Virus record (IMG/VR): IMGVR_UViG_3300030389_002895
Span: 1-56,993 of that record
DNA length: 56,993 nt
Reading direction: 5' to 3' (one strand)
Source of the DNA: a virus
The translations under genes and the position numbers were made by a program. The notes below the pieces were generated by a model. The model saw nothing but the letters and a program-made list of their open reading frames with translations, was not told the origin of the DNA and ran no database searches. Numbering within the stretch: position 1 is the first letter of the stretch; each line of letters begins with the position of its first letter. Of this stretch, positions 1 to 56,993 are shown one piece after another.

Positions 1-101
1 CCGCCTGGATTTTGAAAAAACTCACCTTGTACTGGCATTACTTATGTCTCCTATGCAAATGCAAGTTGTGGTGCTCCTAGTTGAATACTTGCAGAAGCCT
101 T
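1..101. repeat. Terminal direct repeat, left copy (contig circularity)
   Basis: Bases 1-101 match 56893-56993 except at one position (g at 3, a at 56895). The shared stretch spans the end of the tail-fibre gene and the start of the LamG-like gene, so joining the ends restores a normal gene junction. This is most simply assembly redundancy of a circular or circularly permuted genome rather than a biological terminal repeat, since a packaged direct terminal repeat would normally be longer and error-free. Confidence 0.93.
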
Positions 102-1016
102 AACAAAATATGGTATAATATCAACTGCATTAGCAGCTGTTGATATGGTTAAACCAGCACCACCAGCAGTTTCGTAATCTGTGCCTAAACTTAATGTTCT
201 ACTACCTGTACCATCTTGAATAAATACTATGATACCAGACTGTCCCACTGACTCAGTGCTAGGATTAGCTAAAGTTACGTTACCTGTTGCAGTCAGTACA
301 AAATTTTGATAGGTGTCAAAATCTAATGTCACACTACCTGTCTGTGAACCAGCAGTTTGTGTGCTACCTCTAAGTGCTTTTGTAAATGTTGTGTTAGCGT
401 TTGATGCTACAATATTAGCACCAGCTAAAGTGGTTGCACCAGTTCCACCCCCAGCTATAGGTAATGTTCCAAACTCTAATGCACTGCCGCCACTATTCAT
501 TTTTAATGCTTGATTTGCAGAACCTGCTGCTGTTAAACCTGTACCACCTTTTGTAATTGGCACTGTTGGTAAACTTGCTGTGCCAACTGCACCACCTAAA
601 CTATCTAGTGATACTTCAACAATATTTGTTCCATCTGCATATGCAAAATATATTTTTTGTTGGTCTGGAGAAAAACCAGTTCCACTTGCAGTTTTGATAG
701 TTAAGTTTGTTGGATTAGTTACACCTGTTACATCAAAAATATACATTTTTTCAATGCTGTCAGGCACTGTTAAAACAGTGGCTCCTGATAGGGTAACAGT
801 AGCCACTTTAACAACCATGTTTCTTGCGTTTGATATAGTGCCATCAGTCATTGCTAAAGCAACTGTGGCTCCATCTCCGACTGTCACTTGTTCAAAACCA
901 CCTATTGCTTGTTGTACTAAATTTAAATTATTATTTGTTTTAGTTCCCCATGTACCAGCGTTTTCACCAGTAGCCATGAGTTCCAGTTTTAAATCTGATG
1001 AGTATGTAGATGCCAT
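51..1016 (-). CDS. Tail fibre / structural protein
   Basis: A 321-residue virion protein. The N-terminus (ENAGTWGTKTNNNLNLVQQA at residues 18-37) is a segment I know from tail-fibre-like proteins of many marine phages. The rest is Gly/Thr/Ala-rich beta-type sequence with GGTG motifs near residues 156, 187 and 190, typical of fibre shafts or collars. Start ATG at 1016 has AAGGA six bases upstream. It lies between the repeat-rich cupredoxin-like gene and, across the circular join, the LamG-like gene, so it belongs to the host-contact module. No enzyme motif is visible. The exact place in the fibre is not known. Confidence 0.75.
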   Translation of the reverse strand: MASTYSSDLKLELMATGENAGTWGTKTNNNLNLVQQAIGGFEQVTVGDGATVALAMTDGTISNARNMVVKVATVTLSGATVLTVPDSIEKMYIFDVTGVTNPTNLTIKTASGTGFSPDQQKIYFAYADGTNIVEVSLDSLGGAVGTASLPTVPITKGGTGLTAAGSANQALKMNSGGSALEFGTLPIAGGGTGATTLAGANIVASNANTTFTKALRGSTQTAGSQTGSVTLDFDTYQNFVLTATGNVTLANPSTESVGQSGIIVFIQDGTGSRTLSLGTDYETAGGAGLTISTAANAVDIIPYFVKASASIQLGAPQLAFA

Positions 1017-1030
1017 ATTTTATCCTTTTT

Positions 1031-2170
1031 TTATGCCGCTGTAGTTATCTTAGTCCAGGTTACTGGTGTTCCAGTATCTACTCTGTTCCATGCTATTATT
1101 ATTACACTTCCAACATTACTCGTCAATACTACTCCAGTAACATCATCTACTATCCCAGTGCCTGTTACTTCTGCTACTGTACCAACCGCTGATGTCGTTG
1201 CTACACCTGTTACATCATATCCTGAAACTGGTGTTATAGAACCAACTGCACTTGTTGTTGATAAACCTGTTACATTTACTGTACCAGTCATTTCTAACAC
1301 AACAGTGCCTACGGAACTTGTTGCTGCTACACCTGTAACATCTACTAATGTTATTGGTGCAACTATCGCTGTACCAACACCTGATGTCATTGCTACACCT
1401 GTAGTTCCTGTTGTAGAATCACCATCAAAATCAACTGTTCCTATTGAACCTGTAAGAGATAAACCAGTAGGTGTAATCTCCACACCTTGTGTAGTAGTAA
1501 CAGATCCTACAGATGAAGTGGTAGATACTCCTGTTACAGCAACAGTAACAGAAGTCGTTCCTACAGCAGTTCCTATAGCAGTTGATGCACTCACACCTGT
1601 TGGTATAACAGAATAGGCACCACCCCAAACTCTATTACCCCAAGTTCCTCGACCCCATCCTAATCCTATCTCTGCATCAATCGTAACAGAACCTACAGCA
1701 GTAGTAGAGGCAACTCCAGTAACTGATATAGTTGTATCATTTTGATCACCCCAAGCACCTTGTCCCCAAGACAAAACACCCCAAGAAGTAGCTGCAACAG
1801 TGTTTGCAGTCCAACCCATATTGGAATGATTAGTGCAATAATAATAAAGAGTTGGTGCAGAATCAGCTACAATAATAGTAGTTTTTGCACCAGGATTACC
1901 AGGCACTCCTGTAACAGTTACACCTGTAGTATATTCACTCCCCCCAGAATGTGTTCCATTAGCTGTAGTAGAGAACCTTAAAGGGTGGTTAGAATTACTA
2001 TTATCTGATTGATCAAAAACATAAGTTCCACCTTCAGCAAGATATAATGTTACATCTGCTGTAGCAGTAGAACCATCTATTGCATATTTATTACTAGAAC
2101 CAACATTATGATACGGATGATTAGAAGGATTACCACCAACAACAGTAATAGTTAATGTTCTAGTAGTCAC
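1031..2170 (-). CDS. Virion protein: cupredoxin-like N-domain plus nine TGV...VG repeats
   Basis: A 379-residue protein in two parts. Residues 1-120 resemble a cupredoxin fold, with potential type-1 copper ligands His62 (NHPLRF), Cys112, His115 and Met118 (YYYCTNHSNMGW). From about residue 150 to 355 there are nine copies of a 13-residue unit of the form TGVxxTSxVGxV with variable linkers, likely a repetitive beta structure. The repeats are followed by a short Trp-containing C-terminus. Start is GTG at 2170 with GGAG nine bases upstream. It sits among tail-fibre genes and is probably surface-exposed. Copper binding is inference; the fold may be used only structurally. Confidence 0.7.
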   Translation of the reverse strand: MTTRTLTITVVGGNPSNHPYHNVGSSNKYAIDGSTATADVTLYLAEGGTYVFDQSDNSNSNHPLRFSTTANGTHSGGSEYTTGVTVTGVPGNPGAKTTIIVADSAPTLYYYCTNHSNMGWTANTVAATSWGVLSWGQGAWGDQNDTTISVTGVASTTAVGSVTIDAEIGLGWGRGTWGNRVWGGAYSVIPTGVSASTAIGTAVGTTSVTVAVTGVSTTSSVGSVTTTQGVEITPTGLSLTGSIGTVDFDGDSTTGTTGVAMTSGVGTAIVAPITLVDVTGVAATSSVGTVVLEMTGTVNVTGLSTTSAVGSITPVSGYDVTGVATTSAVGTVAEVTGTGIVDDVTGVVLTSNVGSVIIIAWNRVDTGTPVTWTKITTAA

Positions 2171-2186
2171 AGAACTAGTCTCCTAA

Positions 2187-2624
2187 CTAAGCTATTCTTA
2201 TAATAGCGTCTGAAGCATTAGCAGTAGGGAACTGTATAGTAAATGTGCCTGAAGTAGCTGTTTTATCTCCACCAAAATCTAATACTGCAACTGCTGGATC
2301 ACCAGTAGCTGAATCATTATAAATTAAAGCTCCTCTTGCTGTGAGAGATACACCTACAAATGATAAATCTGCAAAGTCTACTACAGCAGTATCAGTGCTT
2401 AAAACTGGTGTTACCGCAGCTAAAGCTTTGCCACCACTGGTGTAACCAGATGGTGAAGATACTTGGTTATCCGAAGTAAAAGAAGTTGTTGATTTACCTA
2501 AAGTAGCACTTGAAGTATACATTGATAATTTAAAAGTGTTTCCGCCAGGATTTGTAAAATTATGCACGCCTTTTAAAACATCTGTTTTAAAGACATTACA
2601 TACTGCACTTGTTGTTATTGCCAT
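2187..2624 (-). CDS. Phage structural protein, tail/neck region
   Basis: A 145-residue protein beginning MAITTSAVCNVFKTDVLKG. It is rich in Thr, Ser, Gly and Ala with alternating hydrophobic residues, so beta-rich. I recognise similar proteins next to tail genes in uncultured marine phages, where they are labelled structural. AAAGGAG precedes the ATG. It lies between the adaptor-like gene at 2640 and the cupredoxin-like fibre gene, which suggests a tail or fibre component. No catalytic motif is seen and the precise role is unknown. Confidence 0.6.
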   Translation of the reverse strand: MAITTSAVCNVFKTDVLKGVHNFTNPGGNTFKLSMYTSSATLGKSTTSFTSDNQVSSPSGYTSGGKALAAVTPVLSTDTAVVDFADLSFVGVSLTARGALIYNDSATGDPAVAVLDFGGDKTATSGTFTIQFPTANASDAIIRIA

Positions 2625-2639
2625 TTTTTCTCCTTTAAG

Positions 2640-3287
2640 TTATGGGGATGGTGATTGCACTGGCAATCTCATAACCCCGTCATCATAATCAGCACGTCTA
2701 CGTTTACCCATTTGTGTAAGCATAAATGTCTGTATATTTTCATTATACTTATCCAAATACAGTTTGTACATATCCATAGGGCCTTTTAAATAACTAAAAC
2801 ACTCAACTAACACTCCATATAACAATAAATTTTCTGCATGTTGTGATAAAAATGTGCTTTGTGTAGATGTAAAATGTTGAGGATCTCTTATGTAATTCAT
2901 TTGTATTTCATATGCTTGATCAGGTATTGGTGCAAACACAATATTCTTATCATCCCAATTTGCATAGTATTTAGGTTGTCCTGTAGAATCACCTGGATTA
3001 AATTCAGCTATAAAAGATGTGTCTCTTTTTTCTAAAAAATCTCTTGTGCTGCTATTTATAATTTGCACAGATCGAATACTTATACAATCATCTGGCACGT
3101 TTAAGTATCTTGCGGTGCCTGTAACTGCAGTCACATATTCTCTTATGTCATCATAATCTACTTTATTAGCAATATCTAACTCTGTGTTTCTTATAAACTG
3201 ATCAATTAAACTATCTGTTAAAACATTCGAGTCTACTTCAGTGTAGTTTCTTATCTGTGTCAAGAAAGCTGAATGAGTAATTGTCAT
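2640..3287 (-). CDS. Head-tail adaptor / neck-type protein
   Basis: A 215-residue, mostly helical N-terminal protein (FLTQIRNYTEVDSNVLTDS, then IDQFIRNTELDIANKVD) followed by a beta-rich middle and a helical C-terminal region with Tyr and basic residues. The pattern is that of adaptor or connector subunits found beside P22 gp4-like proteins in marine phages. ATGA-type overlap with the upstream gene at 3284 couples the two. I assign it to the neck by family resemblance and position; whether it is the head completion protein or a tail accessory is uncertain. Confidence 0.55.
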   Translation of the reverse strand: MTITHSAFLTQIRNYTEVDSNVLTDSLIDQFIRNTELDIANKVDYDDIREYVTAVTGTARYLNVPDDCISIRSVQIINSSTRDFLEKRDTSFIAEFNPGDSTGQPKYYANWDDKNIVFAPIPDQAYEIQMNYIRDPQHFTSTQSTFLSQHAENLLLYGVLVECFSYLKGPMDMYKLYLDKYNENIQTFMLTQMGKRRRADYDDGVMRLPVQSPSP

Positions 3288-3661
3288 GAGATCACCACAG
3301 TAAAATTAGTGCCAACAGATACTGTTGCTTCAACAGCTGTAAGTTTAGTACCTAAAATATTATCACTTTGTGCTACAGTCATACTTGTACCACCAATACC
3401 ACTGTCTCCGTTTTCTGCAAAAAAACCACTGGTTATAAATAATAAAAATTCTTTTTGGTTTTCTGGTGGTCTAGGTCTAGCATTAGCTAATGCTATCGGG
3501 TCAGCTGTAATATGTTTCTTTTTTATTTGTGGGTGTTTAGGCTCAAACTCAGATTTATGCACAAAAGACCCATTCCATTCTTTAACCATTTCCTTATATG
3601 GAAAAGCCATACCCGATCTATCAGATATTGCTTTTGCGTATTTACCTCTTGCGTAAGCCAT
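3284..3661 (-). CDS. Conserved phage structural protein of unknown role
   Basis: A 125-residue protein. The N-terminal block (AYARGKYAKAISDRSGMAFP, residues 2-21, then YKEMVKEWNG) is strongly conserved in marine phages, as I remember it, including cyanophage neck regions. The C-terminal half contains a short Ser/Thr/Val beta segment. It begins at a TAATG overlap with the adaptor gene at 3661 and overlaps the next gene by four bases, so it is translated as part of the neck operon. Function unknown; a neck or tail connector component is the likeliest. Confidence 0.6.
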   Translation of the reverse strand: MAYARGKYAKAISDRSGMAFPYKEMVKEWNGSFVHKSEFEPKHPQIKKKHITADPIALANARPRPPENQKEFLLFITSGFFAENGDSGIGGTSMTVAQSDNILGTKLTAVEATVSVGTNFTVVIS

Positions 3662-4350
3662 TATGCACCTTGTGGGTAATAGTTTTGCGGAGTAATATAA
3701 ACAGAAGTTCTTTGACCATCCTCTGTTAACGCTCTTTGTAATTCATCTTCGTACACTAATTTAGTAGTTTGCACTAACTGTGGAGCTCTCTTCATAGAGA
3801 GATAATATGCAAGACCTGCAACCATACAGGGTATAAATCGAAATACCACGTCTGCTTGATTAGTATATGCACCTGCATCTTCAATCCTTTTTAAATAATA
3901 ATACTTTACATATTTATATGTAGAAGCATCTGGTGTCTGATACAAGGTTATTTTTGGTGTGGTTTGTCTGTCAATATAATACTGACTAGGTTGTCCTTGC
4001 GATCCTTTATTAGGTAATGCAGCATATTCACTTCTACTAATTTTAGTCAAGGATACATCATTAGTAGTAGATGATGTACCTGTTGTAGTAGATACATAAG
4101 CTTCTAAAATATCATTAGCATTTGATGGTGCATCATATACAGAAGTACCAGCTGTTAAAAGCTGTTCTTTTAATTCTACTTTCCACAAGTGTACACCTCT
4201 GTTGCCCCATTCAGAAAACAATATATTTAAACTTCTTCTTGCAGATTTTAAATCATAGCCAGAGTTTGTGCGCATACCACATCTCTCGTATGCCTCTTGT
4301 ATAATGTCGTCTATATTTAAATCAAAGGTAGTTGTCCCTGATGTTGCCAT
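3661..4350 (-). CDS. Tail accessory / head-tail adaptor (P22 gp4-like)
   Basis: A 229-residue helical protein opening with DIIQEAYERCGMRT and SARRSLNILFSEWGNRGVHL, a signature I associate with P22 gp4-type adaptor proteins that bind below the portal and receive the tail needle or hub. The C-terminal half contains helices with conserved aromatic residues (FRFIPCMVAGLAYYLSMKRA). The ATG overlaps the stop of the upstream basic-protein gene as TAATG. With the portal and the gp10-like propeller protein, this supports podovirus morphology. Confidence 0.65.
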   Translation of the reverse strand: MATSGTTTFDLNIDDIIQEAYERCGMRTNSGYDLKSARRSLNILFSEWGNRGVHLWKVELKEQLLTAGTSVYDAPSNANDILEAYVSTTTGTSSTTNDVSLTKISRSEYAALPNKGSQGQPSQYYIDRQTTPKITLYQTPDASTYKYVKYYYLKRIEDAGAYTNQADVVFRFIPCMVAGLAYYLSMKRAPQLVQTTKLVYEDELQRALTEDGQRTSVYITPQNYYPQGA

Positions 4351-4754
4351 TACTTAACACCTGAAAATTTAATACCTCTTATTGCAGCTCTACCACCTCT
4401 TGCTATACCACCTTCTGCCTTACCTTTTATAATTAAATTAACCCCATATCTTTTTAACCTTATGTCTTTTTCTGCTTTTTTTACATCAGATGCTGTAATT
4501 CTTTTTCCTGCTGCTTTTTTCGTTGCTTCCTTATATGCGTCTTTCCTTAATGAAGTGCCACCCTTAGCTTTTCTATTTTTCTTAGCTTCTCTTTCTATGA
4601 TTTTACTAAGAGTGTTTGGGCCTGATGTAGCGTCTGGATCATAACCAAGTTTATCTAGTTGCTTTTTCATTCTTCTTTCATTTAACTTAGTTTTTACTTT
4701 CATACCAAGTTTTTTAGCACCTTTAATTAATGTACCTACTCCAGCTTTTTGCAT
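4350..4754 (-). CDS. Small Lys/Arg-rich basic protein
   Basis: A 134-residue highly basic protein; roughly a third of residues are Lys or Arg. It has an N-terminal helix-prone region, a middle region with KKAAGKRITASDVKKAEKD, and a C-terminus containing the RGG-type motif (GGIARGGRAAIRGIKFSGVK). No recognised domain. It is one of a run of basic proteins between 4.3 and 8.4 kb, in an operon of neck and capsid genes. A nucleic-acid-binding or internal virion role is plausible from charge only. Confidence 0.55.
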   Translation of the reverse strand: MQKAGVGTLIKGAKKLGMKVKTKLNERRMKKQLDKLGYDPDATSGPNTLSKIIEREAKKNRKAKGGTSLRKDAYKEATKKAAGKRITASDVKKAEKDIRLKRYGVNLIIKGKAEGGIARGGRAAIRGIKFSGVK

Positions 4755-4764
4755 AATACTTCCT

Positions 4765-5859
4765 TTATGTTTTAGATATACTTCTTGGGTCTTTACCAGG
4801 TCTCATTGCAGCTCTACCAAAACCACTTGCAGAACCACCACCAGACATTCTTAACATACCACCACGTTTCTTGTAGCCCATTTTGTTTCTTACAGCAGTA
4901 GGTAATTTACGTAAGCCTCTACCTTTAGCACCTGCAGGAGGTGTTTTTAAACCCCTTGTAGTTTTATCGGACTGCATTTCATCTATTTTTATAGAACCTC
5001 CTCTTTTTTTCTTAGGAAATACTTTTTTGCCTTTATCACGATACTCTTTAAGATAACCAGCCTCCTCTACTTCATCTTGTCTTCTTTTAATTTTTTTAAA
5101 ACTATCCCCCATTCTTTTTCTTAATTCACCTTTTAATGCTGGTAATTTAATTTTACCCTCATCGAATTTTTTTACTAAATCAGTTGCTTTCTCAGATAAA
5201 AAATCGGCTTTTGGGCCCTTTATTTTACTAAATAAAACATCAAAAGCATCTTTACCTGCTTTTGCACCTGCTTTTGCTATTGCAAATTTACCTTTGACAG
5301 CTTTCGTTACTTTACCACCTTTAACAAAAGCACCTAAAGTGTCGTAAGGAGGAAGATTTAGTTTAAAATCTTTTTTTACTGGTCTTTTAACTTCTTTTTT
5401 AGGACCTTGTGTTCCTTTTGTTCCTAAGTTAAGTCCTGCACCTGCTCTAATTTTATTAGGGTCTTTTAAACCAGGATTTAAAGCCATAAGTTTTGCAACA
5501 GTTGTTCCAGATTTTTTTGCTATACCTGATAAGGTATCACCCTTTTGAATTTTGTATGAACCTTTAGTTCTTGGATATACACCTGTTGCTTTTTTTGTCT
5601 TAGTTATATTTGCACCAAACCTATCTCCAACTTTTGCTGTGCTTTGTTTTTTGGATCTGTAAGGATTACCAGATGTGTCCATACCTGCTGGTGTAGTATT
5701 TCTGTCAAACATAGCTTTTCTTTTAGCTGCCTTTTTTTCTTTTACAGATTTCTGTGTCATTATTTTACCAGTAACAGTATTGGCTCCACCTCTACCTCTA
5801 GTTCCCTCTGGCTTAACACCCTGTGTTTTTAGATATTCTAAAACTTCTTGTATTTTCAT
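4765..5859 (-). CDS. Basic LysM-domain protein
   Basis: A 364-residue, very basic protein. Residues 102-146 form a LysM domain (YKIQKGDTLSGIAKKSGTTV, then LMALNPGLKDPNKI), which in known families binds peptidoglycan. The flanks are low-complexity Lys-rich sequence. The C-terminal third carries KKKRGGSIKI, YKKRGGMLRM and a Gly/Ser/Arg tail. No hydrolase domain is visible, so it would bind rather than cut the wall. It lies near the M15 endolysin in a run of basic proteins. A virion-associated wall-binding factor is the best guess. Confidence 0.65.
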   Translation of the reverse strand: MKIQEVLEYLKTQGVKPEGTRGRGGANTVTGKIMTQKSVKEKKAAKRKAMFDRNTTPAGMDTSGNPYRSKKQSTAKVGDRFGANITKTKKATGVYPRTKGSYKIQKGDTLSGIAKKSGTTVAKLMALNPGLKDPNKIRAGAGLNLGTKGTQGPKKEVKRPVKKDFKLNLPPYDTLGAFVKGGKVTKAVKGKFAIAKAGAKAGKDAFDVLFSKIKGPKADFLSEKATDLVKKFDEGKIKLPALKGELRKRMGDSFKKIKRRQDEVEEAGYLKEYRDKGKKVFPKKKRGGSIKIDEMQSDKTTRGLKTPPAGAKGRGLRKLPTAVRNKMGYKKRGGMLRMSGGGSASGFGRAAMRPGKDPRSISKT

Positions 5860-5868
5860 AGCTTTCTC

Positions 5869-6294
5869 CTAGTTAATATCAATCATACCACCATAGTATT
5901 TCTTTGTAAACGTACTCACGTTTGTTGGTTTACCACCAACTCCTTGAGCTTTAGCTCTTTTTCTTTTAACTGCACTTTTTCTTTGACCTTCGGACATTCT
6001 TCTAGCTTTTGCTAAAGGAACGCATTTAGGATATTTTCTTTTTGCATCTGCTTTTTGTTTACTTCTACCACATGGTGCAAATGAACCATCAGCTCTTTTA
6101 CTACCTATATCAACCCACTTTTGATTAAACCACTCTGTAAGTCCACCCTTTTTTTTCTTTAATGGTTTAACTCCTTGTTTCTTATTATATGCTTTTACTG
6201 CCTTATCAAAATCTTTTTGATTTTTAAATCCTTCAATCCTACCTAACATTGGATGTATAAAAAAAGCTTTTCCTGTTTTTTTATCAACAGGCAT
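5869..6294 (-). CDS. Basic protein with KWVDI...PCGRSK...KYPKC module (DUF5872-like)
   Basis: A 141-residue basic protein. The centre (residues 58-101) reads FNQKWVDIGSKRADGSFAPC followed by GRSKQ, RKYPKCVPLAKA and RRMSEGQ, a module I remember as DUF5872, found in phages and also large eukaryotic DNA viruses. Two conserved Cys could support metal or structural binding. KKKGGL and KKYYGGM motifs flank it. It starts at a TAATG overlap with the upstream gene. Function is unknown in all relatives I recall; the family name is from memory. Confidence 0.6.
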   Translation of the reverse strand: MPVDKKTGKAFFIHPMLGRIEGFKNQKDFDKAVKAYNKKQGVKPLKKKKGGLTEWFNQKWVDIGSKRADGSFAPCGRSKQKADAKRKYPKCVPLAKARRMSEGQRKSAVKRKRAKAQGVGGKPTNVSTFTKKYYGGMIDIN

Positions 6295-6794
6295 TAGTCA
6301 AGCATACCTTTATAATAATCAACTGTAGATGGGTTTGTCTCGCTATATTCATCTTTTATGTAAGAACCAGATACAAAACCTCCAGAGCGCATACCTTCTG
6401 CTTCATTGTCTTGATTAAAACCATAATCCATATTCTGTTGTTTTTCCATAGCTCCTTGTTCAGCTTGAGCTCTACCAGCTCTTTTGCCTTGTTTTTTCAT
6501 CATGTTCATAATTGCTGCTGTTCCTAACAATCCAAGAACTGCACCCTTTGGTTTCTTAGTTAATCTGTTACCCATAATTGCTCCTTTATTAGCTTTTCTA
6601 ATTCTTCTTGCAGCAGCACCTGTACCACCTCCACCAGATGGTTTAGGTCCTTTAAAATCTTTTCTTCTTACACCCCTGTCATCTTTTGCTTTACCTGCAC
6701 ATATTTTTGAAGCATACGCATTAGCATATGCACTGGGATAAACCTTAAATTTTCTTTTAGCAGCTGCTTTTCCTCTCGGACATAATTTAGTCAT
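6294..6794 (-). CDS. Basic protein with LCPRGKAAAKRKF...YPSAYANAYAS module
   Basis: A 166-residue protein whose first 34 residues contain LCPRGKAAAKRKFKVYPSAY followed by ANAYASKIC, a compact two-Cys module widespread in phage genomes and often near DUF5872-like modules. The middle is Arg/Lys-rich with a short hydrophobic stretch (AVLGLLGTAAIMNMM, about residues 84-98). The C-terminus turns acidic (DEYSETNPSTVDYYKGMLD) after a RSGGF motif. No enzyme motif. Neighbours are all small basic proteins, so a shared virion role is suggested. Confidence 0.6.
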   Translation of the reverse strand: MTKLCPRGKAAAKRKFKVYPSAYANAYASKICAGKAKDDRGVRRKDFKGPKPSGGGGTGAAARRIRKANKGAIMGNRLTKKPKGAVLGLLGTAAIMNMMKKQGKRAGRAQAEQGAMEKQQNMDYGFNQDNEAEGMRSGGFVSGSYIKDEYSETNPSTVDYYKGMLD

Positions 6795-6827
6795 AAGACC
6801 TCCTTTTATTATTATAAAGTAGTGCAG

Positions 6828-6962
6828 TCATCGTGTAAATAACCTGCTCTTTGATTTGTTTTTGTTACCTTGTACTATTCTTACTCTTTTCTTTTTTATA
6901 AATTTTCTTTTTTGAGGACCTTTGGTTATTTGTTGCCTCATACTACCTCTACCTATAGCCAT
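6828..6962 (-). CDS. 44-residue basic peptide
   Basis: A short gene that starts with ATG at 6962, overlapping the stop codon of the endolysin gene as TAATG, and ends with TGA at 6828. The 44-residue product is about 40% Lys/Arg (MAIGRGSMRQQ, KGPQKRKFIKKKRVRIVQ), matching the composition of its neighbours. It fills the otherwise empty gap between the endolysin and the 6294 gene. Function unknown; the stop/start coupling is the main support. Confidence 0.65.
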   Translation of the reverse strand: MAIGRGSMRQQITKGPQKRKFIKKKRVRIVQGNKNKSKSRLFTR

Positions 6963-7423
6963 TATCGTAACCTATACCTAGTTTTGCCTTCTTTGTTTTT
7001 ATAAGCTTCTTTATATTCGAATCTATTTTCATCAGTGCTGTAGGAAACGTGTACCCATCCAGAGTGAGGATCTTTTTCTGGATTGTGAAACTCTAATATT
7101 AATTGATCATACTTTAAATTAGAGTGTATCCAATCACTTAATTCTAAATTGCCCACTTCTAAAACTTCGATGTCCGCTGCTTGACCTTGTACGTGTTGGG
7201 AGGTTATACTTCCTCCAATCTTAAGATTAAGTTCTGCACATCTAAACCCAGAACTAATAATCATAGGCTTCATAAAATAATCTCTTACTGGCTGTAAAAC
7301 ACTTACACATAAATTACGTAAATTAAATATTTGTTTATCACTAGGTGTATTATCAATATTATGTCTTATAGCCGTTTGCGACCTAGTAAACTCGTGTAAG
7401 CTAAAATTATCAGAAAGTTTCAT
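6962..7423 (-). CDS. Endolysin, M15-family peptidase
   Basis: A 153-residue enzyme of the peptidase M15 family (D-Ala-D-Ala carboxypeptidase-like, M15_3 type), which cleaves peptidoglycan peptides. Visible zinc-site pattern: His77 and Asp84 in SQHVQGQAADI and His125 in SGWVHVS, with Glu111 (QLILEF) as a likely catalytic residue. The start of the fold (FSLHEFTRSQTA, SSGFRCAELN) also matches. No signal peptide or separate wall-binding domain, so export depends on the holin encoded at 13.0 kb. It is located in the virion-gene operon rather than next to the holin. Confidence 0.88.
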   Translation of the reverse strand: MKLSDNFSLHEFTRSQTAIRHNIDNTPSDKQIFNLRNLCVSVLQPVRDYFMKPMIISSGFRCAELNLKIGGSITSQHVQGQAADIEVLEVGNLELSDWIHSNLKYDQLILEFHNPEKDPHSGWVHVSYSTDENRFEYKEAYKNKEGKTRYRLR

Positions 7424-7424
7424 G

Positions 7425-8042
7425 TTAATACATTTTCGTTTTTTTAGTTCTACCTAATTTAGTAGGAACTGTTACAGAACCACCTTTTTTTAATGCCTGT
7501 ATTATATATTTACGACCTTGTTTATATTTAGGCATTTTAGAAACTGGAGGTTTATACCCTTTAGGAAAAACAGGAACTAAATTAATACCTTCTTTTCTAA
7601 ATTTTACTTTTGAATTAAAAGGCATTATTTTATTTGCTAACTCTTTACCTTCATCTACTTTACCACCTTTATTTAAATTTATTCTTTTTCTTGATTTAAA
7701 AAGGCTCTTGGGAGTAGACTTTTCCATTTCTCTTGGTTTAAAAAGGTCTCTGGGATTAGACTTTTCTATTTTTCTTGGCCTATAAGGTCCTGTAATTGGT
7801 TTTGCAGGTGCCTTTTGCTTTCGACCTTGAGGTCTGTAAGGTTCTGCTATTGGTTTTGGTTTACTTTTAGATATTGGTTTAGCCCTTTCTCTTATTAAAC
7901 CACCATCATCAAATAACCCTGATAATAAATTAGTTATATCAGGAGCAGCCTCAACAAGAGTTGATGATGTTAATAAATCTCTTTTATACTTAGCAAGTTT
8001 TTGTTCTGCTTTAGTTAATACTTTATTTTTTTTCTTTGGCAT
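7425..8042 (-). CDS. Lys/Pro-rich basic protein
   Basis: A 205-residue protein, very basic, with a Pro-rich central segment carrying near-repeats (KPIAEPYRPQGRKQ and KPITGPYRPRKIEK; then EKSNPRDLFKPREM and EKSTPKSLFKSRKR). These look like internal duplications of a roughly 20-residue unit. Two KGG motifs follow (NLNKGGKVDEG, KKGGSVTVPT). An early segment (TLVEAAPDITNLLSGLFDDG) is the only hydrophobic part. No known domain. It is part of the run of basic small proteins. Confidence 0.55.
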   Translation of the reverse strand: MPKKKNKVLTKAEQKLAKYKRDLLTSSTLVEAAPDITNLLSGLFDDGGLIRERAKPISKSKPKPIAEPYRPQGRKQKAPAKPITGPYRPRKIEKSNPRDLFKPREMEKSTPKSLFKSRKRINLNKGGKVDEGKELANKIMPFNSKVKFRKEGINLVPVFPKGYKPPVSKMPKYKQGRKYIIQALKKGGSVTVPTKLGRTKKTKMY

Positions 8043-8351
8043 TTAACACTTCCATCTTCTTCTCGCTTGTCTTAATCGAGAGTTAGGATTTTTAGCTGCT
8101 TTAGGAAATTGTTTCATTTGACCAGCACTTCTTGCACAAAATGACTTACGTCTTTTTGCAGCTTTACTTCCTGGTTTAACTTTTCCTGTAACAGCTGTTT
8201 GTAATTTAGATCCAGGGTTTTTTCTTCTGTAAGCAGCAACACCTGCTTTAGTCATACCTGCACCAGCTTTAGTTGGTCTAAAGTTTTTCTTGTTTCGGGG
8301 AGGCATGCCTCCCCTTTTTAAACCAATCAAATCTGCTGTGTAATTATCCAT
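8043..8351 (-). CDS. Conserved small basic phage protein (Cys-containing, Arg-rich C-terminus)
   Basis: A 102-residue protein with the conserved string AGVAAYRRKNPGSKLQTAVT at residues 37-56, followed by GKVKPGSKAAKRRKSFCARS and ending RLRQARRRWKC. I have seen this family in many T4-like and other aquatic phages, probably a DUF (DUF6321 from memory, unsure). It has two Cys and a calculated strong positive charge. An LKRGGM motif lies at the N-terminus. It overlaps the next gene by eight bases. Role unknown; DNA or capsid contact is possible from charge. Confidence 0.65.
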   Translation of the reverse strand: MDNYTADLIGLKRGGMPPRNKKNFRPTKAGAGMTKAGVAAYRRKNPGSKLQTAVTGKVKPGSKAAKRRKSFCARSAGQMKQFPKAAKNPNSRLRQARRRWKC

Positions 8352-8652
8352 TATCTGTATCAGCTGTAATCGGTGTTACAAATACTGTAACAGAGGTTAC
8401 GTTACTAATAGTCAAGTGCATATCCGTTTTAAATAGTATACCATCCAAAGGCATATCCACTTGATATTGGTCAGCTGCACTTCCAGCAGGAGTAGCAATT
8501 ACTAATTTTTGTGTACCACTAGCTCCTCCATCTTTAAAAGTTAAAGTGCCAGCTGAAGCATGACCTACATAATAGATAGATAGCAAACGTGTTCTACCAG
8601 ACTGAATAGTACCAGTTGAGGTAAGCGTTTTTGCTCCTATATCTGAATTCAT
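8344..8652 (-). CDS. Small structural protein (beta-rich)
   Basis: A 102-residue protein, Thr/Gly/Ser-rich and beta-predicted (GRTRLLSIYYVGHASAGTLT, residues 19-38; HLTISNVTSVTVFVTPI). Such proteins next to decoration and capsid genes in marine phages are usually virion components. It lies immediately after the putative decoration gene at 8667 and precedes the basic-protein run. It resembles in style the 116-residue protein at 50352, but I cannot claim homology. No catalytic motif. Confidence 0.5.
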   Translation of the reverse strand: MNSDIGAKTLTSTGTIQSGRTRLLSIYYVGHASAGTLTFKDGGASGTQKLVIATPAGSAADQYQVDMPLDGILFKTDMHLTISNVTSVTVFVTPITADTDNG

Positions 8653-8666
8653 TGTGTACCTCTATA

Positions 8667-9128
8667 TTATGCAAAGTTTGTGTTTTGTTGATACAAAATA
8701 GTAATTCTTACTTCACCTGCATTAGTAGCAGCAGAATTAGTAAAATTAAGTCTTTGATCAGAAGTTCCAATATCTTCCCAAGCTAAAGCTCCACCAGATA
8801 CAGTAGTAGGATATTGTCTACCAGCAGTTGTTCCTATAGTGTGTGCATTTACTAATGCAGTAGCTGACCCACCAACAAAACCAACACTAATATTAGTAGA
8901 TGTATTTGCTGCTGTGATAATATCAAAAACACAATCAATTATTTGTGAATTAGCAGGAATAATTACATCTGATGCTACAGCCGCAAGTGCTCCTCCTGAT
9001 AGATCAACTGCATGACTTTGTGCCATTACAACTTGACCTGTGTTTTTCATATTTGTTCCTACAGTGGTACCAGTAGTTTCTTTAATTGTTCCTGCTTTAA
9101 TAGGACCTGAAAAAGTTGTTGTTCCCAT
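8667..9128 (-). CDS. Head decoration-type structural protein
   Basis: A 153-residue beta-rich protein (VVMAQSHAVDLSGGALAAVA, then DVIIPANSQIIDCVFDIITA) resembling marine-phage decoration or head-fibre proteins. It is the first gene after the capsid gene's terminator, with its own candidate promoter at 9145-9173 and an AGGAG site before the ATG. Separate transcription from the capsid gene suggests different dosage. The structural role is inferred from position and composition. Confidence 0.55.
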   Translation of the reverse strand: MGTTTFSGPIKAGTIKETTGTTVGTNMKNTGQVVMAQSHAVDLSGGALAAVASDVIIPANSQIIDCVFDIITAANTSTNISVGFVGGSATALVNAHTIGTTAGRQYPTTVSGGALAWEDIGTSDQRLNFTNSAATNAGEVRITILYQQNTNFA

Positions 9129-9144
9129 AATTTTCTCCTAGTTG

Positions 9145-9173
9145 TAGATATAGTTTTCTAGGTTATCTGCCAA
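9145..9173 (-). promoter_or_regulatory. Candidate sigma70-type promoter for the 8667 gene
   Basis: On the minus strand, TTGGCA (9168-9173) and TATCTA (9145-9150) are separated by 17 bases, between the capsid terminator and the 9128 start codon. It would let downstream virion genes be transcribed past the terminator. It matches less well than the early promoters and does not share their TATCCG spacer. Confidence 0.35.
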
Positions 9174-9221
9174 GCCAGTCTATATCAATTATTATATTTC
9201 TTGGTAAATAAATTGTAACAT

Positions 9222-9250
9222 AAAAAAAGGGGCCTCGTAAGCCCCTTCTT
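9222..9250 (-). terminator. Rho-independent terminator after the major capsid gene
   Basis: On the minus strand, AAGGGGC pairs with GCCCCTT around a seven-base loop and is followed by a run of T. It begins about 22 bases after the capsid stop codon. A terminator directly behind the capsid gene would enrich capsid mRNA relative to downstream genes. Confidence 0.85.
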
Positions 9251-9271
9251 TTAGTTTATTAAGGAGAAATT

Positions 9272-10183
9272 TTAAGCTGCACCAGGTGAGCCAAAAATAC
9301 CTCTAGGATCGGAGAATCCAAATGAATATCTCTCTCTTGCTTTAAATCTTACATTACCAGTATCAAAGTCTCCTTCAATTGCTGTTTTAATTGGTGCTCT
9401 AACAAATTGTTTTAGTCCGTTTGGAGCATCAGTCATAATGAAGAAAGCATCAGTATCAGTTAAATAATGATTTATTCTATAACCTTGTGGAATCATTCCC
9501 ATTGAAGCCATAGCATTAATATCATTGTCAGCTGTACCTACTCTTTGTGGAGATCTTAAAATTCTCTCAGCTGTAAATTGTAATTCTTTTGGAATTATCA
9601 TCTTTACACCTTGCATTGCAATTTTAAGTCCTCTCTCATCTACGAAAGCAGAAATATCAATTAATGATTGCTCAAGAGATGTTTCGGATAAGTCAGCAGC
9701 TGTTGCTAGTTCGTTAGCAAAAGTGCCTCCGCTTGATAGTGGATGTTGGTCGTGACATAAAGCAACACCATCTCCACCTGCGAAATTATTATCAAAAGCA
9801 TTGTTTAACACGTTAGCAGCTTTTACTTGCTTAGTGTTTGCCATTGATCTAGCTAATGCTCTAGTATAACGACCTGCTAATCTATCGTACAGATTATCTT
9901 CAATTGCTTCTTCAGTGATAGCAAATGCCATAGCAATAGTCTCATGTGTATACCTTGCGGTAAATGATTCATTTGCTTGGTCAAAGGTTACTGCTGCACC
10001 CTCAGTCTTTGTAGGTGCTGAACCAAAACCTGTTAGCATTACTTCTTCTTCAAAAGCTCTGTCTGATGCTTCTGCAGTAAAGATTTCTGCATGTTCGTTT
10101 TCATATCTTGCATATTCTAAGCCAAAGAGAGCATTCAAACCAGGCTCTAATTCTTTGACAAGTTGTGATCTTGAAATAGCCAT
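9272..10183 (-). CDS. Major capsid protein
   Basis: A 303-residue protein that I recognise as a major head protein of marine phages, with HK97-type features: a helical N-arm (RSQLVKELEPGLNALFGLEY), an E-rich segment (YENEHAEIFTAEASDRAFEE), a long spine helix region (EDNLYDRLAGRYTRALARSM, residues 94-113) and a C-terminal segment ending RYSFGFSDPRGIFGSPGAA. It is flanked upstream by the 196-residue structural protein and the scaffold, and downstream by a strong terminator. No cleaved scaffold domain is present, in agreement with the separate scaffold gene. Confidence 0.85.
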   Translation of the reverse strand: MAISRSQLVKELEPGLNALFGLEYARYENEHAEIFTAEASDRAFEEEVMLTGFGSAPTKTEGAAVTFDQANESFTARYTHETIAMAFAITEEAIEDNLYDRLAGRYTRALARSMANTKQVKAANVLNNAFDNNFAGGDGVALCHDQHPLSSGGTFANELATAADLSETSLEQSLIDISAFVDERGLKIAMQGVKMIIPKELQFTAERILRSPQRVGTADNDINAMASMGMIPQGYRINHYLTDTDAFFIMTDAPNGLKQFVRAPIKTAIEGDFDTGNVRFKARERYSFGFSDPRGIFGSPGAA

Positions 10184-10195
10184 AATTTACCCCCT

Positions 10196-10786
10196 TTAAC
10201 CTGCTATACCAGTGGTTGCAGTCTTGTAGTAATGATTATTTATACGAACTAAAACATTGGTATTAGCTACTGAAGAATCAGAATTGTTTACATCTTGACT
10301 AATATCAATAACTTGTACCGGTAAAGCTGCGGTAGTAGCTTTTGTGGAATGGTCAAGTTCAACTTGAGATATTCCAGTTGTAGTACTACCACTACCAGTT
10401 ACATTAAAGTTTGCAAAAATATCAGCTACAGGAAAAGCCCCATCACTGTTCATTAAAAAAATTGTCATTGGATCATCAATAACGTTAGCAATAATATCTG
10501 AAGCAGCTGTGCTTGCAGGATAAAAATTACTAAAAGTTGGTTTGTTTGTTGTTGGATCAGTAAAAAAACATCCGTTAAACACACCGACAACTGCGTCACC
10601 CCCACTATTACTTGTAGGATCAAATCTTTGAATACCTCCAGTAGTGACTGGGATTACCAAATCACCTTGAAAAATATTCACCGCATAACCTGACGCAATT
10701 CGGTATCTATTCTGGGCATTATTCCACGGAGCACCACTCAACGATCTGTATGGTCTAAGACCAAATTTATCTGCTACGTTTGCCAT
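10196..10786 (-). CDS. Capsid-associated structural protein
   Basis: A 196-residue beta-rich protein (MANVADKFGLRPYRSLSGAP, then YRIASGYAVNIFQGDLVIPV) always found, in my memory, immediately before the capsid gene in this marine phage group. It is probably a decoration or minor head protein. No motif of an enzyme is present. It lies 12 bases upstream of the capsid gene, which implies co-expression at high level and ending at the 9222 terminator. Confidence 0.6.
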   Translation of the reverse strand: MANVADKFGLRPYRSLSGAPWNNAQNRYRIASGYAVNIFQGDLVIPVTTGGIQRFDPTSNSGGDAVVGVFNGCFFTDPTTNKPTFSNFYPASTAASDIIANVIDDPMTIFLMNSDGAFPVADIFANFNVTGSGSTTTGISQVELDHSTKATTAALPVQVIDISQDVNNSDSSVANTNVLVRINNHYYKTATTGIAG

Positions 10787-10829
10787 AATAAAACTCCTTT
10801 ATTGGCGTTAAAAATACGATGGTATTCAG

Positions 10830-11294
10830 TTAAGACTTTCTACCACCACCAAAAGATACACGAGTCTGTCTGTCAATATTGACAGGCATCTCTGGTCGTT
10901 GTTCCCTAAGAATGTCATTGTCAACGGCTTTAACTTGATCAGCTGTTATTTTTCTAAAATACTCTCTGCGTTCCATAACTACTTCTTCGGGTATCCTTGC
11001 CAACACAAGGCCACCAACCCCGATTAACCCCTGATATTGACCTTCTTGTATCACTGGATAATCATGATCGCCAAGCTGATTTTTAACTTCTTCAGCTCTG
11101 ACGAACTCCCAACCTTCTCTTAGTTTTTTAGATACGTTACCCGTATCCATAAAACCAACACTTTCGGTTCTTATCCAACGATGCTTAAAGCCTTGTGGTG
11201 CAGGCGGTGCATCCAGACTTGACGGAGGAGTCCAAGATTTTTTTCTTTCCACTCTTTCACTTGAACTGCGTAAAGTTCTATTCTTTTTTTCCAT
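10830..11294 (-). CDS. Conserved phage protein next to scaffold
   Basis: A 154-residue protein with a basic, disordered N-terminus (EKKNRTLRSSSERVERKKSW) and a folded middle (FKHRWIRTESVGFMDTGNVS, EGWEFVRAEEVKNQ, QGLIGVGGLVLARIPEEVVM, ERREYFRKITADQV). The same protein occurs beside scaffold and capsid genes in related uncultured marine phages. It ends GGGRKS. Not a known enzyme. A head-assembly factor is suggested by the constant location. Confidence 0.55.
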   Translation of the reverse strand: MEKKNRTLRSSSERVERKKSWTPPSSLDAPPAPQGFKHRWIRTESVGFMDTGNVSKKLREGWEFVRAEEVKNQLGDHDYPVIQEGQYQGLIGVGGLVLARIPEEVVMERREYFRKITADQVKAVDNDILREQRPEMPVNIDRQTRVSFGGGRKS

Positions 11295-11298
11295 AATA

Positions 11299-12213
11299 CT
11301 AATTCTCCTTTACGTGTTTTGCGTATTCTTCTAATGGCACCCCTAATCTTCTTGCAATAGCTTGCTGTGACTTGGTGAGTTTCACAGTTCTGCGACCCTG
11401 TTGTTTACGCCCTGCAGAGGCGACAGTTTGGATCGGTCTTTCACTGGCGAACTTATTAGGAAAATACCCTCTAAGTTTGTTATCTATTTCAGTATAGTAC
11501 TCATCGGACTCTGGGTCAAACCCCTGAGTGACTAAATCTTCATGAATTGCGAAAGCAGCATTTGTCATAACCTTGTCTTTTTGAAACCAGTCGTTTCTTG
11601 ACATCCAGTCTTTTGTTTTTTCACTAACAACTGGTTGTTGAGGTTGAGGCATAGCTTGTTCTTGTTCTGCTGCCGTTTTTTCTTGTGCTGCTTCTTCTTC
11701 TAACTGTAATTTTCGTACTCTTGCTTTTTCTTTCTCTACTGCCAAGGATGATAGTTTTTGATTAGCTTCTGCTATTTTATCTGTATCTTGGCTATCAAGA
11801 GCATTCTTAAGAAATGCTTTCGTTTGATTAGTTTCTATATCAACTCTTGCTTCATATTCATCTACAAAATTTTTATCTGTAGATTTTAATTCTTCCATAG
11901 TTTTTGAATATTTAGATTGCACCCCTTTTGCATAATCTAGAGCTGCTTTTTCTTTTCTTTCAGCCTCTCTTAATTTTCTTGTAAGTTGATTAATTCTCTT
12001 TTGCACTCCTTGAGAATATTCTTGTAGATCATCTTGTTTAGTTTCTGTTTTAACTACTTCAGCTTTTTCATCAGCTTTAATAGGATCTGTATAACCTAAA
12101 TCGACTGATTCAACTTTTGGCTCTGTGTCCTCTTGAGATTTTGATTCTGCAACTTGCACTTCTTGTTCTTGAAAACCATCAGTGTCTAGTTCTACTTGTT
12201 GTTGTTCTGCCAT
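11299..12213 (-). CDS. Scaffolding protein
   Basis: A 304-residue, highly charged protein. Residues 1-65 are acidic and disordered. Residues about 68-185 form long coiled-coil helices (RINQLTRKLREAERKEKAAL, ELKSTDKNFVDEYEARVDIE). A short Pro/Gln linker and a C-terminal domain with a basic segment (GRRTVKLTKSQQAIARRLGV, residues 273-292) follow. This acidic-coil-basic layout is typical of separate phage scaffolds whose basic end contacts the coat. It sits just upstream of the capsid gene pair. No protease is evident nearby. Confidence 0.75.
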   Translation of the reverse strand: MAEQQQVELDTDGFQEQEVQVAESKSQEDTEPKVESVDLGYTDPIKADEKAEVVKTETKQDDLQEYSQGVQKRINQLTRKLREAERKEKAALDYAKGVQSKYSKTMEELKSTDKNFVDEYEARVDIETNQTKAFLKNALDSQDTDKIAEANQKLSSLAVEKEKARVRKLQLEEEAAQEKTAAEQEQAMPQPQQPVVSEKTKDWMSRNDWFQKDKVMTNAAFAIHEDLVTQGFDPESDEYYTEIDNKLRGYFPNKFASERPIQTVASAGRKQQGRRTVKLTKSQQAIARRLGVPLEEYAKHVKEN

Positions 12214-12222
12214 AACTACTCC

Positions 12223-12630
12223 TTAAAATAGTGCGAGGATGTCCTCGGGTTTTTTTATTGTTGCTATAATTTCATCATCGTTTAATATACGATGCTCTCC
12301 ATAGTTTGTTTTGAATCTTGCTCCTGCATACCTTCCATAAATTACAAACTGTCCTTCTTTGCACCATGGTCCTTCTGGAAACTTATCTTTGTCTTTATAA
12401 CAAAGCTCTCCCATCTTTACCACTAATCCAACTACAGTTGTAATCTCTTTTGTTTCTTGAGTCTTGTCTGTAAGTATAATACCGCCATCAGTTTTTGCTT
12501 TACCTGTCCATGGTCGAACAAGTATTCTATAGCCAACTGGGTCTGGCACTGTGTCTAAATATTTTTTTGTTTCTTCTTTACCTTGAGGGACTTTTACTTC
12601 TGATCTTCTTTTTAAGTTTAACATAGTCAT
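12223..12630 (-). CDS. GroES-like co-chaperonin (Cpn10 family)
   Basis: A 135-residue Cpn10-type protein. DPVGYRILVRPWTGKAKTDG (residues 30-49) and GGIILTDKTQET follow the GroES first strand and mobile loop; the GGIIL at 49-53 matches the GroES GGIVL that contacts GroEL. VVGLVVKMGELCYKDK and GQFVIYGRYAGARFK match the later beta strands. An N-terminal extension of about 30 residues is unusual. Phage co-chaperonins such as T4 gp31 adapt host GroEL to fold coat protein. Position beside scaffold and capsid fits that job. Confidence 0.85.
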   Translation of the reverse strand: MTMLNLKRRSEVKVPQGKEETKKYLDTVPDPVGYRILVRPWTGKAKTDGGIILTDKTQETKEITTVVGLVVKMGELCYKDKDKFPEGPWCKEGQFVIYGRYAGARFKTNYGEHRILNDDEIIATIKKPEDILALF

Positions 12631-12815
12631 AAATTTTCTTCCTTTTTTAGCAGGTCATTAATATCCTGAAGCAATGTTTCTAACGCATTGATCTTACCTC
12701 TAGCATATTGCAAGTTCTCCATTGTGTCTACACCATAAATGCAATCTTCTTTATATCTTGATATGCTATCTTTAATTTTAGATCTTAAAACTTGTAAAGT
12801 ATCAATATCGTACAT
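12627..12815 (-). CDS. Small coiled-coil protein
   Basis: A 62-residue protein of Leu/Lys/Glu heptad character throughout (LQVLRSKIKDSISRYKEDCI, ARGKINALETLLQDINDLLK). The central IYGVDTMENLQYARG is a segment I have seen in small phage proteins. It overlaps the GroES-like gene by four bases and the membrane-protein gene upstream by 14, so it is clearly within the operon. Function unknown. Confidence 0.6.
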   Translation of the reverse strand: MYDIDTLQVLRSKIKDSISRYKEDCIYGVDTMENLQYARGKINALETLLQDINDLLKKEENL

Positions 12816-13020
12816 TATTAAATATATTTAAATTACGAAAAAGCCATCTCCATATTGAAGAACGTACCACAGATACAACTGTAAATATCAATGCAATACC
12901 TAAACTATCAAGCATAGATGGATAAAGATCAAATAAAGGAAAGATAAAAATTTGTATTAAGATAGCTAACAAAAAACCACTACCTACATCAATTATACTT
13001 TGAGCAAAATCTTTTTTCAT
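12802..13020 (-). CDS. Small membrane protein (DUF7220-like, two TM segments)
   Basis: A 72-residue protein starting MKKDFAQSIIDVGSGFLLAI with transmembrane segments at about residues 10-29 and 39-53, joined by a short loop with Pro and Tyr. It ends in a basic tail (RSSIWRWLFRNLNIFNN). The N-terminal pattern recalls DUF7220 proteins of phages (from memory). It is translated right after the holin gene with a four-base overlap, so it may modulate lysis as a second holin or antiholin. That role is inference. Confidence 0.65.
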   Translation of the reverse strand: MKKDFAQSIIDVGSGFLLAILIQIFIFPLFDLYPSMLDSLGIALIFTVVSVVRSSIWRWLFRNLNIFNNVRY

Positions 13021-13406
13021 TTCTTTAGTATCTTTGTATCAGTTTTTTTCAACTTGTCAAACGATCTGAGGCCTCCGAGGCCTAGGAGGCCGAGCAAAAG
13101 CGGCATCATGACCGACATATCAGCTTGAGGAATATTAATTCCAAACCCTGCACAAATCGGTGAAATCATATAATTAACCATTAAGGATATGCTACATACC
13201 CAACCTACAAGGGGTCGCCACGATGATTGAAACCAATTACCTTTTGCTTCTTCGGTGTTGAGTTTTATTTGAGCCAGAGCCAACTCTTGTGCATGTTTTT
13301 CTGCCATAGTCGATATTTCATGACTTAATTGAGCTGCTTTATCTTTATCTCTAACAAATTTTCCAATCAGTTTCGTTGCTGGTCCTATCAATGCAGTAAG
13401 TGCCAT
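13017..13406 (-). CDS. Holin (GTA 3TM holin-like)
   Basis: A 129-residue protein with a soluble helical N-terminal half (KLIGKFVRDKDKAAQLSHEI, then KHAQELALAQIKLNTEEAKG) and a hydrophobic C-terminal half. WFQSSWRPLVGWVCSISLMV begins the first TM helix, and PLLLGLLGLGGLRSFDKLKK ends the last. This W-R-P-x-x-G-W and LGLGGLRS pattern is typical of the 3TM holin family known from gene transfer agents and phages. It would release the M15 endolysin encoded at 6962. Confidence 0.8.
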   Translation of the reverse strand: MALTALIGPATKLIGKFVRDKDKAAQLSHEISTMAEKHAQELALAQIKLNTEEAKGNWFQSSWRPLVGWVCSISLMVNYMISPICAGFGINIPQADMSVMMPLLLGLLGLGGLRSFDKLKKTDTKILKK

Positions 13407-13597
13407 TATTTAACTCCTATAAATTTTTTACCTTTAATTTGAATATCTTTTATACCTTTTATGTCACTCATACCCACACCATTCTCTCTATGAGGACAAC
13501 CTGGTTTTTTTATCATTATCATAACACCAAGATTAAAACCAATACCTTGAGGTGTTGGTCCTTTTTTAGGTGGTGGTCCAAATTTTTTACCCTTCAC
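13406..13597 (-). CDS. Small conserved phage protein with CPHREN motif
   Basis: A protein of 63 residues if translation starts at GTG 13597, which has AGAGG six bases upstream; a TTG at 13618 would add seven residues. The GTG start overlaps the end of the portal gene by 11 bases. GKKFGPPPKKGPTPQGIGFN and PGCPHRENGVG are recognisable motifs shared with small proteins in other phages, where they follow the portal. The single CPHR could hint at metal contact but one Cys is not enough. Function unknown. Confidence 0.65.
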   Translation of the reverse strand: MKGKKFGPPPKKGPTPQGIGFNLGVMIMIKKPGCPHRENGVGMSDIKGIKDIQIKGKKFIGVK

Positions 13598-15974
13598 TTT
13601 TAGCCTCTTCGTTTTCAATTTTACGTTCTGTTAAATCTAACTTTTCATCAGCCACTCTTATTCTTTCTTGTGAGGCTGCTTCATTATCTTCTCTAATCAT
13701 TTTATCTAAATCTAATCTTTTTTCAAACTCATCCATTTTTCTCATTAGATCAGCATTATTTTGAGCAGCTCTGTTTTGAACATCCATTGCTTTGATATCT
13801 AATTCTCTACCTTTAAGTGCTACTAATGGATCTGGCTTAGTTCCACCTTGCTCCCCTTCTGTAAATAAGTTAGTTAGGACTGCAATTTGTTCTGCTATCA
13901 TACTTTCTGTTTCTGCTAAATAAGATTGTGGATCTCTTTGTTCTAGTGCAACTAAATCTGGTCTATTTGTTTTAACTTCAATTAAAACTTGTGCTCTAGC
14001 TTTATAACTTATGTGTTCTTGAACATGTGCTGTTAATAATGCGTGCACCATAGGATTAGCTTGTACCATTCTAGTCTTCATAAAAGCCACGTGTGATGCG
14101 ATATGTGCATCATGGTTTTGAAAATAAAAAGCAGTAGGTATTTCCATACGTAAAGCACCAGCATTTTCTACTCCAGGGTCTCTAGGTGTAGGTTTTACCT
14201 CTGGTTTTAGTAATTTATCAATTTCTTTTGTGCCCATAGCTTCATAAACACGTCTGTAAGCTTCTCTTATATTGTGAAGTTGTGGATTTGACTGTGCAAC
14301 TTGTAATTGTTGGCTTGCAAGAGTAATTCTTTGCGATAAACTAAAAATATTTGGGTCTGCAACTGGTATAATGTCAACTTCGGGACCAAAATCAGCTGCT
14401 TTTATTGTATTATCAGCACCAACTACTTGATATGGGTACACTGGAGGCAAATAAGTGCCAAAAACTTTGGCTAAAAGCTTAAATTCTAACCTCATCGCAT
14501 AGTAACAACGCTTATGAATAGCGGACATCACCCTAGAACCACGTTCTAAAAGTGCTAATGTGGTGCCAACAGCTCTATTTTGCTTATCTTCACCTGTTTG
14601 CATGTCCATAACACCAGCAAATTTTTGACCAGCTTGTACAACAAAGCCTAAAAGTTGAAATAATGTGTTACTTGGCTCTTTAAATGGTAACATCATAAAC
14701 TGATCTTTTATGTTTCCACCTGGTGCGTCAACATCTCTAAACTCTCCGGGTTGAAATGGTTGTTCATCATCACGAACACGTATACCTCTTGACTTAAAAC
14801 CAGCAGGTAAGTTTGATAATGTACCTGCATCTAGTAATTGTCTTAATGCAGCGGTTGCTGATTTTGATAAACCACCAATCATGTGTATTAAACCAAACCC
14901 ATAAAAACCCAAACCAGGTAAAAACTTATAATGAACAAAATAATCTATTCTTTTCATTAATTGATCATCAGGTCTGTAGTTTCTATAAATAGAAAGTATC
15001 TCTTGTGATCCTTCGTCTATAGTAACTATGTGTGGAACTTTAATATTTTTTTCATCATTATCTATATCTTCAAACTCTTCCAAATCTAAATCAACGTGCA
15101 TCTCTAAAATATTTAATTGGTAGTCAGTTGAGTTATCTGCTTCAGTAACTCCTTCTAGTTCATTATACTTATCTTGCACTTCATCATTTTTTGCTAGACT
15201 AGGAAGTATGTCTACATCTCTATAAAAACCAGCTTGTTGTTTTTTTAGCACTTCATTTTCTGACATTTTTATAACATGTGTTATTCTTTCACAATCTTTT
15301 AAATCTGTTGCATAATAAGGAACCACTAAATCTTCAGCAGGTATAAATTTTGATACAGCTCTTTGCATCACTTCATCATAATAAACTTTTTTAAAAGAAG
15401 AGCCTGCAAGAGGTAGATAAAATAAAAGTTGATCAAAGTCTGGTGTATACTCTTCCATTTCTTCAGTCAACATATAGTTCATAAACTCTTTTACTCTTTG
15501 AGCTTGTGCTTCTTTTTGCTCATCATCAGCCCCCACTACTTGAGTTCTTACTGGACCTTGAGCAGGTAAAAGTTCTTTATATGCTTGTGCTTGAAACTGC
15601 GTTACAGATTCTGCAAGTAAAGGATGAGTTACAGAGGATGCTCCAGAAAATGGTCTTGACTCATCAGTATATTTAAAACCTAATAAATCTAATCCTGATA
15701 TATAACCTTTTTCCCAATCACTTCTTGAGTCTCTATCTTTTCTGTAATCAGCAATAAGACCAGAGGCTAATCTTCCCAAAATAGTTTCATCCATATCTTC
15801 TGCGAGATTACCAAAAAAATCTTGACCCTGTTCTTCAAGTAAAGGCTCTTCTTCTCCCTCACGTATTATATCTATATCTATTTCTTCAGATCCAGGTAAC
15901 TGTTCAGGTAAACCTTCAGGCTCTTCAGTTACTGTTGTTTCTTCTATGTCTTGTTCTGTTACTTCATCTACCAT
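13587..15974 (-). CDS. Portal protein (P22-like)
   Basis: A 795-residue portal with the long crown and stem characteristic of P22-type podovirus portals. Features: acidic N-terminal tail to about residue 60, then DYRKDRDSRSDWEKGYISGL, SRPFSGASSVTHPLLAESVT, and the wing and clip regions (FLPGLGFYGFGLIHMIGGLS, residues 354-373). A coiled C-terminal barrel (RKMDEFEKRLDLDKMIREDN) ends in charged sequence. It forms the dodecameric DNA channel and receives the terminase. It lies between a basic protein and the holin cluster, all one operon. Confidence 0.88.
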   Translation of the reverse strand: MVDEVTEQDIEETTVTEEPEGLPEQLPGSEEIDIDIIREGEEEPLLEEQGQDFFGNLAEDMDETILGRLASGLIADYRKDRDSRSDWEKGYISGLDLLGFKYTDESRPFSGASSVTHPLLAESVTQFQAQAYKELLPAQGPVRTQVVGADDEQKEAQAQRVKEFMNYMLTEEMEEYTPDFDQLLFYLPLAGSSFKKVYYDEVMQRAVSKFIPAEDLVVPYYATDLKDCERITHVIKMSENEVLKKQQAGFYRDVDILPSLAKNDEVQDKYNELEGVTEADNSTDYQLNILEMHVDLDLEEFEDIDNDEKNIKVPHIVTIDEGSQEILSIYRNYRPDDQLMKRIDYFVHYKFLPGLGFYGFGLIHMIGGLSKSATAALRQLLDAGTLSNLPAGFKSRGIRVRDDEQPFQPGEFRDVDAPGGNIKDQFMMLPFKEPSNTLFQLLGFVVQAGQKFAGVMDMQTGEDKQNRAVGTTLALLERGSRVMSAIHKRCYYAMRLEFKLLAKVFGTYLPPVYPYQVVGADNTIKAADFGPEVDIIPVADPNIFSLSQRITLASQQLQVAQSNPQLHNIREAYRRVYEAMGTKEIDKLLKPEVKPTPRDPGVENAGALRMEIPTAFYFQNHDAHIASHVAFMKTRMVQANPMVHALLTAHVQEHISYKARAQVLIEVKTNRPDLVALEQRDPQSYLAETESMIAEQIAVLTNLFTEGEQGGTKPDPLVALKGRELDIKAMDVQNRAAQNNADLMRKMDEFEKRLDLDKMIREDNEAASQERIRVADEKLDLTERKIENEEAKSEG

Positions 15975-15975
15975 A

Positions 15976-16269
15976 TCATGATAACCTTGTTTTTTTATTT
16001 TTAATTTCTTTTTTAGGTGGACACACTACAAACTTTCCAGTTTTTGCTCCTACTGTCTCTTTAGCTTTTTTTCTTACTGCCCTTGATATTGAACCACCAG
16101 GTATTGGATACATAGGACCTTTTTGTAAATCAGATATTCGTAACTTTCTATTTCTAGATTCAACTCCTGATAACATATCAGGTGCAGATATTTTAGGGAG
16201 CTTTTTTTTCTTAAGCAGCTCCTGTGCAAGTGATAATCTAGCTAAGTTTTTTTGAACTTTTTTTGACAT
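15976..16269 (-). CDS. Small basic protein before the portal gene
   Basis: A 97-residue Lys-rich protein (KNLARLSLAQELLKKKKLPK at 7-26; GGSISRAVRKKAKETVGAKT at 58-77). No family recognised. The stop is one base from the portal start, so the two genes are translated together. A C-terminal CPPKKEIKNKKTRLS tail adds positive charge. It may be a DNA-binding or assembly factor but nothing in it shows this directly. Confidence 0.55.
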   Translation of the reverse strand: MSKKVQKNLARLSLAQELLKKKKLPKISAPDMLSGVESRNRKLRISDLQKGPMYPIPGGSISRAVRKKAKETVGAKTGKFVVCPPKKEIKNKKTRLS

Positions 16270-16278
16270 ATGTAAATA

Positions 16279-19221
16279 CTACCATTTAAATAGATTAACT
16301 GCTAGTCCCCCTCTTTTATAAGTCTTGATAGGCATTTTAGCAAAGCCAGGTTTTATTTTTATTGCAAAAACTGTAAAGTAATCATCTGGCTCGTGAAGGA
16401 CTGTTTCACCTCTTTTTTTTCTAATAACCATTTGTGCGTTATCTCTTAAATTACCTTGCTCACCACCAAAATGACCGCCTTTATAAGGCAAGTTTTTCAA
16501 ATTATCAACTCCTAAATTTCTTAACTCCTCTTGAGTCATAGAACCAACATGCTCTTTAAAATCTGTTTCTTTGCCTGTTAGTTTATCAATAGTTTTTTGT
16601 TCTTTGTTTGCAATAAATTTAACTTCATCATTAGGATTAGATTTATACACCCTCACTTGTCTAACTTCTGTGCCGTGTTCTTCTGCAAACTTTTTTAAGA
16701 AACTAGGAAGAGTTGCACCTTGTGCACTTGCTGGTCTACTTAAAGTTCTAGTTTGCCCTTGTTGAGAACTGTTGCTTGATAAGTTAAAAAAGTCTGTTGC
16801 TCTACCCCCTTTTCTTAAATCTCCTCTACCTGCAGCATTACCATAAAATTCTAAATTGCCAAGTAAATTAGCTCCAGTTCTTGTATGATGTCCAACTTCA
16901 TAAGGAACAATACCAACCCATTGAACATCTTCTCTAGCTGCTTTTTTAATTAAATGTTTTAAAACTAAAGGACCCCATACTTCTTTATCCATTAATGGAA
17001 CATAGTCTACTTCAGTCATTTGTCTTTGTGTGTTTTGTGTAGGAATTAGTTCTCGTAAAGTATTAAATCTTTCTGAAAGTTTTTGAAAGTTTTTAATATC
17101 TTCTGGAGTTCTTGATAAACCTTTATCTACGTTTTCTCTCATTTCCTCTACTAAAGTAAGAAGTCTGTCATTGTAAGTAGCAGAAGTAATGGTGTTTAAG
17201 TTAAACATATTTTTACGCATTTCTTCTTCTTTAAAAACATATCTATCACCAAAATCTTTGCTAGGTTTTGTATACAAATCTGCATATGCTGTAGGAGACA
17301 TGTTAGATAATTCTTGATCTAATTTGGTATCACCTATTCTAGGTGCTCCACTTGCAGTGGTTTGTAAATCTCTTAATTGTCTATAATGAGCTCTAGCTAA
17401 TTTTTGTTTTCTTTCCTTAAATTTTTTTTGAGCTCCTTGTTGTTTATCACTTTGTGCTTCATCTAATAACATTATTTTAGGATGTTCTGTTCCTGCAGGT
17501 TTATTTGATAAAGGAGCTTCGTGATCTACCGCATCTACAAATCTTGTGTGATAACGGACATGAGCAATTTGTGCATTTTCTGTTTTTCCATCAGGTCCTT
17601 TTAAAAAATGCCTTGGACTCATTCTCATACTACCTGGTAATGTTTTTAAACCTTTTTCATTTATAACTAATGTGTCTTCTTCATATTTAAATCCACCTAA
17701 AGTTCTGTACACTCTATCTAATGGATACTGTGTTACTGAAGATGTTCTTTTCCCTAATCCCCCTGTCAAAGGATTTAAAATATTTGTAGCTGTGTCATCT
17801 CTGTCAAAAACATCTTTTGCAGGAGACAAATTGTGAAAATTCATATGGACACCTTCTGCAATTTTTAAACTGTTTATTTGTTCTTTTGGTCCAACTTCTT
17901 TTAACAGTTCTACAAACTTATCGTTTTTAGGACTTCTAAATTCTGGCTTACTTAGTTGTTTAATTGCGTCTTCTGCAAATAAATAAAAAGGTATGTGGTG
18001 ATTAATATTATTCCAACTATTAGGTACTTTTGGATCATGGTTTGTTGCTGCTTCACTCATATGTTTTATACCAACAGGTCCTATCATTTCTTGATGCTTA
18101 CCTATAGCTTTACTTTGTTGTAACGCCTGGTGCATTAATCTTATGTATTTATATCTTTCTCTATCAACAGGATTTGCTGCATTGTCTTCTAAGTCAATTA
18201 AACGAGCAAGTTTTGTTGTTAATATTCCATCTGGATCTTTTTTCGCACCAATATTTGCATCTGCTTTAAAAACATCATCTAAAAAATTAGCTGCATTTTT
18301 ATGATGTATGTTGTTATAGTATTTAACAAAATTTGAAGAATAACTTACAACACTAATATTATTTGCGGGTGCTTTTTGTATCAACTCCATTAAAGTAACA
18401 GGATCAACTTTTATTTCTCCTGCCTCACCACCTAATTTATTTATATCATCTATGTATTTTAAATATCCGCCAACCAGTTTTACTTCTCTATCAAAGATTG
18501 TTTTTTCTTCATCTATAATTTTATTGTATCTTCTTTCTCTTTCTATACCTTGTCTATCTAAAAATTTTTCCTTTAGGATGGGTAAAGTTTTATCATCCTT
18601 ATCTAATATTTTTTTACCTTTTATGGTCTTAGTTCTTGTTGTTGGCGTAATTCTAAACTCAGCAATATTAGCGTCTTTAAGTTCATCAAGCGTGACTCTT
18701 GCTTTTACTCTATTGCCATCTGCTAAATACGTAATTTCTTTAGGAGCCTTAGATGTAAAATAGTCAACCCAAAAACTAACTGGCATGGGTTTGATACCTT
18801 TGTAGTCTACAGCTAAATGATTAAATAAAGCAGACCCACCAGGTAAGTCAGCAGTATCAACTTGTCCTCCAAGCGTGAAAGGATTTTCTCGTTCTGCCTT
18901 AGCCATCTTTTCTTTATACTCTAAATTTGCTTTTCTAATTTGTTCGGCAATGCTTTGTGTTTTTACAACTTCTGGATCTACAGGAATATCTGTAGTAACA
19001 AGTTCTTTACTTGCACTAACTCTTTCTTCTGGTCTTGTGTAAGGTATTTGCAGGGCATCTGGATCTCTTGGTCTTGTAACAGATTTAAAATCTTCTACAT
19101 AATTTTTTACAAACTTTCCTATTGGCTTTCTAAAAATTATAGAAGCACCGACAGAACCTAATCCTGCTAAAGCACCCAGTCCTAAACCAGAACCTTCTTC
19201 TTCCTCAATATAATCACTCAT
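16279..19221 (-). CDS. Large polyvalent-type virion protein
   Basis: A 980-residue protein. The N-terminus has a Gly/Ala/Leu-rich stretch (GSGLGLGALAGLGSVGASII, residues 10-29) that could insert in a membrane. In the middle, AQIAHVRYHTRFVDAVDHEA and HPKIMLLDEAQSDKQQGAQK recall the HVRY...EEIQSD module of phage/plasmid polyvalent proteins, injected multi-domain proteins. Near the C-terminus is a basic MPIKTYKRGGLAVNLFKW with the KRGG motif shared with other proteins here. Located between terminase and portal genes; AAGGG precedes the ATG. Injection with DNA is plausible but unproven. Confidence 0.6.
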   Translation of the reverse strand: MSDYIEEEEGSGLGLGALAGLGSVGASIIFRKPIGKFVKNYVEDFKSVTRPRDPDALQIPYTRPEERVSASKELVTTDIPVDPEVVKTQSIAEQIRKANLEYKEKMAKAERENPFTLGGQVDTADLPGGSALFNHLAVDYKGIKPMPVSFWVDYFTSKAPKEITYLADGNRVKARVTLDELKDANIAEFRITPTTRTKTIKGKKILDKDDKTLPILKEKFLDRQGIERERRYNKIIDEEKTIFDREVKLVGGYLKYIDDINKLGGEAGEIKVDPVTLMELIQKAPANNISVVSYSSNFVKYYNNIHHKNAANFLDDVFKADANIGAKKDPDGILTTKLARLIDLEDNAANPVDRERYKYIRLMHQALQQSKAIGKHQEMIGPVGIKHMSEAATNHDPKVPNSWNNINHHIPFYLFAEDAIKQLSKPEFRSPKNDKFVELLKEVGPKEQINSLKIAEGVHMNFHNLSPAKDVFDRDDTATNILNPLTGGLGKRTSSVTQYPLDRVYRTLGGFKYEEDTLVINEKGLKTLPGSMRMSPRHFLKGPDGKTENAQIAHVRYHTRFVDAVDHEAPLSNKPAGTEHPKIMLLDEAQSDKQQGAQKKFKERKQKLARAHYRQLRDLQTTASGAPRIGDTKLDQELSNMSPTAYADLYTKPSKDFGDRYVFKEEEMRKNMFNLNTITSATYNDRLLTLVEEMRENVDKGLSRTPEDIKNFQKLSERFNTLRELIPTQNTQRQMTEVDYVPLMDKEVWGPLVLKHLIKKAAREDVQWVGIVPYEVGHHTRTGANLLGNLEFYGNAAGRGDLRKGGRATDFFNLSSNSSQQGQTRTLSRPASAQGATLPSFLKKFAEEHGTEVRQVRVYKSNPNDEVKFIANKEQKTIDKLTGKETDFKEHVGSMTQEELRNLGVDNLKNLPYKGGHFGGEQGNLRDNAQMVIRKKRGETVLHEPDDYFTVFAIKIKPGFAKMPIKTYKRGGLAVNLFKW

Positions 19222-19223
19222 AC

Positions 19224-19337
19224 TTAACCCTTTTTTGGTCTACCTCTTCCTCTTTTCTTTTTAGGAAGACACTCACATATTTTACCGAATAATCTTTTTT
19301 TAATTTTATTAAATATATTTTTGATTTTTTGTATCAT
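19224..19337 (-). CDS. 37-residue AT-hook peptide
   Basis: I place the start at ATG 19337, preceded by GAGG five bases away and seven bases after the terminase stop. The 37 residues comprise an amphipathic basic helix (KIKNIFNKIKKRLFGKI), a Cys pair (CEC at 21-23) and a C-terminal AT-hook (RGRP at 31-34 within KKKRGRGRPKKG). AT-hooks bind the minor groove of AT-rich DNA. Its place directly after the large terminase gene suggests a role in DNA packaging or condensation, which is inference. Confidence 0.6.
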   Translation of the reverse strand: MIQKIKNIFNKIKKRLFGKICECLPKKKRGRGRPKKG

Positions 19338-19344
19338 ACAATCC

Positions 19345-20820
19345 TCAATAATAGTTGTACTCTTTTGGTGGTCTATCTTCGTTATCGACATAATCAGAAT
19401 ATAGTTCCACAAAATTACCTTGTCTATATCGTAGCATAGCTTGTGTCATACTGTCCACATAGTCATCATTTGCACCATGAGGAAAAGCAGCACATTCATC
19501 TATTACATCATCTGCAAACTTTTCTCCATATGGAAACCATACAGCACCACTTTCAAACATTGGTGATACTGCATTTACTCTTGTAAATTTGTCATTACCT
19601 TTTGCAGGAACGAATGGTACAACAGGTATACCCATTCTTCTAAACTCTTGAGTCAATGGTTCTCCACTAGCTTTTTGTTCTATGATCACAGACTCTGGCT
19701 CCCAGTATCGGTAATGCTCTAACGCAACAGCTTTGAGTTCTGGAAAATCAAACTTGCCACGAAAAGCATCTAACAAAATTACTTGTGGTCCTCCACCCTC
19801 TTCTGGTAAAAAGACACCCCATGTTGTAATCGCACTATAGTCTGCTGTTTCTTTTTTACTAAATGCTGTATCATAACTTTGTATGACATGTACCAAATCA
19901 GGTATGCCATCTCTTTTCCAGGGCATCCACCATTCCCGTTTTATAATCGCACCTTCATCGGAAGTTGGTTCTTGCATGTATTGTGCTGACCAGTTTCTAA
20001 TTGGCACAGAAGACTTGATTGTTTCTAGTTCCTCTAAGTTCCAGTACTCAGGCCAGACTGGGTTGCCAGAAGGCAAAATAGCAGGAAAACTTATCTGGCG
20101 CCAGGAATCGGCTTTCGGTTCTGTTTGAGCCTTGAGTAATCTACCAGTTAAATCATCCTCAGCCCATCGTGTCATTACTAAAAGTATCGAGCCTCCAGGT
20201 TGTAATCTTTGTCTGGGTCCTGATGTGTACCAATCATATGCACGTTCCATAGCAACATCAGACATAGAATCTTGTTCCGTGTGTGGATCATCAATAATCA
20301 ATAAATCTGCACCACGACCCGTGATTGACGCACCAACACCAGCTGCATAATATTCTCCACCTTTGTTTGTTTCCCATCTACCTTTTGCTTTTGAGTCTTC
20401 TCTTAATTTAACATCCCCGAAAATTTGTTTGTACTCTGGTGAGTCTATGATGTTACGCACTTTACTCCCGAACCTTACTGCCAGTTCAGTATTATGAGAC
20501 ACTTGCATAATTTTCATTTTTGGATACTTACCAATAATCCAAGCAGGGAAGTACACGGATGCAAACTCAGACTTAGTATGTCTAGGAGGCATATTTATTA
20601 TGAGCCTCCCTTTTTTTTCTTTAGCTATGTCAGAAAATTCATTAGCTATAATCTGATGGTGTCCAAATTTTTTAGGATTATTAGTCTTACGATATATGAA
20701 ATCAGGCCATACCTCCTTAACAAAATATAAAAAATTGTCTTGGCAAAGCTGGACATGTTTAATCCAGAGCCTCTCTACTTCTAATCTTAATTTATCTGTA
20801 GTTAGATTTGTAGAGTCCAT
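19345..20820 (-). CDS. terL: Terminase large subunit
   Basis: A 491-residue packaging motor. ATPase: Walker A PPRHTKS at 78-84 (preceded by LIINMP), Walker B LLIIDDPH at 173-180 with a C-motif-like MTRWAEDD at 216-223. Nuclease: Asp317 (SYDTAFSKK), conserved acidic residues in IIEQKASGEPL and the C-terminal NDDYVDSMTQA segment. It cuts and translocates DNA through the portal. The start ATG has a 180-base leader with a candidate TTGACA at 20871-20876 but no convincing -10. The small subunit is 3.5 kb away, which is unusual. Confidence 0.95.
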   Translation of the reverse strand: MDSTNLTTDKLRLEVERLWIKHVQLCQDNFLYFVKEVWPDFIYRKTNNPKKFGHHQIIANEFSDIAKEKKGRLIINMPPRHTKSEFASVYFPAWIIGKYPKMKIMQVSHNTELAVRFGSKVRNIIDSPEYKQIFGDVKLREDSKAKGRWETNKGGEYYAAGVGASITGRGADLLIIDDPHTEQDSMSDVAMERAYDWYTSGPRQRLQPGGSILLVMTRWAEDDLTGRLLKAQTEPKADSWRQISFPAILPSGNPVWPEYWNLEELETIKSSVPIRNWSAQYMQEPTSDEGAIIKREWWMPWKRDGIPDLVHVIQSYDTAFSKKETADYSAITTWGVFLPEEGGGPQVILLDAFRGKFDFPELKAVALEHYRYWEPESVIIEQKASGEPLTQEFRRMGIPVVPFVPAKGNDKFTRVNAVSPMFESGAVWFPYGEKFADDVIDECAAFPHGANDDYVDSMTQAMLRYRQGNFVELYSDYVDNEDRPPKEYNYY

Positions 20821-20953
20821 ATCGTTTCAGAATATTGTGCGTGTATAAAACTTGCACACTTTACTGTGTTTGTCAAGCACACCCCCTTGCCCTCTTCGGG
20901 AATTGGTAACCTGCAAAGCTACGGCAAATGTCAAAAGAGCCTTGTAAACAACG

Positions 20954-20992
20954 GCAAAAAAATGGGATTACCAACACAACGGCAATCCCATT
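20954..20992 (-). terminator. Terminator at the end of the 21.0-21.6 kb operon
   Basis: AATGGGATT (20961-20969) pairs with AATCCCATT (20984-20992) around a 14-base loop. On the minus strand it ends in a seven-T run; the plus strand also shows an A/T run, so it may act in both directions. It closes the 21002/21280 operon before the terminase leader. The remaining leader (20821-20953) contains three short CGGCAA repeats and no gene that I can see. Confidence 0.8.
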
Positions 20993-21001
20993 AAAAAAGT
21001 A

Positions 21002-21280
21002 CTACCTCATATTACCATTTGTAGAAGTAATAATTTGTAATTCTGCTAATGCTTGATGTACTTGTTCTTTTAAATAATTTGTACTTTCTGCATTAGGATA
21101 ATTTACAAAGGTTTCTATAATTGCTTTTTCTAATGCAGTACAGATAAGCTGATAATTAATTTGCAATTTAGCTTGTTCAATATCCTCTGCATTACTATTT
21201 TGAATTATGTTTTCTCTAATTCTATCAATAGAAGTACCATTCACTAAATTATCTTTTAATAAAGAAATAATATCAGTCAT
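21002..21280 (-). CDS. Unknown helical protein
   Basis: A 92-residue, all-helical protein (MTDIISLLKDNLVNGTSIDR, AKLQINYQLICTALEKAIIE, STNYLKEQVHQALAELQIIT). No known family. Start ATG overlaps the stop of the preceding gene as TAATG, so the two genes at 21.0-21.6 kb form a coupled pair under the 21657-21684 promoter, ended by the terminator at 20954. It may be a dimeric regulator or an accessory factor, but no DNA-binding motif is seen. Confidence 0.6.
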   Translation of the reverse strand: MTDIISLLKDNLVNGTSIDRIRENIIQNSNAEDIEQAKLQINYQLICTALEKAIIETFVNYPNAESTNYLKEQVHQALAELQIITSTNGNMR

Positions 21281-21612
21281 TAGTTTACCTCCTCAATATG
21301 TTGAGTATGTAAAGTAACAACAGGTCTATCCTTAATTAAATATTTTTCGTGTAATTGTGGATAATCTTTTTTAAATGATTTGACATCAAAATCATCTCTA
21401 GTTGTAACAGTCCTTTGAACATATCCTTTCCAACCTTTGATATTCTCTAAATGAATTTCATTAGTTTTAAGGTTATCAAGAATTGATAAAACAATCGCTT
21501 TCTTTTTTGCAAATGACTTATTATATTTTTTTCTCTCTTTATCATCAAGAGCTAAATCAATTACTAATTCGCAAATTGCTTTTCCGTCTAATTTAAGTTT
21601 TTTATCTTTCAA
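21280..21612 (-). CDS. Unknown early protein
   Basis: An approximately 110-residue charged protein (DGKAICELVIDLALDDKERK; GWKGYVQRTVTTRDDFDVKS). I start it at TTG 21612 because the leader GGAGG AAAAA exactly matches the Shine-Dalgarno spacing of sister genes; an ATG at 21624, in frame, would give four more residues (MEEK). A sigma70-type promoter ends 33 bases upstream of that ATG. Family unknown. The following gene is translationally coupled. Confidence 0.6.
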   Translation of the reverse strand: MKDKKLKLDGKAICELVIDLALDDKERKKYNKSFAKKKAIVLSILDNLKTNEIHLENIKGWKGYVQRTVTTRDDFDVKSFKKDYPQLHEKYLIKDRPVVTLHTQHIEEVN

Positions 21613-21656
21613 TTTTTCCTCCATTGGTTTTTGATTAATAATTAAACTTATATATA

Positions 21657-21684
21657 AGTATAAGGATATTATCCGATATAGCAA
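21657..21684 (-). promoter_or_regulatory. Early promoter P1
   Basis: TTGCTA (21679-21684), 16-base spacer opening TATCGG, TATACT (21657-21662), minus strand. Expected start near 21650. It drives the 21280 and 21002 genes. The spacer opening resembles the TATCCG of promoters at 22614, 23229 and 28065. Confidence 0.6.
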
Positions 21685-21828
21685 GGATTATTTTTATTAT
21701 TTTCAAATTTTTTTTTCATCACAAAACTATCCACAGCCTCGAAGACCACCTGGACAAAGTTCGCTGGCGCTTCTTTAATGGGAAGTGGGAAGTGGGATGC
21801 CCAAAACTCTGGTGTGGGAAATGGGAAT

Positions 21829-21916
21829 CCCAGCCCGTGCGATCCGCGGCCAGCTGCGGCCCCTCCTCCGAGCAAAAATGAATCGCAATAATGGGAAGTG
21901 GGAAGTGGGAAGTGGG
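21829..21916. repeat. GC-rich composite element, copy 1 (GGCC hairpin + G-quadruplex tract)
   Basis: A GC-rich island in AT-rich DNA. It begins CCCAGCCCGTGC (21829-21840, also at 22687-22698). It contains a 19-base stretch, CCGTGCGATCCGCGGCCAG (21835-21853), repeated exactly at 23298-23316, and GGCC...GGCC that can form a hairpin. About 31 bases later lie four GGG tracts spaced by AAGT (21893-21916), a perfect intramolecular G-quadruplex pattern on the plus strand. A weaker G-tract set sits at 21780-21825. No gene here; the 21669-22019 minus reading frame is low-quality and rejected. Confidence 0.8.
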
Positions 21917-21927
21917 CTAGGTGAAAA

Positions 21928-21972
21928 AATATAAAAGGGCAAGAGTGCAGACTAAATATAGTCCACACTCTA
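21928..21972 (-). terminator. Terminator of the 21991 gene
   Basis: An interrupted hairpin: AGAGTG..GACT (from 21943) pairs with AGTC..CACTCT (to 21972) around AAATAT. On the minus strand it follows the 21991 stop codon by about 18 bases and runs into a T-rich stretch (CTTTTATATTTTTT). The stem has a two-base mismatch, so strength is uncertain. Confidence 0.6.
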
Positions 21973-21990
21973 TGAAGAAAGATAAGTAGG

Positions 21991-22584
21991 CTAACAAATT
22001 TGAAAGCCTCCAGATTCACGACAGAAACGCATAAAGTTAATTACATTTTCTTCTGAAAATGGATAACTTGCTTCCCAATCATATTGATTTTGTATATCCT
22101 CCCATTGTTGTTTAAATGGTTCTGGATATTTAACAGGTGCTAGTTTTTGTCCTGTCTTATCCCACACAATCTTTTCGAGTTCATTTCTTTTTTTCTCAAG
22201 AACTTTATTTTTTGCACTTGCTCGTTTCATCTTCTCTTGATAAAAACCCTCAACTGTTTTTACTCTTTTTGTTTTTAGTTCTTGCTCAAGTCTATCAGCA
22301 ATTTTTCTAGCTTGTTCTTCGCTTACTTCATAGCCGTCATTGTGATGCCAACTTTTTTGCTCATCTTCTGTGAACTCATTTCCCATTAACTGCAAAACAT
22401 AATTTGCTAATGGTCTCCACCACCATACATTATTTCTAAAGTAATGACCTGGATTTTCTGTCTCAAACTTTGCCCTTGCTTTAAAATATTCGTCTTTTTC
22501 TTTATCGGTTGGTTTTTTATCCCAATCAATACTTGGTTCTTCTCCTTTTAGTTTTGGATTTTGTCCGTATAAATCAAATCCCAT
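21991..22584 (-). CDS. Conserved phage protein (MGFDLYG...YPFS...SGGFQIC)
   Basis: A 197-residue protein starting at ATG 22584, five bases after GGAGG; an in-frame ATG at 22596 overlaps that site. The N-terminus (MGFDLYGQNPK), the YFRNNVWWWRPLANYVLQLM block (residues 48-67) and the C-terminus (YPFSEENVINFMRFCRESGG then FQIC) are features of a phage and bacterial family I recognise but whose function is unknown to me. The middle is a Lys/Glu coiled coil. It forms a single-gene cassette with promoter 22614-22641 and terminator 21928-21972. Confidence 0.7.
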   Translation of the reverse strand: MGFDLYGQNPKLKGEEPSIDWDKKPTDKEKDEYFKARAKFETENPGHYFRNNVWWWRPLANYVLQLMGNEFTEDEQKSWHHNDGYEVSEEQARKIADRLEQELKTKRVKTVEGFYQEKMKRASAKNKVLEKKRNELEKIVWDKTGQKLAPVKYPEPFKQQWEDIQNQYDWEASYPFSEENVINFMRFCRESGGFQIC

Positions 22585-22613
22585 TTTTACCTCCATTGGT
22601 TAGTTAAAATTAA

Positions 22614-22641
22614 ATTATACTATATATAACGGATAATGCAA
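22614..22641 (-). promoter_or_regulatory. Early promoter P2
   Basis: TTGCAT (22636-22641), 16-base spacer opening TATCCG, consensus TATAAT (22614-22619). Expected start near 22607, giving a leader of about 23 bases to the SD-driven ATG at 22584. The core is nearly identical to P3. Confidence 0.75.
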
Positions 22642-22686
22642 ACTATTTTTTCATTCAAATGTAGGACAAACAAGAATGTGATTGAA

Positions 22687-22765
22687 CCCAGCCCGTGCTG
22701 CGGCCCTGGCCAGCCAGCTTCCAAAAAGAAAAAAGTCCCCGTTCTATGATGGGAACGGGAACGGG
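22687..22765. repeat. GC-rich composite element, copy 2
   Basis: It starts with the 12-mer CCCAGCCCGTGC shared with copy 1, then a GGCC-CT-GGCC mini-hairpin (22702-22711), and about 40 bases later three GGG tracts spaced by AAC (22751-22765). Three tracts alone do not make a standard quadruplex. Same orientation as copies 1 and 3. It sits between the end of the 22771 gene and promoter P2. Confidence 0.7.
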
Positions 22766-22768
22766 ATT
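22717..22768 (-). terminator. Terminator after the 22771 gene
   Basis: On the minus strand CCCGTTC pairs with GAACGGG across a loop of about eight bases, followed by GACTTTTTTC and further T. The repeated CCCGTTC units give two alternative pairings for the 5' arm. It overlaps the G-tract part of the GC-rich element, so the repeat may partly serve as a terminator. Confidence 0.65.
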
Positions 22769-22770
22769 TG

Positions 22771-23019
22771 TCAGCTTTGTTGTTTATCTACATCATTTTC
22801 AAGATAACTGTGCATAGCTCCAAGCAAGACCATTGTAGCAAAATTACAAGATGGTGCAGTATTATGTGCAAATTGAGTTATAAAGTATTGAGTACCGAAA
22901 ACAAAATTTGGAGCAGACACATCTTTAGACTTAAGTCTTTTTTTTAACTTCTCCATTTCTTCATTTACTATTTCTAATTGTTTCGGTGTAGATAGCTTTC
23001 TTTTTTTTATTTTACGCAT
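22771..23019 (-). CDS. Unknown small protein
   Basis: An 82-residue protein with a basic N-terminus (RKIKKRKLSTPKQLEIVNEE), a Lys/Glu helix, and a more hydrophobic C-terminal half (NTAPSCNFATMVLLGAMHSY). I start it at ATG 23019, with AAGG nine bases upstream; an ATG at 23025 is only three bases from the site. It overlaps the end of the 23012 gene. The segment SAPNFVFGTQYFITQFAHNT may be a folded core. No family known. It ends next to the terminator at 22717-22768. Confidence 0.55.
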   Translation of the reverse strand: MRKIKKRKLSTPKQLEIVNEEMEKLKKRLKSKDVSAPNFVFGTQYFITQFAHNTAPSCNFATMVLLGAMHSYLENDVDKQQS

Positions 23020-23206
23020 CTTCATCTACCTTCGGGAAATGATCAGGAGCTATTCCAAAGTTGTCGTAATACTTTTGGAGTCCTTCCTTGTCCACGATTT
23101 CGATACCCTCGTTTCCTTTTACTTTAATGTAACCTCTGTCTTCTAGGTCTTTCATTGCTTGTATGAACATAGGGTCCATCAACATTAATTTTGTTAAGTC
23201 GTCCAT
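23012..23206 (-). CDS. Unknown small early protein
   Basis: A 64-residue acidic protein (MDDLTKLMLMDPMFIQAMKD; EDRGYIKVKGNEGIEIVDKE; ends HFPKVDEDA). The ATG at 23206 has the leader GGAGG AAAAA; an in-frame ATG 12 bases upstream lies inside AATGGAGG. The first gene after promoter P3. The EDRGYI and helix-strand pattern could be a winged-helix-like fragment but this is not secure. Confidence 0.6.
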   Translation of the reverse strand: MDDLTKLMLMDPMFIQAMKDLEDRGYIKVKGNEGIEIVDKEGLQKYYDNFGIAPDHFPKVDEDA

Positions 23207-23228
23207 TTTTTCCTCCATTGTTATTTAT

Positions 23229-23256
23229 ATAATACTATATTTAACGGATAAGTCAA
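23229..23256 (-). promoter_or_regulatory. Early promoter P3
   Basis: TTGACT (23251-23256), 16-base spacer opening TATCCG, TATTAT (23229-23234). The expected start near 23222 puts the first in-frame ATG (23218) only about four bases from the RNA end. One of the clearest promoters in the window. Confidence 0.75.
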
Positions 23257-23280
23257 ACCTTTTTTAACACACCTTCTTGT

Positions 23281-23381
23281 TTCCAGCTAGTGCAACTCCG
23301 TGCGATCCGCGGCCAGACGGCTGCTGGCCCATGTCAGGATGCCCTTTCATCAATAAAACGGGAACGGGAACGGGAAGTGGG
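23281..23381. repeat. GC-rich composite element, copy 3
   Basis: It contains the 19-base CCGTGCGATCCGCGGCCAG at 23298-23316, identical to copy 1, within a GGCCAG...CTGGCC hairpin (loop about seven bases). Some 30 bases further on are four GGG tracts (23360-23381; spacers AAC, AAC, AAGT), a full G-quadruplex pattern on the plus strand. It separates the 23385 micropeptide gene from promoter P3. Confidence 0.8.
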
Positions 23382-23384
23382 ACT

Positions 23385-23492
23385 CTAGAAAATTGCCCAT
23401 GCTAGTAAAAGCATGAGCACCAGGGCCACGTACCCTGTCAGCTTAGGAGCAAACAGGGCAGCGATAAAAACAAAAATTAAAAAGCCGACCAT
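23385..23492 (-). CDS. 35-residue hydrophobic membrane peptide
   Basis: ATG at 23492 overlaps the stop of the 23492-23776 gene as TAATG. The 35 residues make two hydrophobic segments (VGFLIFVFIAALFA and YVALVLMLLLAWAIF) with a PKLTG turn, a likely two-helix membrane hairpin. TAG at 23385 lies just before the G-tracts of GC-rich copy 3. Too short for standard gene finders. Holin-like or host-membrane-targeting functions are possible; none is shown. Confidence 0.7.
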   Translation of the reverse strand: MVGFLIFVFIAALFAPKLTGYVALVLMLLLAWAIF

Positions 23493-23776
23493 TAGAACTG
23501 CCTAATGAGTACACGACCCTCAGGTAAATTAGCCACCCACGTCTTGCCCTCTAAATCGTCAAAGGTTTTTATATTATTATAATCTTCTTTGAGCTTGTCG
23601 AATGTCTCATACTCTGCATAGTCACAGCAAAACGAAACTGGATCATACTCAATGTCCGAGTCCATCTCCTCCTCCCACTCGAAGATTTGCTCCCAAGCCT
23701 CATAGCTAAACTGCTTCCAGCGTGAGTGCTGCCGCACCTGCTCCAAAAAATTTTGTTTGTTTAAAGTTATTTTCAT
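23492..23776 (-). CDS. Conserved small acidic phage protein
   Basis: A 94-residue protein (FSYEAWEQIFEWEEEMDSDI, residues 23-42; then EYDPVSFCCDYAEYETFDKL). The hydrophobic-acidic pattern with FCCDYAEYE is one I recall in small phage proteins of unknown function across many hosts. ATG at 23776 after GGAG; another in-frame ATG lies 12 bases earlier. It is driven by promoter P4 and coupled with the 35-residue membrane peptide. It could be an inhibitor of a host protein, but this is inference only. Confidence 0.65.
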   Translation of the reverse strand: MKITLNKQNFLEQVRQHSRWKQFSYEAWEQIFEWEEEMDSDIEYDPVSFCCDYAEYETFDKLKEDYNNIKTFDDLEGKTWVANLPEGRVLIRQF

Positions 23777-23801
23777 AATTCTCTCCATTGGTTATCCTTT
23801 A

Positions 23802-23830
23802 TATATATACAGGATTTTACAGGAAGTCAA
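23802..23830 (-). promoter_or_regulatory. Early promoter P4
   Basis: TTGACT (23825-23830), 17-base spacer opening TCCTGTAAAATCCTG, TATATA (23802-23807). Expected start near 23795. The spacer TCCTGTAAAATC also occurs after TTGACT at 25139 on the plus strand. Confidence 0.65.
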
Positions 23831-23980
23831 GCCCTGAAAAAAAATGCTGCCAGATCCACGCCTGGGAAGAAAACCCCAGAAACACGGCTTTTGAGCCAGC
23901 GACCATGCGCGCAGCCGGCGGGGACGCATCCTAGCTGGAATCCAGGAAATTAGGTAGTTTGTGGATGACAACGGGCACGG

Positions 23981-24093
23981 GGATTTGCAGCGCAGCCAGC
24001 CCAGGATCATGCAGCACGGGCCTGTAGCCAGATTATAATCTCCTCAACGGGGGTGGGCATTTGGTTGGTGGGAACGGGAACGGGAACTCCGGG
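23981..24093. repeat. GC-rich composite element, copy 4 (divergent)
   Basis: Vocabulary of the other copies (CCAGCCCAGG, GCAGCACGGGCC) is followed, about 45 bases later, by four GGG tracts (24070-24093; spacers AAC, AAC, AACTCC). The element overlaps the 3' end of the nuclease gene at 24007, where its minus strand encodes VPVPVP. The stretch 23838-23980 is also GC-rich and holds no gene that I accept. Confidence 0.6.
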
Positions 24094-24414
24094 CTCACGA
24101 ATCTCGTATAGTTTGGCAGGTACGTGAAAGAGGGGCCAGTTCAAGATGTATGCAGCTCCACCAGCTTCTCTGTAGTTAAGATGCCAAGAGATTTGATATT
24201 TTGATATGTTCAAATTCTTAGCTTGATTAGCTTTCAACTCTAGCCAAAAAGATACACCTACATAACAACAATGAACATCAGGGATTCCGTTGATTGTAGA
24301 GCTTTCTATTTTAGTAAAATGTGCCTCAGATTTATCTTTTTGATACAGGTTAAGGTAATTCCAAATTTTTTTTTCAGTTAACCTTTTTAATTTTCTTTTT
24401 TTCTGGTGTGACAT
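24007..24414 (-). CDS. VRR-NUC-like endonuclease
   Basis: A 135-residue PD-(D/E)XK nuclease. Signature: GIPDVHCCYVGVSFWLELKA (residues 44-63), giving Asp47 and the Glu-x-Lys (ELK) of the active site, then NISKYQISWHLNYREAGGAA with the conserved Gln. VRR-NUC enzymes act on DNA junctions or flaps. The gene overlaps the small-terminase gene by 41 bases. Its last 30 codons run through GC-rich copy 4, producing a Pro/Val-rich tail (REPGVPVPVPTNQMPTP) unlike the core, a likely appended sequence. Confidence 0.8.
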   Translation of the reverse strand: MSHQKKRKLKRLTEKKIWNYLNLYQKDKSEAHFTKIESSTINGIPDVHCCYVGVSFWLELKANQAKNLNISKYQISWHLNYREAGGAAYILNWPLFHVPAKLYEIREPGVPVPVPTNQMPTPVEEIIIWLQARAA

Positions 24415-24895
24415 CTATAATAGTACTCCCATCATCTATCTTTTTTTCTAATTCTTTTAATCTTTTTTCTAATTGTTCTCTACTCATACCTTCAAGAGTA
24501 CTATGTAAAACTTCTTTTTTTTCTACAAATTGTCCAGCTAATTGACCTGAACGAAACTCTGCTGCTATCGCACCTGTATACTGTCCTTTTGCTTCAGCAC
24601 CATCACGTAATCTTTCAAAAGTTTTATATCTTCTTAATTTATCTTTTTCATATTTTTCTTGTTCCTTACCAAGTTTGTGTTCAAGGTACCTACATACATG
24701 TGGGTTGTAATTTGGATTTGTAAGTTTACTAGCCATAACCATTGCAGCGTCTTTTGTTTTAGTTTTGTAACCAGCTTGTAACAACGCATCAGTTTTTGAT
24801 ATTTGTCCCCACTGGCTAACTAATATATCAATAAACTTTTTTTGCTTAACTGTTAAATCTTCAATTGTTCTTACTTGTTTACTTCGTTGTGGCAT
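24374..24895 (-). CDS. terS: Terminase small subunit
   Basis: A 173-residue protein of the Terminase_2 type. LTVKQKKFIDILVSQWGQIS (residues 14-33) and KTDALLQAGYKTKTKDAAMV (34-53) form the helix-turn-helix domain that recognises packaging-start DNA. The middle is a helical oligomerisation region, and the C-terminus (LEGMSREQLEKRLKELEKKI) a coiled coil with a basic tail that should contact the large subunit. It has its own promoter and a 200-base leader, and is 3.5 kb from terL. Confidence 0.85.
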   Translation of the reverse strand: MPQRSKQVRTIEDLTVKQKKFIDILVSQWGQISKTDALLQAGYKTKTKDAAMVMASKLTNPNYNPHVCRYLEHKLGKEQEKYEKDKLRRYKTFERLRDGAEAKGQYTGAIAAEFRSGQLAGQFVEKKEVLHSTLEGMSREQLEKRLKELEKKIDDGSTIIDVTPEKKKIKKVN

Positions 24896-24925
24896 ATATA
24901 TCTCTATACAAAAAATATTTATTTT

Positions 24926-25036
24926 TTATTTTTTTCTGCAAAACAGTCCTCTCTTTTCCCAAAAAACAGGAAAAATTCCCAAAACTTTCCCAAAACTATT
25001 TCTCTGTAATACTATGTTTTCTCTTGTTTTTTCCAT
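24926..25036 (-). CDS. Possible 36-residue leader ORF upstream of terS
   Basis: An ATG-to-TAA frame in the terS leader encodes 36 residues (MEKTRENIVLQRNSFGKVLG, then IFPVFWEKRG). It spans part of a set of four TTCCCAAAA(A/C) repeats (plus strand, near 24957, 24977, 24988 and 25039). No proper ribosome site (GGGAAA too close). It may be a short gene or just the repeats read by chance; low confidence. Confidence 0.25.
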   Translation of the reverse strand: MEKTRENIVLQRNSFGKVLGIFPVFWEKRGLFCRKK

Positions 25037-25103
25037 TTTCCCAAAACTTTTGCCTATTTTACACTTATGTTTTTAAAAAAAAGTTTGTATAGACATATAT
25101 AGT

Positions 25104-25131
25104 ATTATAGTAAAATTATAAAAAAATACAA
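25104..25131 (-). promoter_or_regulatory. Promoter for terS
   Basis: TTGTAT (25126-25131), 16-base spacer, TATAAT (25104-25109) on the minus strand. Expected start near 25097, giving a leader of about 200 bases before the terS ATG, containing TTTTGGGAAA repeats. The spacer lacks the TATCCG of the early group. Confidence 0.55.
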
Positions 25132-25138
25132 AATTTTA

Positions 25139-25167
25139 TTGACTTATCCTGTAAAATCTAATAATTT
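25139..25167 (+). promoter_or_regulatory. Candidate plus-strand promoter (antisense)
   Basis: TTGACT (25139-25144), then TATCCTGTAAAATCTAA (17) and TAATTT (25162-25167). The -35 and spacer opening match the early minus-strand promoters, but this one points rightward. RNA from about 25174 would run antisense through the structured element at 25206-25260 and into the 25263 gene. The -10 is weak. Confidence 0.4.
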
Positions 25168-25205
25168 AAATTAAGTTCGATTCACAAAATCGAGCCTCCA
25201 TTGGT

Positions 25206-25260
25206 GTGGGTATCTAATCTTACTCTTTTTTAACATACTGAATATAGTTCAGGTACCCAC
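25206..25260 (-). ncRNA. Candidate structured RNA element A
   Basis: Minus strand: GTGGGTA (25254-25260) pairs with TACCCAC (25206-25212), enclosing a perfect CTGAA-CTATA-TTCAG hairpin. It starts three bases after the 25263 stop and is followed by CCAATGGAGG, the leader used by early genes, yet no gene of more than 11 codons follows. It resembles element B at 27902-27948 in the outer stem. It may be a degenerate cassette leader or a regulatory RNA. Confidence 0.4.
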
Positions 25261-25262
25261 CA

Positions 25263-25757
25263 TTAACTAACAATCACAGACACCAAAGCAACAGTAACAT
25301 AACAGTTACTTCCAAGAACAGCTTCTTTTCTACTTAATTTTAATTGTTTTTTCAAAGAACTTTTTTGAGAAACACTACAAGCTTTTTGCCATTTTTTTAA
25401 AAGTAAACTATATTTTTTCCATTTTACCTGACTTTGTTTAAAACGTATTTTATTTTTAAGTATAGCTTTTTTGTAAGCAGCTCTTACATCATCAGGATCT
25501 AACATAGCCCAATTACAAACCTGGTCAAAATCAGAACAAGCACTCATAATCCAGTTATGTGCAGCTCCTTTTAATACAGCAGACTTTCTGTCAACTCTTT
25601 CTATCATAGTATCTTCCAGGGCATTTATAACTACACCTCTCCACATATAATTTTCAGGCATCATATTATCGTGAGACAATAACATTCTTGAAAATCTATA
25701 TCCTAGTTTTTTTAAAAATTCTGTTGAGGGAGGTTGAAATTGTTGTTTAGTCGCCAT
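25263..25757 (-). CDS. Conserved phage protein of unknown function
   Basis: A 164-residue helical protein. MWRGVVINALEDTMIERVDR and KSAVLKGAAHNWIMSACSDF (about residues 38-77) plus DQVCNWAMLDPDDVRAAYKK form a block I recognise from other marine phages as a conserved unknown. The C-terminal 25 residues turn hydrophobic (GSNCYVTVALVSVIVS), unlike the rest, possibly a weak membrane tail or a changed end. Start ATG 25757 overlaps the previous gene's end by 11 bases. Confidence 0.65.
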   Translation of the reverse strand: MATKQQFQPPSTEFLKKLGYRFSRMLLSHDNMMPENYMWRGVVINALEDTMIERVDRKSAVLKGAAHNWIMSACSDFDQVCNWAMLDPDDVRAAYKKAILKNKIRFKQSQVKWKKYSLLLKKWQKACSVSQKSSLKKQLKLSRKEAVLGSNCYVTVALVSVIVS

Positions 25758-25977
25758 TGACAATCTTGAACTTTAAAATATTGTTTTTTCTTTTCCTTGT
25801 TCTAGGTTGAAAGATAGCATTGTCAAACTCAGCATCGTAGCCGTGATTGAATTCAAAATCATCTCTATATTTTAAAGAACGCATAACGCCAGTAACGTAG
25901 TTATAATCTTCATTGTTAAGATTATCCCTAAGTATTTCTAACGCTATGTAAAAATCTTTTTTGTTTCTGTCAGCCAT
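25747..25977 (-). CDS. Unknown small protein
   Basis: A 76-residue protein, helical and charged at first (NKKDFYIALEILRDNLNNED) then with aromatic residues (YRDDFEFNHGYDAEFDNAIF) and a basic end. No family known. It is in the same operon as the 25263 gene with overlapping ends. Between it and the 26054 gene lie about 76 bases without a visible gene. Confidence 0.55.
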   Translation of the reverse strand: MADRNKKDFYIALEILRDNLNNEDYNYVTGVMRSLKYRDDFEFNHGYDAEFDNAIFQPRTRKRKNNILKFKIVNGD

Positions 25978-26053
25978 AAATATCCTAATGATGATAACAA
26001 ATGATCCATGGCTCGTGTTTCTTGTATCTAATTTAACAAATCAAAATATTTTT

Positions 26054-26275
26054 TCAACCTCTAATACTATCCCCTTCTTCTTTAGACTTTTGTATCATCT
26101 GGTCTTTAAATTTTGTTACACCGACCCTTCTTTGTTTTGCTACAGATTCAATGTAATCGTTTATGAGCATAGTAAGTGTACCTGTAAATTTTCTTTGCTG
26201 CAGGAATGATACCCCACGTACTGCGTGATAATCATTTATGTTTAAAGTTATGCTCTTCCATTTAGTTTTGTCCAT
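26054..26275 (-). CDS. Small DNA-binding-like protein (possible ribbon-helix-helix)
   Basis: A 73-residue protein starting at ATG 26275 behind a strong AGGAGG. WKSITLNINDYHAVRGVSFL followed by two helices (TGTLTMLINDYIESVAKQRR) has the strand-helix-helix layout and spacing of Arc/CopG repressors. If so it would be a dimeric operator binder and could act on the repeated promoter elements. No direct evidence beyond the pattern. C-terminus is Lys-rich and likely disordered. Confidence 0.5.
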   Translation of the reverse strand: MDKTKWKSITLNINDYHAVRGVSFLQQRKFTGTLTMLINDYIESVAKQRRVGVTKFKDQMIQKSKEEGDSIRG

Positions 26276-26289
26276 AATACCTCCTATAG

Positions 26290-27123
26290 TTAATCGTGAC
26301 AAAAACACACGTCATCAGACTTATCAAAATCAAATAAATCTAACTGGCTTTTACTTATATCCAACAGCGTTTTGTAATCTGCTCTATCGTGTCGAAAAAC
26401 AAAACCATCTTTAGATTTATCACCTAATTGTTTCTTTTCTTGGTCTATCCACCATTGTGCTTTCTCTGGATAGTTTTTCATTATATTCATAATGGTGTTC
26501 TTACCCTTCAAGAAACATAAATCACAATTACCAAGTGGTGTCTTACCTTTAATACCTGGTAATCGTAAATCAAAGTCACAGTTCTCCCAAAATTTTGCTA
26601 CATCTCTAACTGTTTTCTTTGCCCCATGTAGAGGTGCTTCACTCTCCCACCTCTCTTTATCTTTTGCTCTTAATAATCTAGCTACCCTATGTGGTTCATC
26701 ATAACGCAAACCAACATAGTTAAACCAGCTTTTGTGTCCTCTTGCCATCATAAATTCTTTCATAGGTCTTATCTTTAATTCTGATGTGCAATATCTTGTT
26801 ACTGGATTTGGTAAAAATTTTCTTTTGTTTATTAGTTTATCGTAAGGCTCCCCGTTTCGTGATGCGGAGTTATGGTTTACTTCTACAATCTTTTTCTCTT
26901 CATCCCACTCAATCCAATGGATTTTTACATCCCAGTTGACTGCACAATCACGTACAAAATCTAAAGTAGCATCCATTTCTTTACCGGTATTTGCAAAAAC
27001 TACATAGAGCTGCTCGGGTAGTTTGTCATCAAAATGGTCTAGTATTTCACGTAACATAAAGCCAGAGGTTCGCCCCCCTGAGAAACTTAATAGACCAGGT
27101 GTTCGTATGTTATATAAACTCAT
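26290..27123 (-). CDS. PP-loop (PAPS-reductase-like) enzyme
   Basis: A 277-residue member of the adenine nucleotide alpha-hydrolase superfamily. The ATP pyrophosphatase loop is SGGRTSG at 15-21. Further features: VVFANTGKEMDATLDFVRDC, RYCTSELKIRPMKEFM and GNCDLCFLKGKNT, with Cys residues that could hold an Fe-S cluster or act in sulfur chemistry. Ends CFCHD. Phage versions have been linked to nucleic-acid thiolation or sulfur assimilation, but the substrate here is not evident. It lies among replication-module genes. Confidence 0.75.
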   Translation of the reverse strand: MSLYNIRTPGLLSFSGGRTSGFMLREILDHFDDKLPEQLYVVFANTGKEMDATLDFVRDCAVNWDVKIHWIEWDEEKKIVEVNHNSASRNGEPYDKLINKRKFLPNPVTRYCTSELKIRPMKEFMMARGHKSWFNYVGLRYDEPHRVARLLRAKDKERWESEAPLHGAKKTVRDVAKFWENCDFDLRLPGIKGKTPLGNCDLCFLKGKNTIMNIMKNYPEKAQWWIDQEKKQLGDKSKDGFVFRHDRADYKTLLDISKSQLDLFDFDKSDDVCFCHD

Positions 27124-27382
27124 CTTGTTTTTTTCTATAGATATACTCTATGTGACTAGTATCTTCTCTTATTTTTAACAGCACCATTTTTATTGCAGTT
27201 CTTCTGTCAAATAAATTATGTCTATTGCCTTCGCTATCATAAAAATTTATTTTTGTTATATTTCGTATGGTTCTTTTATAATCGTAAGCGGTACTTTTGT
27301 TACCTTTTTCATTAATACCACTTACGTTATCTAATTGGTAAGATAAGGCGTCAAACAGTTCTTCTTTAGTTTGACAACGCAT
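27110..27382 (-). CDS. Unknown small protein
   Basis: A 90-residue protein if started at ATG 27382, one base after the stop of the upstream gene and with GGAGG 11 bases away; a start farther upstream would overlap that gene. It reads MRCQTKEELFDALSYQLDNV and later YDYKRTIRNITKINFYDSEG, NLFDRRTAIKMVLLKIREDT. Charged and mixed alpha/beta. No family known. Overlaps the PP-loop gene by 14 bases. Confidence 0.55.
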   Translation of the reverse strand: MRCQTKEELFDALSYQLDNVSGINEKGNKSTAYDYKRTIRNITKINFYDSEGNRHNLFDRRTAIKMVLLKIREDTSHIEYIYRKKQDEFI

Positions 27383-27383
27383 A

Positions 27384-27626
27384 CTAACAATTACCTCCCT
27401 CACCATGTATGAGATCCATTTCTTTTTGTGCCTCTTCAAAATAATCTTTTACAGCTTGTTTTTGTTCAACTGGCATACCTTCTAACAAACAAACCCTAAT
27501 GTTCTCATCTCTTAACATCTGGTTCATCGCTTCAGTTTTGGTAATCTTCTTAGCCCTAAACTCTACCATAATTTCTTCTACTTTTTTTTCTGCTAACTCT
27601 GTGCAGTAATCAAATAATTTACTCAT
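27384..27626 (-). CDS. Unknown small helical protein
   Basis: An 80-residue acidic helical protein (YCTELAEKKVEEIMVEFRAK; EAMNQMLRDENIRVCLLEGM). It overlaps the upstream gene by eight bases and is directly followed by the 27110 gene. The composition resembles phage-encoded inhibitors or small accessory factors, but no assignment is possible. Confidence 0.55.
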   Translation of the reverse strand: MSKLFDYCTELAEKKVEEIMVEFRAKKITKTEAMNQMLRDENIRVCLLEGMPVEQKQAVKDYFEEAQKEMDLIHGEGGNC

Positions 27627-27870
27627 AATATTCTTCTACCTTTCCTTTGTTTTTTGATTTCATAAAATCTTTACCGAATGCAGCTTCATTTATTTTTTGT
27701 ATTTGTTTTTTATATTGCACTATTTTATTTTCACACATTTCTATACAAATACCAGCTAAGCCAATCAAAGGACTTTGTTGAGCTTTCGCTATTAAATCCT
27801 CCTGTCTTTTTATTTTTTTTAATAGGCTATCTAATCTAGCTTTATTTATGTTAACAACATTACTCATCAT
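27619..27870 (-). CDS. Unknown small coiled-coil protein
   Basis: An 83-residue, Lys/Gln/Glu-rich protein with heptad-like spacing (ARLDSLLKKIKRQEDLIAKA; CENKIVQYKKQIQKINEAAF). First gene after promoter P5; GGAG lies about eight bases before the first of two adjacent ATG codons. The leader carries two structured regions (27902-27948 and 27971-27996). No family recognised. Confidence 0.55.
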   Translation of the reverse strand: MMSNVVNINKARLDSLLKKIKRQEDLIAKAQQSPLIGLAGICIEMCENKIVQYKKQIQKINEAAFGKDFMKSKNKGKVEEYYE

Positions 27871-27901
27871 GTTTCGTGCTCCGTTATGTTAATAAATTAA
27901 A

Positions 27902-27948
27902 TGGGTAGATACCAAACGTGGTCTTCTGAGAATTTATATACCTACCCA
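27902..27948 (-). ncRNA. Candidate structured leader RNA, element B
   Basis: In the leader of the 27619 gene, TGGGTAG (27942-27948 on the minus strand) pairs with CTACCCA (27902-27908), enclosing short TTC-TCA-GAA and ACCA-CGTT-TGGT hairpins, a three-way-junction-like shape. The GGTGGGTA start and the ATC(T)ACCCA end resemble element A at 25206. It lies about 35 bases upstream of the ATG. A cis-regulatory RNA is possible; no known riboswitch class is recognised. Confidence 0.4.
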
Positions 27949-27970
27949 CCTTTTTCCAAATAAATAAATA

Positions 27971-27996
27971 AATAAAAGTATGGAGACACTTTTATT
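27971..27996 (-). terminator. Attenuator-like hairpin in the 27619 leader
   Basis: AATAAAAGT pairs with ACTTTTATT (nine base pairs, eight-base loop) and on the minus strand runs into TATTTATTTATTTATTT, a four-base repeat. The stem is all A/T except one pair, so termination would be weak. It lies between promoter P5 and the structured element B. Confidence 0.45.
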
Positions 27997-28064
27997 TAAG
28001 TATGAATTACGCAAGGATAGGGCTTGAAAAATCAATAAAGAGCCCAAACGTAACCCATATACTA

Positions 28065-28093
28065 TATATAAGTGATTTTATCGGATATGTCAA
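28065..28093 (-). promoter_or_regulatory. Early promoter P5
   Basis: Consensus TTGACA (28088-28093), a 17-base spacer opening TATCCG, and TATATA (28065-28070), just after the DNA polymerase stop codon. Expected RNA start near 28058 with a leader of about 188 bases. It drives the 27870-25263 operon. Confidence 0.75.
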
Positions 28094-28098
28094 TACCC

Positions 28099-29973
28099 TT
28101 ACATCGCTTCGCCAAAGTTTTTTCCTAACGCTATATCTACAACACTAGGCACATTTAGATCCATACAGTTCTCCATAGTATTCTTTATTTTTTCTATCTG
28201 GCTCTTATTTTCTACATTAAAACATAATTCATCATGTATCTGTAGTATTGGTTGTATGCCTAGCTCTTCTTTACAAGCAACGATTGCTGCTTTAGTTTGA
28301 TCGGCTGCACTACCCTGTATTAATCTATTTAATGCTTTGTAGGTATAACATCTTTTAATATTGTTTCTACCATACTTTGCTACTGCGTTATCAAATTTTT
28401 CTGGTGTGTATACTCCAAAGTCTTTCGGCTCCCACATATTAAATCTACACTTACGACCTTTCTTAGTTCGTATGACACCGGTCTCATTTGCTTTACGCAT
28501 ACAACGATCCGAGAGCTGCTTAACAAAAGGCACCTTATCATTGTATTTGTTTATCAATGCTATTGCCTCATCATACTCAAGACCTAACATGTTCGATAGT
28601 TTGTGTTTACCCATACCATACATCAGACCAAGTCCGATGGTCTTTGCTTCCTTACGACCAATACCACATATGTCAGCTACAGTTTGATGAAAGTCAGCAT
28701 CTGCATTTGCATAAGCTTCAACAAGTTCCTGGCTACCTTCGTACCCTTCACCGATACTACTAGCATAATGTACTACCAGTCTAGGCTCCTGTTGAGAGTA
28801 GTCAAAACTACCCCATTCACATTTTTCTTCTGGTAAAAATAACCCTCTTATCAGTGGACCAAAATCTTTGTTTCTAGCAGGTAGTTGTTGTAGGTTAGGG
28901 TTTGACATAGATAACCTGCCAGAAACAGTCCCACCATTGTCAGATCGTAGCTGATTAATCTCACCATAAATCCGACCATTGTGTTCGTATTTCATTATAC
29001 TAGATAAAAATGTATTATGAAACTTATTTATCTCTCTTGTTTGTACAATGAGTTTACTAAATTCATGTGTACTATTTGATAACCAGTTTTGTGTAAAGCT
29101 TGGCTCTTTTGACTTTTCTGTTCTAGGATACTCAACACCTAGTTTGTCATACGCCCAGGCTATTTGTCGAGCTGCCCATATGTCTATATCTTTACCAATC
29201 ATTTTGTTTATCTTATGTAATAAATCTTTTTCTTTTTTTATAAAGTTTTGTCGAAGTAGAGCTGCTTCTTGCACATCTACACGAACACCCTTCCATCTCA
29301 TATCAATAAGTATAGGTAATAAATCTCTTTCCATTTGCCATACTGTATCTAAACTTTCTTTATTTATTACATGTTTGAAGTGCTGCCATAAAAGATACGT
29401 GAGCCGTGCATCTTGCTCAGCGTAATGTCCAACATGTTCAGCTGGCAACTTCCACATCTCAGCCTTCGGATCTACACCAAACATTTTAGCTGCCTCATTT
29501 AAATCTGTTTCTGCTTTTATCTCACCAAGATAATCTTTTGCTAAACTGTTTAACCTGTAAGAGTACCTGTTCTCATCAATCAATGCTCCAGCAATCATGG
29601 TATCGACAATCTCCCCTTTGACCTCAATACCATGAGCTCGAAGCCATCCCACATCGTAGGGTGCGTTGTGAAATATCTTACGACAAGGCAGCGCACATAT
29701 CTTTTTCATATAATTAATTACTTGTTCTTTAATTAAATTACCACCTCCATAATGATCCATAGGATAGTAACCCTGCCAACCATCAGTAGCTACAGCAAAA
29801 CCAACTATCTTACCTTTGTTTAAAGCCCAGCCAGCCCCTAATCCTTCATTAATACCATCATCTCTAGTTTCTAAATCTATTGCGATCTCTTTTGCATAGG
29901 TCAAATCCTTATATTCTACTGGTGCAGACCATATATTCTTCTTATAATTAAAAACTAACTGTAAATTAGCCAT
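28099..29973 (-). CDS. polA: DNA polymerase I (family A) with 3'-5' exonuclease
   Basis: A 624-residue replicative polymerase. Exonuclease: Asp33/Glu35 (AIDLETRDDG), FHNAPYDVGWLRAHG and HYAEQDARLTYLL. Polymerase motif A FDYSQQEPRL near residue 395; motif B RKEAKTIGLGLMYGMG from 440, with Leu448 where E. coli Pol I has Phe762; motif C QIHDEL with His580. Size and lack of a 5'-nuclease are normal for phages. Leu at this position is common in marine viral polymerases and linked to slower, higher-fidelity synthesis and often temperate or slow life styles. A GGGGGT precedes the ATG. Confidence 0.93.
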   Translation of the reverse strand: MANLQLVFNYKKNIWSAPVEYKDLTYAKEIAIDLETRDDGINEGLGAGWALNKGKIVGFAVATDGWQGYYPMDHYGGGNLIKEQVINYMKKICALPCRKIFHNAPYDVGWLRAHGIEVKGEIVDTMIAGALIDENRYSYRLNSLAKDYLGEIKAETDLNEAAKMFGVDPKAEMWKLPAEHVGHYAEQDARLTYLLWQHFKHVINKESLDTVWQMERDLLPILIDMRWKGVRVDVQEAALLRQNFIKKEKDLLHKINKMIGKDIDIWAARQIAWAYDKLGVEYPRTEKSKEPSFTQNWLSNSTHEFSKLIVQTREINKFHNTFLSSIMKYEHNGRIYGEINQLRSDNGGTVSGRLSMSNPNLQQLPARNKDFGPLIRGLFLPEEKCEWGSFDYSQQEPRLVVHYASSIGEGYEGSQELVEAYANADADFHQTVADICGIGRKEAKTIGLGLMYGMGKHKLSNMLGLEYDEAIALINKYNDKVPFVKQLSDRCMRKANETGVIRTKKGRKCRFNMWEPKDFGVYTPEKFDNAVAKYGRNNIKRCYTYKALNRLIQGSAADQTKAAIVACKEELGIQPILQIHDELCFNVENKSQIEKIKNTMENCMDLNVPSVVDIALGKNFGEAM

Positions 29974-30076
29974 GAAACCCCCTGTGAGCTTGTGTTTGAA
30001 AGTAAAACCCGTTTAAATGACCGCTGAGTGCCTCTAAAAATGTTTTGCTTATGATTCTACCTTGGTTTTTAGCCAT
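29966..30076 (-). CDS. 36-residue peptide between DUF3310 and polymerase genes
   Basis: ATG at 30076 lies within the last codons of the DUF3310 gene after GAGAG, and TAA at 29966 within the first codons of the polymerase gene, eight-base overlaps at both ends. The 36 residues (MAKNQGRIISKTFLEALSGH, ending QAHRGFHG) have ordinary composition. It fills an otherwise empty gap exactly. Function unknown. Confidence 0.55.
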   Translation of the reverse strand: MAKNQGRIISKTFLEALSGHLNGFYFQTQAHRGFHG

Positions 30077-30281
30077 AATCTCTCTCTAATATCATTTCTA
30101 AGTAATGTATTGCTTTTTTAATATCATCAGCTTTACCTTTACTTTGATGACGACACACATACTTAATTACATTACCTTCTGCAAATAATAACTTATTGTC
30201 ATTTATAAATTGTGAAGGTTGTATCTTAAAATCCTGGTAGTGACTTCCGCCTTTTTGCCACAAGTCTTTTTTCTCTTTCAT
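30069..30281 (-). CDS. DUF3310 protein (nucleotide-kinase-like)
   Basis: A 70-residue protein with the DUF3310 signature: GGSHYQDFKIQPSQFINDNK (residues 11-30), then LLFAEGNVIKYVCRHQSKGK, and DDIKKAIHYLEMILE. Relatives in phages, including T7, are small proteins often labelled putative nucleotide kinase, with no proven reaction. AAGGAGG lies before the ATG. The upstream gene overlaps it by 56 bases. Consistent with nucleotide metabolism near the DNA polymerase. Confidence 0.85.
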   Translation of the reverse strand: MKEKKDLWQKGGSHYQDFKIQPSQFINDNKLLFAEGNVIKYVCRHQSKGKADDIKKAIHYLEMILERDYG

Positions 30282-30399
30282 GTTCCTCCTTAGTTTTCAA
30301 TACAAAACCATCTCTAATTAAATCAAACAATTTATTTTCTACTTCTGATTTAGTAGGTCTAGTTTTAAATTCTAATGTTATGTTAATTTTATAACTCAT
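30226..30399 (-). CDS. Unknown small protein
   Basis: A 57-residue protein started at ATG 30399, which overlaps the stop of the 22-residue gene as ATGA. It reads MSYKINITLEFKTRPTKSEV then NKLFDLIRDGFVLKTKEEHE and a Lys/Arg-rich end. The first half looks like a strand-rich fold with a helix. The 56-base overlap with DUF3310 is long for this genome but the coding bias is sensible. Family unknown. Confidence 0.5.
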   Translation of the reverse strand: MSYKINITLEFKTRPTKSEVENKLFDLIRDGFVLKTKEEHEREKRLVAKRRKSLPGF

Positions 30400-30464
30400 A
30401 TTACACCAGCATTTTGTAAACCTATTATAGTGCTGATTATTGTATATATCCAAATTATCTCCAT
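30396..30464 (-). CDS. 22-residue membrane micropeptide
   Basis: A 22-codon gene starting at ATG 30464, overlapping the helicase stop (TAATG) and ending at TGA 30396, overlapping the next start (ATGA). GGGAG lies eight bases upstream of the ATG. The product (MEIIWIYTIISTIIGLQNAG, then VI) is hydrophobic and long enough for one membrane helix. Double coupling and a good ribosome site make translation plausible. Role unknown. Confidence 0.6.
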   Translation of the reverse strand: MEIIWIYTIISTIIGLQNAGVI

Positions 30465-32089
30465 TATTTTTTCTCCCTTAAGTAAATTAAATAATCTTCA
30501 CCTATCGGATAATTATATCTATAATTACTAGATAGTATATGTAAAGTGTCTCTGGCTCTCGTGGCTCCTGTGTAATATACTCTCTTCTCATCACTCTTAT
30601 CACCTGCATCTTTTTTATTTACGTATGATGCAGGCCAATTTGTTTTACTATACAAAACTACATTGTTAGCTTCACCACCTTTAACACTATGTATCGTATC
30701 AATAATTATCTGTGGCTCATCATCTAAACTCTTTTGTCCATAGCGCTGCAATAATCTTATAAAATATTCTGTTTGACTGGGAGTAAAGTTTCTTTGTAGT
30801 ATTTGCCACCAAGGTTTCGTTGCAGCCTCATCATTTAAATTTAATCCACACCAATCACACAAAGCATCAAAGTCATACTTTTGTGTGTCAGGTAAATCAA
30901 TCCAAAAACTTAATCTTCTATAACTATGATCTTTTATTTCTCTTATGTATCGCATCATCACTTCAGCATCTTGTTTACTGATCTCCTTACCTTTTGATAT
31001 TGCAGTCCAAGCTTTGATAGCTCTCCATTGTTTGACATCAAAAGATTTATTACCTCGATTATCAGCAAAATATAAGCCAGCCTCTTTTGCACTTAGTCGT
31101 AATTCATTTACAGTAGTGTTTACTCTACCTAATATGTACCAAGTTCCGGGCAGCTCGCCTATTGGTATTTCTGCGAAATTTAAATATCTTTTTACATAGC
31201 CATCTTTTTCTAAATGTTCATAATCTTTTTCAATGCTATCTAATATACCTCTTCTAATGATCTGGCTAAAATGATGTATCGCTTCACCAAACCTTCTTGT
31301 TTGTCTAAGTATTACTTTACGCCCTGGAAAATATGTTGTGAAATATTTAGGATCACTACCATTAAATTTATATATACCTTGGTCATCATCACCGGCAAGA
31401 TACACTCGTCTAGCATTTTGTGCTAACTTATACAGCACACTCCATTGTAATGGTGTGAAGTCTTGAGCTTCATCTAATATTAATACCTCTAATTGTGGAA
31501 AGTCTACCTCATCAATAGTGCGTTCTATCATATCAGTGAAATCTATAAAGCTGTCTTTTTTGTAATGATTGTAAGTATCTATCTTTCTGAGATAAATATC
31601 TAGGCTATCCATTTTGTGCTGCTCTTTTTTATATACTTCTACAGGATCCATCATCATGTTCCGTGACTTGTCATACACACCTAGTGACCAATCTTTATAT
31701 GTAAAATTGTCATCAGATAATCTTTTGTCAGATGTTTTAATTATGCTAGCTTGTAATGCGTAATCTAACATACAAGCTTTAGGATCAAAAACTTCTTCCT
31801 CAAAATATCTTCTACAAAATTTATGTAATGTTTTAAATCTTGCAAAGTCATCTGTGTCATATTGTGGAAAAGCTTTTAATGCTCTATCTACTGCTGTGTT
31901 AACTGCTTTGTTTGTAAAAGAAACAAATGCAATATCTATAGGTTTTACACCTCTAGCCAAATGACCTTTTAAAACTCTTTCTACTAGAGTGTGTGTTTTA
32001 CCAGTACCAGGTGGACCAAATATTTTAATGGTCTTTTGATACAGAGCTCTGTGTCTTTGAAGCTCGGAACTTTTTGTGGTAGTCATCAT
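30464..32089 (-). CDS. SF1 DNA helicase (UvrD/Dda-like)
   Basis: A 541-residue superfamily 1 helicase. Walker A GPPGTGKT near residues 25-32; Walker B LILDEAQDF followed by TPLQW; motif IV-like DDDQGIYKFNGSDPKYF; motif V/VI IDTIHSVKGGEA and RVYYTGATRARDTLHI. It should unwind DNA with 5'-3' or 3'-5' polarity using ATP at the fork. Start is uncertain between GTG 32098 and ATG 32089/32086. It overlaps the end of the primase gene by 65 bases, so the two are probably co-expressed. Confidence 0.85.
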   Translation of the reverse strand: MMTTTKSSELQRHRALYQKTIKIFGPPGTGKTHTLVERVLKGHLARGVKPIDIAFVSFTNKAVNTAVDRALKAFPQYDTDDFARFKTLHKFCRRYFEEEVFDPKACMLDYALQASIIKTSDKRLSDDNFTYKDWSLGVYDKSRNMMMDPVEVYKKEQHKMDSLDIYLRKIDTYNHYKKDSFIDFTDMIERTIDEVDFPQLEVLILDEAQDFTPLQWSVLYKLAQNARRVYLAGDDDQGIYKFNGSDPKYFTTYFPGRKVILRQTRRFGEAIHHFSQIIRRGILDSIEKDYEHLEKDGYVKRYLNFAEIPIGELPGTWYILGRVNTTVNELRLSAKEAGLYFADNRGNKSFDVKQWRAIKAWTAISKGKEISKQDAEVMMRYIREIKDHSYRRLSFWIDLPDTQKYDFDALCDWCGLNLNDEAATKPWWQILQRNFTPSQTEYFIRLLQRYGQKSLDDEPQIIIDTIHSVKGGEANNVVLYSKTNWPASYVNKKDAGDKSDEKRVYYTGATRARDTLHILSSNYRYNYPIGEDYLIYLREKK

Positions 32090-33605
32090 CCATCTCACTT
32101 ACATCATCTTTAGGTTTTTGTTTTACTGTTTTATGTTTTACGAACTCAGGCATCTCGACAGTCCATATATTCTTTTCTCCTTCGTGATAATCTATCTTTT
32201 TACAATTCAACATACGCAAAGCTATCATTGGATTAGCAAAACTTCTTGTACCACTTTTTTGTAAAAAGTTAGCCAACGTAATCTTTTTAAAATAACATAT
32301 ATTAGTGTTACTATCCAAGACAACGTAACCATCCTTAAGTTTTTCAAACCTATCTTGTTCTATATGACTTTCAAAAAACTTCTTTAGTATTTCATAACGT
32401 TCCTCTTCTACACTATCTGCATATCTATGATCTTGACTTTCTACTGATTTTTCTACAATAGCTTTCATTAACATTTCAAATTGACTTGGACCTTTTCTTG
32501 GTTTTGGTAATGTCAGCCAGTACACTCTATATCGTAATAATTTCACTCTCCAACTTTTCTCATCTTTCATATCATCAGGGGTAACTGTTATGTGTTGACC
32601 TTCGTAATCAAATTCAAACCATACACTTTTTGTGTCCTGAACATAGGTGATGTTTGTAAACTTATCTATGATACCAGGTGTCTCCTCACCTCTACCCAAC
32701 TTCCTAGTCTTACATAATTCATAATTACATATTGGTTGATACTCATTATGCTTCGGTGGACACTGATAACCATATCCTTCTTTGTGAATACCTTTTGTCA
32801 TCTGTGCTACTTCTGTGTGAGGTAAAGGATTGGTAAATATTTTTTTATTTCTTTCCTGCATTATCTTTTCAAGTTCTACATAATTTATACCAACTCTTTT
32901 TTTCATTTCTAATACGGCAACATTATATAAAAACTGATGTCTCATTTTACCTGCCCAACCATCTTGCACTAACTTTTGTACACAAGGTGGATAGTGTTTC
33001 CAATCTCTTTCAACATCATTATCTTGTAATTGAAAATTTAAAAATTCTTTTGGTGCTATAGCTTTTGACTTTACTATTTCTAAAAACTGACCTACCAATA
33101 CTGGTGTGCCTTGATTATTGTATGCAAACTCCATTGTGCTGTTCATATTGAAGTAAGGCATATTTATAGTTTTATTACACGGAAATACTTCATTACTTAA
33201 AAAATACATCTCGTTAAATTCTTGTAACTTTTTTCTCATTACATCTGCTTTTACAAACCCTTTTAAAAATACAAAAAAGTGTAAGCCACCTGATTTTGAT
33301 AAGACAGGTACAAAGGGTAAATTAAATTTTTGTACTACTTGTATATATTTTTGTGCTGAATAATTTTCATAATCTGTAGGGTCTAGATCAATACAACCCC
33401 AAGAACATTCGTCTTCTACTTCTGGTTTTATACCTATTCCATATTTACCATCTAAATGGTCTTTCCATATCTTTGGTGTTACTGGCTCGTGTATCGTGAC
33501 ATATTTTGCTTGTTTCTTACCATTTGTATCACTCTCCCCCGTAAGGGAGAGCTTTACAAATGACTTCTCACCTGTCACAAAAAGCTTGTACAGTTCTTTG
33601 TGCAT
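32025..33605 (-). CDS. Archaeo-eukaryotic-type (AEP) DNA primase
   Basis: A 526-residue primase. IDLDP (Asp73, Asp75) and SKSGGLH (103-109) followed by FFVFL match the D-x-D and s-x-H motifs of the AEP catalytic fold. A Cys/His segment (CPPKHNEYQPICNYELC) resembles the zinc motif of such primases. The C-terminal third has a helical domain with a basic tail. It should make primers for the family A polymerase. It starts immediately after the ssDNA-binding-like gene and overlaps the helicase gene. Confidence 0.75.
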   Translation of the reverse strand: MHKELYKLFVTGEKSFVKLSLTGESDTNGKKQAKYVTIHEPVTPKIWKDHLDGKYGIGIKPEVEDECSWGCIDLDPTDYENYSAQKYIQVVQKFNLPFVPVLSKSGGLHFFVFLKGFVKADVMRKKLQEFNEMYFLSNEVFPCNKTINMPYFNMNSTMEFAYNNQGTPVLVGQFLEIVKSKAIAPKEFLNFQLQDNDVERDWKHYPPCVQKLVQDGWAGKMRHQFLYNVAVLEMKKRVGINYVELEKIMQERNKKIFTNPLPHTEVAQMTKGIHKEGYGYQCPPKHNEYQPICNYELCKTRKLGRGEETPGIIDKFTNITYVQDTKSVWFEFDYEGQHITVTPDDMKDEKSWRVKLLRYRVYWLTLPKPRKGPSQFEMLMKAIVEKSVESQDHRYADSVEEERYEILKKFFESHIEQDRFEKLKDGYVVLDSNTNICYFKKITLANFLQKSGTRSFANPMIALRMLNCKKIDYHEGEKNIWTVEMPEFVKHKTVKQKPKDDVSEMDDDYHKKFRASKTQSSVSKDH

Positions 33606-33607
33606 GA

Positions 33608-34390
33608 CTAGAACGGAACTTTGTCTGTACTTTTCTTAGTTGGTTCCCCTTGCTCATCTTCAGATTCAAAATACATATTAAAATCTTTTGCAAAATGAGC
33701 AAATTCTCTTGATTGAGCTAAAGTATGAACATTTTTGTTATCGTCAAGATAATCCTCAAACTTTATCTGCCAACCAAAGTATTTATATTTACCTGATTCT
33801 TGTCTAGTGACACTCATACGATAAATACATTTATACATAGGTGGTGTAAGTGGTTTACCATCGACTAACAAACTATTACTTTTTAATTTTTGTAACCATT
33901 CATTACTTTTCTTTTTCTGCGTTGATTTCATAGTAACCATACCTTGATCAATAACATTTCTATCTTTGTCTAATATTAAGATAAACCAGTTACCTGTATC
34001 TTCTACATAGTTACCATTTGGTAAAATATCCTTATTACCATTTCTTGTAAGTCCTAATGGTTTTTCTTTATGAACTGCTACAGGTCTATTGTTACCCTCA
34101 TCCATTTCTTTCCACTCATTAAAACTTCTTTTGTACATACAAGGAACTGCATAAAAACCTTGCTTTCCATCATATGCTTTTTCACTTGTTTGATTAAACA
34201 CACAACCTTCAGCAACATCTGTACCTGATACAGTTTTGTCTACACCATCTGGCATATTGCTTGAGTATAATATTTTAATCAAAGGGAGTTTAAATTCATC
34301 TTGTGCTGCATCCTCTAAACCCATACCTGCATCTTCTGTCCAATCTACTTTTGCTGGAACTTTATCTTCCTTTACCGCTACTTTATTCAT
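33608..34390 (-). CDS. Putative ssDNA-binding protein
   Basis: A 260-residue protein starting at ATG 34390 with AAAGGA seven bases upstream. The middle has OB-type strand patterns (CMYKRSFNEWKEMDEGNNRP; GNWFILILDKDRNVIDQGMV; YKYFGWQIKFEDYLDDNKNV). The acidic end (SEDEQGEPTKKSTDKVPF) finishes in PF like bacterial SSB tails that recruit partners. Located just upstream of primase and helicase, as phage SSBs often are. Functional assignment rests on these hints, so moderate. Confidence 0.55.
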   Translation of the reverse strand: MNKVAVKEDKVPAKVDWTEDAGMGLEDAAQDEFKLPLIKILYSSNMPDGVDKTVSGTDVAEGCVFNQTSEKAYDGKQGFYAVPCMYKRSFNEWKEMDEGNNRPVAVHKEKPLGLTRNGNKDILPNGNYVEDTGNWFILILDKDRNVIDQGMVTMKSTQKKKSNEWLQKLKSNSLLVDGKPLTPPMYKCIYRMSVTRQESGKYKYFGWQIKFEDYLDDNKNVHTLAQSREFAHFAKDFNMYFESEDEQGEPTKKSTDKVPF

Positions 34391-34973
34391 CGTTTTTTCC
34401 TTTCTCAATTTTTGTTTCGGTTTTCAAAAATACTTTAAATAAATCATCTTCAAATGGTAAGTTCTTTTCTTTCACTGCTCTTATGTGTGCGTTCAAAGAA
34501 TTTGCATTTACGGATTCATTTAAAGTTGGAGTGAGTCCTCTCTCTTCTAGCTCAGCTTTCAAAGCTTTCGCTTCATTGTCTTGACCTTTGCTAAAAGGAA
34601 CAGATAACTCGTTCTTCACTAAAGACCTATGACCCTCATCATTACTTAAATACTGTAAGCATTTTTCTCTTCGGTCGGCTAGTTCTTTATCTTTAAGACA
34701 AGCTTTTATAGTAGGTATGTAACCAGTATAAAAACTTTTTATCTTAATCTTATCACCCTTATCAGTAACAAATTCCTGCATACCAATATCTTTCATTTTG
34801 GTAGGAATGTCTACTTCTGATAATTGTCTTTGAGTTGCTTTCAGAGCCGCAAGAGCTGACATTAAATCTTCGATAGCCTTTTCATTCTTCAGCATATCTT
34901 CAACTAATTGACTTAACTCTTTTAGTTGGTCGTCTCCAAAATTCATTTCGATCTTTACTTCTTCTTGATTCAT
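34383..34973 (-). CDS. Conserved phage replication-module protein
   Basis: A 196-residue, mostly helical protein starting at ATG 34973 after AATGGAGG; an in-frame ATG (34985) lies in that leader. EDLMSALAALKATQRQLSEV and DIPTKMKDIGMQEFVTDKGD, then KIKIKSFYTGYIPTI form a block I know from phage replication modules beside SSB genes, function unknown to me. It is the first gene leftward from the divergent promoter region at 35.0 kb. The C-terminus is charged. Confidence 0.6.
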   Translation of the reverse strand: MNQEEVKIEMNFGDDQLKELSQLVEDMLKNEKAIEDLMSALAALKATQRQLSEVDIPTKMKDIGMQEFVTDKGDKIKIKSFYTGYIPTIKACLKDKELADRREKCLQYLSNDEGHRSLVKNELSVPFSKGQDNEAKALKAELEERGLTPTLNESVNANSLNAHIRAVKEKNLPFEDDLFKVFLKTETKIEKGKNDE

Positions 34974-34997
34974 GTTTTCCTCCATTAAAAATAACAA

Positions 34998-35026
34998 GTT
35001 ATATTATTTACTTGTATTGTCAACAA
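34998..35026 (-). promoter_or_regulatory. Divergent promoter, leftward
   Basis: TTGTTG (35021-35026), 17 bases, TATAAC (34998-35003) on the minus strand. Expected start near 34991, giving a leader of about 18 bases for the 34383 gene. It overlaps the rightward promoter base for base, so the two should compete. A TTGACA also lies at 35018-35023 but at a non-standard 14-base spacing. Confidence 0.5.
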
Positions 35027-35040
35027 AAAAATCCTATATT
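35012..35040 (+). promoter_or_regulatory. Divergent promoter, rightward
   Basis: TTGTAT (35012-35017), 17 bases, TATATT (35035-35040). Expected start at about 35046-35048, that is, at the ATG of the SNF2-type helicase gene (35047). The gene has no Shine-Dalgarno sequence, which fits a leaderless transcript. Confidence 0.55.
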
Positions 35041-35046
35041 TCTAAT

Positions 35047-36450
35047 ATGTCACATATATACAAGAGAAAACCTTTAGAACATCAACGAGAAGCGTTAAAT
35101 AAAAGCTTTGATAAAAAGTATTTTTTATACCTTATGGGTATGGGTACAGGTAAAACAAAAGTGGCTATTGACAATGCAGTATTTTTATTTAACCAGGGCG
35201 AAATAGATACTGTATTCATAGTTGTACCTAATAGCATTACACATAACTGGCTAAAAGAAATAGATGTAGATAGTTCTGCAAAAGGTTTTAAATATTTATT
35301 TCGTAGAGACACTTTTGATTATCATTTGAAGGATCATATAAATTGGTATGTAATGAATGTTGAAGCTTTATCTCACGCTAGTGGAGTTAAAGTAGCAAAA
35401 AAATTAATTGATAAACATGGTGATAGAATGTACATGGTTGTGGATGAATGCACTACCATAAAAAATCACAAAGCTAAAAGAACAAAAAATATAATTAAGA
35501 TTGCAAAAAATGTAAAATACAAAAGAGGAATGACAGGATCACCTACAGCAAAAAGTCCTCTTGATTTATATAGTCAATGTGAATTTTTAAAAGATGGTTT
35601 ATTAGGTTTTAGTTCTTACTATTCTTTTCAAGCTCGATATGCAAAACTAAGACCTCTTACTCGAGAAGGATTTAGACAAGCTATGATACCATATGATTAC
35701 CAAAACTTAGCTGAGTTGTTTAATAAAGTAAAACCTTTTTCATATAGAAAGATAAAAGAGGAGTGTTTAGATTTACCACCAAAGATACACACGAGAAGAG
35801 AACTAAGTATGTCAACACAACAACTTGAAATTTATAACCAACTTAAAAAATATGCCAGAGCTGTTTTGTTAGATAAAAAAACTAGCTATACAAATAAACT
35901 AACAGAGATATTAAGATTACATCAAGTGACCTGTGGTTTTTTTAAATCTGATACTGGTGAGATACAAGAATTAAATAATCCAAAATTAAAAGAGCTTATA
36001 AATATTTTAGAAGAGATGGATGGTAAAGTAATTATTTGGGCTAACTACATTTATAATATAGAACAGATAATTAAAACACTTAAAGATAAGTTTCCTTATG
36101 ATAGAACAGTTAGTGTATATGGTGCGGTAAGTGTAACTGATAGAGATAAAGCAGTTGAGAACTTTCAAAAAGATCCTTACACAAAATTTTTAGTAGGTAA
36201 TCCTGCAACAGGAGGGTATGGTTTAAATCTTACAGAGGCTGATACAGTCATATATTATAGTAACAGTTATGACTTAACTGTAAGAGAACAGTCAGAAGAC
36301 AGAGCCCACAGAAAAGGTCAGACAAAAAGTGTAACTTATATTGATTTAGTTATGACAGGAACTATAGATGAGTTTATATTAAAAGCACTCAATGATAAAA
36401 AAAGAATGTCAGCTCAAGTTTTAGGAGAAGAGGTACTTAACTTTTTATAA
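35047..36450 (+). CDS. SNF2-family helicase
   Basis: A 467-residue superfamily 2 protein, the only plus-strand gene. KPLEHQREAL (Q-motif region), Walker A GMGTGKT (31-37), Walker B DECT (133-136), TGSP motif, and motifs V/VI NPATGGYGLNL and QSEDRAHRKGQ. SNF2-type phage helicases are likely to remodel DNA or branch-migrate forks; the exact substrate is unknown. I start at ATG 35047 rather than a TTG-free upstream frame because it aligns with the fold and follows the promoter. It overlaps the 36414 gene end-to-end by 37 bases. Confidence 0.88.
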   Translation: MSHIYKRKPLEHQREALNKSFDKKYFLYLMGMGTGKTKVAIDNAVFLFNQGEIDTVFIVVPNSITHNWLKEIDVDSSAKGFKYLFRRDTFDYHLKDHINWYVMNVEALSHASGVKVAKKLIDKHGDRMYMVVDECTTIKNHKAKRTKNIIKIAKNVKYKRGMTGSPTAKSPLDLYSQCEFLKDGLLGFSSYYSFQARYAKLRPLTREGFRQAMIPYDYQNLAELFNKVKPFSYRKIKEECLDLPPKIHTRRELSMSTQQLEIYNQLKKYARAVLLDKKTSYTNKLTEILRLHQVTCGFFKSDTGEIQELNNPKLKELINILEEMDGKVIIWANYIYNIEQIIKTLKDKFPYDRTVSVYGAVSVTDRDKAVENFQKDPYTKFLVGNPATGGYGLNLTEADTVIYYSNSYDLTVREQSEDRAHRKGQTKSVTYIDLVMTGTIDEFILKALNDKKRMSAQVLGEEVLNFL

Positions 36451-37178
36451 TATTCATAAGCCTTCTCCATCCATTTATTTTCATACTCTAATAATTTATT
36501 ATAATTCATAACAAAACTTTGATACTCATAATTCTTTGTGCATACAGCTATGAGGCCTTGCTCTATCTCTCCGTAGTAAGCTTTGTGTGCTAATGAGTAT
36601 GCTGCGATTTGATAATAGTAATCTTCTATCCATTCTTCTTTTTTCAATCTATTAGATTGTTTAAAATCTATTATTGTAGGCTTATCATCATACAAACCAA
36701 CCACATCTGTCTGACCAGCCCAAGCCATTTTTTTAGGATCAGGATATAATGAAGGACAATAATCTTCATAAATTAAATTAACCTCACTACCCCAAACTTC
36801 TTTGAGTTTATCTAAATTTTCTATTATTGTGTGAGCCATCATCCGTGATTGATTACCTTGTGGAGTTACATTAAAATAAGGTTTGCCTTGACAGTACTTT
36901 TCTAATACCAAGTGCATTTCAGTTCCTCGTCTGGCTGCATCTATCGTGATCCGTGTAGCTTGTTCTTGTCCTACTCTTTGTCTCCAATTACATAAAGCTT
37001 TTCTTTTTTCTTCGCTTTGTGTTGCTGATAGTATAGTTGTTACAGACGGAAACTTTTGTCCATCTACATTGTAGGTTCTAATCTTTTCATCATTTCTTGT
37101 ATAGTCTTTATATTTGTATTTATCTACAATTTTAAAATCGCAAATAGTAAAACCATTTTTACTTCTTTTTATCTGCAT
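36414..37178 (-). CDS. PD-(D/E)XK exonuclease (RecB/Cas4-like)
   Basis: A 254-residue nuclease starting MQIKRSKNGF (ATG 37178). Motifs: RRGTEMH (His89), Glu138, GQTDVVGLYDDKPTIIDFKQ giving Asp158, Asp171 and Lys173, and a QxxxY (190-194) typical of the RecB-family fold. Related phage enzymes degrade DNA or process ends during recombination. It follows the 37159 gene with a 20-base overlap and runs convergent against the SNF2-type gene, overlapping by 37 bases. Confidence 0.82.
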   Translation of the reverse strand: MQIKRSKNGFTICDFKIVDKYKYKDYTRNDEKIRTYNVDGQKFPSVTTILSATQSEEKRKALCNWRQRVGQEQATRITIDAARRGTEMHLVLEKYCQGKPYFNVTPQGNQSRMMAHTIIENLDKLKEVWGSEVNLIYEDYCPSLYPDPKKMAWAGQTDVVGLYDDKPTIIDFKQSNRLKKEEWIEDYYYQIAAYSLAHKAYYGEIEQGLIAVCTKNYEYQSFVMNYNKLLEYENKWMEKAYEYYKKLSTSSPKT

Positions 37179-37833
37179 ACAGATTATCGAAGGTTGTTTC
37201 CCAATCCATATAGCTATCATGTTCTTCGGCACTATGTGTATATTGACTAGGTATAAAATCAGGAGGGCCATCACCAGTTACCCACATAGCAGGTGAAGTT
37301 ACACGTACTCTGTTATTAGGTAATGCAACCATACAACCTTTCCAAGGACCATTAGTTAAATGTAATACATGACTTTGTTTGTGTTGTGCTGGATCATCAG
37401 CTATTTCATTACCAGTATAATCCACTGTAAAATGATATTTACCAGTATAAAATTCTCCATCTATTTTACATATCCAAGGACTAGAACTGGTTCTATCAAA
37501 ATGTATTATTGAATGTTCTCTACTTGAACAATCCCATGGTTGAGCTAAATGAGTTGGCATAGGACTTGGCCATTCATCAAGTGGGTCATCAAAGATTAGA
37601 GACGTAATCGGGAGTCGAGCCCACATTGCCCCACCATGAGGATTTTCCAAACGATTATCTTCATCCTCACAACCAGTAAAGATGACTTGAAAGGACAAGC
37701 ATCGGTCTGGAATAGTTGTAACAGCTATAGCCAACGCATGTAAGTAATCATCCTGATACCTTCGATGGTTTACTGTAAACTCTCTTCTCACCCATACTTT
37801 AAAGTACGGAATATTTGATATTAAATTTCCCAT
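37159..37833 (-). CDS. Conserved marine phage protein
   Basis: A 224-residue protein (MGNLISNIPYFKVWVRREFT; RYQDDYLHALAIAVTTIPDR; CLSFQVIFTGCEDED; GGAMWARLPITSLIFDDPLD; PSPMPTHLAQPWDCSSREHS). Highly conserved in marine phages as I recall, with a beta-rich fold of unknown function. The start ATG at 37833 lies five bases after a -10 box, so the mRNA is likely leaderless. It begins the early operon ahead of the exonuclease gene. Confidence 0.7.
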   Translation of the reverse strand: MGNLISNIPYFKVWVRREFTVNHRRYQDDYLHALAIAVTTIPDRCLSFQVIFTGCEDEDNRLENPHGGAMWARLPITSLIFDDPLDEWPSPMPTHLAQPWDCSSREHSIIHFDRTSSSPWICKIDGEFYTGKYHFTVDYTGNEIADDPAQHKQSHVLHLTNGPWKGCMVALPNNRVRVTSPAMWVTGDGPPDFIPSQYTHSAEEHDSYMDWETTFDNLYADKKK

Positions 37834-37838
37834 ACCTC

Positions 37839-37866
37839 ACTATATATACAGGAAATATATTTACAA
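37839..37866 (-). promoter_or_regulatory. Promoter P6 before the 37159 gene
   Basis: TTGTAA (37861-37866), 16 bases, TATAGT (37839-37844) with the gene's ATG at 37833. The expected transcription start coincides with the start codon. A GAGG one base before the ATG is too close for a normal ribosome site. Confidence 0.5.
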
Positions 37867-37867
37867 G

Positions 37868-38503
37868 TTATTTCTTTAACTTGGTTGTATATTTTTTACC
37901 TTGGTAAGTAAAAGTTTTCTTACCAGCTTTTCTAGCTTTAGCAAAAGAAGTTTCAAACGCTGACATTTTTTTCTTTTTCTTTCTATTTGATAAAGCAGGA
38001 ATACCCACTGTAGCTGCACCTGTATAAGCTGCACCAGTTAAAAACCCTTGTCCATAACCTGGTTTCTTTTTACGTGTAGCTGTTGGAATAGGTGTCTTTC
38101 TTCGTCTTGCTTCTAACGCTGCGCTAGCTTTTTTTGTAGCTGGTGTTGGAACTTTTCCTGTTGTAAAGTATTTAGCTGCTCTTTCTAAATCTTTTTTCAT
38201 AATCGGATCAGACATTTTAAATCCTGGTCTTACTTTTCCTAAAGCTTTTTTAAGTGCTACCATAGTAAGACCTCCAAGAGAAGCTTTCATCATTCTAGCT
38301 CCACCCTTAGAGTATCCTTTTGCCATCTTACCACCTCTGGCTCTCATCATACGAGCTCCGCCTTTCGAGTAGCCTTTTGCCATCTTGCCACCCATAGCTT
38401 TCATCATTCGTGCTCCGCCTTTAGAATAACCTTTAGCCATTTTACCACCTCTGGCTCTCATCATTCTAGCACCACCTTTACTATAACCTTTTGTTTTTCT
38501 CAT
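37868..38503 (-). CDS. Very basic repeat protein (GYSKGGARMM repeats)
   Basis: A 211-residue, strongly basic protein. Residues 6-75 hold four near-identical 19-residue units built on GYSKGGARMM(R/K)A(R/M)GGKMAK, the last one diverging. The middle is Lys/Arg/Pro-rich with a small hydrophobic patch. The C-terminus (SAFETSFAKARKAGKKTFTY followed by QGKKYTTKLKK) is a module often found at the ends of phage basic proteins. It fits with the KGG/RGG family elsewhere in this genome. Likely a virion or DNA-associated protein. Confidence 0.6.
   Translation of the reverse strand: MRKTKGYSKGGARMMRARGGKMAKGYSKGGARMMKAMGGKMAKGYSKGGARMMRARGGKMAKGYSKGGARMMKASLGGLTMVALKKALGKVRPGFKMSDPIMKKDLERAAKYFTTGKVPTPATKKASAALEARRRKTPIPTATRKKKPGYGQGFLTGAAYTGAATVGIPALSNRKKKKKMSAFETSFAKARKAGKKTFTYQGKKYTTKLKK
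38270..38488 (-). repeat. 57-bp tandem repeats encoding GYSKGGARMM units
   Basis: About 3.8 copies of a 57-base unit in frame within the 37868 gene. The copies differ at a few synonymous and conservative positions, so they are old enough to have drifted but still strongly alike. Copy number may vary by slippage or recombination. Confidence 0.75.
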
Positions 38504-38535
38504 AAGAAACTCCTGTTGTTAACATTATTATTATA

Positions 38536-39195
38536 CTATTTTTCTTCATCATCGACAATCCAGTTATTCAATTGTTTTTTGTACTCTAAATATAACTCTG
38601 TATCTGCAAACTCTCTACCTTCATTCATACATATCATAAAATACTTAGGGTTATATACTAAACAGGTATCATCATCGTATTCTAAATTATGTGCATATAC
38701 TTTGTTAGTAACTGATACAAAAAATTTAAATGTGACACCAATAGCTACACCTATAAAAGCAATAGTGACTACAGTAATAAGCCCATACTTAATATATTCT
38801 GCTATCTCTTGTTGTTTTTTTAATTTTGCAGCTCTTGCTTCTTTCATAGCTTGCTTCTTTGCATCAATACGTTTTTTTCTTTCTTGTAAAATAAACTCCC
38901 AGGTACCAGGTCCAAAACGTAAGTTAATTAAATTCTTCATTTCATTTAATTGTTCTCTAGCTAATCTAGCATCTATAACTTCTTGGGCCACGTTGTTTAT
39001 TGCGAAATGGTCGACATTTTTTGAATCCCGAGCCTTTATTACTTGTTGCTCACCCATCATAGCTTTGTCTATGTGACCAACTAATTCACCAATATCATTA
39101 CACGTTTGTATTTGCTGTTTAACAAAGTCAACACTTTGTCTTACTAATTTAATTCCTGAAAGTACAGCTGCTCCAGCAGTAACTGGATCAACCAT
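38536..39195 (-). CDS. Membrane-anchored coiled-coil protein
   Basis: A 219-residue protein starting at ATG 39195. DPVTAGAAVLSGIKLVRQSV is followed by helical segments, a charged coiled coil (RKKRIDAKKQAMKEARAAKL, about residues 105-124) and one TM helix (YGLITVVTIAFIGVAIGVTF, about 137-156), then an acidic C-terminal domain. I recall the VDPVTAGAAV start in cyanophage and marine phage neck or internal proteins. It follows the 39188 gene with overlap. Probably a membrane-active internal virion protein. Confidence 0.6.
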   Translation of the reverse strand: MVDPVTAGAAVLSGIKLVRQSVDFVKQQIQTCNDIGELVGHIDKAMMGEQQVIKARDSKNVDHFAINNVAQEVIDARLAREQLNEMKNLINLRFGPGTWEFILQERKKRIDAKKQAMKEARAAKLKKQQEIAEYIKYGLITVVTIAFIGVAIGVTFKFFVSVTNKVYAHNLEYDDDTCLVYNPKYFMICMNEGREFADTELYLEYKKQLNNWIVDDEEK

Positions 39196-39418
39196 TGTTC
39201 TTCTCAATAAACCTATCTAGTTTTGCTTCTAGTCTACGAAGTTGTTCTAGAATTTGAGAAGTCTGTGACTTTGCATCGTCACGAGGCAGGTACTCTTCCC
39301 TGGTTTTATTGAGTAGTATTTGTAATCTTTTTACTTCTGAAAACATTTTGCTAAACGCCCAACCAAAAGCAGACGCAATTATTGTAAGCAAAATATTCCA
39401 AAACATCATTTCATCCAT
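39188..39418 (-). CDS. Single-TM coiled-coil protein (spanin- or holin-like)
   Basis: A 76-residue protein with an N-terminal TM helix (MFWNILLTIIASAFGWAFSK, residues 5-24) followed by a coiled coil (EVKRLQILLNKTREEY; SQILEQLRRLEAKLDRFIEK). This is like inner spanin or small membrane-tethered proteins of marine phages. ATGA overlap with the 39418 gene couples them. No lipobox protein is seen nearby as outer partner, so spanin assignment is tentative. Confidence 0.55.
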   Translation of the reverse strand: MDEMMFWNILLTIIASAFGWAFSKMFSEVKRLQILLNKTREEYLPRDDAKSQTSQILEQLRRLEAKLDRFIEKNNG

Positions 39419-42400
39419 CAGCTTGCTCTAGTTTGTTTTGTTTGAGCTATGGCTTGTCCTGTTGCATCTTGAGGAAATAAAAAACTATAATTTTTTGCAA
39501 GTTGTACACTTGGAGTCGCAGATGTAGGTGTTGCTGGTGCTTTTGGTGTTTCTGCAACCATAGTTTCTGCAGGTGCTTCTGGTGTTTCTTCTGGCACCTG
39601 TTGTAGTTCATTATTATCTTGTGTTTTTTGTTGTTTAGCTTTTGCAGCACCCTCTAACATTTTTAAATATGCAGCTCTTTCTTCAGGTGGTAACTCTTTA
39701 AACGCTATGTACTCAGGATAATATTTTCTTATTACACTCTCTGGCAATTGTGCAATACTAACTTTAGGATTAGGAATGTTACTTGTGTCAGGTATTCTAT
39801 CTAAGTAATTATTTATATCTTCAATACTTATATTGTCCGCAGTATACACAGGATCATTTTGAGGACTAACTAAATAATTCATAATATTAGCAACATTTCT
39901 TGCCCTATTAGGTCCCATAAATTTACCTAAAGGTTGTGTAGGATCAATTAGTCCAAATATATTACTTGTGTCTTCGTTTCTAAATATACCAAATTTTCTT
40001 GGTTGTGCATCTAATATTGCTTTTCTCTCTTGCTCTGTTGTTAAACCTAAAAGTTCTTTTGTTACTTTTGGATTTGCTAATGCTTTACCATAACCTCTCA
40101 TACCAAGAGTTATTGCTATGGAAGTTCCTAGTCCACCTAAATATCCTGTTCCTGTAAAATAACCTGAAGCTATACCAGCTCCTGCAATACTACCTCCTAT
40201 TGCTAATCTTCTGAGTAAAAAATTAGAAGGATCTGTTACACCTACAGCTATACTCTGCTCTAATAATTGTAAGTACTTACCAATATTTTCTGCATGTTCT
40301 TTGCCATATAATTCTGTTGCCATTTGTATGCCCTCTTCAGATCCAAAACCAAGAGCATTTTTGAACTTATCTATGTTAAAAGTGCTTAAATCTAAATTAG
40401 AAAAATTAAACTCCATTTCACTATTGCCTAATATTCTACCTATTTCATCAGCATCCTCTTTTGCTATTTTGCCGCTTTGTATGTAGTCGAATAGTTGTTT
40501 GTCTACTGCAAAATTAGCTACATCATCAAACTTTTCTGCGTATAAGTCAGCATATTTTTCTTTCAATAAATCTTTTACAGCTAATTCTTTGCCAGCTAAA
40601 TTTTCATTTAATACTCTTGAGTTAACTCCAAAAGATTCTATAAAAGCATCGTACACATTTCTTGCTGCTACTTTTTCCATAAATAACTTAGCGTATTCTC
40701 CCTTAGCACCTTTTTCACCCACACCTAATAATTTTTTAAATTGTCTTAAGGCTTGAGCATTAGGTTGATTTTTACCTGTGCCTGTAGTTGGGTTTCCTCT
40801 AATAGCTACTTTTATCATTCTATCAAAAACATCTTGCGGGTTTACATCAGAATTAGCAGTAAATAATTTAGCACCTAAGACTTGATCTTTTTCAAACTGT
40901 TTTGCCATATTATTATCAAAAGGATTCATTGTAAAATGAAATACTGCATTTGCTTTTTTAGCAGATTTTGCAAATGTTTGTAATTTTTTTGTAGCCATTT
41001 TAATATTATCTTCTTGTGTAGCTTGACCTTGTTTATTTACAAAGTTTAAAAAATCACCCTGTTGTAATAATTCCGGTGTTATATTTAAATTTTCAAAAGA
41101 AGCTAAATCATCATCAAGTGCTTTTCTTATGTTAATACCTTGTTGTGCTAAATTGACATTTTTTGTATTTGCTGTCATGTCTGTGACTATCTTTTTAAAA
41201 AAAGCATGATCTTGTAAACTCATAAAAGGTTGGTTTTCAAATATTTCTAAAGACATTAATGAGTATTGTTCTAAAGCTTGCTTTTCTGCTTTCGTTAGTT
41301 TTTCAGGACTTAAATCGCCTTTTAAATATGCTTGATATAAATTATTAGTTTGTCCTCTAAGCTCATCTTTCATTTCAGCCAATACTCTTTTAACATTAGT
41401 GGTTGGAATTACTTGAGGATTTTCTAAAGCAATAGCTTCATTTAACAAAGTTCTATGATTATCTCTAAGCAAAGCTATATTATCTTTGTAATTTTGTCCT
41501 ATTTTAGCAGCTGCTTCTGCTCCTAAAGGAGCCTGACCATATATAAAAGCAGCAGTTGTACTAGGTTGTAGAGTATCACCAGGCATAGAAAAAGTTTTTT
41601 TATTACCTGCTGTAGCCCCTGCTGGAAATAAAAATTCTCTATAGTTTTTTAATAATCCTTCTCTTCCAGGTCTACCTATAAAAGGTATAACTGCAAACAC
41701 TTTAAAAAAATTCTTAGCTAAAAATCCTGCACCAGAACCTGTTGATGCTTGTGAAGGTGTAATTGGTATACCCATTTTAAACGCTAATTCTGCTGTCTCT
41801 ACAGCACCATCACTATTTAAACCAAACAATGTTTTTTTACCTGCCTTGTAACCTCTTGCCATAACATTACCTGCAGCTGAACCAGCGATACCAAATACTA
41901 AAGAATTAGTCATAGCATTCATAGCATGTGTTGTCATTCTACCAGCAAAACTCATTTGATTTATTTCATCTTCGGTAGCATCTCCTAAATCTAAAGTAGC
42001 ATTAGTAGCGATCTGTTTTTGTAATGTTAAAATATCATAAGTAGCTGAACCAGCACCTGCTCCAAGAGATCCTGCTGCAAGACTGGCTATCTCGGTTCGT
42101 GCTACTGGTCTTAATAAACTTCTAGTAGCATCACCTGTTCTTATTGCAGCTGCTTCAGCTCTTGTTATTTGACCTACACCTTGTGCAGCTTTTTCTAAAG
42201 TACCTATAGTTCTAGCAAACAATCTTCCAGCTCTTGTTGCACCACCTATAATAGGTAGTCTTTCTAAGACATTTGCTAAACCTGTTATACTTTTATTCAT
42301 TCTGTCTAATTTAAAATTTTGTTTGCCTGAGGGTTTAGTAAACTTTTGTAAGTTTCCTTCATTATCTGTAACACCTGCAGTTATGTCTTTTGTAATCTCA

Positions 42401-42729
42401 TCTGCATTCATAAGATAAGGTGCAAAAGATCCAACTACATCACCAACTAATTCAAAAGATTCTCTCTCTGACATAACTGTTCCGAATGGAGTGGCTATAC
42501 CACCTAAACGATCAGCTTCCATTCTTTCTTCTAACAAACCCTCTGATGCTATTCTAGTTTCACCAGCAATTTGACCTATACCACCTGCAGGACCTTTAAG
42601 TGCTCCTCTTCTTATAAGTTCATTCAAAGCGTTTTGTTGTGCTTCTGTCATAGGTCTACCAGGACCATTGAAGTTTCTTATATCTAAGGTGTTGTTATCT
42701 AATTGTGTTTGTAATTCGTTTACATTCAT
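39418..42729 (-). CDS. Large internal virion / ejection protein
   Basis: An 1103-residue, Ala/Leu/Lys-rich protein, largely helical. Hydrophobic segments at about residues 225-290 (SLAAGSLGAGAGSATYDILT; MTNSLVFGIAGSAAGNVMAR) and near 880-910 (RRLAIGGSIAGAGIASGYFT) could contact a membrane. The C-terminus is Pro/Glu/Gln-rich. It lacks enzyme motifs I can see and resembles the long ejection proteins of short-tailed phages that form a channel during DNA entry. Start overlaps the neighbour (TAATG). Confidence 0.6.
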   Translation of the reverse strand: MNVNELQTQLDNNTLDIRNFNGPGRPMTEAQQNALNELIRRGALKGPAGGIGQIAGETRIASEGLLEERMEADRLGGIATPFGTVMSERESFELVGDVVGSFAPYLMNADEITKDITAGVTDNEGNLQKFTKPSGKQNFKLDRMNKSITGLANVLERLPIIGGATRAGRLFARTIGTLEKAAQGVGQITRAEAAAIRTGDATRSLLRPVARTEIASLAAGSLGAGAGSATYDILTLQKQIATNATLDLGDATEDEINQMSFAGRMTTHAMNAMTNSLVFGIAGSAAGNVMARGYKAGKKTLFGLNSDGAVETAELAFKMGIPITPSQASTGSGAGFLAKNFFKVFAVIPFIGRPGREGLLKNYREFLFPAGATAGNKKTFSMPGDTLQPSTTAAFIYGQAPLGAEAAAKIGQNYKDNIALLRDNHRTLLNEAIALENPQVIPTTNVKRVLAEMKDELRGQTNNLYQAYLKGDLSPEKLTKAEKQALEQYSLMSLEIFENQPFMSLQDHAFFKKIVTDMTANTKNVNLAQQGINIRKALDDDLASFENLNITPELLQQGDFLNFVNKQGQATQEDNIKMATKKLQTFAKSAKKANAVFHFTMNPFDNNMAKQFEKDQVLGAKLFTANSDVNPQDVFDRMIKVAIRGNPTTGTGKNQPNAQALRQFKKLLGVGEKGAKGEYAKLFMEKVAARNVYDAFIESFGVNSRVLNENLAGKELAVKDLLKEKYADLYAEKFDDVANFAVDKQLFDYIQSGKIAKEDADEIGRILGNSEMEFNFSNLDLSTFNIDKFKNALGFGSEEGIQMATELYGKEHAENIGKYLQLLEQSIAVGVTDPSNFLLRRLAIGGSIAGAGIASGYFTGTGYLGGLGTSIAITLGMRGYGKALANPKVTKELLGLTTEQERKAILDAQPRKFGIFRNEDTSNIFGLIDPTQPLGKFMGPNRARNVANIMNYLVSPQNDPVYTADNISIEDINNYLDRIPDTSNIPNPKVSIAQLPESVIRKYYPEYIAFKELPPEERAAYLKMLEGAAKAKQQKTQDNNELQQVPEETPEAPAETMVAETPKAPATPTSATPSVQLAKNYSFLFPQDATGQAIAQTKQTRAS

Positions 42730-45476
42730 TAGTTTTGTCCAGGTCTAGGAAAAGCTCTAGTGCCACCTAAATCAATATTTAAAACTCCAAATAGACTATC
42801 TGTGTCTGTATTTTCAAAAGTTGATTGAGTGTTAGGAATATCTTGTCCAGTGCGTTTCATCCATCTTCTTACATAATCTAAATGAGTAAGATTTTTAACT
42901 AAACTCATATCTCCTGCTTGTGCATTAAATTGTGTTGCTAATTGATTAGCTCTTGCATTCAAAGTCTGTTTCAAAGCTGTATAGTTTGCTCTAACTGTTT
43001 TACCTGCTTTTAAGAATTCAAAAATAGCTGTGGTTTGTGCAGCATTGTTAACGTCTGCAACTGTCAATCTATCTTCACCCTTATCAGCATTAGCCACAAT
43101 ATATTTCATACGATTTTGTATCAAACGTAATTCAGCTAATTGTCTTATTTTTTTATTTCTCAAACCTAAATCTTTAGTAGCAAGTACTTCTTTTCTAGCA
43201 TCACCTTTTATTAAATTAGATACTTGACCTTTATCCATAGCTGCTATAATTTCTTCATAATCATTCACAGCTTCTTCTTGATCTTTATTATATTGAGCTA
43301 ATAATCTGTTTCTTTCTCTAGTTACTTTATCCTTGTTTATAACTGCATCTTTATCCATACCTTCGTAGCCAGCGTTATTAATTAACATTTCTTGAATTTT
43401 AGCATCTACCATCGTATTGTTTTTAAGACTAGATATATCACCAGCATAAGCAGGACTACCATTATTTAATATTCCTGTCATACTACCCCACTCATCCATA
43501 AGATCAGTAAAGTTAGTAAAGAATCCTTCAATAGCACCACCAGTACCTAAAAACTTAGTATCTGCTGCTATAACTCGGTCAGCAAATTCAATTCCTAAGT
43601 TTAAAGCACTTAATTGACTCATAACTTTAGATGTTCTTTCAGGAGACAAAGGTTCTATAGCAGTACCACCCTCAGTTAAAGGCACCATTTTTTCACCAAC
43701 TCCTGGTTCACCAGTTTGTATTATTTCATATCTTTTACCATCTTTTCCTATGGCTATTTCTTTTCTTCTTTTACCTTCAAAGCCATTAGGATCATTTACC
43801 ATAATAAACTGTCTATTTTTATCATACGACATTTGTTTATTAGCTGCGTCTTTTCTAGCGTTTATTCTGTCTTGAAGATCGGCTATTGCTATTAAGTTGT
43901 TAAAATATTGTTGTCTGCTATTTACTTCTTCGTTAGCTATGTCAGTTTGTAAAGCTACATCATTTTGTAAAGCTGTTAGTTCTCCAGCATCAAGATACTT
44001 TTGTAAATCTTGTTCATACTGCAAGAAAGAAGCTCCGATAGCTTGTCTTTCAGCTCTTTGCTGTGCTTGTATAGCTGCTACATCATCTGCATATACTAAA
44101 CCAGCTTGACCCGCAATATCTAAGAACCCCATAAGTCCAGCTTCATTAGTTCTACCTGTCATCATAGCCATAGCCCATTTAAACATTGCTAAGTTCTTTT
44201 CTTCTGCAAAATCACCACCACCTAAAATATCTTTATATTTTTCTTGATATTGTTCAAAGGTCATCATTTTATCTCTTTTACCTTGTAAGTGTTCTTCATA
44301 TCTTTTCATTGCTGCCTTAACACCTTCAAAGTCTTTTTTCATAAATTCAGCTCTTACTGTAATACCTCCAATGTCAATACTTGCTGGTGGTAGAATAGCT
44401 GGATTGTTTTTATCTCCTGTAGGATTACCAGGATTTTTTAACAAATCAGTTGCAGTTTTATCTGCATCATTTACAGCAGCTTCTGGGTTTTTATTAATAT
44501 CAATCTCTGTTGTGCCTGGTGGTTTTTCTGTAGTCAATGCACTATCTGGATCTTCTACAGCTCCATCAATAGCTTGTTTATCAGTGACAGGAGGTTCACC
44601 TCCATCTCCTGGAGGTTGAGCTGCCTCTCCTGGAGTAATAGGCTCTTCTTGTTTTTCTTGTGCTGCTGCAGCTCTGTCTGTGGCTCTAGCTGTTTCCATC
44701 ATAGAATTTATTTCTTCTTCGTTATAAGGTTTGCCAATCTGTCTTTTTTGCTCAATATCTCTTAAAACTTCTTTTACTTTTGGACCTTCAACTTCTTGTA
44801 TTAAATTATTGAATTGGTTTGCATCATCTTCTAAACCTAAAGTTAGTTCAGGTGTCTTTGGCACTTCAAGTTTTGGTTTAGGTCCAAACATATCATAAAC
44901 TGTTGCTGTACCTCCTAATCCAAGACCTGCATATACTGCTCTATCAAAAGGTCTTTCTATTTTTCTGTCTAATTTTGTTACATCTAAACTTTCTTTTCCA
45001 CCTTTTCTGGTTGCATCTTTATCTAAACCTAATCTTTGAAATGATCTTCTAGTTGCTCTTCCTAAAGGAACAAGTCCAGCTAAACCAGCTAAGCCAAAAG
45101 CAGCATTTGCTGCTGTAAAATCTTCACCTTCTTGAAACAAAGGAGCAAATTGATAGCCAGTTCCAACAACGTCAGCACCTAATGCAACTGGAGTTGCAAT
45201 ATCTCTAGCCTTTCCAAGTACTGTTCTTTTTTCAAATTTGCGTGTTTTAGGTTGTCTTAATAGATTTTTACCTAATATTTTTGTTTGTCGTAATCCCTCA
45301 GCACCTGTTTGTTTTGCACCTTGAAATGTTCTATCAACAGTCTCTCCTGCTTGAGATAATTTTTCTTTTGCAGTAGGAGCTTTTTTTTCGTAATACTTTT
45401 TACCTTTCTTTGCGTATCTTTTAAGACCTAATTTACCTGCTTCAAATAAACCTTTTCCAAAAGTGTAAATACTCAT
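42729..45476 (-). CDS. Large internal virion / ejection protein
   Basis: A 915-residue protein. The N-terminal 100 residues are basic (KLGLKRYAKKGKKYYEKKAP), followed by a Gly/Ala-rich hydrophobic region (AANAAFGLAGLAGLVPLGRA, about 123-142). A long acidic, Pro-rich linker (about 270-340) leads to coiled-coil helices that fill the C-terminal half. No catalytic motif. It sits between two similar large genes, consistent with an ejection complex. TAATG coupling at both ends. Confidence 0.6.
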   Translation of the reverse strand: MSIYTFGKGLFEAGKLGLKRYAKKGKKYYEKKAPTAKEKLSQAGETVDRTFQGAKQTGAEGLRQTKILGKNLLRQPKTRKFEKRTVLGKARDIATPVALGADVVGTGYQFAPLFQEGEDFTAANAAFGLAGLAGLVPLGRATRRSFQRLGLDKDATRKGGKESLDVTKLDRKIERPFDRAVYAGLGLGGTATVYDMFGPKPKLEVPKTPELTLGLEDDANQFNNLIQEVEGPKVKEVLRDIEQKRQIGKPYNEEEINSMMETARATDRAAAAQEKQEEPITPGEAAQPPGDGGEPPVTDKQAIDGAVEDPDSALTTEKPPGTTEIDINKNPEAAVNDADKTATDLLKNPGNPTGDKNNPAILPPASIDIGGITVRAEFMKKDFEGVKAAMKRYEEHLQGKRDKMMTFEQYQEKYKDILGGGDFAEEKNLAMFKWAMAMMTGRTNEAGLMGFLDIAGQAGLVYADDVAAIQAQQRAERQAIGASFLQYEQDLQKYLDAGELTALQNDVALQTDIANEEVNSRQQYFNNLIAIADLQDRINARKDAANKQMSYDKNRQFIMVNDPNGFEGKRRKEIAIGKDGKRYEIIQTGEPGVGEKMVPLTEGGTAIEPLSPERTSKVMSQLSALNLGIEFADRVIAADTKFLGTGGAIEGFFTNFTDLMDEWGSMTGILNNGSPAYAGDISSLKNNTMVDAKIQEMLINNAGYEGMDKDAVINKDKVTRERNRLLAQYNKDQEEAVNDYEEIIAAMDKGQVSNLIKGDARKEVLATKDLGLRNKKIRQLAELRLIQNRMKYIVANADKGEDRLTVADVNNAAQTTAIFEFLKAGKTVRANYTALKQTLNARANQLATQFNAQAGDMSLVKNLTHLDYVRRWMKRTGQDIPNTQSTFENTDTDSLFGVLNIDLGGTRAFPRPGQN

Positions 45477-46381
45477 TAACCAAAACCTCCTACGCTAGTT
45501 CCTTTACCTCCAGGACCTACCATTTGATATGCACTATATGCTCCAACACCAGCACCTATAGCTTGTGCAAATGGATTAGTACCAGGACCCGTGGTTCTAG
45601 TTACTTGAGATGCAGCAGTTGGTAATGTTGTCATTATACCTTTTGCAAATTCTAATCTTTGGAATGGCTCATATTGTCTTGCAACCTCGGTAGCTCTTGC
45701 AGCTGCAAGTCCTCTATCAGCTAAAGCTCTTTGTGTAGCACCAGCTTGACCTAATTGAGCAATATCTCTTTGTTGCATCGCTTGTTGTTGGGCACCAAAA
45801 CCTTTTAATTGACCTGCTACACTTAATGCAGCATCGGTTTGAAATTGTTGTTGTTTTTGTGCAGCACCTAACGCTGACTTAAAACCAGATTCTTGTAATT
45901 GACCTATGACACCTAATCTTCTAGCTTCTTCTTCTGCTCTTTGCACTCCCTCTCTACCACCTCCAAAAGCACCAGCTTGCACCGCTTGTGCAGCCATTTG
46001 GTTTTGTTTTATTTTAGATTGTCTATTAACTTCATCAATAACATATCGTTGGTAAGGATTCATAAAAGCATCTATATCTGGCTGTTGAGCTGCTGTTAAA
46101 CTGCCACTTAAGACTGACGCTATACCAGCAGCAGTGGTTTGTTGACCTGTTCCTGTTTGTCCTGCCATTTTAAAAGCTTCTTGTTCTAAAGGTGCAGGAC
46201 CAGCTACCTGATATTCAGGAACCTCAATAGGTTGTGATGCTAATTTTATTGCTTCATCATATAAAGCAAGTTTTCTTCCCTCTATTGCAGGAGCTTCTCT
46301 TGTAATATTAGTTTGTGTGCCAGTTTGTGGGCCGCCACCGCCGCCACCGCCGCCACCGCCGCCGCCAAAAATGAAACTCAT
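45476..46381 (-). CDS. Internal virion protein with poly-Gly N-terminus
   Basis: A 301-residue protein starting MSFIF and then 12 Gly residues, encoded by a GC-rich (GGN) tract. The remainder is Ala/Gln-rich and helical (TAAGIASVLSGSLTAAQQPD; RQSKIKQNQMAAQAVQAGAF; LGAAQKQQQFQTDAALSVAG). This composition matches DNA-ejection or internal proteins in podoviruses. The Gly tract is slip-prone and may vary between relatives. Confidence 0.6.
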   Translation of the reverse strand: MSFIFGGGGGGGGGGGGPQTGTQTNITREAPAIEGRKLALYDEAIKLASQPIEVPEYQVAGPAPLEQEAFKMAGQTGTGQQTTAAGIASVLSGSLTAAQQPDIDAFMNPYQRYVIDEVNRQSKIKQNQMAAQAVQAGAFGGGREGVQRAEEEARRLGVIGQLQESGFKSALGAAQKQQQFQTDAALSVAGQLKGFGAQQQAMQQRDIAQLGQAGATQRALADRGLAAARATEVARQYEPFQRLEFAKGIMTTLPTAASQVTRTTGPGTNPFAQAIGAGVGAYSAYQMVGPGGKGTSVGGFG

Positions 46382-46716
46382 ACTATTTTCCTTCTAAGTA
46401 ATACTGCTTGTTTTTTGTAATCAGGTAAAACTTTTTCCCAACCACATCTTCCTAAAATGTCAACATGACTAAACCACATGCTTTTAGCATATTCATAAAT
46501 TTCTTTTTCTATTTCAACCAAATCTTCCAAATCACCACCAGCTAAACCAATACGAAGAGTATTGTTAATTTTATTTGTTACAGCTGCACTTTTATTTTTT
46601 ATCCACAATTTAAATTCACCAGTTGCTAATCTATCCTCTATATCTTGTCTAGTAGCAAAATCTCCTATCTCAGCAGCAGGCTTTAAAACAGCCCATATTT
46701 CATCAGACATAACCAT
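46378..46716 (-). CDS. Small conserved phage protein in ejection module
   Basis: A 112-residue protein (EIWAVLKPAAEIGDFATRQD; EKEIYEYAKSMWFSHVDILG; RCGWEKVLPDYKKQAVLLRR) of mixed helical character with conserved Trp residues. It has been seen beside ejection-type genes of other marine phages, function unknown to me. It overlaps the 45476 gene by four bases and the 46716 gene by one. May be an internal virion or assembly factor. Confidence 0.55.
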   Translation of the reverse strand: MVMSDEIWAVLKPAAEIGDFATRQDIEDRLATGEFKLWIKNKSAAVTNKINNTLRIGLAGGDLEDLVEIEKEIYEYAKSMWFSHVDILGRCGWEKVLPDYKKQAVLLRRKIV

Positions 46717-47522
46717 CAGCTAGTTAAGTCATAAATCCTTTTCAACTGATCTTGTTGATTATAAAAAAATTTTGCTCCTTTTTGTCTCATCTCCTTAAAA
46801 TCTTTAGGGTTGGCACCACTCATAATACCAGCACCTAAAACTGCATCTGCTCTACTTACAAATTCTCCGTCAGCTAATTGTGCTAACATGGTGTCCTCAT
46901 CTTTATCTGCAATATCAGTTGCGTCCTCAATATATCCCTTTGCTCTCATATAATTAGTTTTGTCTTTTTCATCATGATCTAATTTACTTGGTAAGTAAGT
47001 AACCCCACCAGTTTTAAATCCAGGAATACCTCCAACTATGCCACCAGTGCTCATTTGAGGCATATTATATACACTTGGATTATTTACCATAGTTTGTGCT
47101 GGACCTTCATAATTAAATCTATCACCTATACCTTGTACAGCTTGTCTTTGTTGATTGTACGCAGCTGCATATTCAGCTTCATCAAAAGGTGGTTTAAAAG
47201 GTTTTTGTTTTTGACCTCCCATTAATAATGGTGACGCCACTGCTGCTCCTAGACCAAGTTGTTGTGCTGTGCTTAAACCTTTTAGTGTAGGCATCAACCC
47301 TACATTTGCTGGTGCTACTCCTGCTGCAGTAGGTGGTCCTGCTACTGGTATACCACTAAGACCTCCACCTAAAGTAGAGGGCATAGCATAACCTCCTACA
47401 GTTCCTAAAGCACCACCTATCAAGGCGTTTTTAATCATGTCTCTGTTGGAGCCTCCAGAAGCTTTTGTGTATACTGCTCCTAATCCTGCTCCTATTAAAG
47501 CTGCCATCACTGGAAATGCCAT
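46716..47522 (-). CDS. Glycine-rich internal virion protein with LADGEFVSRADAV motif
   Basis: A 268-residue protein. Residues 1-110 are Gly/Ala/Leu-rich with TM-like stretches (FPVMAALIGAGLGAVYTKAS; NALIGGALGTVGGYAM). A TGG/KTGG segment (MSTGGIVGGIPGFKTGGVTY) follows. The end carries EDTMLAQLADGEFVSRADAV and GIMSGANPKDFKEMRQKG, close to the DtxxAxLtpGEfV motif seen at the end of tape-measure-like and ejection proteins. It starts the ejection module leftward of the glycosyltransferases. Confidence 0.65.
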   Translation of the reverse strand: MAFPVMAALIGAGLGAVYTKASGGSNRDMIKNALIGGALGTVGGYAMPSTLGGGLSGIPVAGPPTAAGVAPANVGLMPTLKGLSTAQQLGLGAAVASPLLMGGQKQKPFKPPFDEAEYAAAYNQQRQAVQGIGDRFNYEGPAQTMVNNPSVYNMPQMSTGGIVGGIPGFKTGGVTYLPSKLDHDEKDKTNYMRAKGYIEDATDIADKDEDTMLAQLADGEFVSRADAVLGAGIMSGANPKDFKEMRQKGAKFFYNQQDQLKRIYDLTS

Positions 47523-47551
47523 TCTTGTCTCCTTAATATTATACTTATAGT

Positions 47552-48334
47552 CTAACTCTTTTTCTCTTGTCTATCAAGACCCACGGGTATCATTTCATCA
47601 ATCAACCTACCAGTATACTGATACTCACCAACATGCGTAATATATTCTGTTATAAGAGCATAACATTTACCACCAATATCACGCCATAATTTAGAAAAAG
47701 CAAAGTCTTCTCCATAATATCTTTTATCTTTTTCATCATAATGCGTGTCAAAAAAATTATACAAGTTAGGCTTTACAGTCATTTTTCCATCTACCATACT
47801 CTCTTGGTGTATAATTTTGTTAGGATAAAATTTTATAAGTTTGTCAAACACTTCTTTCTTTAACAAAAGACAGCCAGTAGGAGCATAATTCAATTCAATC
47901 ATCTCATTAGTAAATGAGACATTGTCTTCATTATCTTTTATCTTAACAGGAAATTTATTACCGCTTGTATGTTTTTGTAATTTTGTCATATTAGGTATGT
48001 CTTCATATTTCTTATATACCTTATCCCAATTAATCACCTTCATGGGGTAAGGTATGCTACATACCTCAACATCTTTATCAATCATTTTAAAAATAGAATT
48101 AGGATAAAATAATATGTCACTATCAATAAACAAAAGATGCGTATAATCATCAGATAAGAAATGAGACACTAATGTGTTTCTACCTTGTGTTACCAAAGAA
48201 CTTTTCATCATATCTACAGTAATGTGAATATTTTTATGTAAACACTCAGATTGAAATTTTAACATAGACTGCATGTAATGTATGGAAACATCACTGTGAA
48301 CTGGTGTTGCTACAAATAATTTAATTTCTTTCAT
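47552..48334 (-). CDS. Glycosyltransferase (GT2-like, GT-A fold)
   Basis: A 260-residue enzyme with an N-terminal GT-A pattern (KLFVATPVHSDVSIHYM), SRxxR-like VTQGRNTLVSHFL, and a D-x-D metal/nucleotide-sugar site DSD at 71-73 (LLFIDSDILFYPNSI). The rest is typical of small phage glycosyltransferases. It could add sugars to virion proteins, DNA or host surface. It overlaps the second glycosyltransferase gene by 14 bases, so the two probably work in one pathway. Confidence 0.82.
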   Translation of the reverse strand: MKEIKLFVATPVHSDVSIHYMQSMLKFQSECLHKNIHITVDMMKSSLVTQGRNTLVSHFLSDDYTHLLFIDSDILFYPNSIFKMIDKDVEVCSIPYPMKVINWDKVYKKYEDIPNMTKLQKHTSGNKFPVKIKDNEDNVSFTNEMIELNYAPTGCLLLKKEVFDKLIKFYPNKIIHQESMVDGKMTVKPNLYNFFDTHYDEKDKRYYGEDFAFSKLWRDIGGKCYALITEYITHVGEYQYTGRLIDEMIPVGLDRQEKKS

Positions 48335-49250
48335 TCAACGCACCTTGTAAAAAATTTGTCCACTCTATCTTTTTCTTTTCCCAACTATAAAATTTTTTAA
48401 CAAAGTTTTGTTGCATTTGTAAGTGTTCAAACACCTCTGGCTCGTGTATCGTGTTTACTGCTTGTCGTATTGCAGATGCAAATTTACTAGCAAGTCTTTT
48501 CGTATCTTTCTCATAGGTAACGTATACAGGAAACTCAGAGCAAGTTTCATACAAAGCACCAAAGTTTGTAACTATACAAAATAATCCAGCAGCCATTGAC
48601 TCAAGAGCTGCATTACAACTTGTCTCCTCCCATGTGCTAGGATAAGCAAACATATGATAACGATAAATATATTTTTGTATAAAAGAATGTTCTTTATAAC
48701 CTATGTAAGTTACGTTTTCTAATTTTCTTGCTTGTTCATACAATGGTTCATATTGACTGTCGTTTGCTTTTTCAAATTCTTCTCCGTATATTTTACAACT
48801 ACTAAACACATCTACATGCACGTTACAGTCTTTTAATAAACTCATAGCACCTAATAAAACATTAAGACCCCTCCATGGTGTGACATGAAAAAGCATACGA
48901 ACCATATTACCTTCTTTAAAAGGTGTTAATGTAGGAAAGTTGTTTACACCATTTTTTATTACATGACATCTTTCAGTGGGTAGATCAAATCTATATCTAT
49001 ACTTTTCATAATTCCAATGGCTGTTAAAAACATACCAATCAAATTTGTCATGGTTAGTTTTATCTTCAAACCATGGATATATATTAGGTTGGTCATGACT
49101 ATTTTTTTGCCATAATATATTTATTTTATCTTTACTTAATTTTACTTTACCAGGTATTGATGTGCATATTTGGAAGTTATCTAAAAGTTTATCATTCACA
49201 TAATGAGACAAAAATCTATGTTGTATTTCTGTTCCTCCTTGCGGAATCAT
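48321..49250 (-). CDS. Glycosyltransferase (GT4-like, GT-B fold)
   Basis: A 309-residue enzyme. The C-terminal domain carries the GT4 E-x7-E-type motif (PSTWEETSCNAALESMAAGL, residues 204-223) that binds the donor sugar nucleotide. The N-terminal domain lacks the full acceptor loop, beginning close to QGGTEIQHRFLSHYV, which is shorter than cellular GT4 proteins (usually above 350). Coupled to the 47552 and 49247 genes by overlaps. Donor and target unknown. Confidence 0.82.
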   Translation of the reverse strand: MIPQGGTEIQHRFLSHYVNDKLLDNFQICTSIPGKVKLSKDKINILWQKNSHDQPNIYPWFEDKTNHDKFDWYVFNSHWNYEKYRYRFDLPTERCHVIKNGVNNFPTLTPFKEGNMVRMLFHVTPWRGLNVLLGAMSLLKDCNVHVDVFSSCKIYGEEFEKANDSQYEPLYEQARKLENVTYIGYKEHSFIQKYIYRYHMFAYPSTWEETSCNAALESMAAGLFCIVTNFGALYETCSEFPVYVTYEKDTKRLASKFASAIRQAVNTIHEPEVFEHLQMQQNFVKKFYSWEKKKIEWTNFLQGALNERN

Positions 49251-49564
49251 CTCCCATACTCCAACAGTAACTCTTGACCTTGTTTTATTTTTTTAATTGT
49301 CATAACTTTGTATACAAGGTAATCATCCCAGTCTAAATCAATAAACAAACGACAGTTTGGTTCGTCACTATGATTTAAAAAACCTCCCATAGGAGTTCTA
49401 ACATACCCGTGTATAATTGGTATTTTTATATGACTCATACCTAAATCATATTTTTTAGGCAAATCAGATTTAGCAAAGACACCATGTCCATGAGTAGAAC
49501 TAACCCCAATCATTAACTCCTCTGGCAAAGGATTGTAGTAAAACCTGTCGTATTTAATTTTCAT
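49247..49564 (-). CDS. Minimal SET-domain protein
   Basis: A 105-residue protein with SET motifs: GHGVF (26-30), GGFLNHSDEPNCRLFIDLDW (60-79, with the NHS SAM/Lys-site core at 64-66), and GQELLLEYGR at the C-terminus (96-105, ExxxxYG). SET enzymes methylate lysines using S-adenosylmethionine. It lacks pre-SET and post-SET regions and is shorter than most, yet motif spacing looks intact. It sits between a glycosyltransferase and an unknown small gene, in a modification-type cluster. Substrate unknown. Confidence 0.8.
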   Translation of the reverse strand: MKIKYDRFYYNPLPEELMIGVSSTHGHGVFAKSDLPKKYDLGMSHIKIPIIHGYVRTPMGGFLNHSDEPNCRLFIDLDWDDYLVYKVMTIKKIKQGQELLLEYGR

Positions 49565-49754
49565 CTTTGGTTTTACTAATCATAGATAAAGCTTCTTTTG
49601 GTACTATAATATTTACATCGCACGCTATATCTTCTTGTTTAGTATCTGTATTTGGATTATCTACATCGTGCTGAGCATCTTCTTTAGTAGCATACCTTAA
49701 ATTAGTTTTTTTATTTCTATAAGTTTCTTGTGAAGTGCATCGTATTGTTTTCAT
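49554..49754 (-). CDS. Unknown small protein
   Basis: A 66-residue acidic protein (MKTIRCTSQETYRNKKTNLR; YATKEDAQHDVDNPNTDTKQ; EDIACDVNIIVPKEALSMIS). I have seen a close relative in phage genomes but its role is unknown to me. It overlaps the SET gene by 11 bases. Two Cys only. Upstream (49755-49792) is a short A/T-rich gap with no gene. Confidence 0.6.
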   Translation of the reverse strand: MKTIRCTSQETYRNKKTNLRYATKEDAQHDVDNPNTDTKQEDIACDVNIIVPKEALSMISKTKDEN

Positions 49755-49792
49755 AAAAACAATATCCTATAAATATTAGAAAAAATCAAGTA

Positions 49793-50359
49793 TTAACTAA
49801 ACCAACAAACTATACTGTATCTAGTGCCAGATAAAACAGGTTCTACAGAATGAGGGTACATAAAATTACTAGGAAACATAATTAAATCTCCTGTGTGCAA
49901 ATTTACTTTACTATATGGTTGTTGATTATGTGGGTAATAAAAAATTATTTCTCCACCTTTGTAGTTTTCGTTTAAATTAATTATAAAAGATAATTGTCTA
50001 TTTTCTTGATGAAAAGAATCAGTATGTCTTTTGTAAAAATTACCTGTTTCATATTTTAATAAATTAATTGATTCGAATTTTAATTCTTGATGTAAACTGG
50101 GAAATATTTTTTGATATTCTTGTATAGATTTACAACAAGTATTAAATATAAGCTTATGATATAAAGCATCATGTTCATTATCAGGGTTTAAAGGAACAGT
50201 AGAAACATTTCTATACTTTGTATCAACAAAATTAGTATTATCTTTTAACATTGTAGCTTTATAACTAGGACTTAAATCTATATGTTCACATAGGTTTTTA
50301 CAAACTTTTTTATCTAAAGCCTGATCTATTTTAAAAATAGCAGAACTTATTCTATCCAT
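49793..50359 (-). CDS. 2OG-Fe(II) oxygenase
   Basis: A 188-residue prolyl-4-hydroxylase-type dioxygenase. The iron triad is His112 and Asp114 (KRHTDSFHQE) plus His170 (YPHSVEPV), and Arg180 (SGTRYSIVCWFS) should bind 2-oxoglutarate. Marine phages often carry such enzymes; targets may be proteins or nucleic acids. It lies next to structural genes and the SET/glycosyltransferase group, which hints at a modification role. Overlaps the 50352 gene by eight bases. Confidence 0.85.
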   Translation of the reverse strand: MDRISSAIFKIDQALDKKVCKNLCEHIDLSPSYKATMLKDNTNFVDTKYRNVSTVPLNPDNEHDALYHKLIFNTCCKSIQEYQKIFPSLHQELKFESINLLKYETGNFYKRHTDSFHQENRQLSFIINLNENYKGGEIIFYYPHNQQPYSKVNLHTGDLIMFPSNFMYPHSVEPVLSGTRYSIVCWFS

Positions 50360-50702
50360 TCTCTTGAGAACGATCTATTAAAGCATAACTTACTAAACCT
50401 TGTATTTTACTACTGCCTGTGGCTGCTTGAACAGTTATGGCATCACCAGCTTCTAAATTTAAACCTTGAGGAGAAGCATTAACTTGTGACTTAGCCGCTA
50501 TGTCATCTCTAAAAAATTCATACTCAGTGCTAGAATCAGATGAGTCAACAAAATTCATGTTTACTAAAATAGCTGATGACGCATCATTGTTAGCTAAATA
50601 AATACTTTTAATTATAACTGTTCCATTAGTAGGACATGTAAATACTGTAGTTTTGCTTGTGTCGGTTTGTTTAAAACCTTGGTTTTTATATTGTATTGTC
50701 AT
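50352..50702 (-). CDS. Small structural protein (beta-rich)
   Basis: A 116-residue beta-rich protein (KTTVFTCPTNGTVIIKSIYL, residues 18-37; NLEAGDAITVQAATGSSKIQ). Small tail- or head-linked structural proteins of this style are common in phages. ATGA-type overlap with the 54-codon gene upstream. No enzyme motif. It may be a trimeric decoration or fibre-joining subunit, but nothing shows which. Confidence 0.5.
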   Translation of the reverse strand: MTIQYKNQGFKQTDTSKTTVFTCPTNGTVIIKSIYLANNDASSAILVNMNFVDSSDSSTEYEFFRDDIAAKSQVNASPQGLNLEAGDAITVQAATGSSKIQGLVSYALIDRSQENG

Positions 50703-50863
50703 GATAAAAAATACTCAAAAGCTTGTTGATCATTTTTGATTTCTTGTTGATAACTAAAATTTAATTTTTGTATAATTTGAGTTAAAGCTAAATTAATTAA
50801 TCTTTGGTTTTCAATATTATATTCTTCTTTTGGTTCCGGAATAAATGTATTAATTTTAGCCAA
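50699..50863 (-). CDS. 54-residue conserved small phage protein (TTG start)
   Basis: A gene starting at TTG 50863, overlapping the end of the 50856 gene, and ending at TGA 50699 in an ATGA overlap with the 50352 gene. The product contains FIPEPKEEYNIENQRLINLA, a pattern (E-Y-x-x-x-N-Q-R-x-I/L-N-x-A-L) shared by many small podovirus and marine phage proteins. It is helical with a C-terminal EYFLS. The overlap at both ends and the recognised pattern support it despite no good Shine-Dalgarno. Confidence 0.75.
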   Translation of the reverse strand: MAKINTFIPEPKEEYNIENQRLINLALTQIIQKLNFSYQQEIKNDQQAFEYFLS

Positions 50864-51137
50864 TTTGTTTCTTTCTTTTTAATGCTACTTTACCAGCTTT
50901 GGCAATTCTTACTACTTCTGCTTTACCCATAACTTTCGCACGTTGTTCCATAACAGTCAATATTTGTATTTTTCTAGCGTAGGGTTTTGATATTTTTTTT
51001 ACTTTTGCAACAGTTGCTCTTGCATCAGCTGGTGTTGCAAATTTAATACGCACTGTATCTTTAGGGTTTTCGTCTGTATACAACCTACGACCTGTGCCTT
51101 TAGGTTTTTTACCTCTTCCTTTTTTTGGATCTGCCAC
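50856..51137 (-). CDS. Conserved basic phage protein
   Basis: A 93-residue basic protein starting at GTG 51137, behind AAAGGAG. GKKPKGTGRRLYTDENPKDT (residues 9-28) and VRIKFATPADARATVAKVKK (29-48), then RKIQILTVMEQRAKVMGKAE form a block conserved in many aquatic phages as I recall. Function unknown. It is part of the small-gene cluster next to the tail beta-propeller gene. Confidence 0.65.
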   Translation of the reverse strand: MADPKKGRGKKPKGTGRRLYTDENPKDTVRIKFATPADARATVAKVKKISKPYARKIQILTVMEQRAKVMGKAEVVRIAKAGKVALKRKKQIG

Positions 51138-51237
51138 TTATGACTCCTTTTAATGTTTTAGCTTGACCTGCATGTAATTTAGAAGCTTTTTTTAACCCTT
51201 TTATTACTTTTTTAATTTTGTTTTTACTTTTATTCAT
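51109..51237 (-). CDS. 42-residue basic peptide
   Basis: ATG at 51237 overlaps the stop of the 51234 gene as ATGA. The product (MNKSKNKIKKVIKGLKKASK then LHAGQAKTLKGVI) resembles a small helical phage protein (KKVIKGLKKASK...QAKTL) that I know from other genomes. It overlaps the next gene's start by 29 bases. Function unknown. It is the sort of gene often skipped by annotation pipelines. Confidence 0.7.
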   Translation of the reverse strand: MNKSKNKIKKVIKGLKKASKLHAGQAKTLKGVISGRSKKRKR

Positions 51238-51545
51238 TTACGTTTGCCTTTCTTTTTTTCGGGTGCTTTTCTTAATACTTTATATATTATATCAGGAGGA
51301 GCCCATAAATAACAGTATTCTTTTATATTTAAAATTTTAAAGGATTTTTGTTTATGTAGACCCCATTTAAAATCTTCTGCATTTTGTTTAATCATATCAA
51401 AATAAAATTTATATTGATCAGGCCATTCGTTTTTTGTGAACTTCCATATTTTTTTTGCGTTCAATACGATTGCATATGGGTTTGATGTATGATCGCTTTT
51501 CCATATTTTTTCATTATCGATGCTTACAATGTTTTTAACGTCTAC
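51234..51545 (-). CDS. Unknown small protein
   Basis: A 103-residue protein started at ATG 51545 just before the end of the tail-protein gene; an upstream ATG (51593) in the same frame would give 119. It reads VDVKNIVSIDNEKIWKSDHT and NPYAIVLNAKKIWKFTKNEW, PDQYKFYFDMIKQNAEDFKW, and ends in Lys-rich sequence. Trp-rich and helical. Unknown family. There is no convincing ribosome site for either start, so it may depend on coupling. Confidence 0.55.
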   Translation of the reverse strand, partial: VDVKNIVSIDNEKIWKSDHTSNPYAIVLNAKKIWKFTKNEWPDQYKFYFDMIKQNAEDFKWGLHKQKSFKILNIKEYCYLWAPPDIIYKVLRKAPEKKKGKRK

Positions 51546-53706
51546 CATCTGGCTGCACATCTGCTTTAAAAGTTCCATACCTCCAGTTTTCATCAGTAGT
51601 AATATTTTCTATTTTTAAACTAGCTGCTCGACCTCTTGCTCTTGTATCTACTTTTTGTGTTGATGAAGATATAGTAAAAGGACCCAAGCTACTACTAGAT
51701 TCTGTATCACTAGGGAAATCTTTTAAATTAATTGTTACTTTAGCATTACCTGCTAAAGCTCTGAAGTCTGGTATAAATCTTCTTATTTTCATAAAAAATT
51801 CACCACGTATACCGCCTCCAGCTTCTACTTCAAAATCACCACTTTCAATACTACCTATTATCGCAGTGGTAGTGCCATCAGTTTTTACCTGATTAGTTCC
51901 TTTTTCATGTGCATATAAAGTTGTAGCTCCATTAGTAGATGTGGCTCCTTGTATTATAGGAAAACTAGGTATACTAGTGGTGCTATATTCTGTTGCATAA
52001 GGATTATCATATATTGTTTTGTCATAGTAAGTTGTTCTTGACAATGAGCCAATAGTCCACAAACCCTCTGCGTAATTATAACTAACTACCCTATCTATTT
52101 GTGTAGATCCTGCTTTAGGGTAAAACCAATTTATTTCACTAAACAATGAATTATATCCAGCATACACTACATCTGCTGCATCAAAGTTTAATCCTAAATC
52201 ATCTTCATCTTGTGTAGTAAAAACAAAATCTTCAACTTGACAAGATATTTTCTTTACTGTTCCATCAAATAAATAAAAGCCACCTGCTTGACCCATCCAA
52301 TAAACCACTCCATTAACTGCCACTATAGCGTGTTGAGATATTAAACCACAATTAGCTCCCACTTGCTGTATACCAAACGTAAAAGGTGGACCAACAAATT
52401 GCATAGTGTATGCAGAAGTATCTGTTAAAATTAAAATAAAACTACCTGCATTCACAGCACCAACTATTTTTGTACCACTATCTATCCTAAAAGTACCTGC
52501 CGTATTAGTAGATGTAGGTGTATAATCCTCAAAGTTTTCTTGATCTGCAAAACGTATAAACATTTTATCTTGAGAACTTGTTCCTATAGTGGTTTCAGTG
52601 CCTAAATGAATTAAATGTCTATCTCTGTCAGAGACTACAGTCATCACACTTTGTATTGGTGCGTTGTTTATGACTGTAGCTCTTGTTGACAGAGCCGAGG
52701 CACTGCTCGGGTTCCATTGAAAAGTCTTATTGTTTTTTACAGTCGCAACTAATATTTGCCCAAAATTATCTAATGACCAGTTCCCTGGTTCTAATGTTAC
52801 CTCACCAGTAGGTGAAGCATCACCCCATCCGGTAAAGCTAGAAGCCTCTTGCACCACAGCACCATCACTGTGCGCTGATCTAGTTGATCCAGAAGCTCCT
52901 CTTGCAATTCCTGTAACAGTGCTACCTGCTACACCAGTATAAGTTATTAATTCTTCTCCTACTTTTAATGTGCCACCACTACTACTAAAACCAGACACAG
53001 AAGTTAAAGTTATTGCAGTACCTGAGCCGCCCGTTCCATTTGCATCATCTAATAATGCACCATTTAATGTAGTGCTAGTTATTGAAGGGTTTGTACCACC
53101 ATATAAGCCAGTTCCAAAACCATAACCTGTAACTTGTACAGCGTCACCCACTTTAAAATATGGAGATAAAGTCACACTACCTCCAGCACTAAAACCAGAA
53201 CCTGATTCAACTTTACCTGCTGTTACAGTAAAAGTGTCAGAAGTTCTCGTTATAACCTCAAAAGTATTTTGTGTAAAATCTGCACTAACAAAACCAGTGC
53301 TGCCGCCTGGTAAGGTTACACTAGAAAATAAAAATAAATCTCCTACCTCTAATCCATGAGCTGCTTTATTGACAGTGACAGTTGCTGAGTTATTAGTGGT
53401 GGTTAAAGTACAAGATGTTATGTTTGTATCTAAAGGTGATATATCATAAAAAGCACCATCATGATGTAAAAATAAACCCTTATTTGTTCCTATTACTATG
53501 TACCTTTTACCTAATAAGTCACTCCAAATGTGCATGTCTCTACCTACACCAACTAACGTGCTAGAGGTGGTTTGTTCCCATCCACCTATTTTTTCTGGAA
53601 AACCATAACGAAATCTTACATTATCACAGTCAACCCATTTACCTTGTGCTCCTGTAGGTGTAACTTGTTTATTTATACCGCCAATAATCTTGACTTCACT
53701 AAGCAT
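51535..53706 (-). CDS. Tail beta-propeller protein (P22 gp10 / T7 gp12-like)
   Basis: A 723-residue protein. It begins with the form of podovirus tail hub proteins (GGINKQVTPTGAQGKWVDCD; NVRFRYGFPEKIGGWEQT) and has repeated strands with aromatic-Gly motifs (IGTNKGLFLHHDG; VNGVVYWMGQAGGFYLFDG; AGYNSLFSEINWFYPKAG) as expected for a beta-propeller. An Ig-like insertion with Thr/Ser/Gly-rich repeats fills about 100-290. It would close the DNA channel under the portal. Together with the gp4-like adaptor it supports podovirus structure. Confidence 0.75.
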   Translation of the reverse strand: MLSEVKIIGGINKQVTPTGAQGKWVDCDNVRFRYGFPEKIGGWEQTTSSTLVGVGRDMHIWSDLLGKRYIVIGTNKGLFLHHDGAFYDISPLDTNITSCTLTTTNNSATVTVNKAAHGLEVGDLFLFSSVTLPGGSTGFVSADFTQNTFEVITRTSDTFTVTAGKVESGSGFSAGGSVTLSPYFKVGDAVQVTGYGFGTGLYGGTNPSITSTTLNGALLDDANGTGGSGTAITLTSVSGFSSSGGTLKVGEELITYTGVAGSTVTGIARGASGSTRSAHSDGAVVQEASSFTGWGDASPTGEVTLEPGNWSLDNFGQILVATVKNNKTFQWNPSSASALSTRATVINNAPIQSVMTVVSDRDRHLIHLGTETTIGTSSQDKMFIRFADQENFEDYTPTSTNTAGTFRIDSGTKIVGAVNAGSFILILTDTSAYTMQFVGPPFTFGIQQVGANCGLISQHAIVAVNGVVYWMGQAGGFYLFDGTVKKISCQVEDFVFTTQDEDDLGLNFDAADVVYAGYNSLFSEINWFYPKAGSTQIDRVVSYNYAEGLWTIGSLSRTTYYDKTIYDNPYATEYSTTSIPSFPIIQGATSTNGATTLYAHEKGTNQVKTDGTTTAIIGSIESGDFEVEAGGGIRGEFFMKIRRFIPDFRALAGNAKVTINLKDFPSDTESSSSLGPFTISSSTQKVDTRARGRAASLKIENITTDENWRYGTFKADVQPDGRR

Positions 53707-53710
53707 AACA

Positions 53711-54346
53711 TTATCTTATGTAGTCGGTTACAGTAGAATCTGATGTCCACCTATCAATTCTATTTACTTGTGTCACAACACCTTCACTGTTCATAGTATC
53801 TGCATACAATGCTTTAAATGCAGTCATATCACTTGCGTTATCAATTGCTGTACAGATAGCGGCACAATCAGTTCTAATTGCAGCACAATACGTTGTGACT
53901 GCACTAGGTATTGTAGCACTACTATCCATAGTGACTCTTTGCACTAGCCAGTCAAACCTTTGAATTAAAGTATGCGCTCTCTTTTTAGCTTGATTTTTAG
54001 CTAATGTTTTTAAACCATAATTAATTACCTTATTACCCTCAAGGTCTAATATATTTTTACCATCTTCATCTTTAGCTTCTAAATCATCTAATACTTTGTC
54101 TGTAGTAGTATATTTAGTAGAAACTTTTTTATTAGAACTATCAAATGTATAAGTAGGTTGACTTGTTATTTCAAACCTATCATCACCTTGTGTTCCAGCT
54201 TCTACTGTATAAATACCTATGGCATTAAGTTCATCCCAAGTCCAAGATGTAAATATTCTACGAGAATGTCTTACATCATCTATGACCATATCTTTGGGTC
54301 TAGCGATTATCTCCTCTACTTTATTATCTTTTATATATGCCCACAT
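53711..54346 (-). CDS. Tail fibre-associated / chaperone-like protein
   Basis: A 211-residue protein opening MWAYIKDNKVEEIIARPKDM and HSRRIFTSWTWDELNAIGIY, a start shared with marine phage proteins encoded between tail hub and fibre genes. The C-terminal half (QAKKRAHTLIQRFDWLVQRV, then helical repeats of Thr/Ala/Cys) resembles DUF4376-type fibre assembly proteins. AAGGAGG precedes the ATG, one of the best ribosome sites here. Probably a tail fibre assembly or attachment factor. Confidence 0.6.
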   Translation of the reverse strand: MWAYIKDNKVEEIIARPKDMVIDDVRHSRRIFTSWTWDELNAIGIYTVEAGTQGDDRFEITSQPTYTFDSSNKKVSTKYTTTDKVLDDLEAKDEDGKNILDLEGNKVINYGLKTLAKNQAKKRAHTLIQRFDWLVQRVTMDSSATIPSAVTTYCAAIRTDCAAICTAIDNASDMTAFKALYADTMNSEGVVTQVNRIDRWTSDSTVTDYIR

Positions 54347-54363
54347 ATTATCACCTCCTTAAA

Positions 54364-56118
54364 TTATCTAGCGTTACTATACTTGGAAGGTTGGTCTCCC
54401 CAACAAGCATAAATATATCTAGCACCATCAGTATTAATGTTACTATTTGTACTTTTTATTTTAAAACCTTTTGAATACAGATCCATTTCTCTACTTGCAG
54501 AACTTCCAGTTACTTCAGCTGCAGTTGTGTCAAGTTCTAACCTTCCTGGTCCATTATCATCATTATTAGTATATCTTGCTGTATCTATTATAGTCCAACC
54601 ACTTGTGCCATCTGAACGTTTTATAATTATGATACGAGGTCTCATATTAGTCATTATGTAAGGACCATCTGTTGTGCCTGTGCCAACATAATATCCGAAC
54701 TTACTCATTCCATCAATTTCTGACCAGCAATAATGAACATATGTTGAACCACTTGCATTTACATTTGCAGCACTTCCTACGGAAAAAACACTACTTGTAG
54801 GAGCTGTATCATTCCATATTAAGTTGTAATCAGAAAATCCTCCATTACTATCTAAATGCATATATCCGAGTTCTCCACCACTCCCACTTGCTCCTTGATT
54901 AGGATGATAAGTTACCCAAGAATAAGTGCTATTTAATTGTTTAGATAAAATTAATTTAGGAACTGCACCCAATCCATGTCCTATAGTTGCATTACCTCCG
55001 TTGCCTGTTGTCTGTACGATACTAAACCCAGCATTTTGATTGGCTTGTACTGTAGAAGTTATTGAACCATCTGAATTACTAGCTGTTGTTCCTCCGTTTG
55101 CTCTCCAACACCAAGCCACATAAGTTTGACTATTATCATTAGGATTAGAACCACTACTTGCTAAAGTAAATCCATCACTATCATAACTTGTCATAAAAGG
55201 ACCATTGCTTGTTTGTTGCGCATTATTTGCACTACTAAATATTAAACCTTGCCCTCTTGAACTATCTATTAAAATACCATTTTGAGTAGAACTTCTCATT
55301 TTTGCCCAGACTAAATCTGGTTGAAATCCTAGTCCAGTTATAGCATTACTACTACCATTACCTGTATAAAGAACTGCGCCACATTGTGCAGAAGGATGGT
55401 CAGTATTAGTTTCGGCTGGATCAATATTTGAAGAAGTCGGCATATTGGCCGAGCACATCGCTAAATAATTTGTACTTGGAGCATAATAAAAATCACCGAA
55501 GCCATTTGAGTCTGTATTATTTTGTCCTGTAGTTGTACCTTGAAAACTGCTGTCCTGCCCAAAATTAACGTGAGTGTTAGAAGGAGCACCTGTTTTATTT
55601 GTACCTACCATTGGGTAAAAAATTTGTCCTTGTAAAGCAGCTGGTATGTCAAAACCATTTCCAGCAGTAGGAGTTCTAGCAGTGCCATCGGATTCTTGAA
55701 CAAAATTATTATCTCCATGCCAATACACTTTATTATTATCTAAATCTAAATAAGTACCAACAACTTTTGTATTTGTATTATAATAACTTGGAACTGTTGG
55801 GTCTGGTGACTGATTACTACCATTTAACACAACAGTACCTAACTGCGACCAATTAAGAGAACCAGTCATACCAGAACTAATTTCTGTCAAGTAAGTATCA
55901 TCTATGTTAGCAATACACCAACCAAAAACAAAATATGAACCATAGTTGTGTCCTACTCTTAATTCATAATACCATTTTCCAGAACTTACACCAACTGAAC
56001 CTATAGCAGTAGAATCATAACTTGCTCCTGGCATATAAAGATTGCCATTTTGTATTAGAGTGCTTGCACTACTTTTATTAGTTTGTAACATTGTAGGAAA
56101 ATTTGAAAAAGTTGTCAT
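54364..56118 (-). CDS. Tail fibre/adhesin with SPRY-like domain and DUF7483-like repeats
   Basis: A 584-residue protein. Residues about 45-190 resemble a SPRY/concanavalin-like domain (GVSSGKWYYELRVGHNYGSY; DLDNNKVYWHGDNN). Then come repeats of the form GFQPDLVWAKMR ... YVAWCWRANGG and, less well preserved, IIIIKRSDG ... YIYACWGDQPSK, as in DUF7483-type phage adhesins. It probably contacts the host surface. It starts with GGGAG overlapping the stop of the LamG gene, and the two genes look like one protein split in two. Confidence 0.65.
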   Translation of the reverse strand: MTTFSNFPTMLQTNKSSASTLIQNGNLYMPGASYDSTAIGSVGVSSGKWYYELRVGHNYGSYFVFGWCIANIDDTYLTEISSGMTGSLNWSQLGTVVLNGSNQSPDPTVPSYYNTNTKVVGTYLDLDNNKVYWHGDNNFVQESDGTARTPTAGNGFDIPAALQGQIFYPMVGTNKTGAPSNTHVNFGQDSSFQGTTTGQNNTDSNGFGDFYYAPSTNYLAMCSANMPTSSNIDPAETNTDHPSAQCGAVLYTGNGSSNAITGLGFQPDLVWAKMRSSTQNGILIDSSRGQGLIFSSANNAQQTSNGPFMTSYDSDGFTLASSGSNPNDNSQTYVAWCWRANGGTTASNSDGSITSTVQANQNAGFSIVQTTGNGGNATIGHGLGAVPKLILSKQLNSTYSWVTYHPNQGASGSGGELGYMHLDSNGGFSDYNLIWNDTAPTSSVFSVGSAANVNASGSTYVHYCWSEIDGMSKFGYYVGTGTTDGPYIMTNMRPRIIIIKRSDGTSGWTIIDTARYTNNDDNGPGRLELDTTAAEVTGSSASREMDLYSKGFKIKSTNSNINTDGARYIYACWGDQPSKYSNAR

Positions 56119-56120
56119 AT

Positions 56121-56930
56121 TTAACTCCCTGCTCCGTTGGTAGGGCTATCAATAACTTGATAATGTGTTCCCATACCTGTTGTAAAGTCATTACCATTTC
56201 CTGAACTGTCATTACCTAAATCGCTTGCATTTTCAAATTTAAGATGAAAACCATTATTACCAAATGTAGTACCACTTGGGTCTTTTGGAATCCACACACC
56301 ATTTTTAGTTTCACCAAATTGAGTAGGTGCGTAAGCTTGTCCATCTGCGAAGATAGCTTCAGCTTGATAGCCATTAAAATTATATACTCCGTAATAAGCT
56401 TCTGTCCCTAAAACATATTGTGTAGCACCACTTGTGTTAAATTTAAAATCTTCATTTTGTGGGTAATGACCACTACTAACAGTGCCAGACATATCTATTT
56501 GACTACCATTAACATAAACTTTTACTCTATCACCTGAACTTGATTGTGCTGAATCAAAAACCACTACTATATGATAGAAACTAGATGTATCTCTAAATTG
56601 AGCTGTACTTTTATGACCATAACTTGTGCCACCTCTTTGTCCTTGTAATGTAATTTTATCATCACCATCAAAATGAAGCATATCAAATTGAGTATTACCA
56701 GTTCCTCCATAAAACCAAGCATTGAAATCACCGCCAGTAGATACTTCACTTCTTTTCACCCAAGCACTTAAAGTGCCTTTATCAACATTTGAAGGTGTTC
56801 CAACACTTGTTTTTTTAAGAGTATAATTGTCTCCAGAAGTGCCATCGCCTCTTACCGACTGATTGATTTGATATTCATAGAAGCCACTAGCTCCACCTGG
56901 ATTTTGAAAAAACTCACCTTGTACTGGCAT
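56121..56930 (-). CDS. LamG-like (concanavalin-fold) tail protein
   Basis: A 269-residue protein with a LamG-like beta sandwich: KGTLSAWVKRSEVSTGGDFN, YHIVVVFDSAQSSSGDRVKV, YVNGSQID and HLKFENASDLGNDSSGNGND. Such domains bind sugars or proteins in adhesins. It ends TGMGTHYQVIDSPTNGAGS, where related proteins in other phages continue straight into an SPRY-like part, here supplied by the next gene. ATG 56930 has a GGAGA ribosome site, inside the terminal repeat. Confidence 0.7.
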   Translation of the reverse strand: MPVQGEFFQNPGGASGFYEYQINQSVRGDGTSGDNYTLKKTSVGTPSNVDKGTLSAWVKRSEVSTGGDFNAWFYGGTGNTQFDMLHFDGDDKITLQGQRGGTSYGHKSTAQFRDTSSFYHIVVVFDSAQSSSGDRVKVYVNGSQIDMSGTVSSGHYPQNEDFKFNTSGATQYVLGTEAYYGVYNFNGYQAEAIFADGQAYAPTQFGETKNGVWIPKDPSGTTFGNNGFHLKFENASDLGNDSSGNGNDFTTGMGTHYQVIDSPTNGAGS

Positions 56931-56993
56931 TACTTATGTCTCCTATGCAAATGCAAGTTGTGGTGCTCCTAGTTGAATACTTGCAGAAGCCTT
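56893..56993. repeat. Terminal direct repeat, right copy
   Basis: Copy of bases 1-101 with one difference (a at 56895, g at 3). It includes the first codons of the LamG-like gene and the end of the tail-fibre gene. Joining the two ends removes 101 duplicate bases and gives continuous genes. See the left copy. Confidence 0.93.

Follow-up and report, generated by a model that had tools for sequence, protein, structure and literature searches.

The interval between terS and terL of this virus genome raises the question of what element recurs there, in a single orientation, at a series of small gene cassettes. The window, that is, the whole stretch of DNA analyzed, is a 57-kb virus record with a GC content of 34.6%, in which about 98 bases at the start recur at the end, as in a circular assembly. 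An earlier note on this DNA described four islands of high G+C content as copies of a composite element, a GGCC hairpin followed by G-tracts, and proposed a repeated functional module. The islands are real, with 80-bp windows reaching 67.5% GC against a maximum of 56% in ten first-order Markov copies, and they do sit in the terS-terL interval, both landmark genes having been located on the minus strand. The notion of a repeated module beyond chance, in one orientation and at small-gene cassettes, holds as well, many relatives carrying the arrays described below. The hairpin and G-tract design is not the conserved unit, the GC blocks folding no better than dinucleotide shuffles.

Array unit and cassette organization in the window

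Because the genes run on the minus strand, the natural reading of the islands is a coding-strand CCCGTTCCCGTT that follows a gene end. The constant part on this strand is a tandem array, (CCCGTT)2-4, located in the spacers from the nuclease-like gene to terL and in gene orientation, and the island layout comprises (i) a CCCGTTCCCGTT(CCC) array, (ii) a GC block, and (iii) the next promoter-like site with its gene. The window contains five arrays, one of which falls within the nuclease-like gene, with the variant CCCACTT in the last spacer (Table 1). The list of four copies had overlooked the fifth array, at 21779-21797, and its copy 4 proves to be part of a longer island (23846-24165), with the G-tract inside gene 24007-24414. 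Among the relatives, the start of an array lies 1-10 nt past an ORF stop in 36 of 114 cases, compared with 7% of random positions.

The exact repeats reported between the copies are present. The 12-mer CCCAGCCCGTGC is common to copies 1 and 2, and the 19-mer pair occupies positions 21835-21853 and 23298-23316, exact in copies 1 and 3, with copies 2 and 4 lacking its core. This pair is due to a second motif, GATCGCACGGG, which recurs 3' of the arrays at several CCCGTT-group spacers in a single orientation. Most matches of GATCGCACGGG in viral contigs are loci already in the family, and a host or mobile origin was rejected, since a scan of genome contigs gave 20 scattered unrelated genomes, read as chance. 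No conserved RNA structure was detected in 98 GC blocks from the window and its relatives (mean z -0.09, s.e.m. 0.12), and no Rfam family exceeded its own threshold within the region.

The gene that opens the cassette interval is termed nuclease-like from its PHROG matches; it may be of the VRR-NUC type, as judged by motif reading only, and a Pfam scan of it returned no match. Families of 34-35 aa ORFs occupy the same place in relatives as the 35-aa ORF of the window.

Table 1. Features of the cassette interval and its landmarks in the window (positions from the first letter of the window).
Feature	Position	Strand	Remarks
terS (landmark)	24374..24895	-
Nuclease-like gene, head of cassette interval	24007..24414	-	PHROG 2165 and 93
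Array (GTTCCC)3	24070..24087	-	within 3' part of nuclease-like gene; codes VPVPVP
Cassette gene, 98 aa, function not known	23492..23788	-	PHROG 9974
Hydrophobic 35-aa ORF	23385..23492	-	sequence reading; overlaps end of 98-aa gene, stops 3 nt before array
Array CCCACTTCCCGTTCCCGTTCCCGTT	23357..23382	-	3 nt past stop codon of 35-aa ORF
Second motif GATCGCACGGA	23297..23307	-	within 19-mer of copy 3
Promoter-like TTGACT..TATTAT	23229..23256	-	upstream of gene 23012-23218; consensus match only
Cassette gene, 68 aa	23012..23218	-	weak Crp-like HTH match below cut-off
Cassette gene, 84 aa, no assigned function	22771..23025	-
Array CCCGTTCCCGTTCCC	22751..22766	-	5 nt past stop codon of gene 22771-23025; terminator 5' arm
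Intrinsic terminator hairpin, then TTTTTT (predicted)	22735..22762	-	conserved, with matched changes of both arms in CTCGTT relatives
Promoter-like TTTGCA..TATAAT	22614..22642	-	upstream of gene 21991-22596; consensus match only
Cassette gene, about 200 aa	21991..22596	-	family-conserved
Array CCCACTT x3.6	21892..21916	-	spacer after gene 21991-22596
Second motif GATCGCACGGG	21834..21844	-	within 19-mer of copy 1
Array CCCACTT x2.7	21779..21797	-	second in spacer after gene 21991-22596
Promoter-like TTGCTA..TATACT	21657..21684	-	upstream of gene 21280-21624; consensus match only
Cassette gene, 114 aa	21280..21624	-
terL (landmark)	19345..20820	-

Array words across the relatives

The relatives comprise 48 viral loci fetched by TerS; in phage records, the closest terL genes belong to HTVC023P and HTVC027P, two isolates obtained on Pelagibacter HTCC1062. 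Over whole records of up to 58 kb, CCCGTT pairs are confined to the interval from the nuclease gene to terL in one orientation, the reversed control giving zero; a single opposite-strand CCCGTT site (G002) forms the 3' arm of a terminator. Searched without bias for exact tandem 6- and 7-mers that recur at two or more sites, most array-bearing records give the arrays as the top result, with the words CCCGTT, CCCGTTT, CTCGTT, CCATAA, and, in HTVC027P, AAGCTTC. At the same spacers, HTVC023P-type relatives carry CTCGTT, CCCGTTT, CCATAA, or AATCTCTACCG, with CAAGCTT in the isolate HTVC027P; longer or composite forms include (i) an 11-mer containing TCTCTACC in L042, (ii) a 33-mer in HTVC023P, and (iii) the pattern GAGC/GGGCCCACCC in 023Pt_psg01. 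Each genome displays one predominant word, as in L011 with eight CCCGTT sites, L024 with four CTCGTT sites, and L050 with five CCATAA sites, the other words being absent from each, and the opposite strand is free of words except for terminator 3' arms. Words are mixed in L023, L028, and L031, and the window itself holds two. Across the main words, TerL identity to that of the window is 83-91%. Matches of CCCGTTCCCGTTCCCGTT in viral contigs beyond the array-bearing family fall mostly in GC-richer contigs.

In each lineage the array comes after one and the same conserved segment of the nuclease, in a frame that differs and produces VPVP, SRSR, FPFP, or HNHN tails. Since the reading frames vary inside the gene, it is a DNA or RNA word that is kept, and a protein motif is ruled out. 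Pairing as an anti-Shine-Dalgarno element (CCGTT against AACGGAG) was also considered and does not hold in the CCATAA and TCTCTACC lineages.

Terminators, mosaic cassettes and the competing explanations

At one spacer, which in the window precedes gene 21991-22596, the array supplies the 5' arm of a strong predicted intrinsic terminator in 13 of the 15 CCCGTT loci with a suitable spacer, with energies of -14.9 to -19.9 kcal/mol, L013 and L047 being the exceptions by the criterion used. L024, L026, L028, and L031 have one array-terminator spacer each (-19.3 to -22.2 kcal/mol), and the CTCGTT word is accompanied by a 3' arm AACGAG, two pairs passing from C-G to U-A; the L024 and L026 rows are related, and the independent events are few. 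The combination expected of an intrinsic terminator, a GC-rich stem with a T run and two-sided stem changes, is found at one spacer only. Over all arrays, a strong terminator is present at 38 of 124, compared with 15% in shuffles, which indicates that termination is not the sole role.

The arrays follow the cassettes. L033, L045, and their kin possess terS, the nuclease gene, and terL, and lack arrays; the full reading of the L033 interval gives the nuclease, then one gene, then terL. In these relatives TerL is 83-85% and TerS 64-67% identical to the proteins of the window, and the cassette region is missing. Since arrays are missing where cassettes are missing, they appear tied to the cassettes, which argues against a packaging role. 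In L024, L026, and L028 the arrays remain in the interval from nuclease to terL, with terS 3.4-4.2 kb off. The cassettes themselves are mosaic, identities of neighboring cassettes within one genome pair extending from 61 to 95%, with 92, 75, and 71% in L020/L052, one gene at 95% beside 70-75% in L013/L020, and 94% beside 68-73% in L052/L048. Several high-identity blocks terminate in an array and some restart near the next promoter, a pattern that, as read from the sequences, fits cassette exchange at the spacers, to which fast spacer evolution would also contribute.

Each module runs from promoter through gene and stop to array, and a GC-rich block, often containing GATCGCACGGG, separates the array from the promoter that follows, the genes being single or paired. 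The demonstrated features, namely the arrays with their single orientation and place, a predominant word per genome that differs by lineage, the array terminator of one spacer, and the mosaic cassettes, are gathered by an explanation to which we give an even chance, in which the arrays are a cassette-end module of HTVC023P-type phages, acting as terminator and recombination linker and kept uniform by recombination. The module would end or insulate early transcripts ahead of terL and the late genes; identical sequence across the spacers would offer a homologous joint for cassette exchange; and the same recombination may copy one word to all spacers, so that a lineage switches its word at every site together. 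Among the roles proposed in the earlier note, a recombination or structural element is the best fit, and a packaging site is disfavored. Against the cassette-end module stand (i) the 86 of 124 arrays without a strong terminator, (ii) the arrays of L042, which lie after the terminator, (iii) the mixed words of L023, L028, L031, and the window, and (iv) the breakpoints at arrays in several pairs, from which we infer recombination and which may reflect fast spacer evolution.

The main rival, a tentative alternative, proposes that a fast-evolving phage protein binds the arrays as iterated sites and, in the manner of stoperators, halts or represses early transcription, the word following the specificity of the protein. 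The single orientation with transcription, the location in spacers, and a lineage word at many sites reproduce the stoperator pattern (PMC9283540, PMC6550527), and two arrays of HTVC027P abut the next -35 box; however, the proteins scanned gave weak HTH matches only and no candidate, the words of close relatives (CCCGTT, CCATAA, TCTCTACC) are too unlike for the small steps of one protein, and the arrays occupy one interval, whereas stoperators are genome-wide. Present data fit both a recombination-kept and a protein-kept word. By analogy with immunity types, a phage-encoded protein could recognize the arrays as an "address word" and so halt or sort early transcription, with co-evolution of word and protein, a reading that we consider doubtful; if true, sister marine SAR11-type phages switch the word at all cassettes jointly, tandem arrays replacing single sites.

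Near-neutral or selfish short tandem repeats, spreading among spacers with no phage function, would account for the copy number that differs between relatives L002 and L004, and heptamer direct repeats with no assigned role are known in bacteria (PMC4679880), but the strict orientation, the gene-end position, the matched change of both terminator arms, and the retention of GC-rich words by an AT-rich genome make this improbable. The terS-terL location and the iteron-like tandem words would suit packaging (TerS) or replication initiation sites, a proposal rendered very improbable by the many copies across more than 2 kb, by arrays that travel with cassettes and not with terS in L024, L026, and L028, and by the relatives with similar TerS and TerL and no arrays: a cos or pac site should be present with its cognate terminase, and the arrays are absent from L033, L045, and kin with TerL 83-85% identical. 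All eight GGG-N1-7-GGG-N1-7-GGG strings of the 57-kb record lie on the plus strand within 21.7-24.2 kb, with none on the minus strand. A G-quadruplex in the template strand would suit three arrays of the window, which hold four G-runs, yet the expected four runs of three or more with short loops occur in just 10 of 114 arrays, and CTCGTT, CCATAA, and CAAGCTT cannot form a G-quadruplex. Rho-utilization sites in the RNA would agree with arrays that are C-rich in RNA, but C minus G averages only 0.02 per nt over 78 nt, where C well in excess of G over about 80 nt is expected, and we hold either of these two proposals to be scarcely credible.

Significance and comparison with known systems

SAR11 phages rank with the most abundant viruses, and little is known of how they acquire and control small early genes. 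The concerted change of word between sister lineages makes it possible to ask whether recombination or a binding protein maintains the likeness of the copies, and whether gene exchange is driven by such joints; HTVC027P, an isolate whose word is CAAGCTT, brings the question within reach of culture tests. Literature searches, in which coverage of subscription journals was sparse, returned no description of these arrays, and the terms "intergenic", "terminator", and "promoter" are absent from the main text of the main genome paper on HTVC023P-type phages (PMC9599517).

Stoperators of cluster A mycobacteriophages are asymmetric sites that lie in short intergenic spaces, follow the direction of transcription, have a lineage-specific consensus, occur as 20-30 single sites genome-wide, and are bound by the phage immunity repressor (PMC9283540, PMC6550527). 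The arrays resemble them in orientation with transcription, short intergenic location, and lineage-specific word, but are tandem, restricted to one interval, and display far larger word differences between relatives; no repressor was recognized among the proteins scanned. In Beggiatoaceae and cyanobacteria, the TAACTGA heptamer direct repeats sit immediately 5' of start codons, with one word across distant bacteria (PMC4679880); they share with the arrays the short tandem direct repeats, intergenic, with few copies per set, whereas the arrays follow gene ends and differ in word from lineage to lineage. In phage-borne attC/CALIN gene-cassette arrays, each of several consecutive small genes precedes a one-orientation site (PMC9892861), and the arrays are likewise one-orientation sites after successive small genes. 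An integron attC identity is rejected, the RYYYAAC ... GTTRRRY core pair being found in 0 of 112 arrays (1.7% of random windows), and the window record contains no tyrosine recombinase.

The PeSLs (promoter early stem-loops) of T4-type phages, reportedly described by Arbiol et al. in 2010, are said to be repeated intergenic modules with a stem-loop or terminator, linked to cassette shuffling, that lie among variable small early genes, are alike within a genome and differ between phages, and hold the promoter inside the repeat. The work of Arbiol et al. is cited in PMC4177764. The arrays likewise recur as an intergenic module among variable early genes and resemble one another within a genome. 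In contrast to PeSLs, each is a tandem 6-11-mer after the gene that may run into an ORF, the promoter-like sites, as read from the sequence, lie outside it, after the GC block, a difference that weighs against a PeSL-like module, and a stem-loop is not found in every copy, given the 38 of 124 with a strong terminator. On the best reading, by analogy, the arrays would function like PeSLs, an iterated short word taking the role of the one stem-loop, while departing from the PeSL design.

Direct repeats near terS

The TTTTGGGAA direct repeats, with a period of about 11 bp, are kept immediately upstream of terS across relatives, including those devoid of the short tandem arrays found in the spacers between small cassette genes, and represent a better candidate for a terS-linked site than the arrays themselves. 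In the related viral locus L028, a TTTTAGGA version of the terS-upstream repeat sits upstream of the nuclease gene instead. Also upstream of terS, a SAM-V riboswitch match in the window (25220-25267, minus strand) scores 29.6 bits, below the cut-off of 41.

Coordinates of repeats, arrays and the short ORF (L-numbers, viral loci of relatives)
Feature	Sequence	Positions	Strand	Location
TTTTGGGAA direct repeats	window	24971-25060		directly upstream of terS
TTTTGGGAA direct repeats	L033	3699-3730		
TTTTGGGAA direct repeats	L036	2469-2500		
TTTTGGGAA direct repeats	L045	7496-7578		
Hydrophobic ORF, 35 aa	window	23385-23492	minus	
CAAGCTT array	HTVC027P (L174)	5831-5867		
CAAGCTT array	HTVC027P (L174)	6154-6174		

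Repeated words in the CCATAA lineage

Relatives whose array word is CCATAA carry several copies of TGTCAGCAAATA near gene starts, as in L049 (10537, 11335, 12914 and 12938), the word occurring also in L050 and L053; it is possibly the operator of a phage regulator. L050 additionally displays five GGTCTTGCCCTG copies (8441-8485) spaced by 11 bp, about one helical turn.

Genome ends, a short ORF and the arrays of HTVC027P

The window ends in a direct repeat of about 98 bp (4-101 and 56896-56993), consistent with a complete genome and a circular assembly. The 35-aa ORF is absent from the window's ORF list because of its 60-aa limit; relatives encode ORFs of 34-35 aa in the matching position, with the array beginning 2-3 nt after each. 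In HTVC027P, an isolate on Pelagibacter HTCC1062, two CAAGCTT arrays are directly continued by the -35 box of the next promoter, TTGACA.
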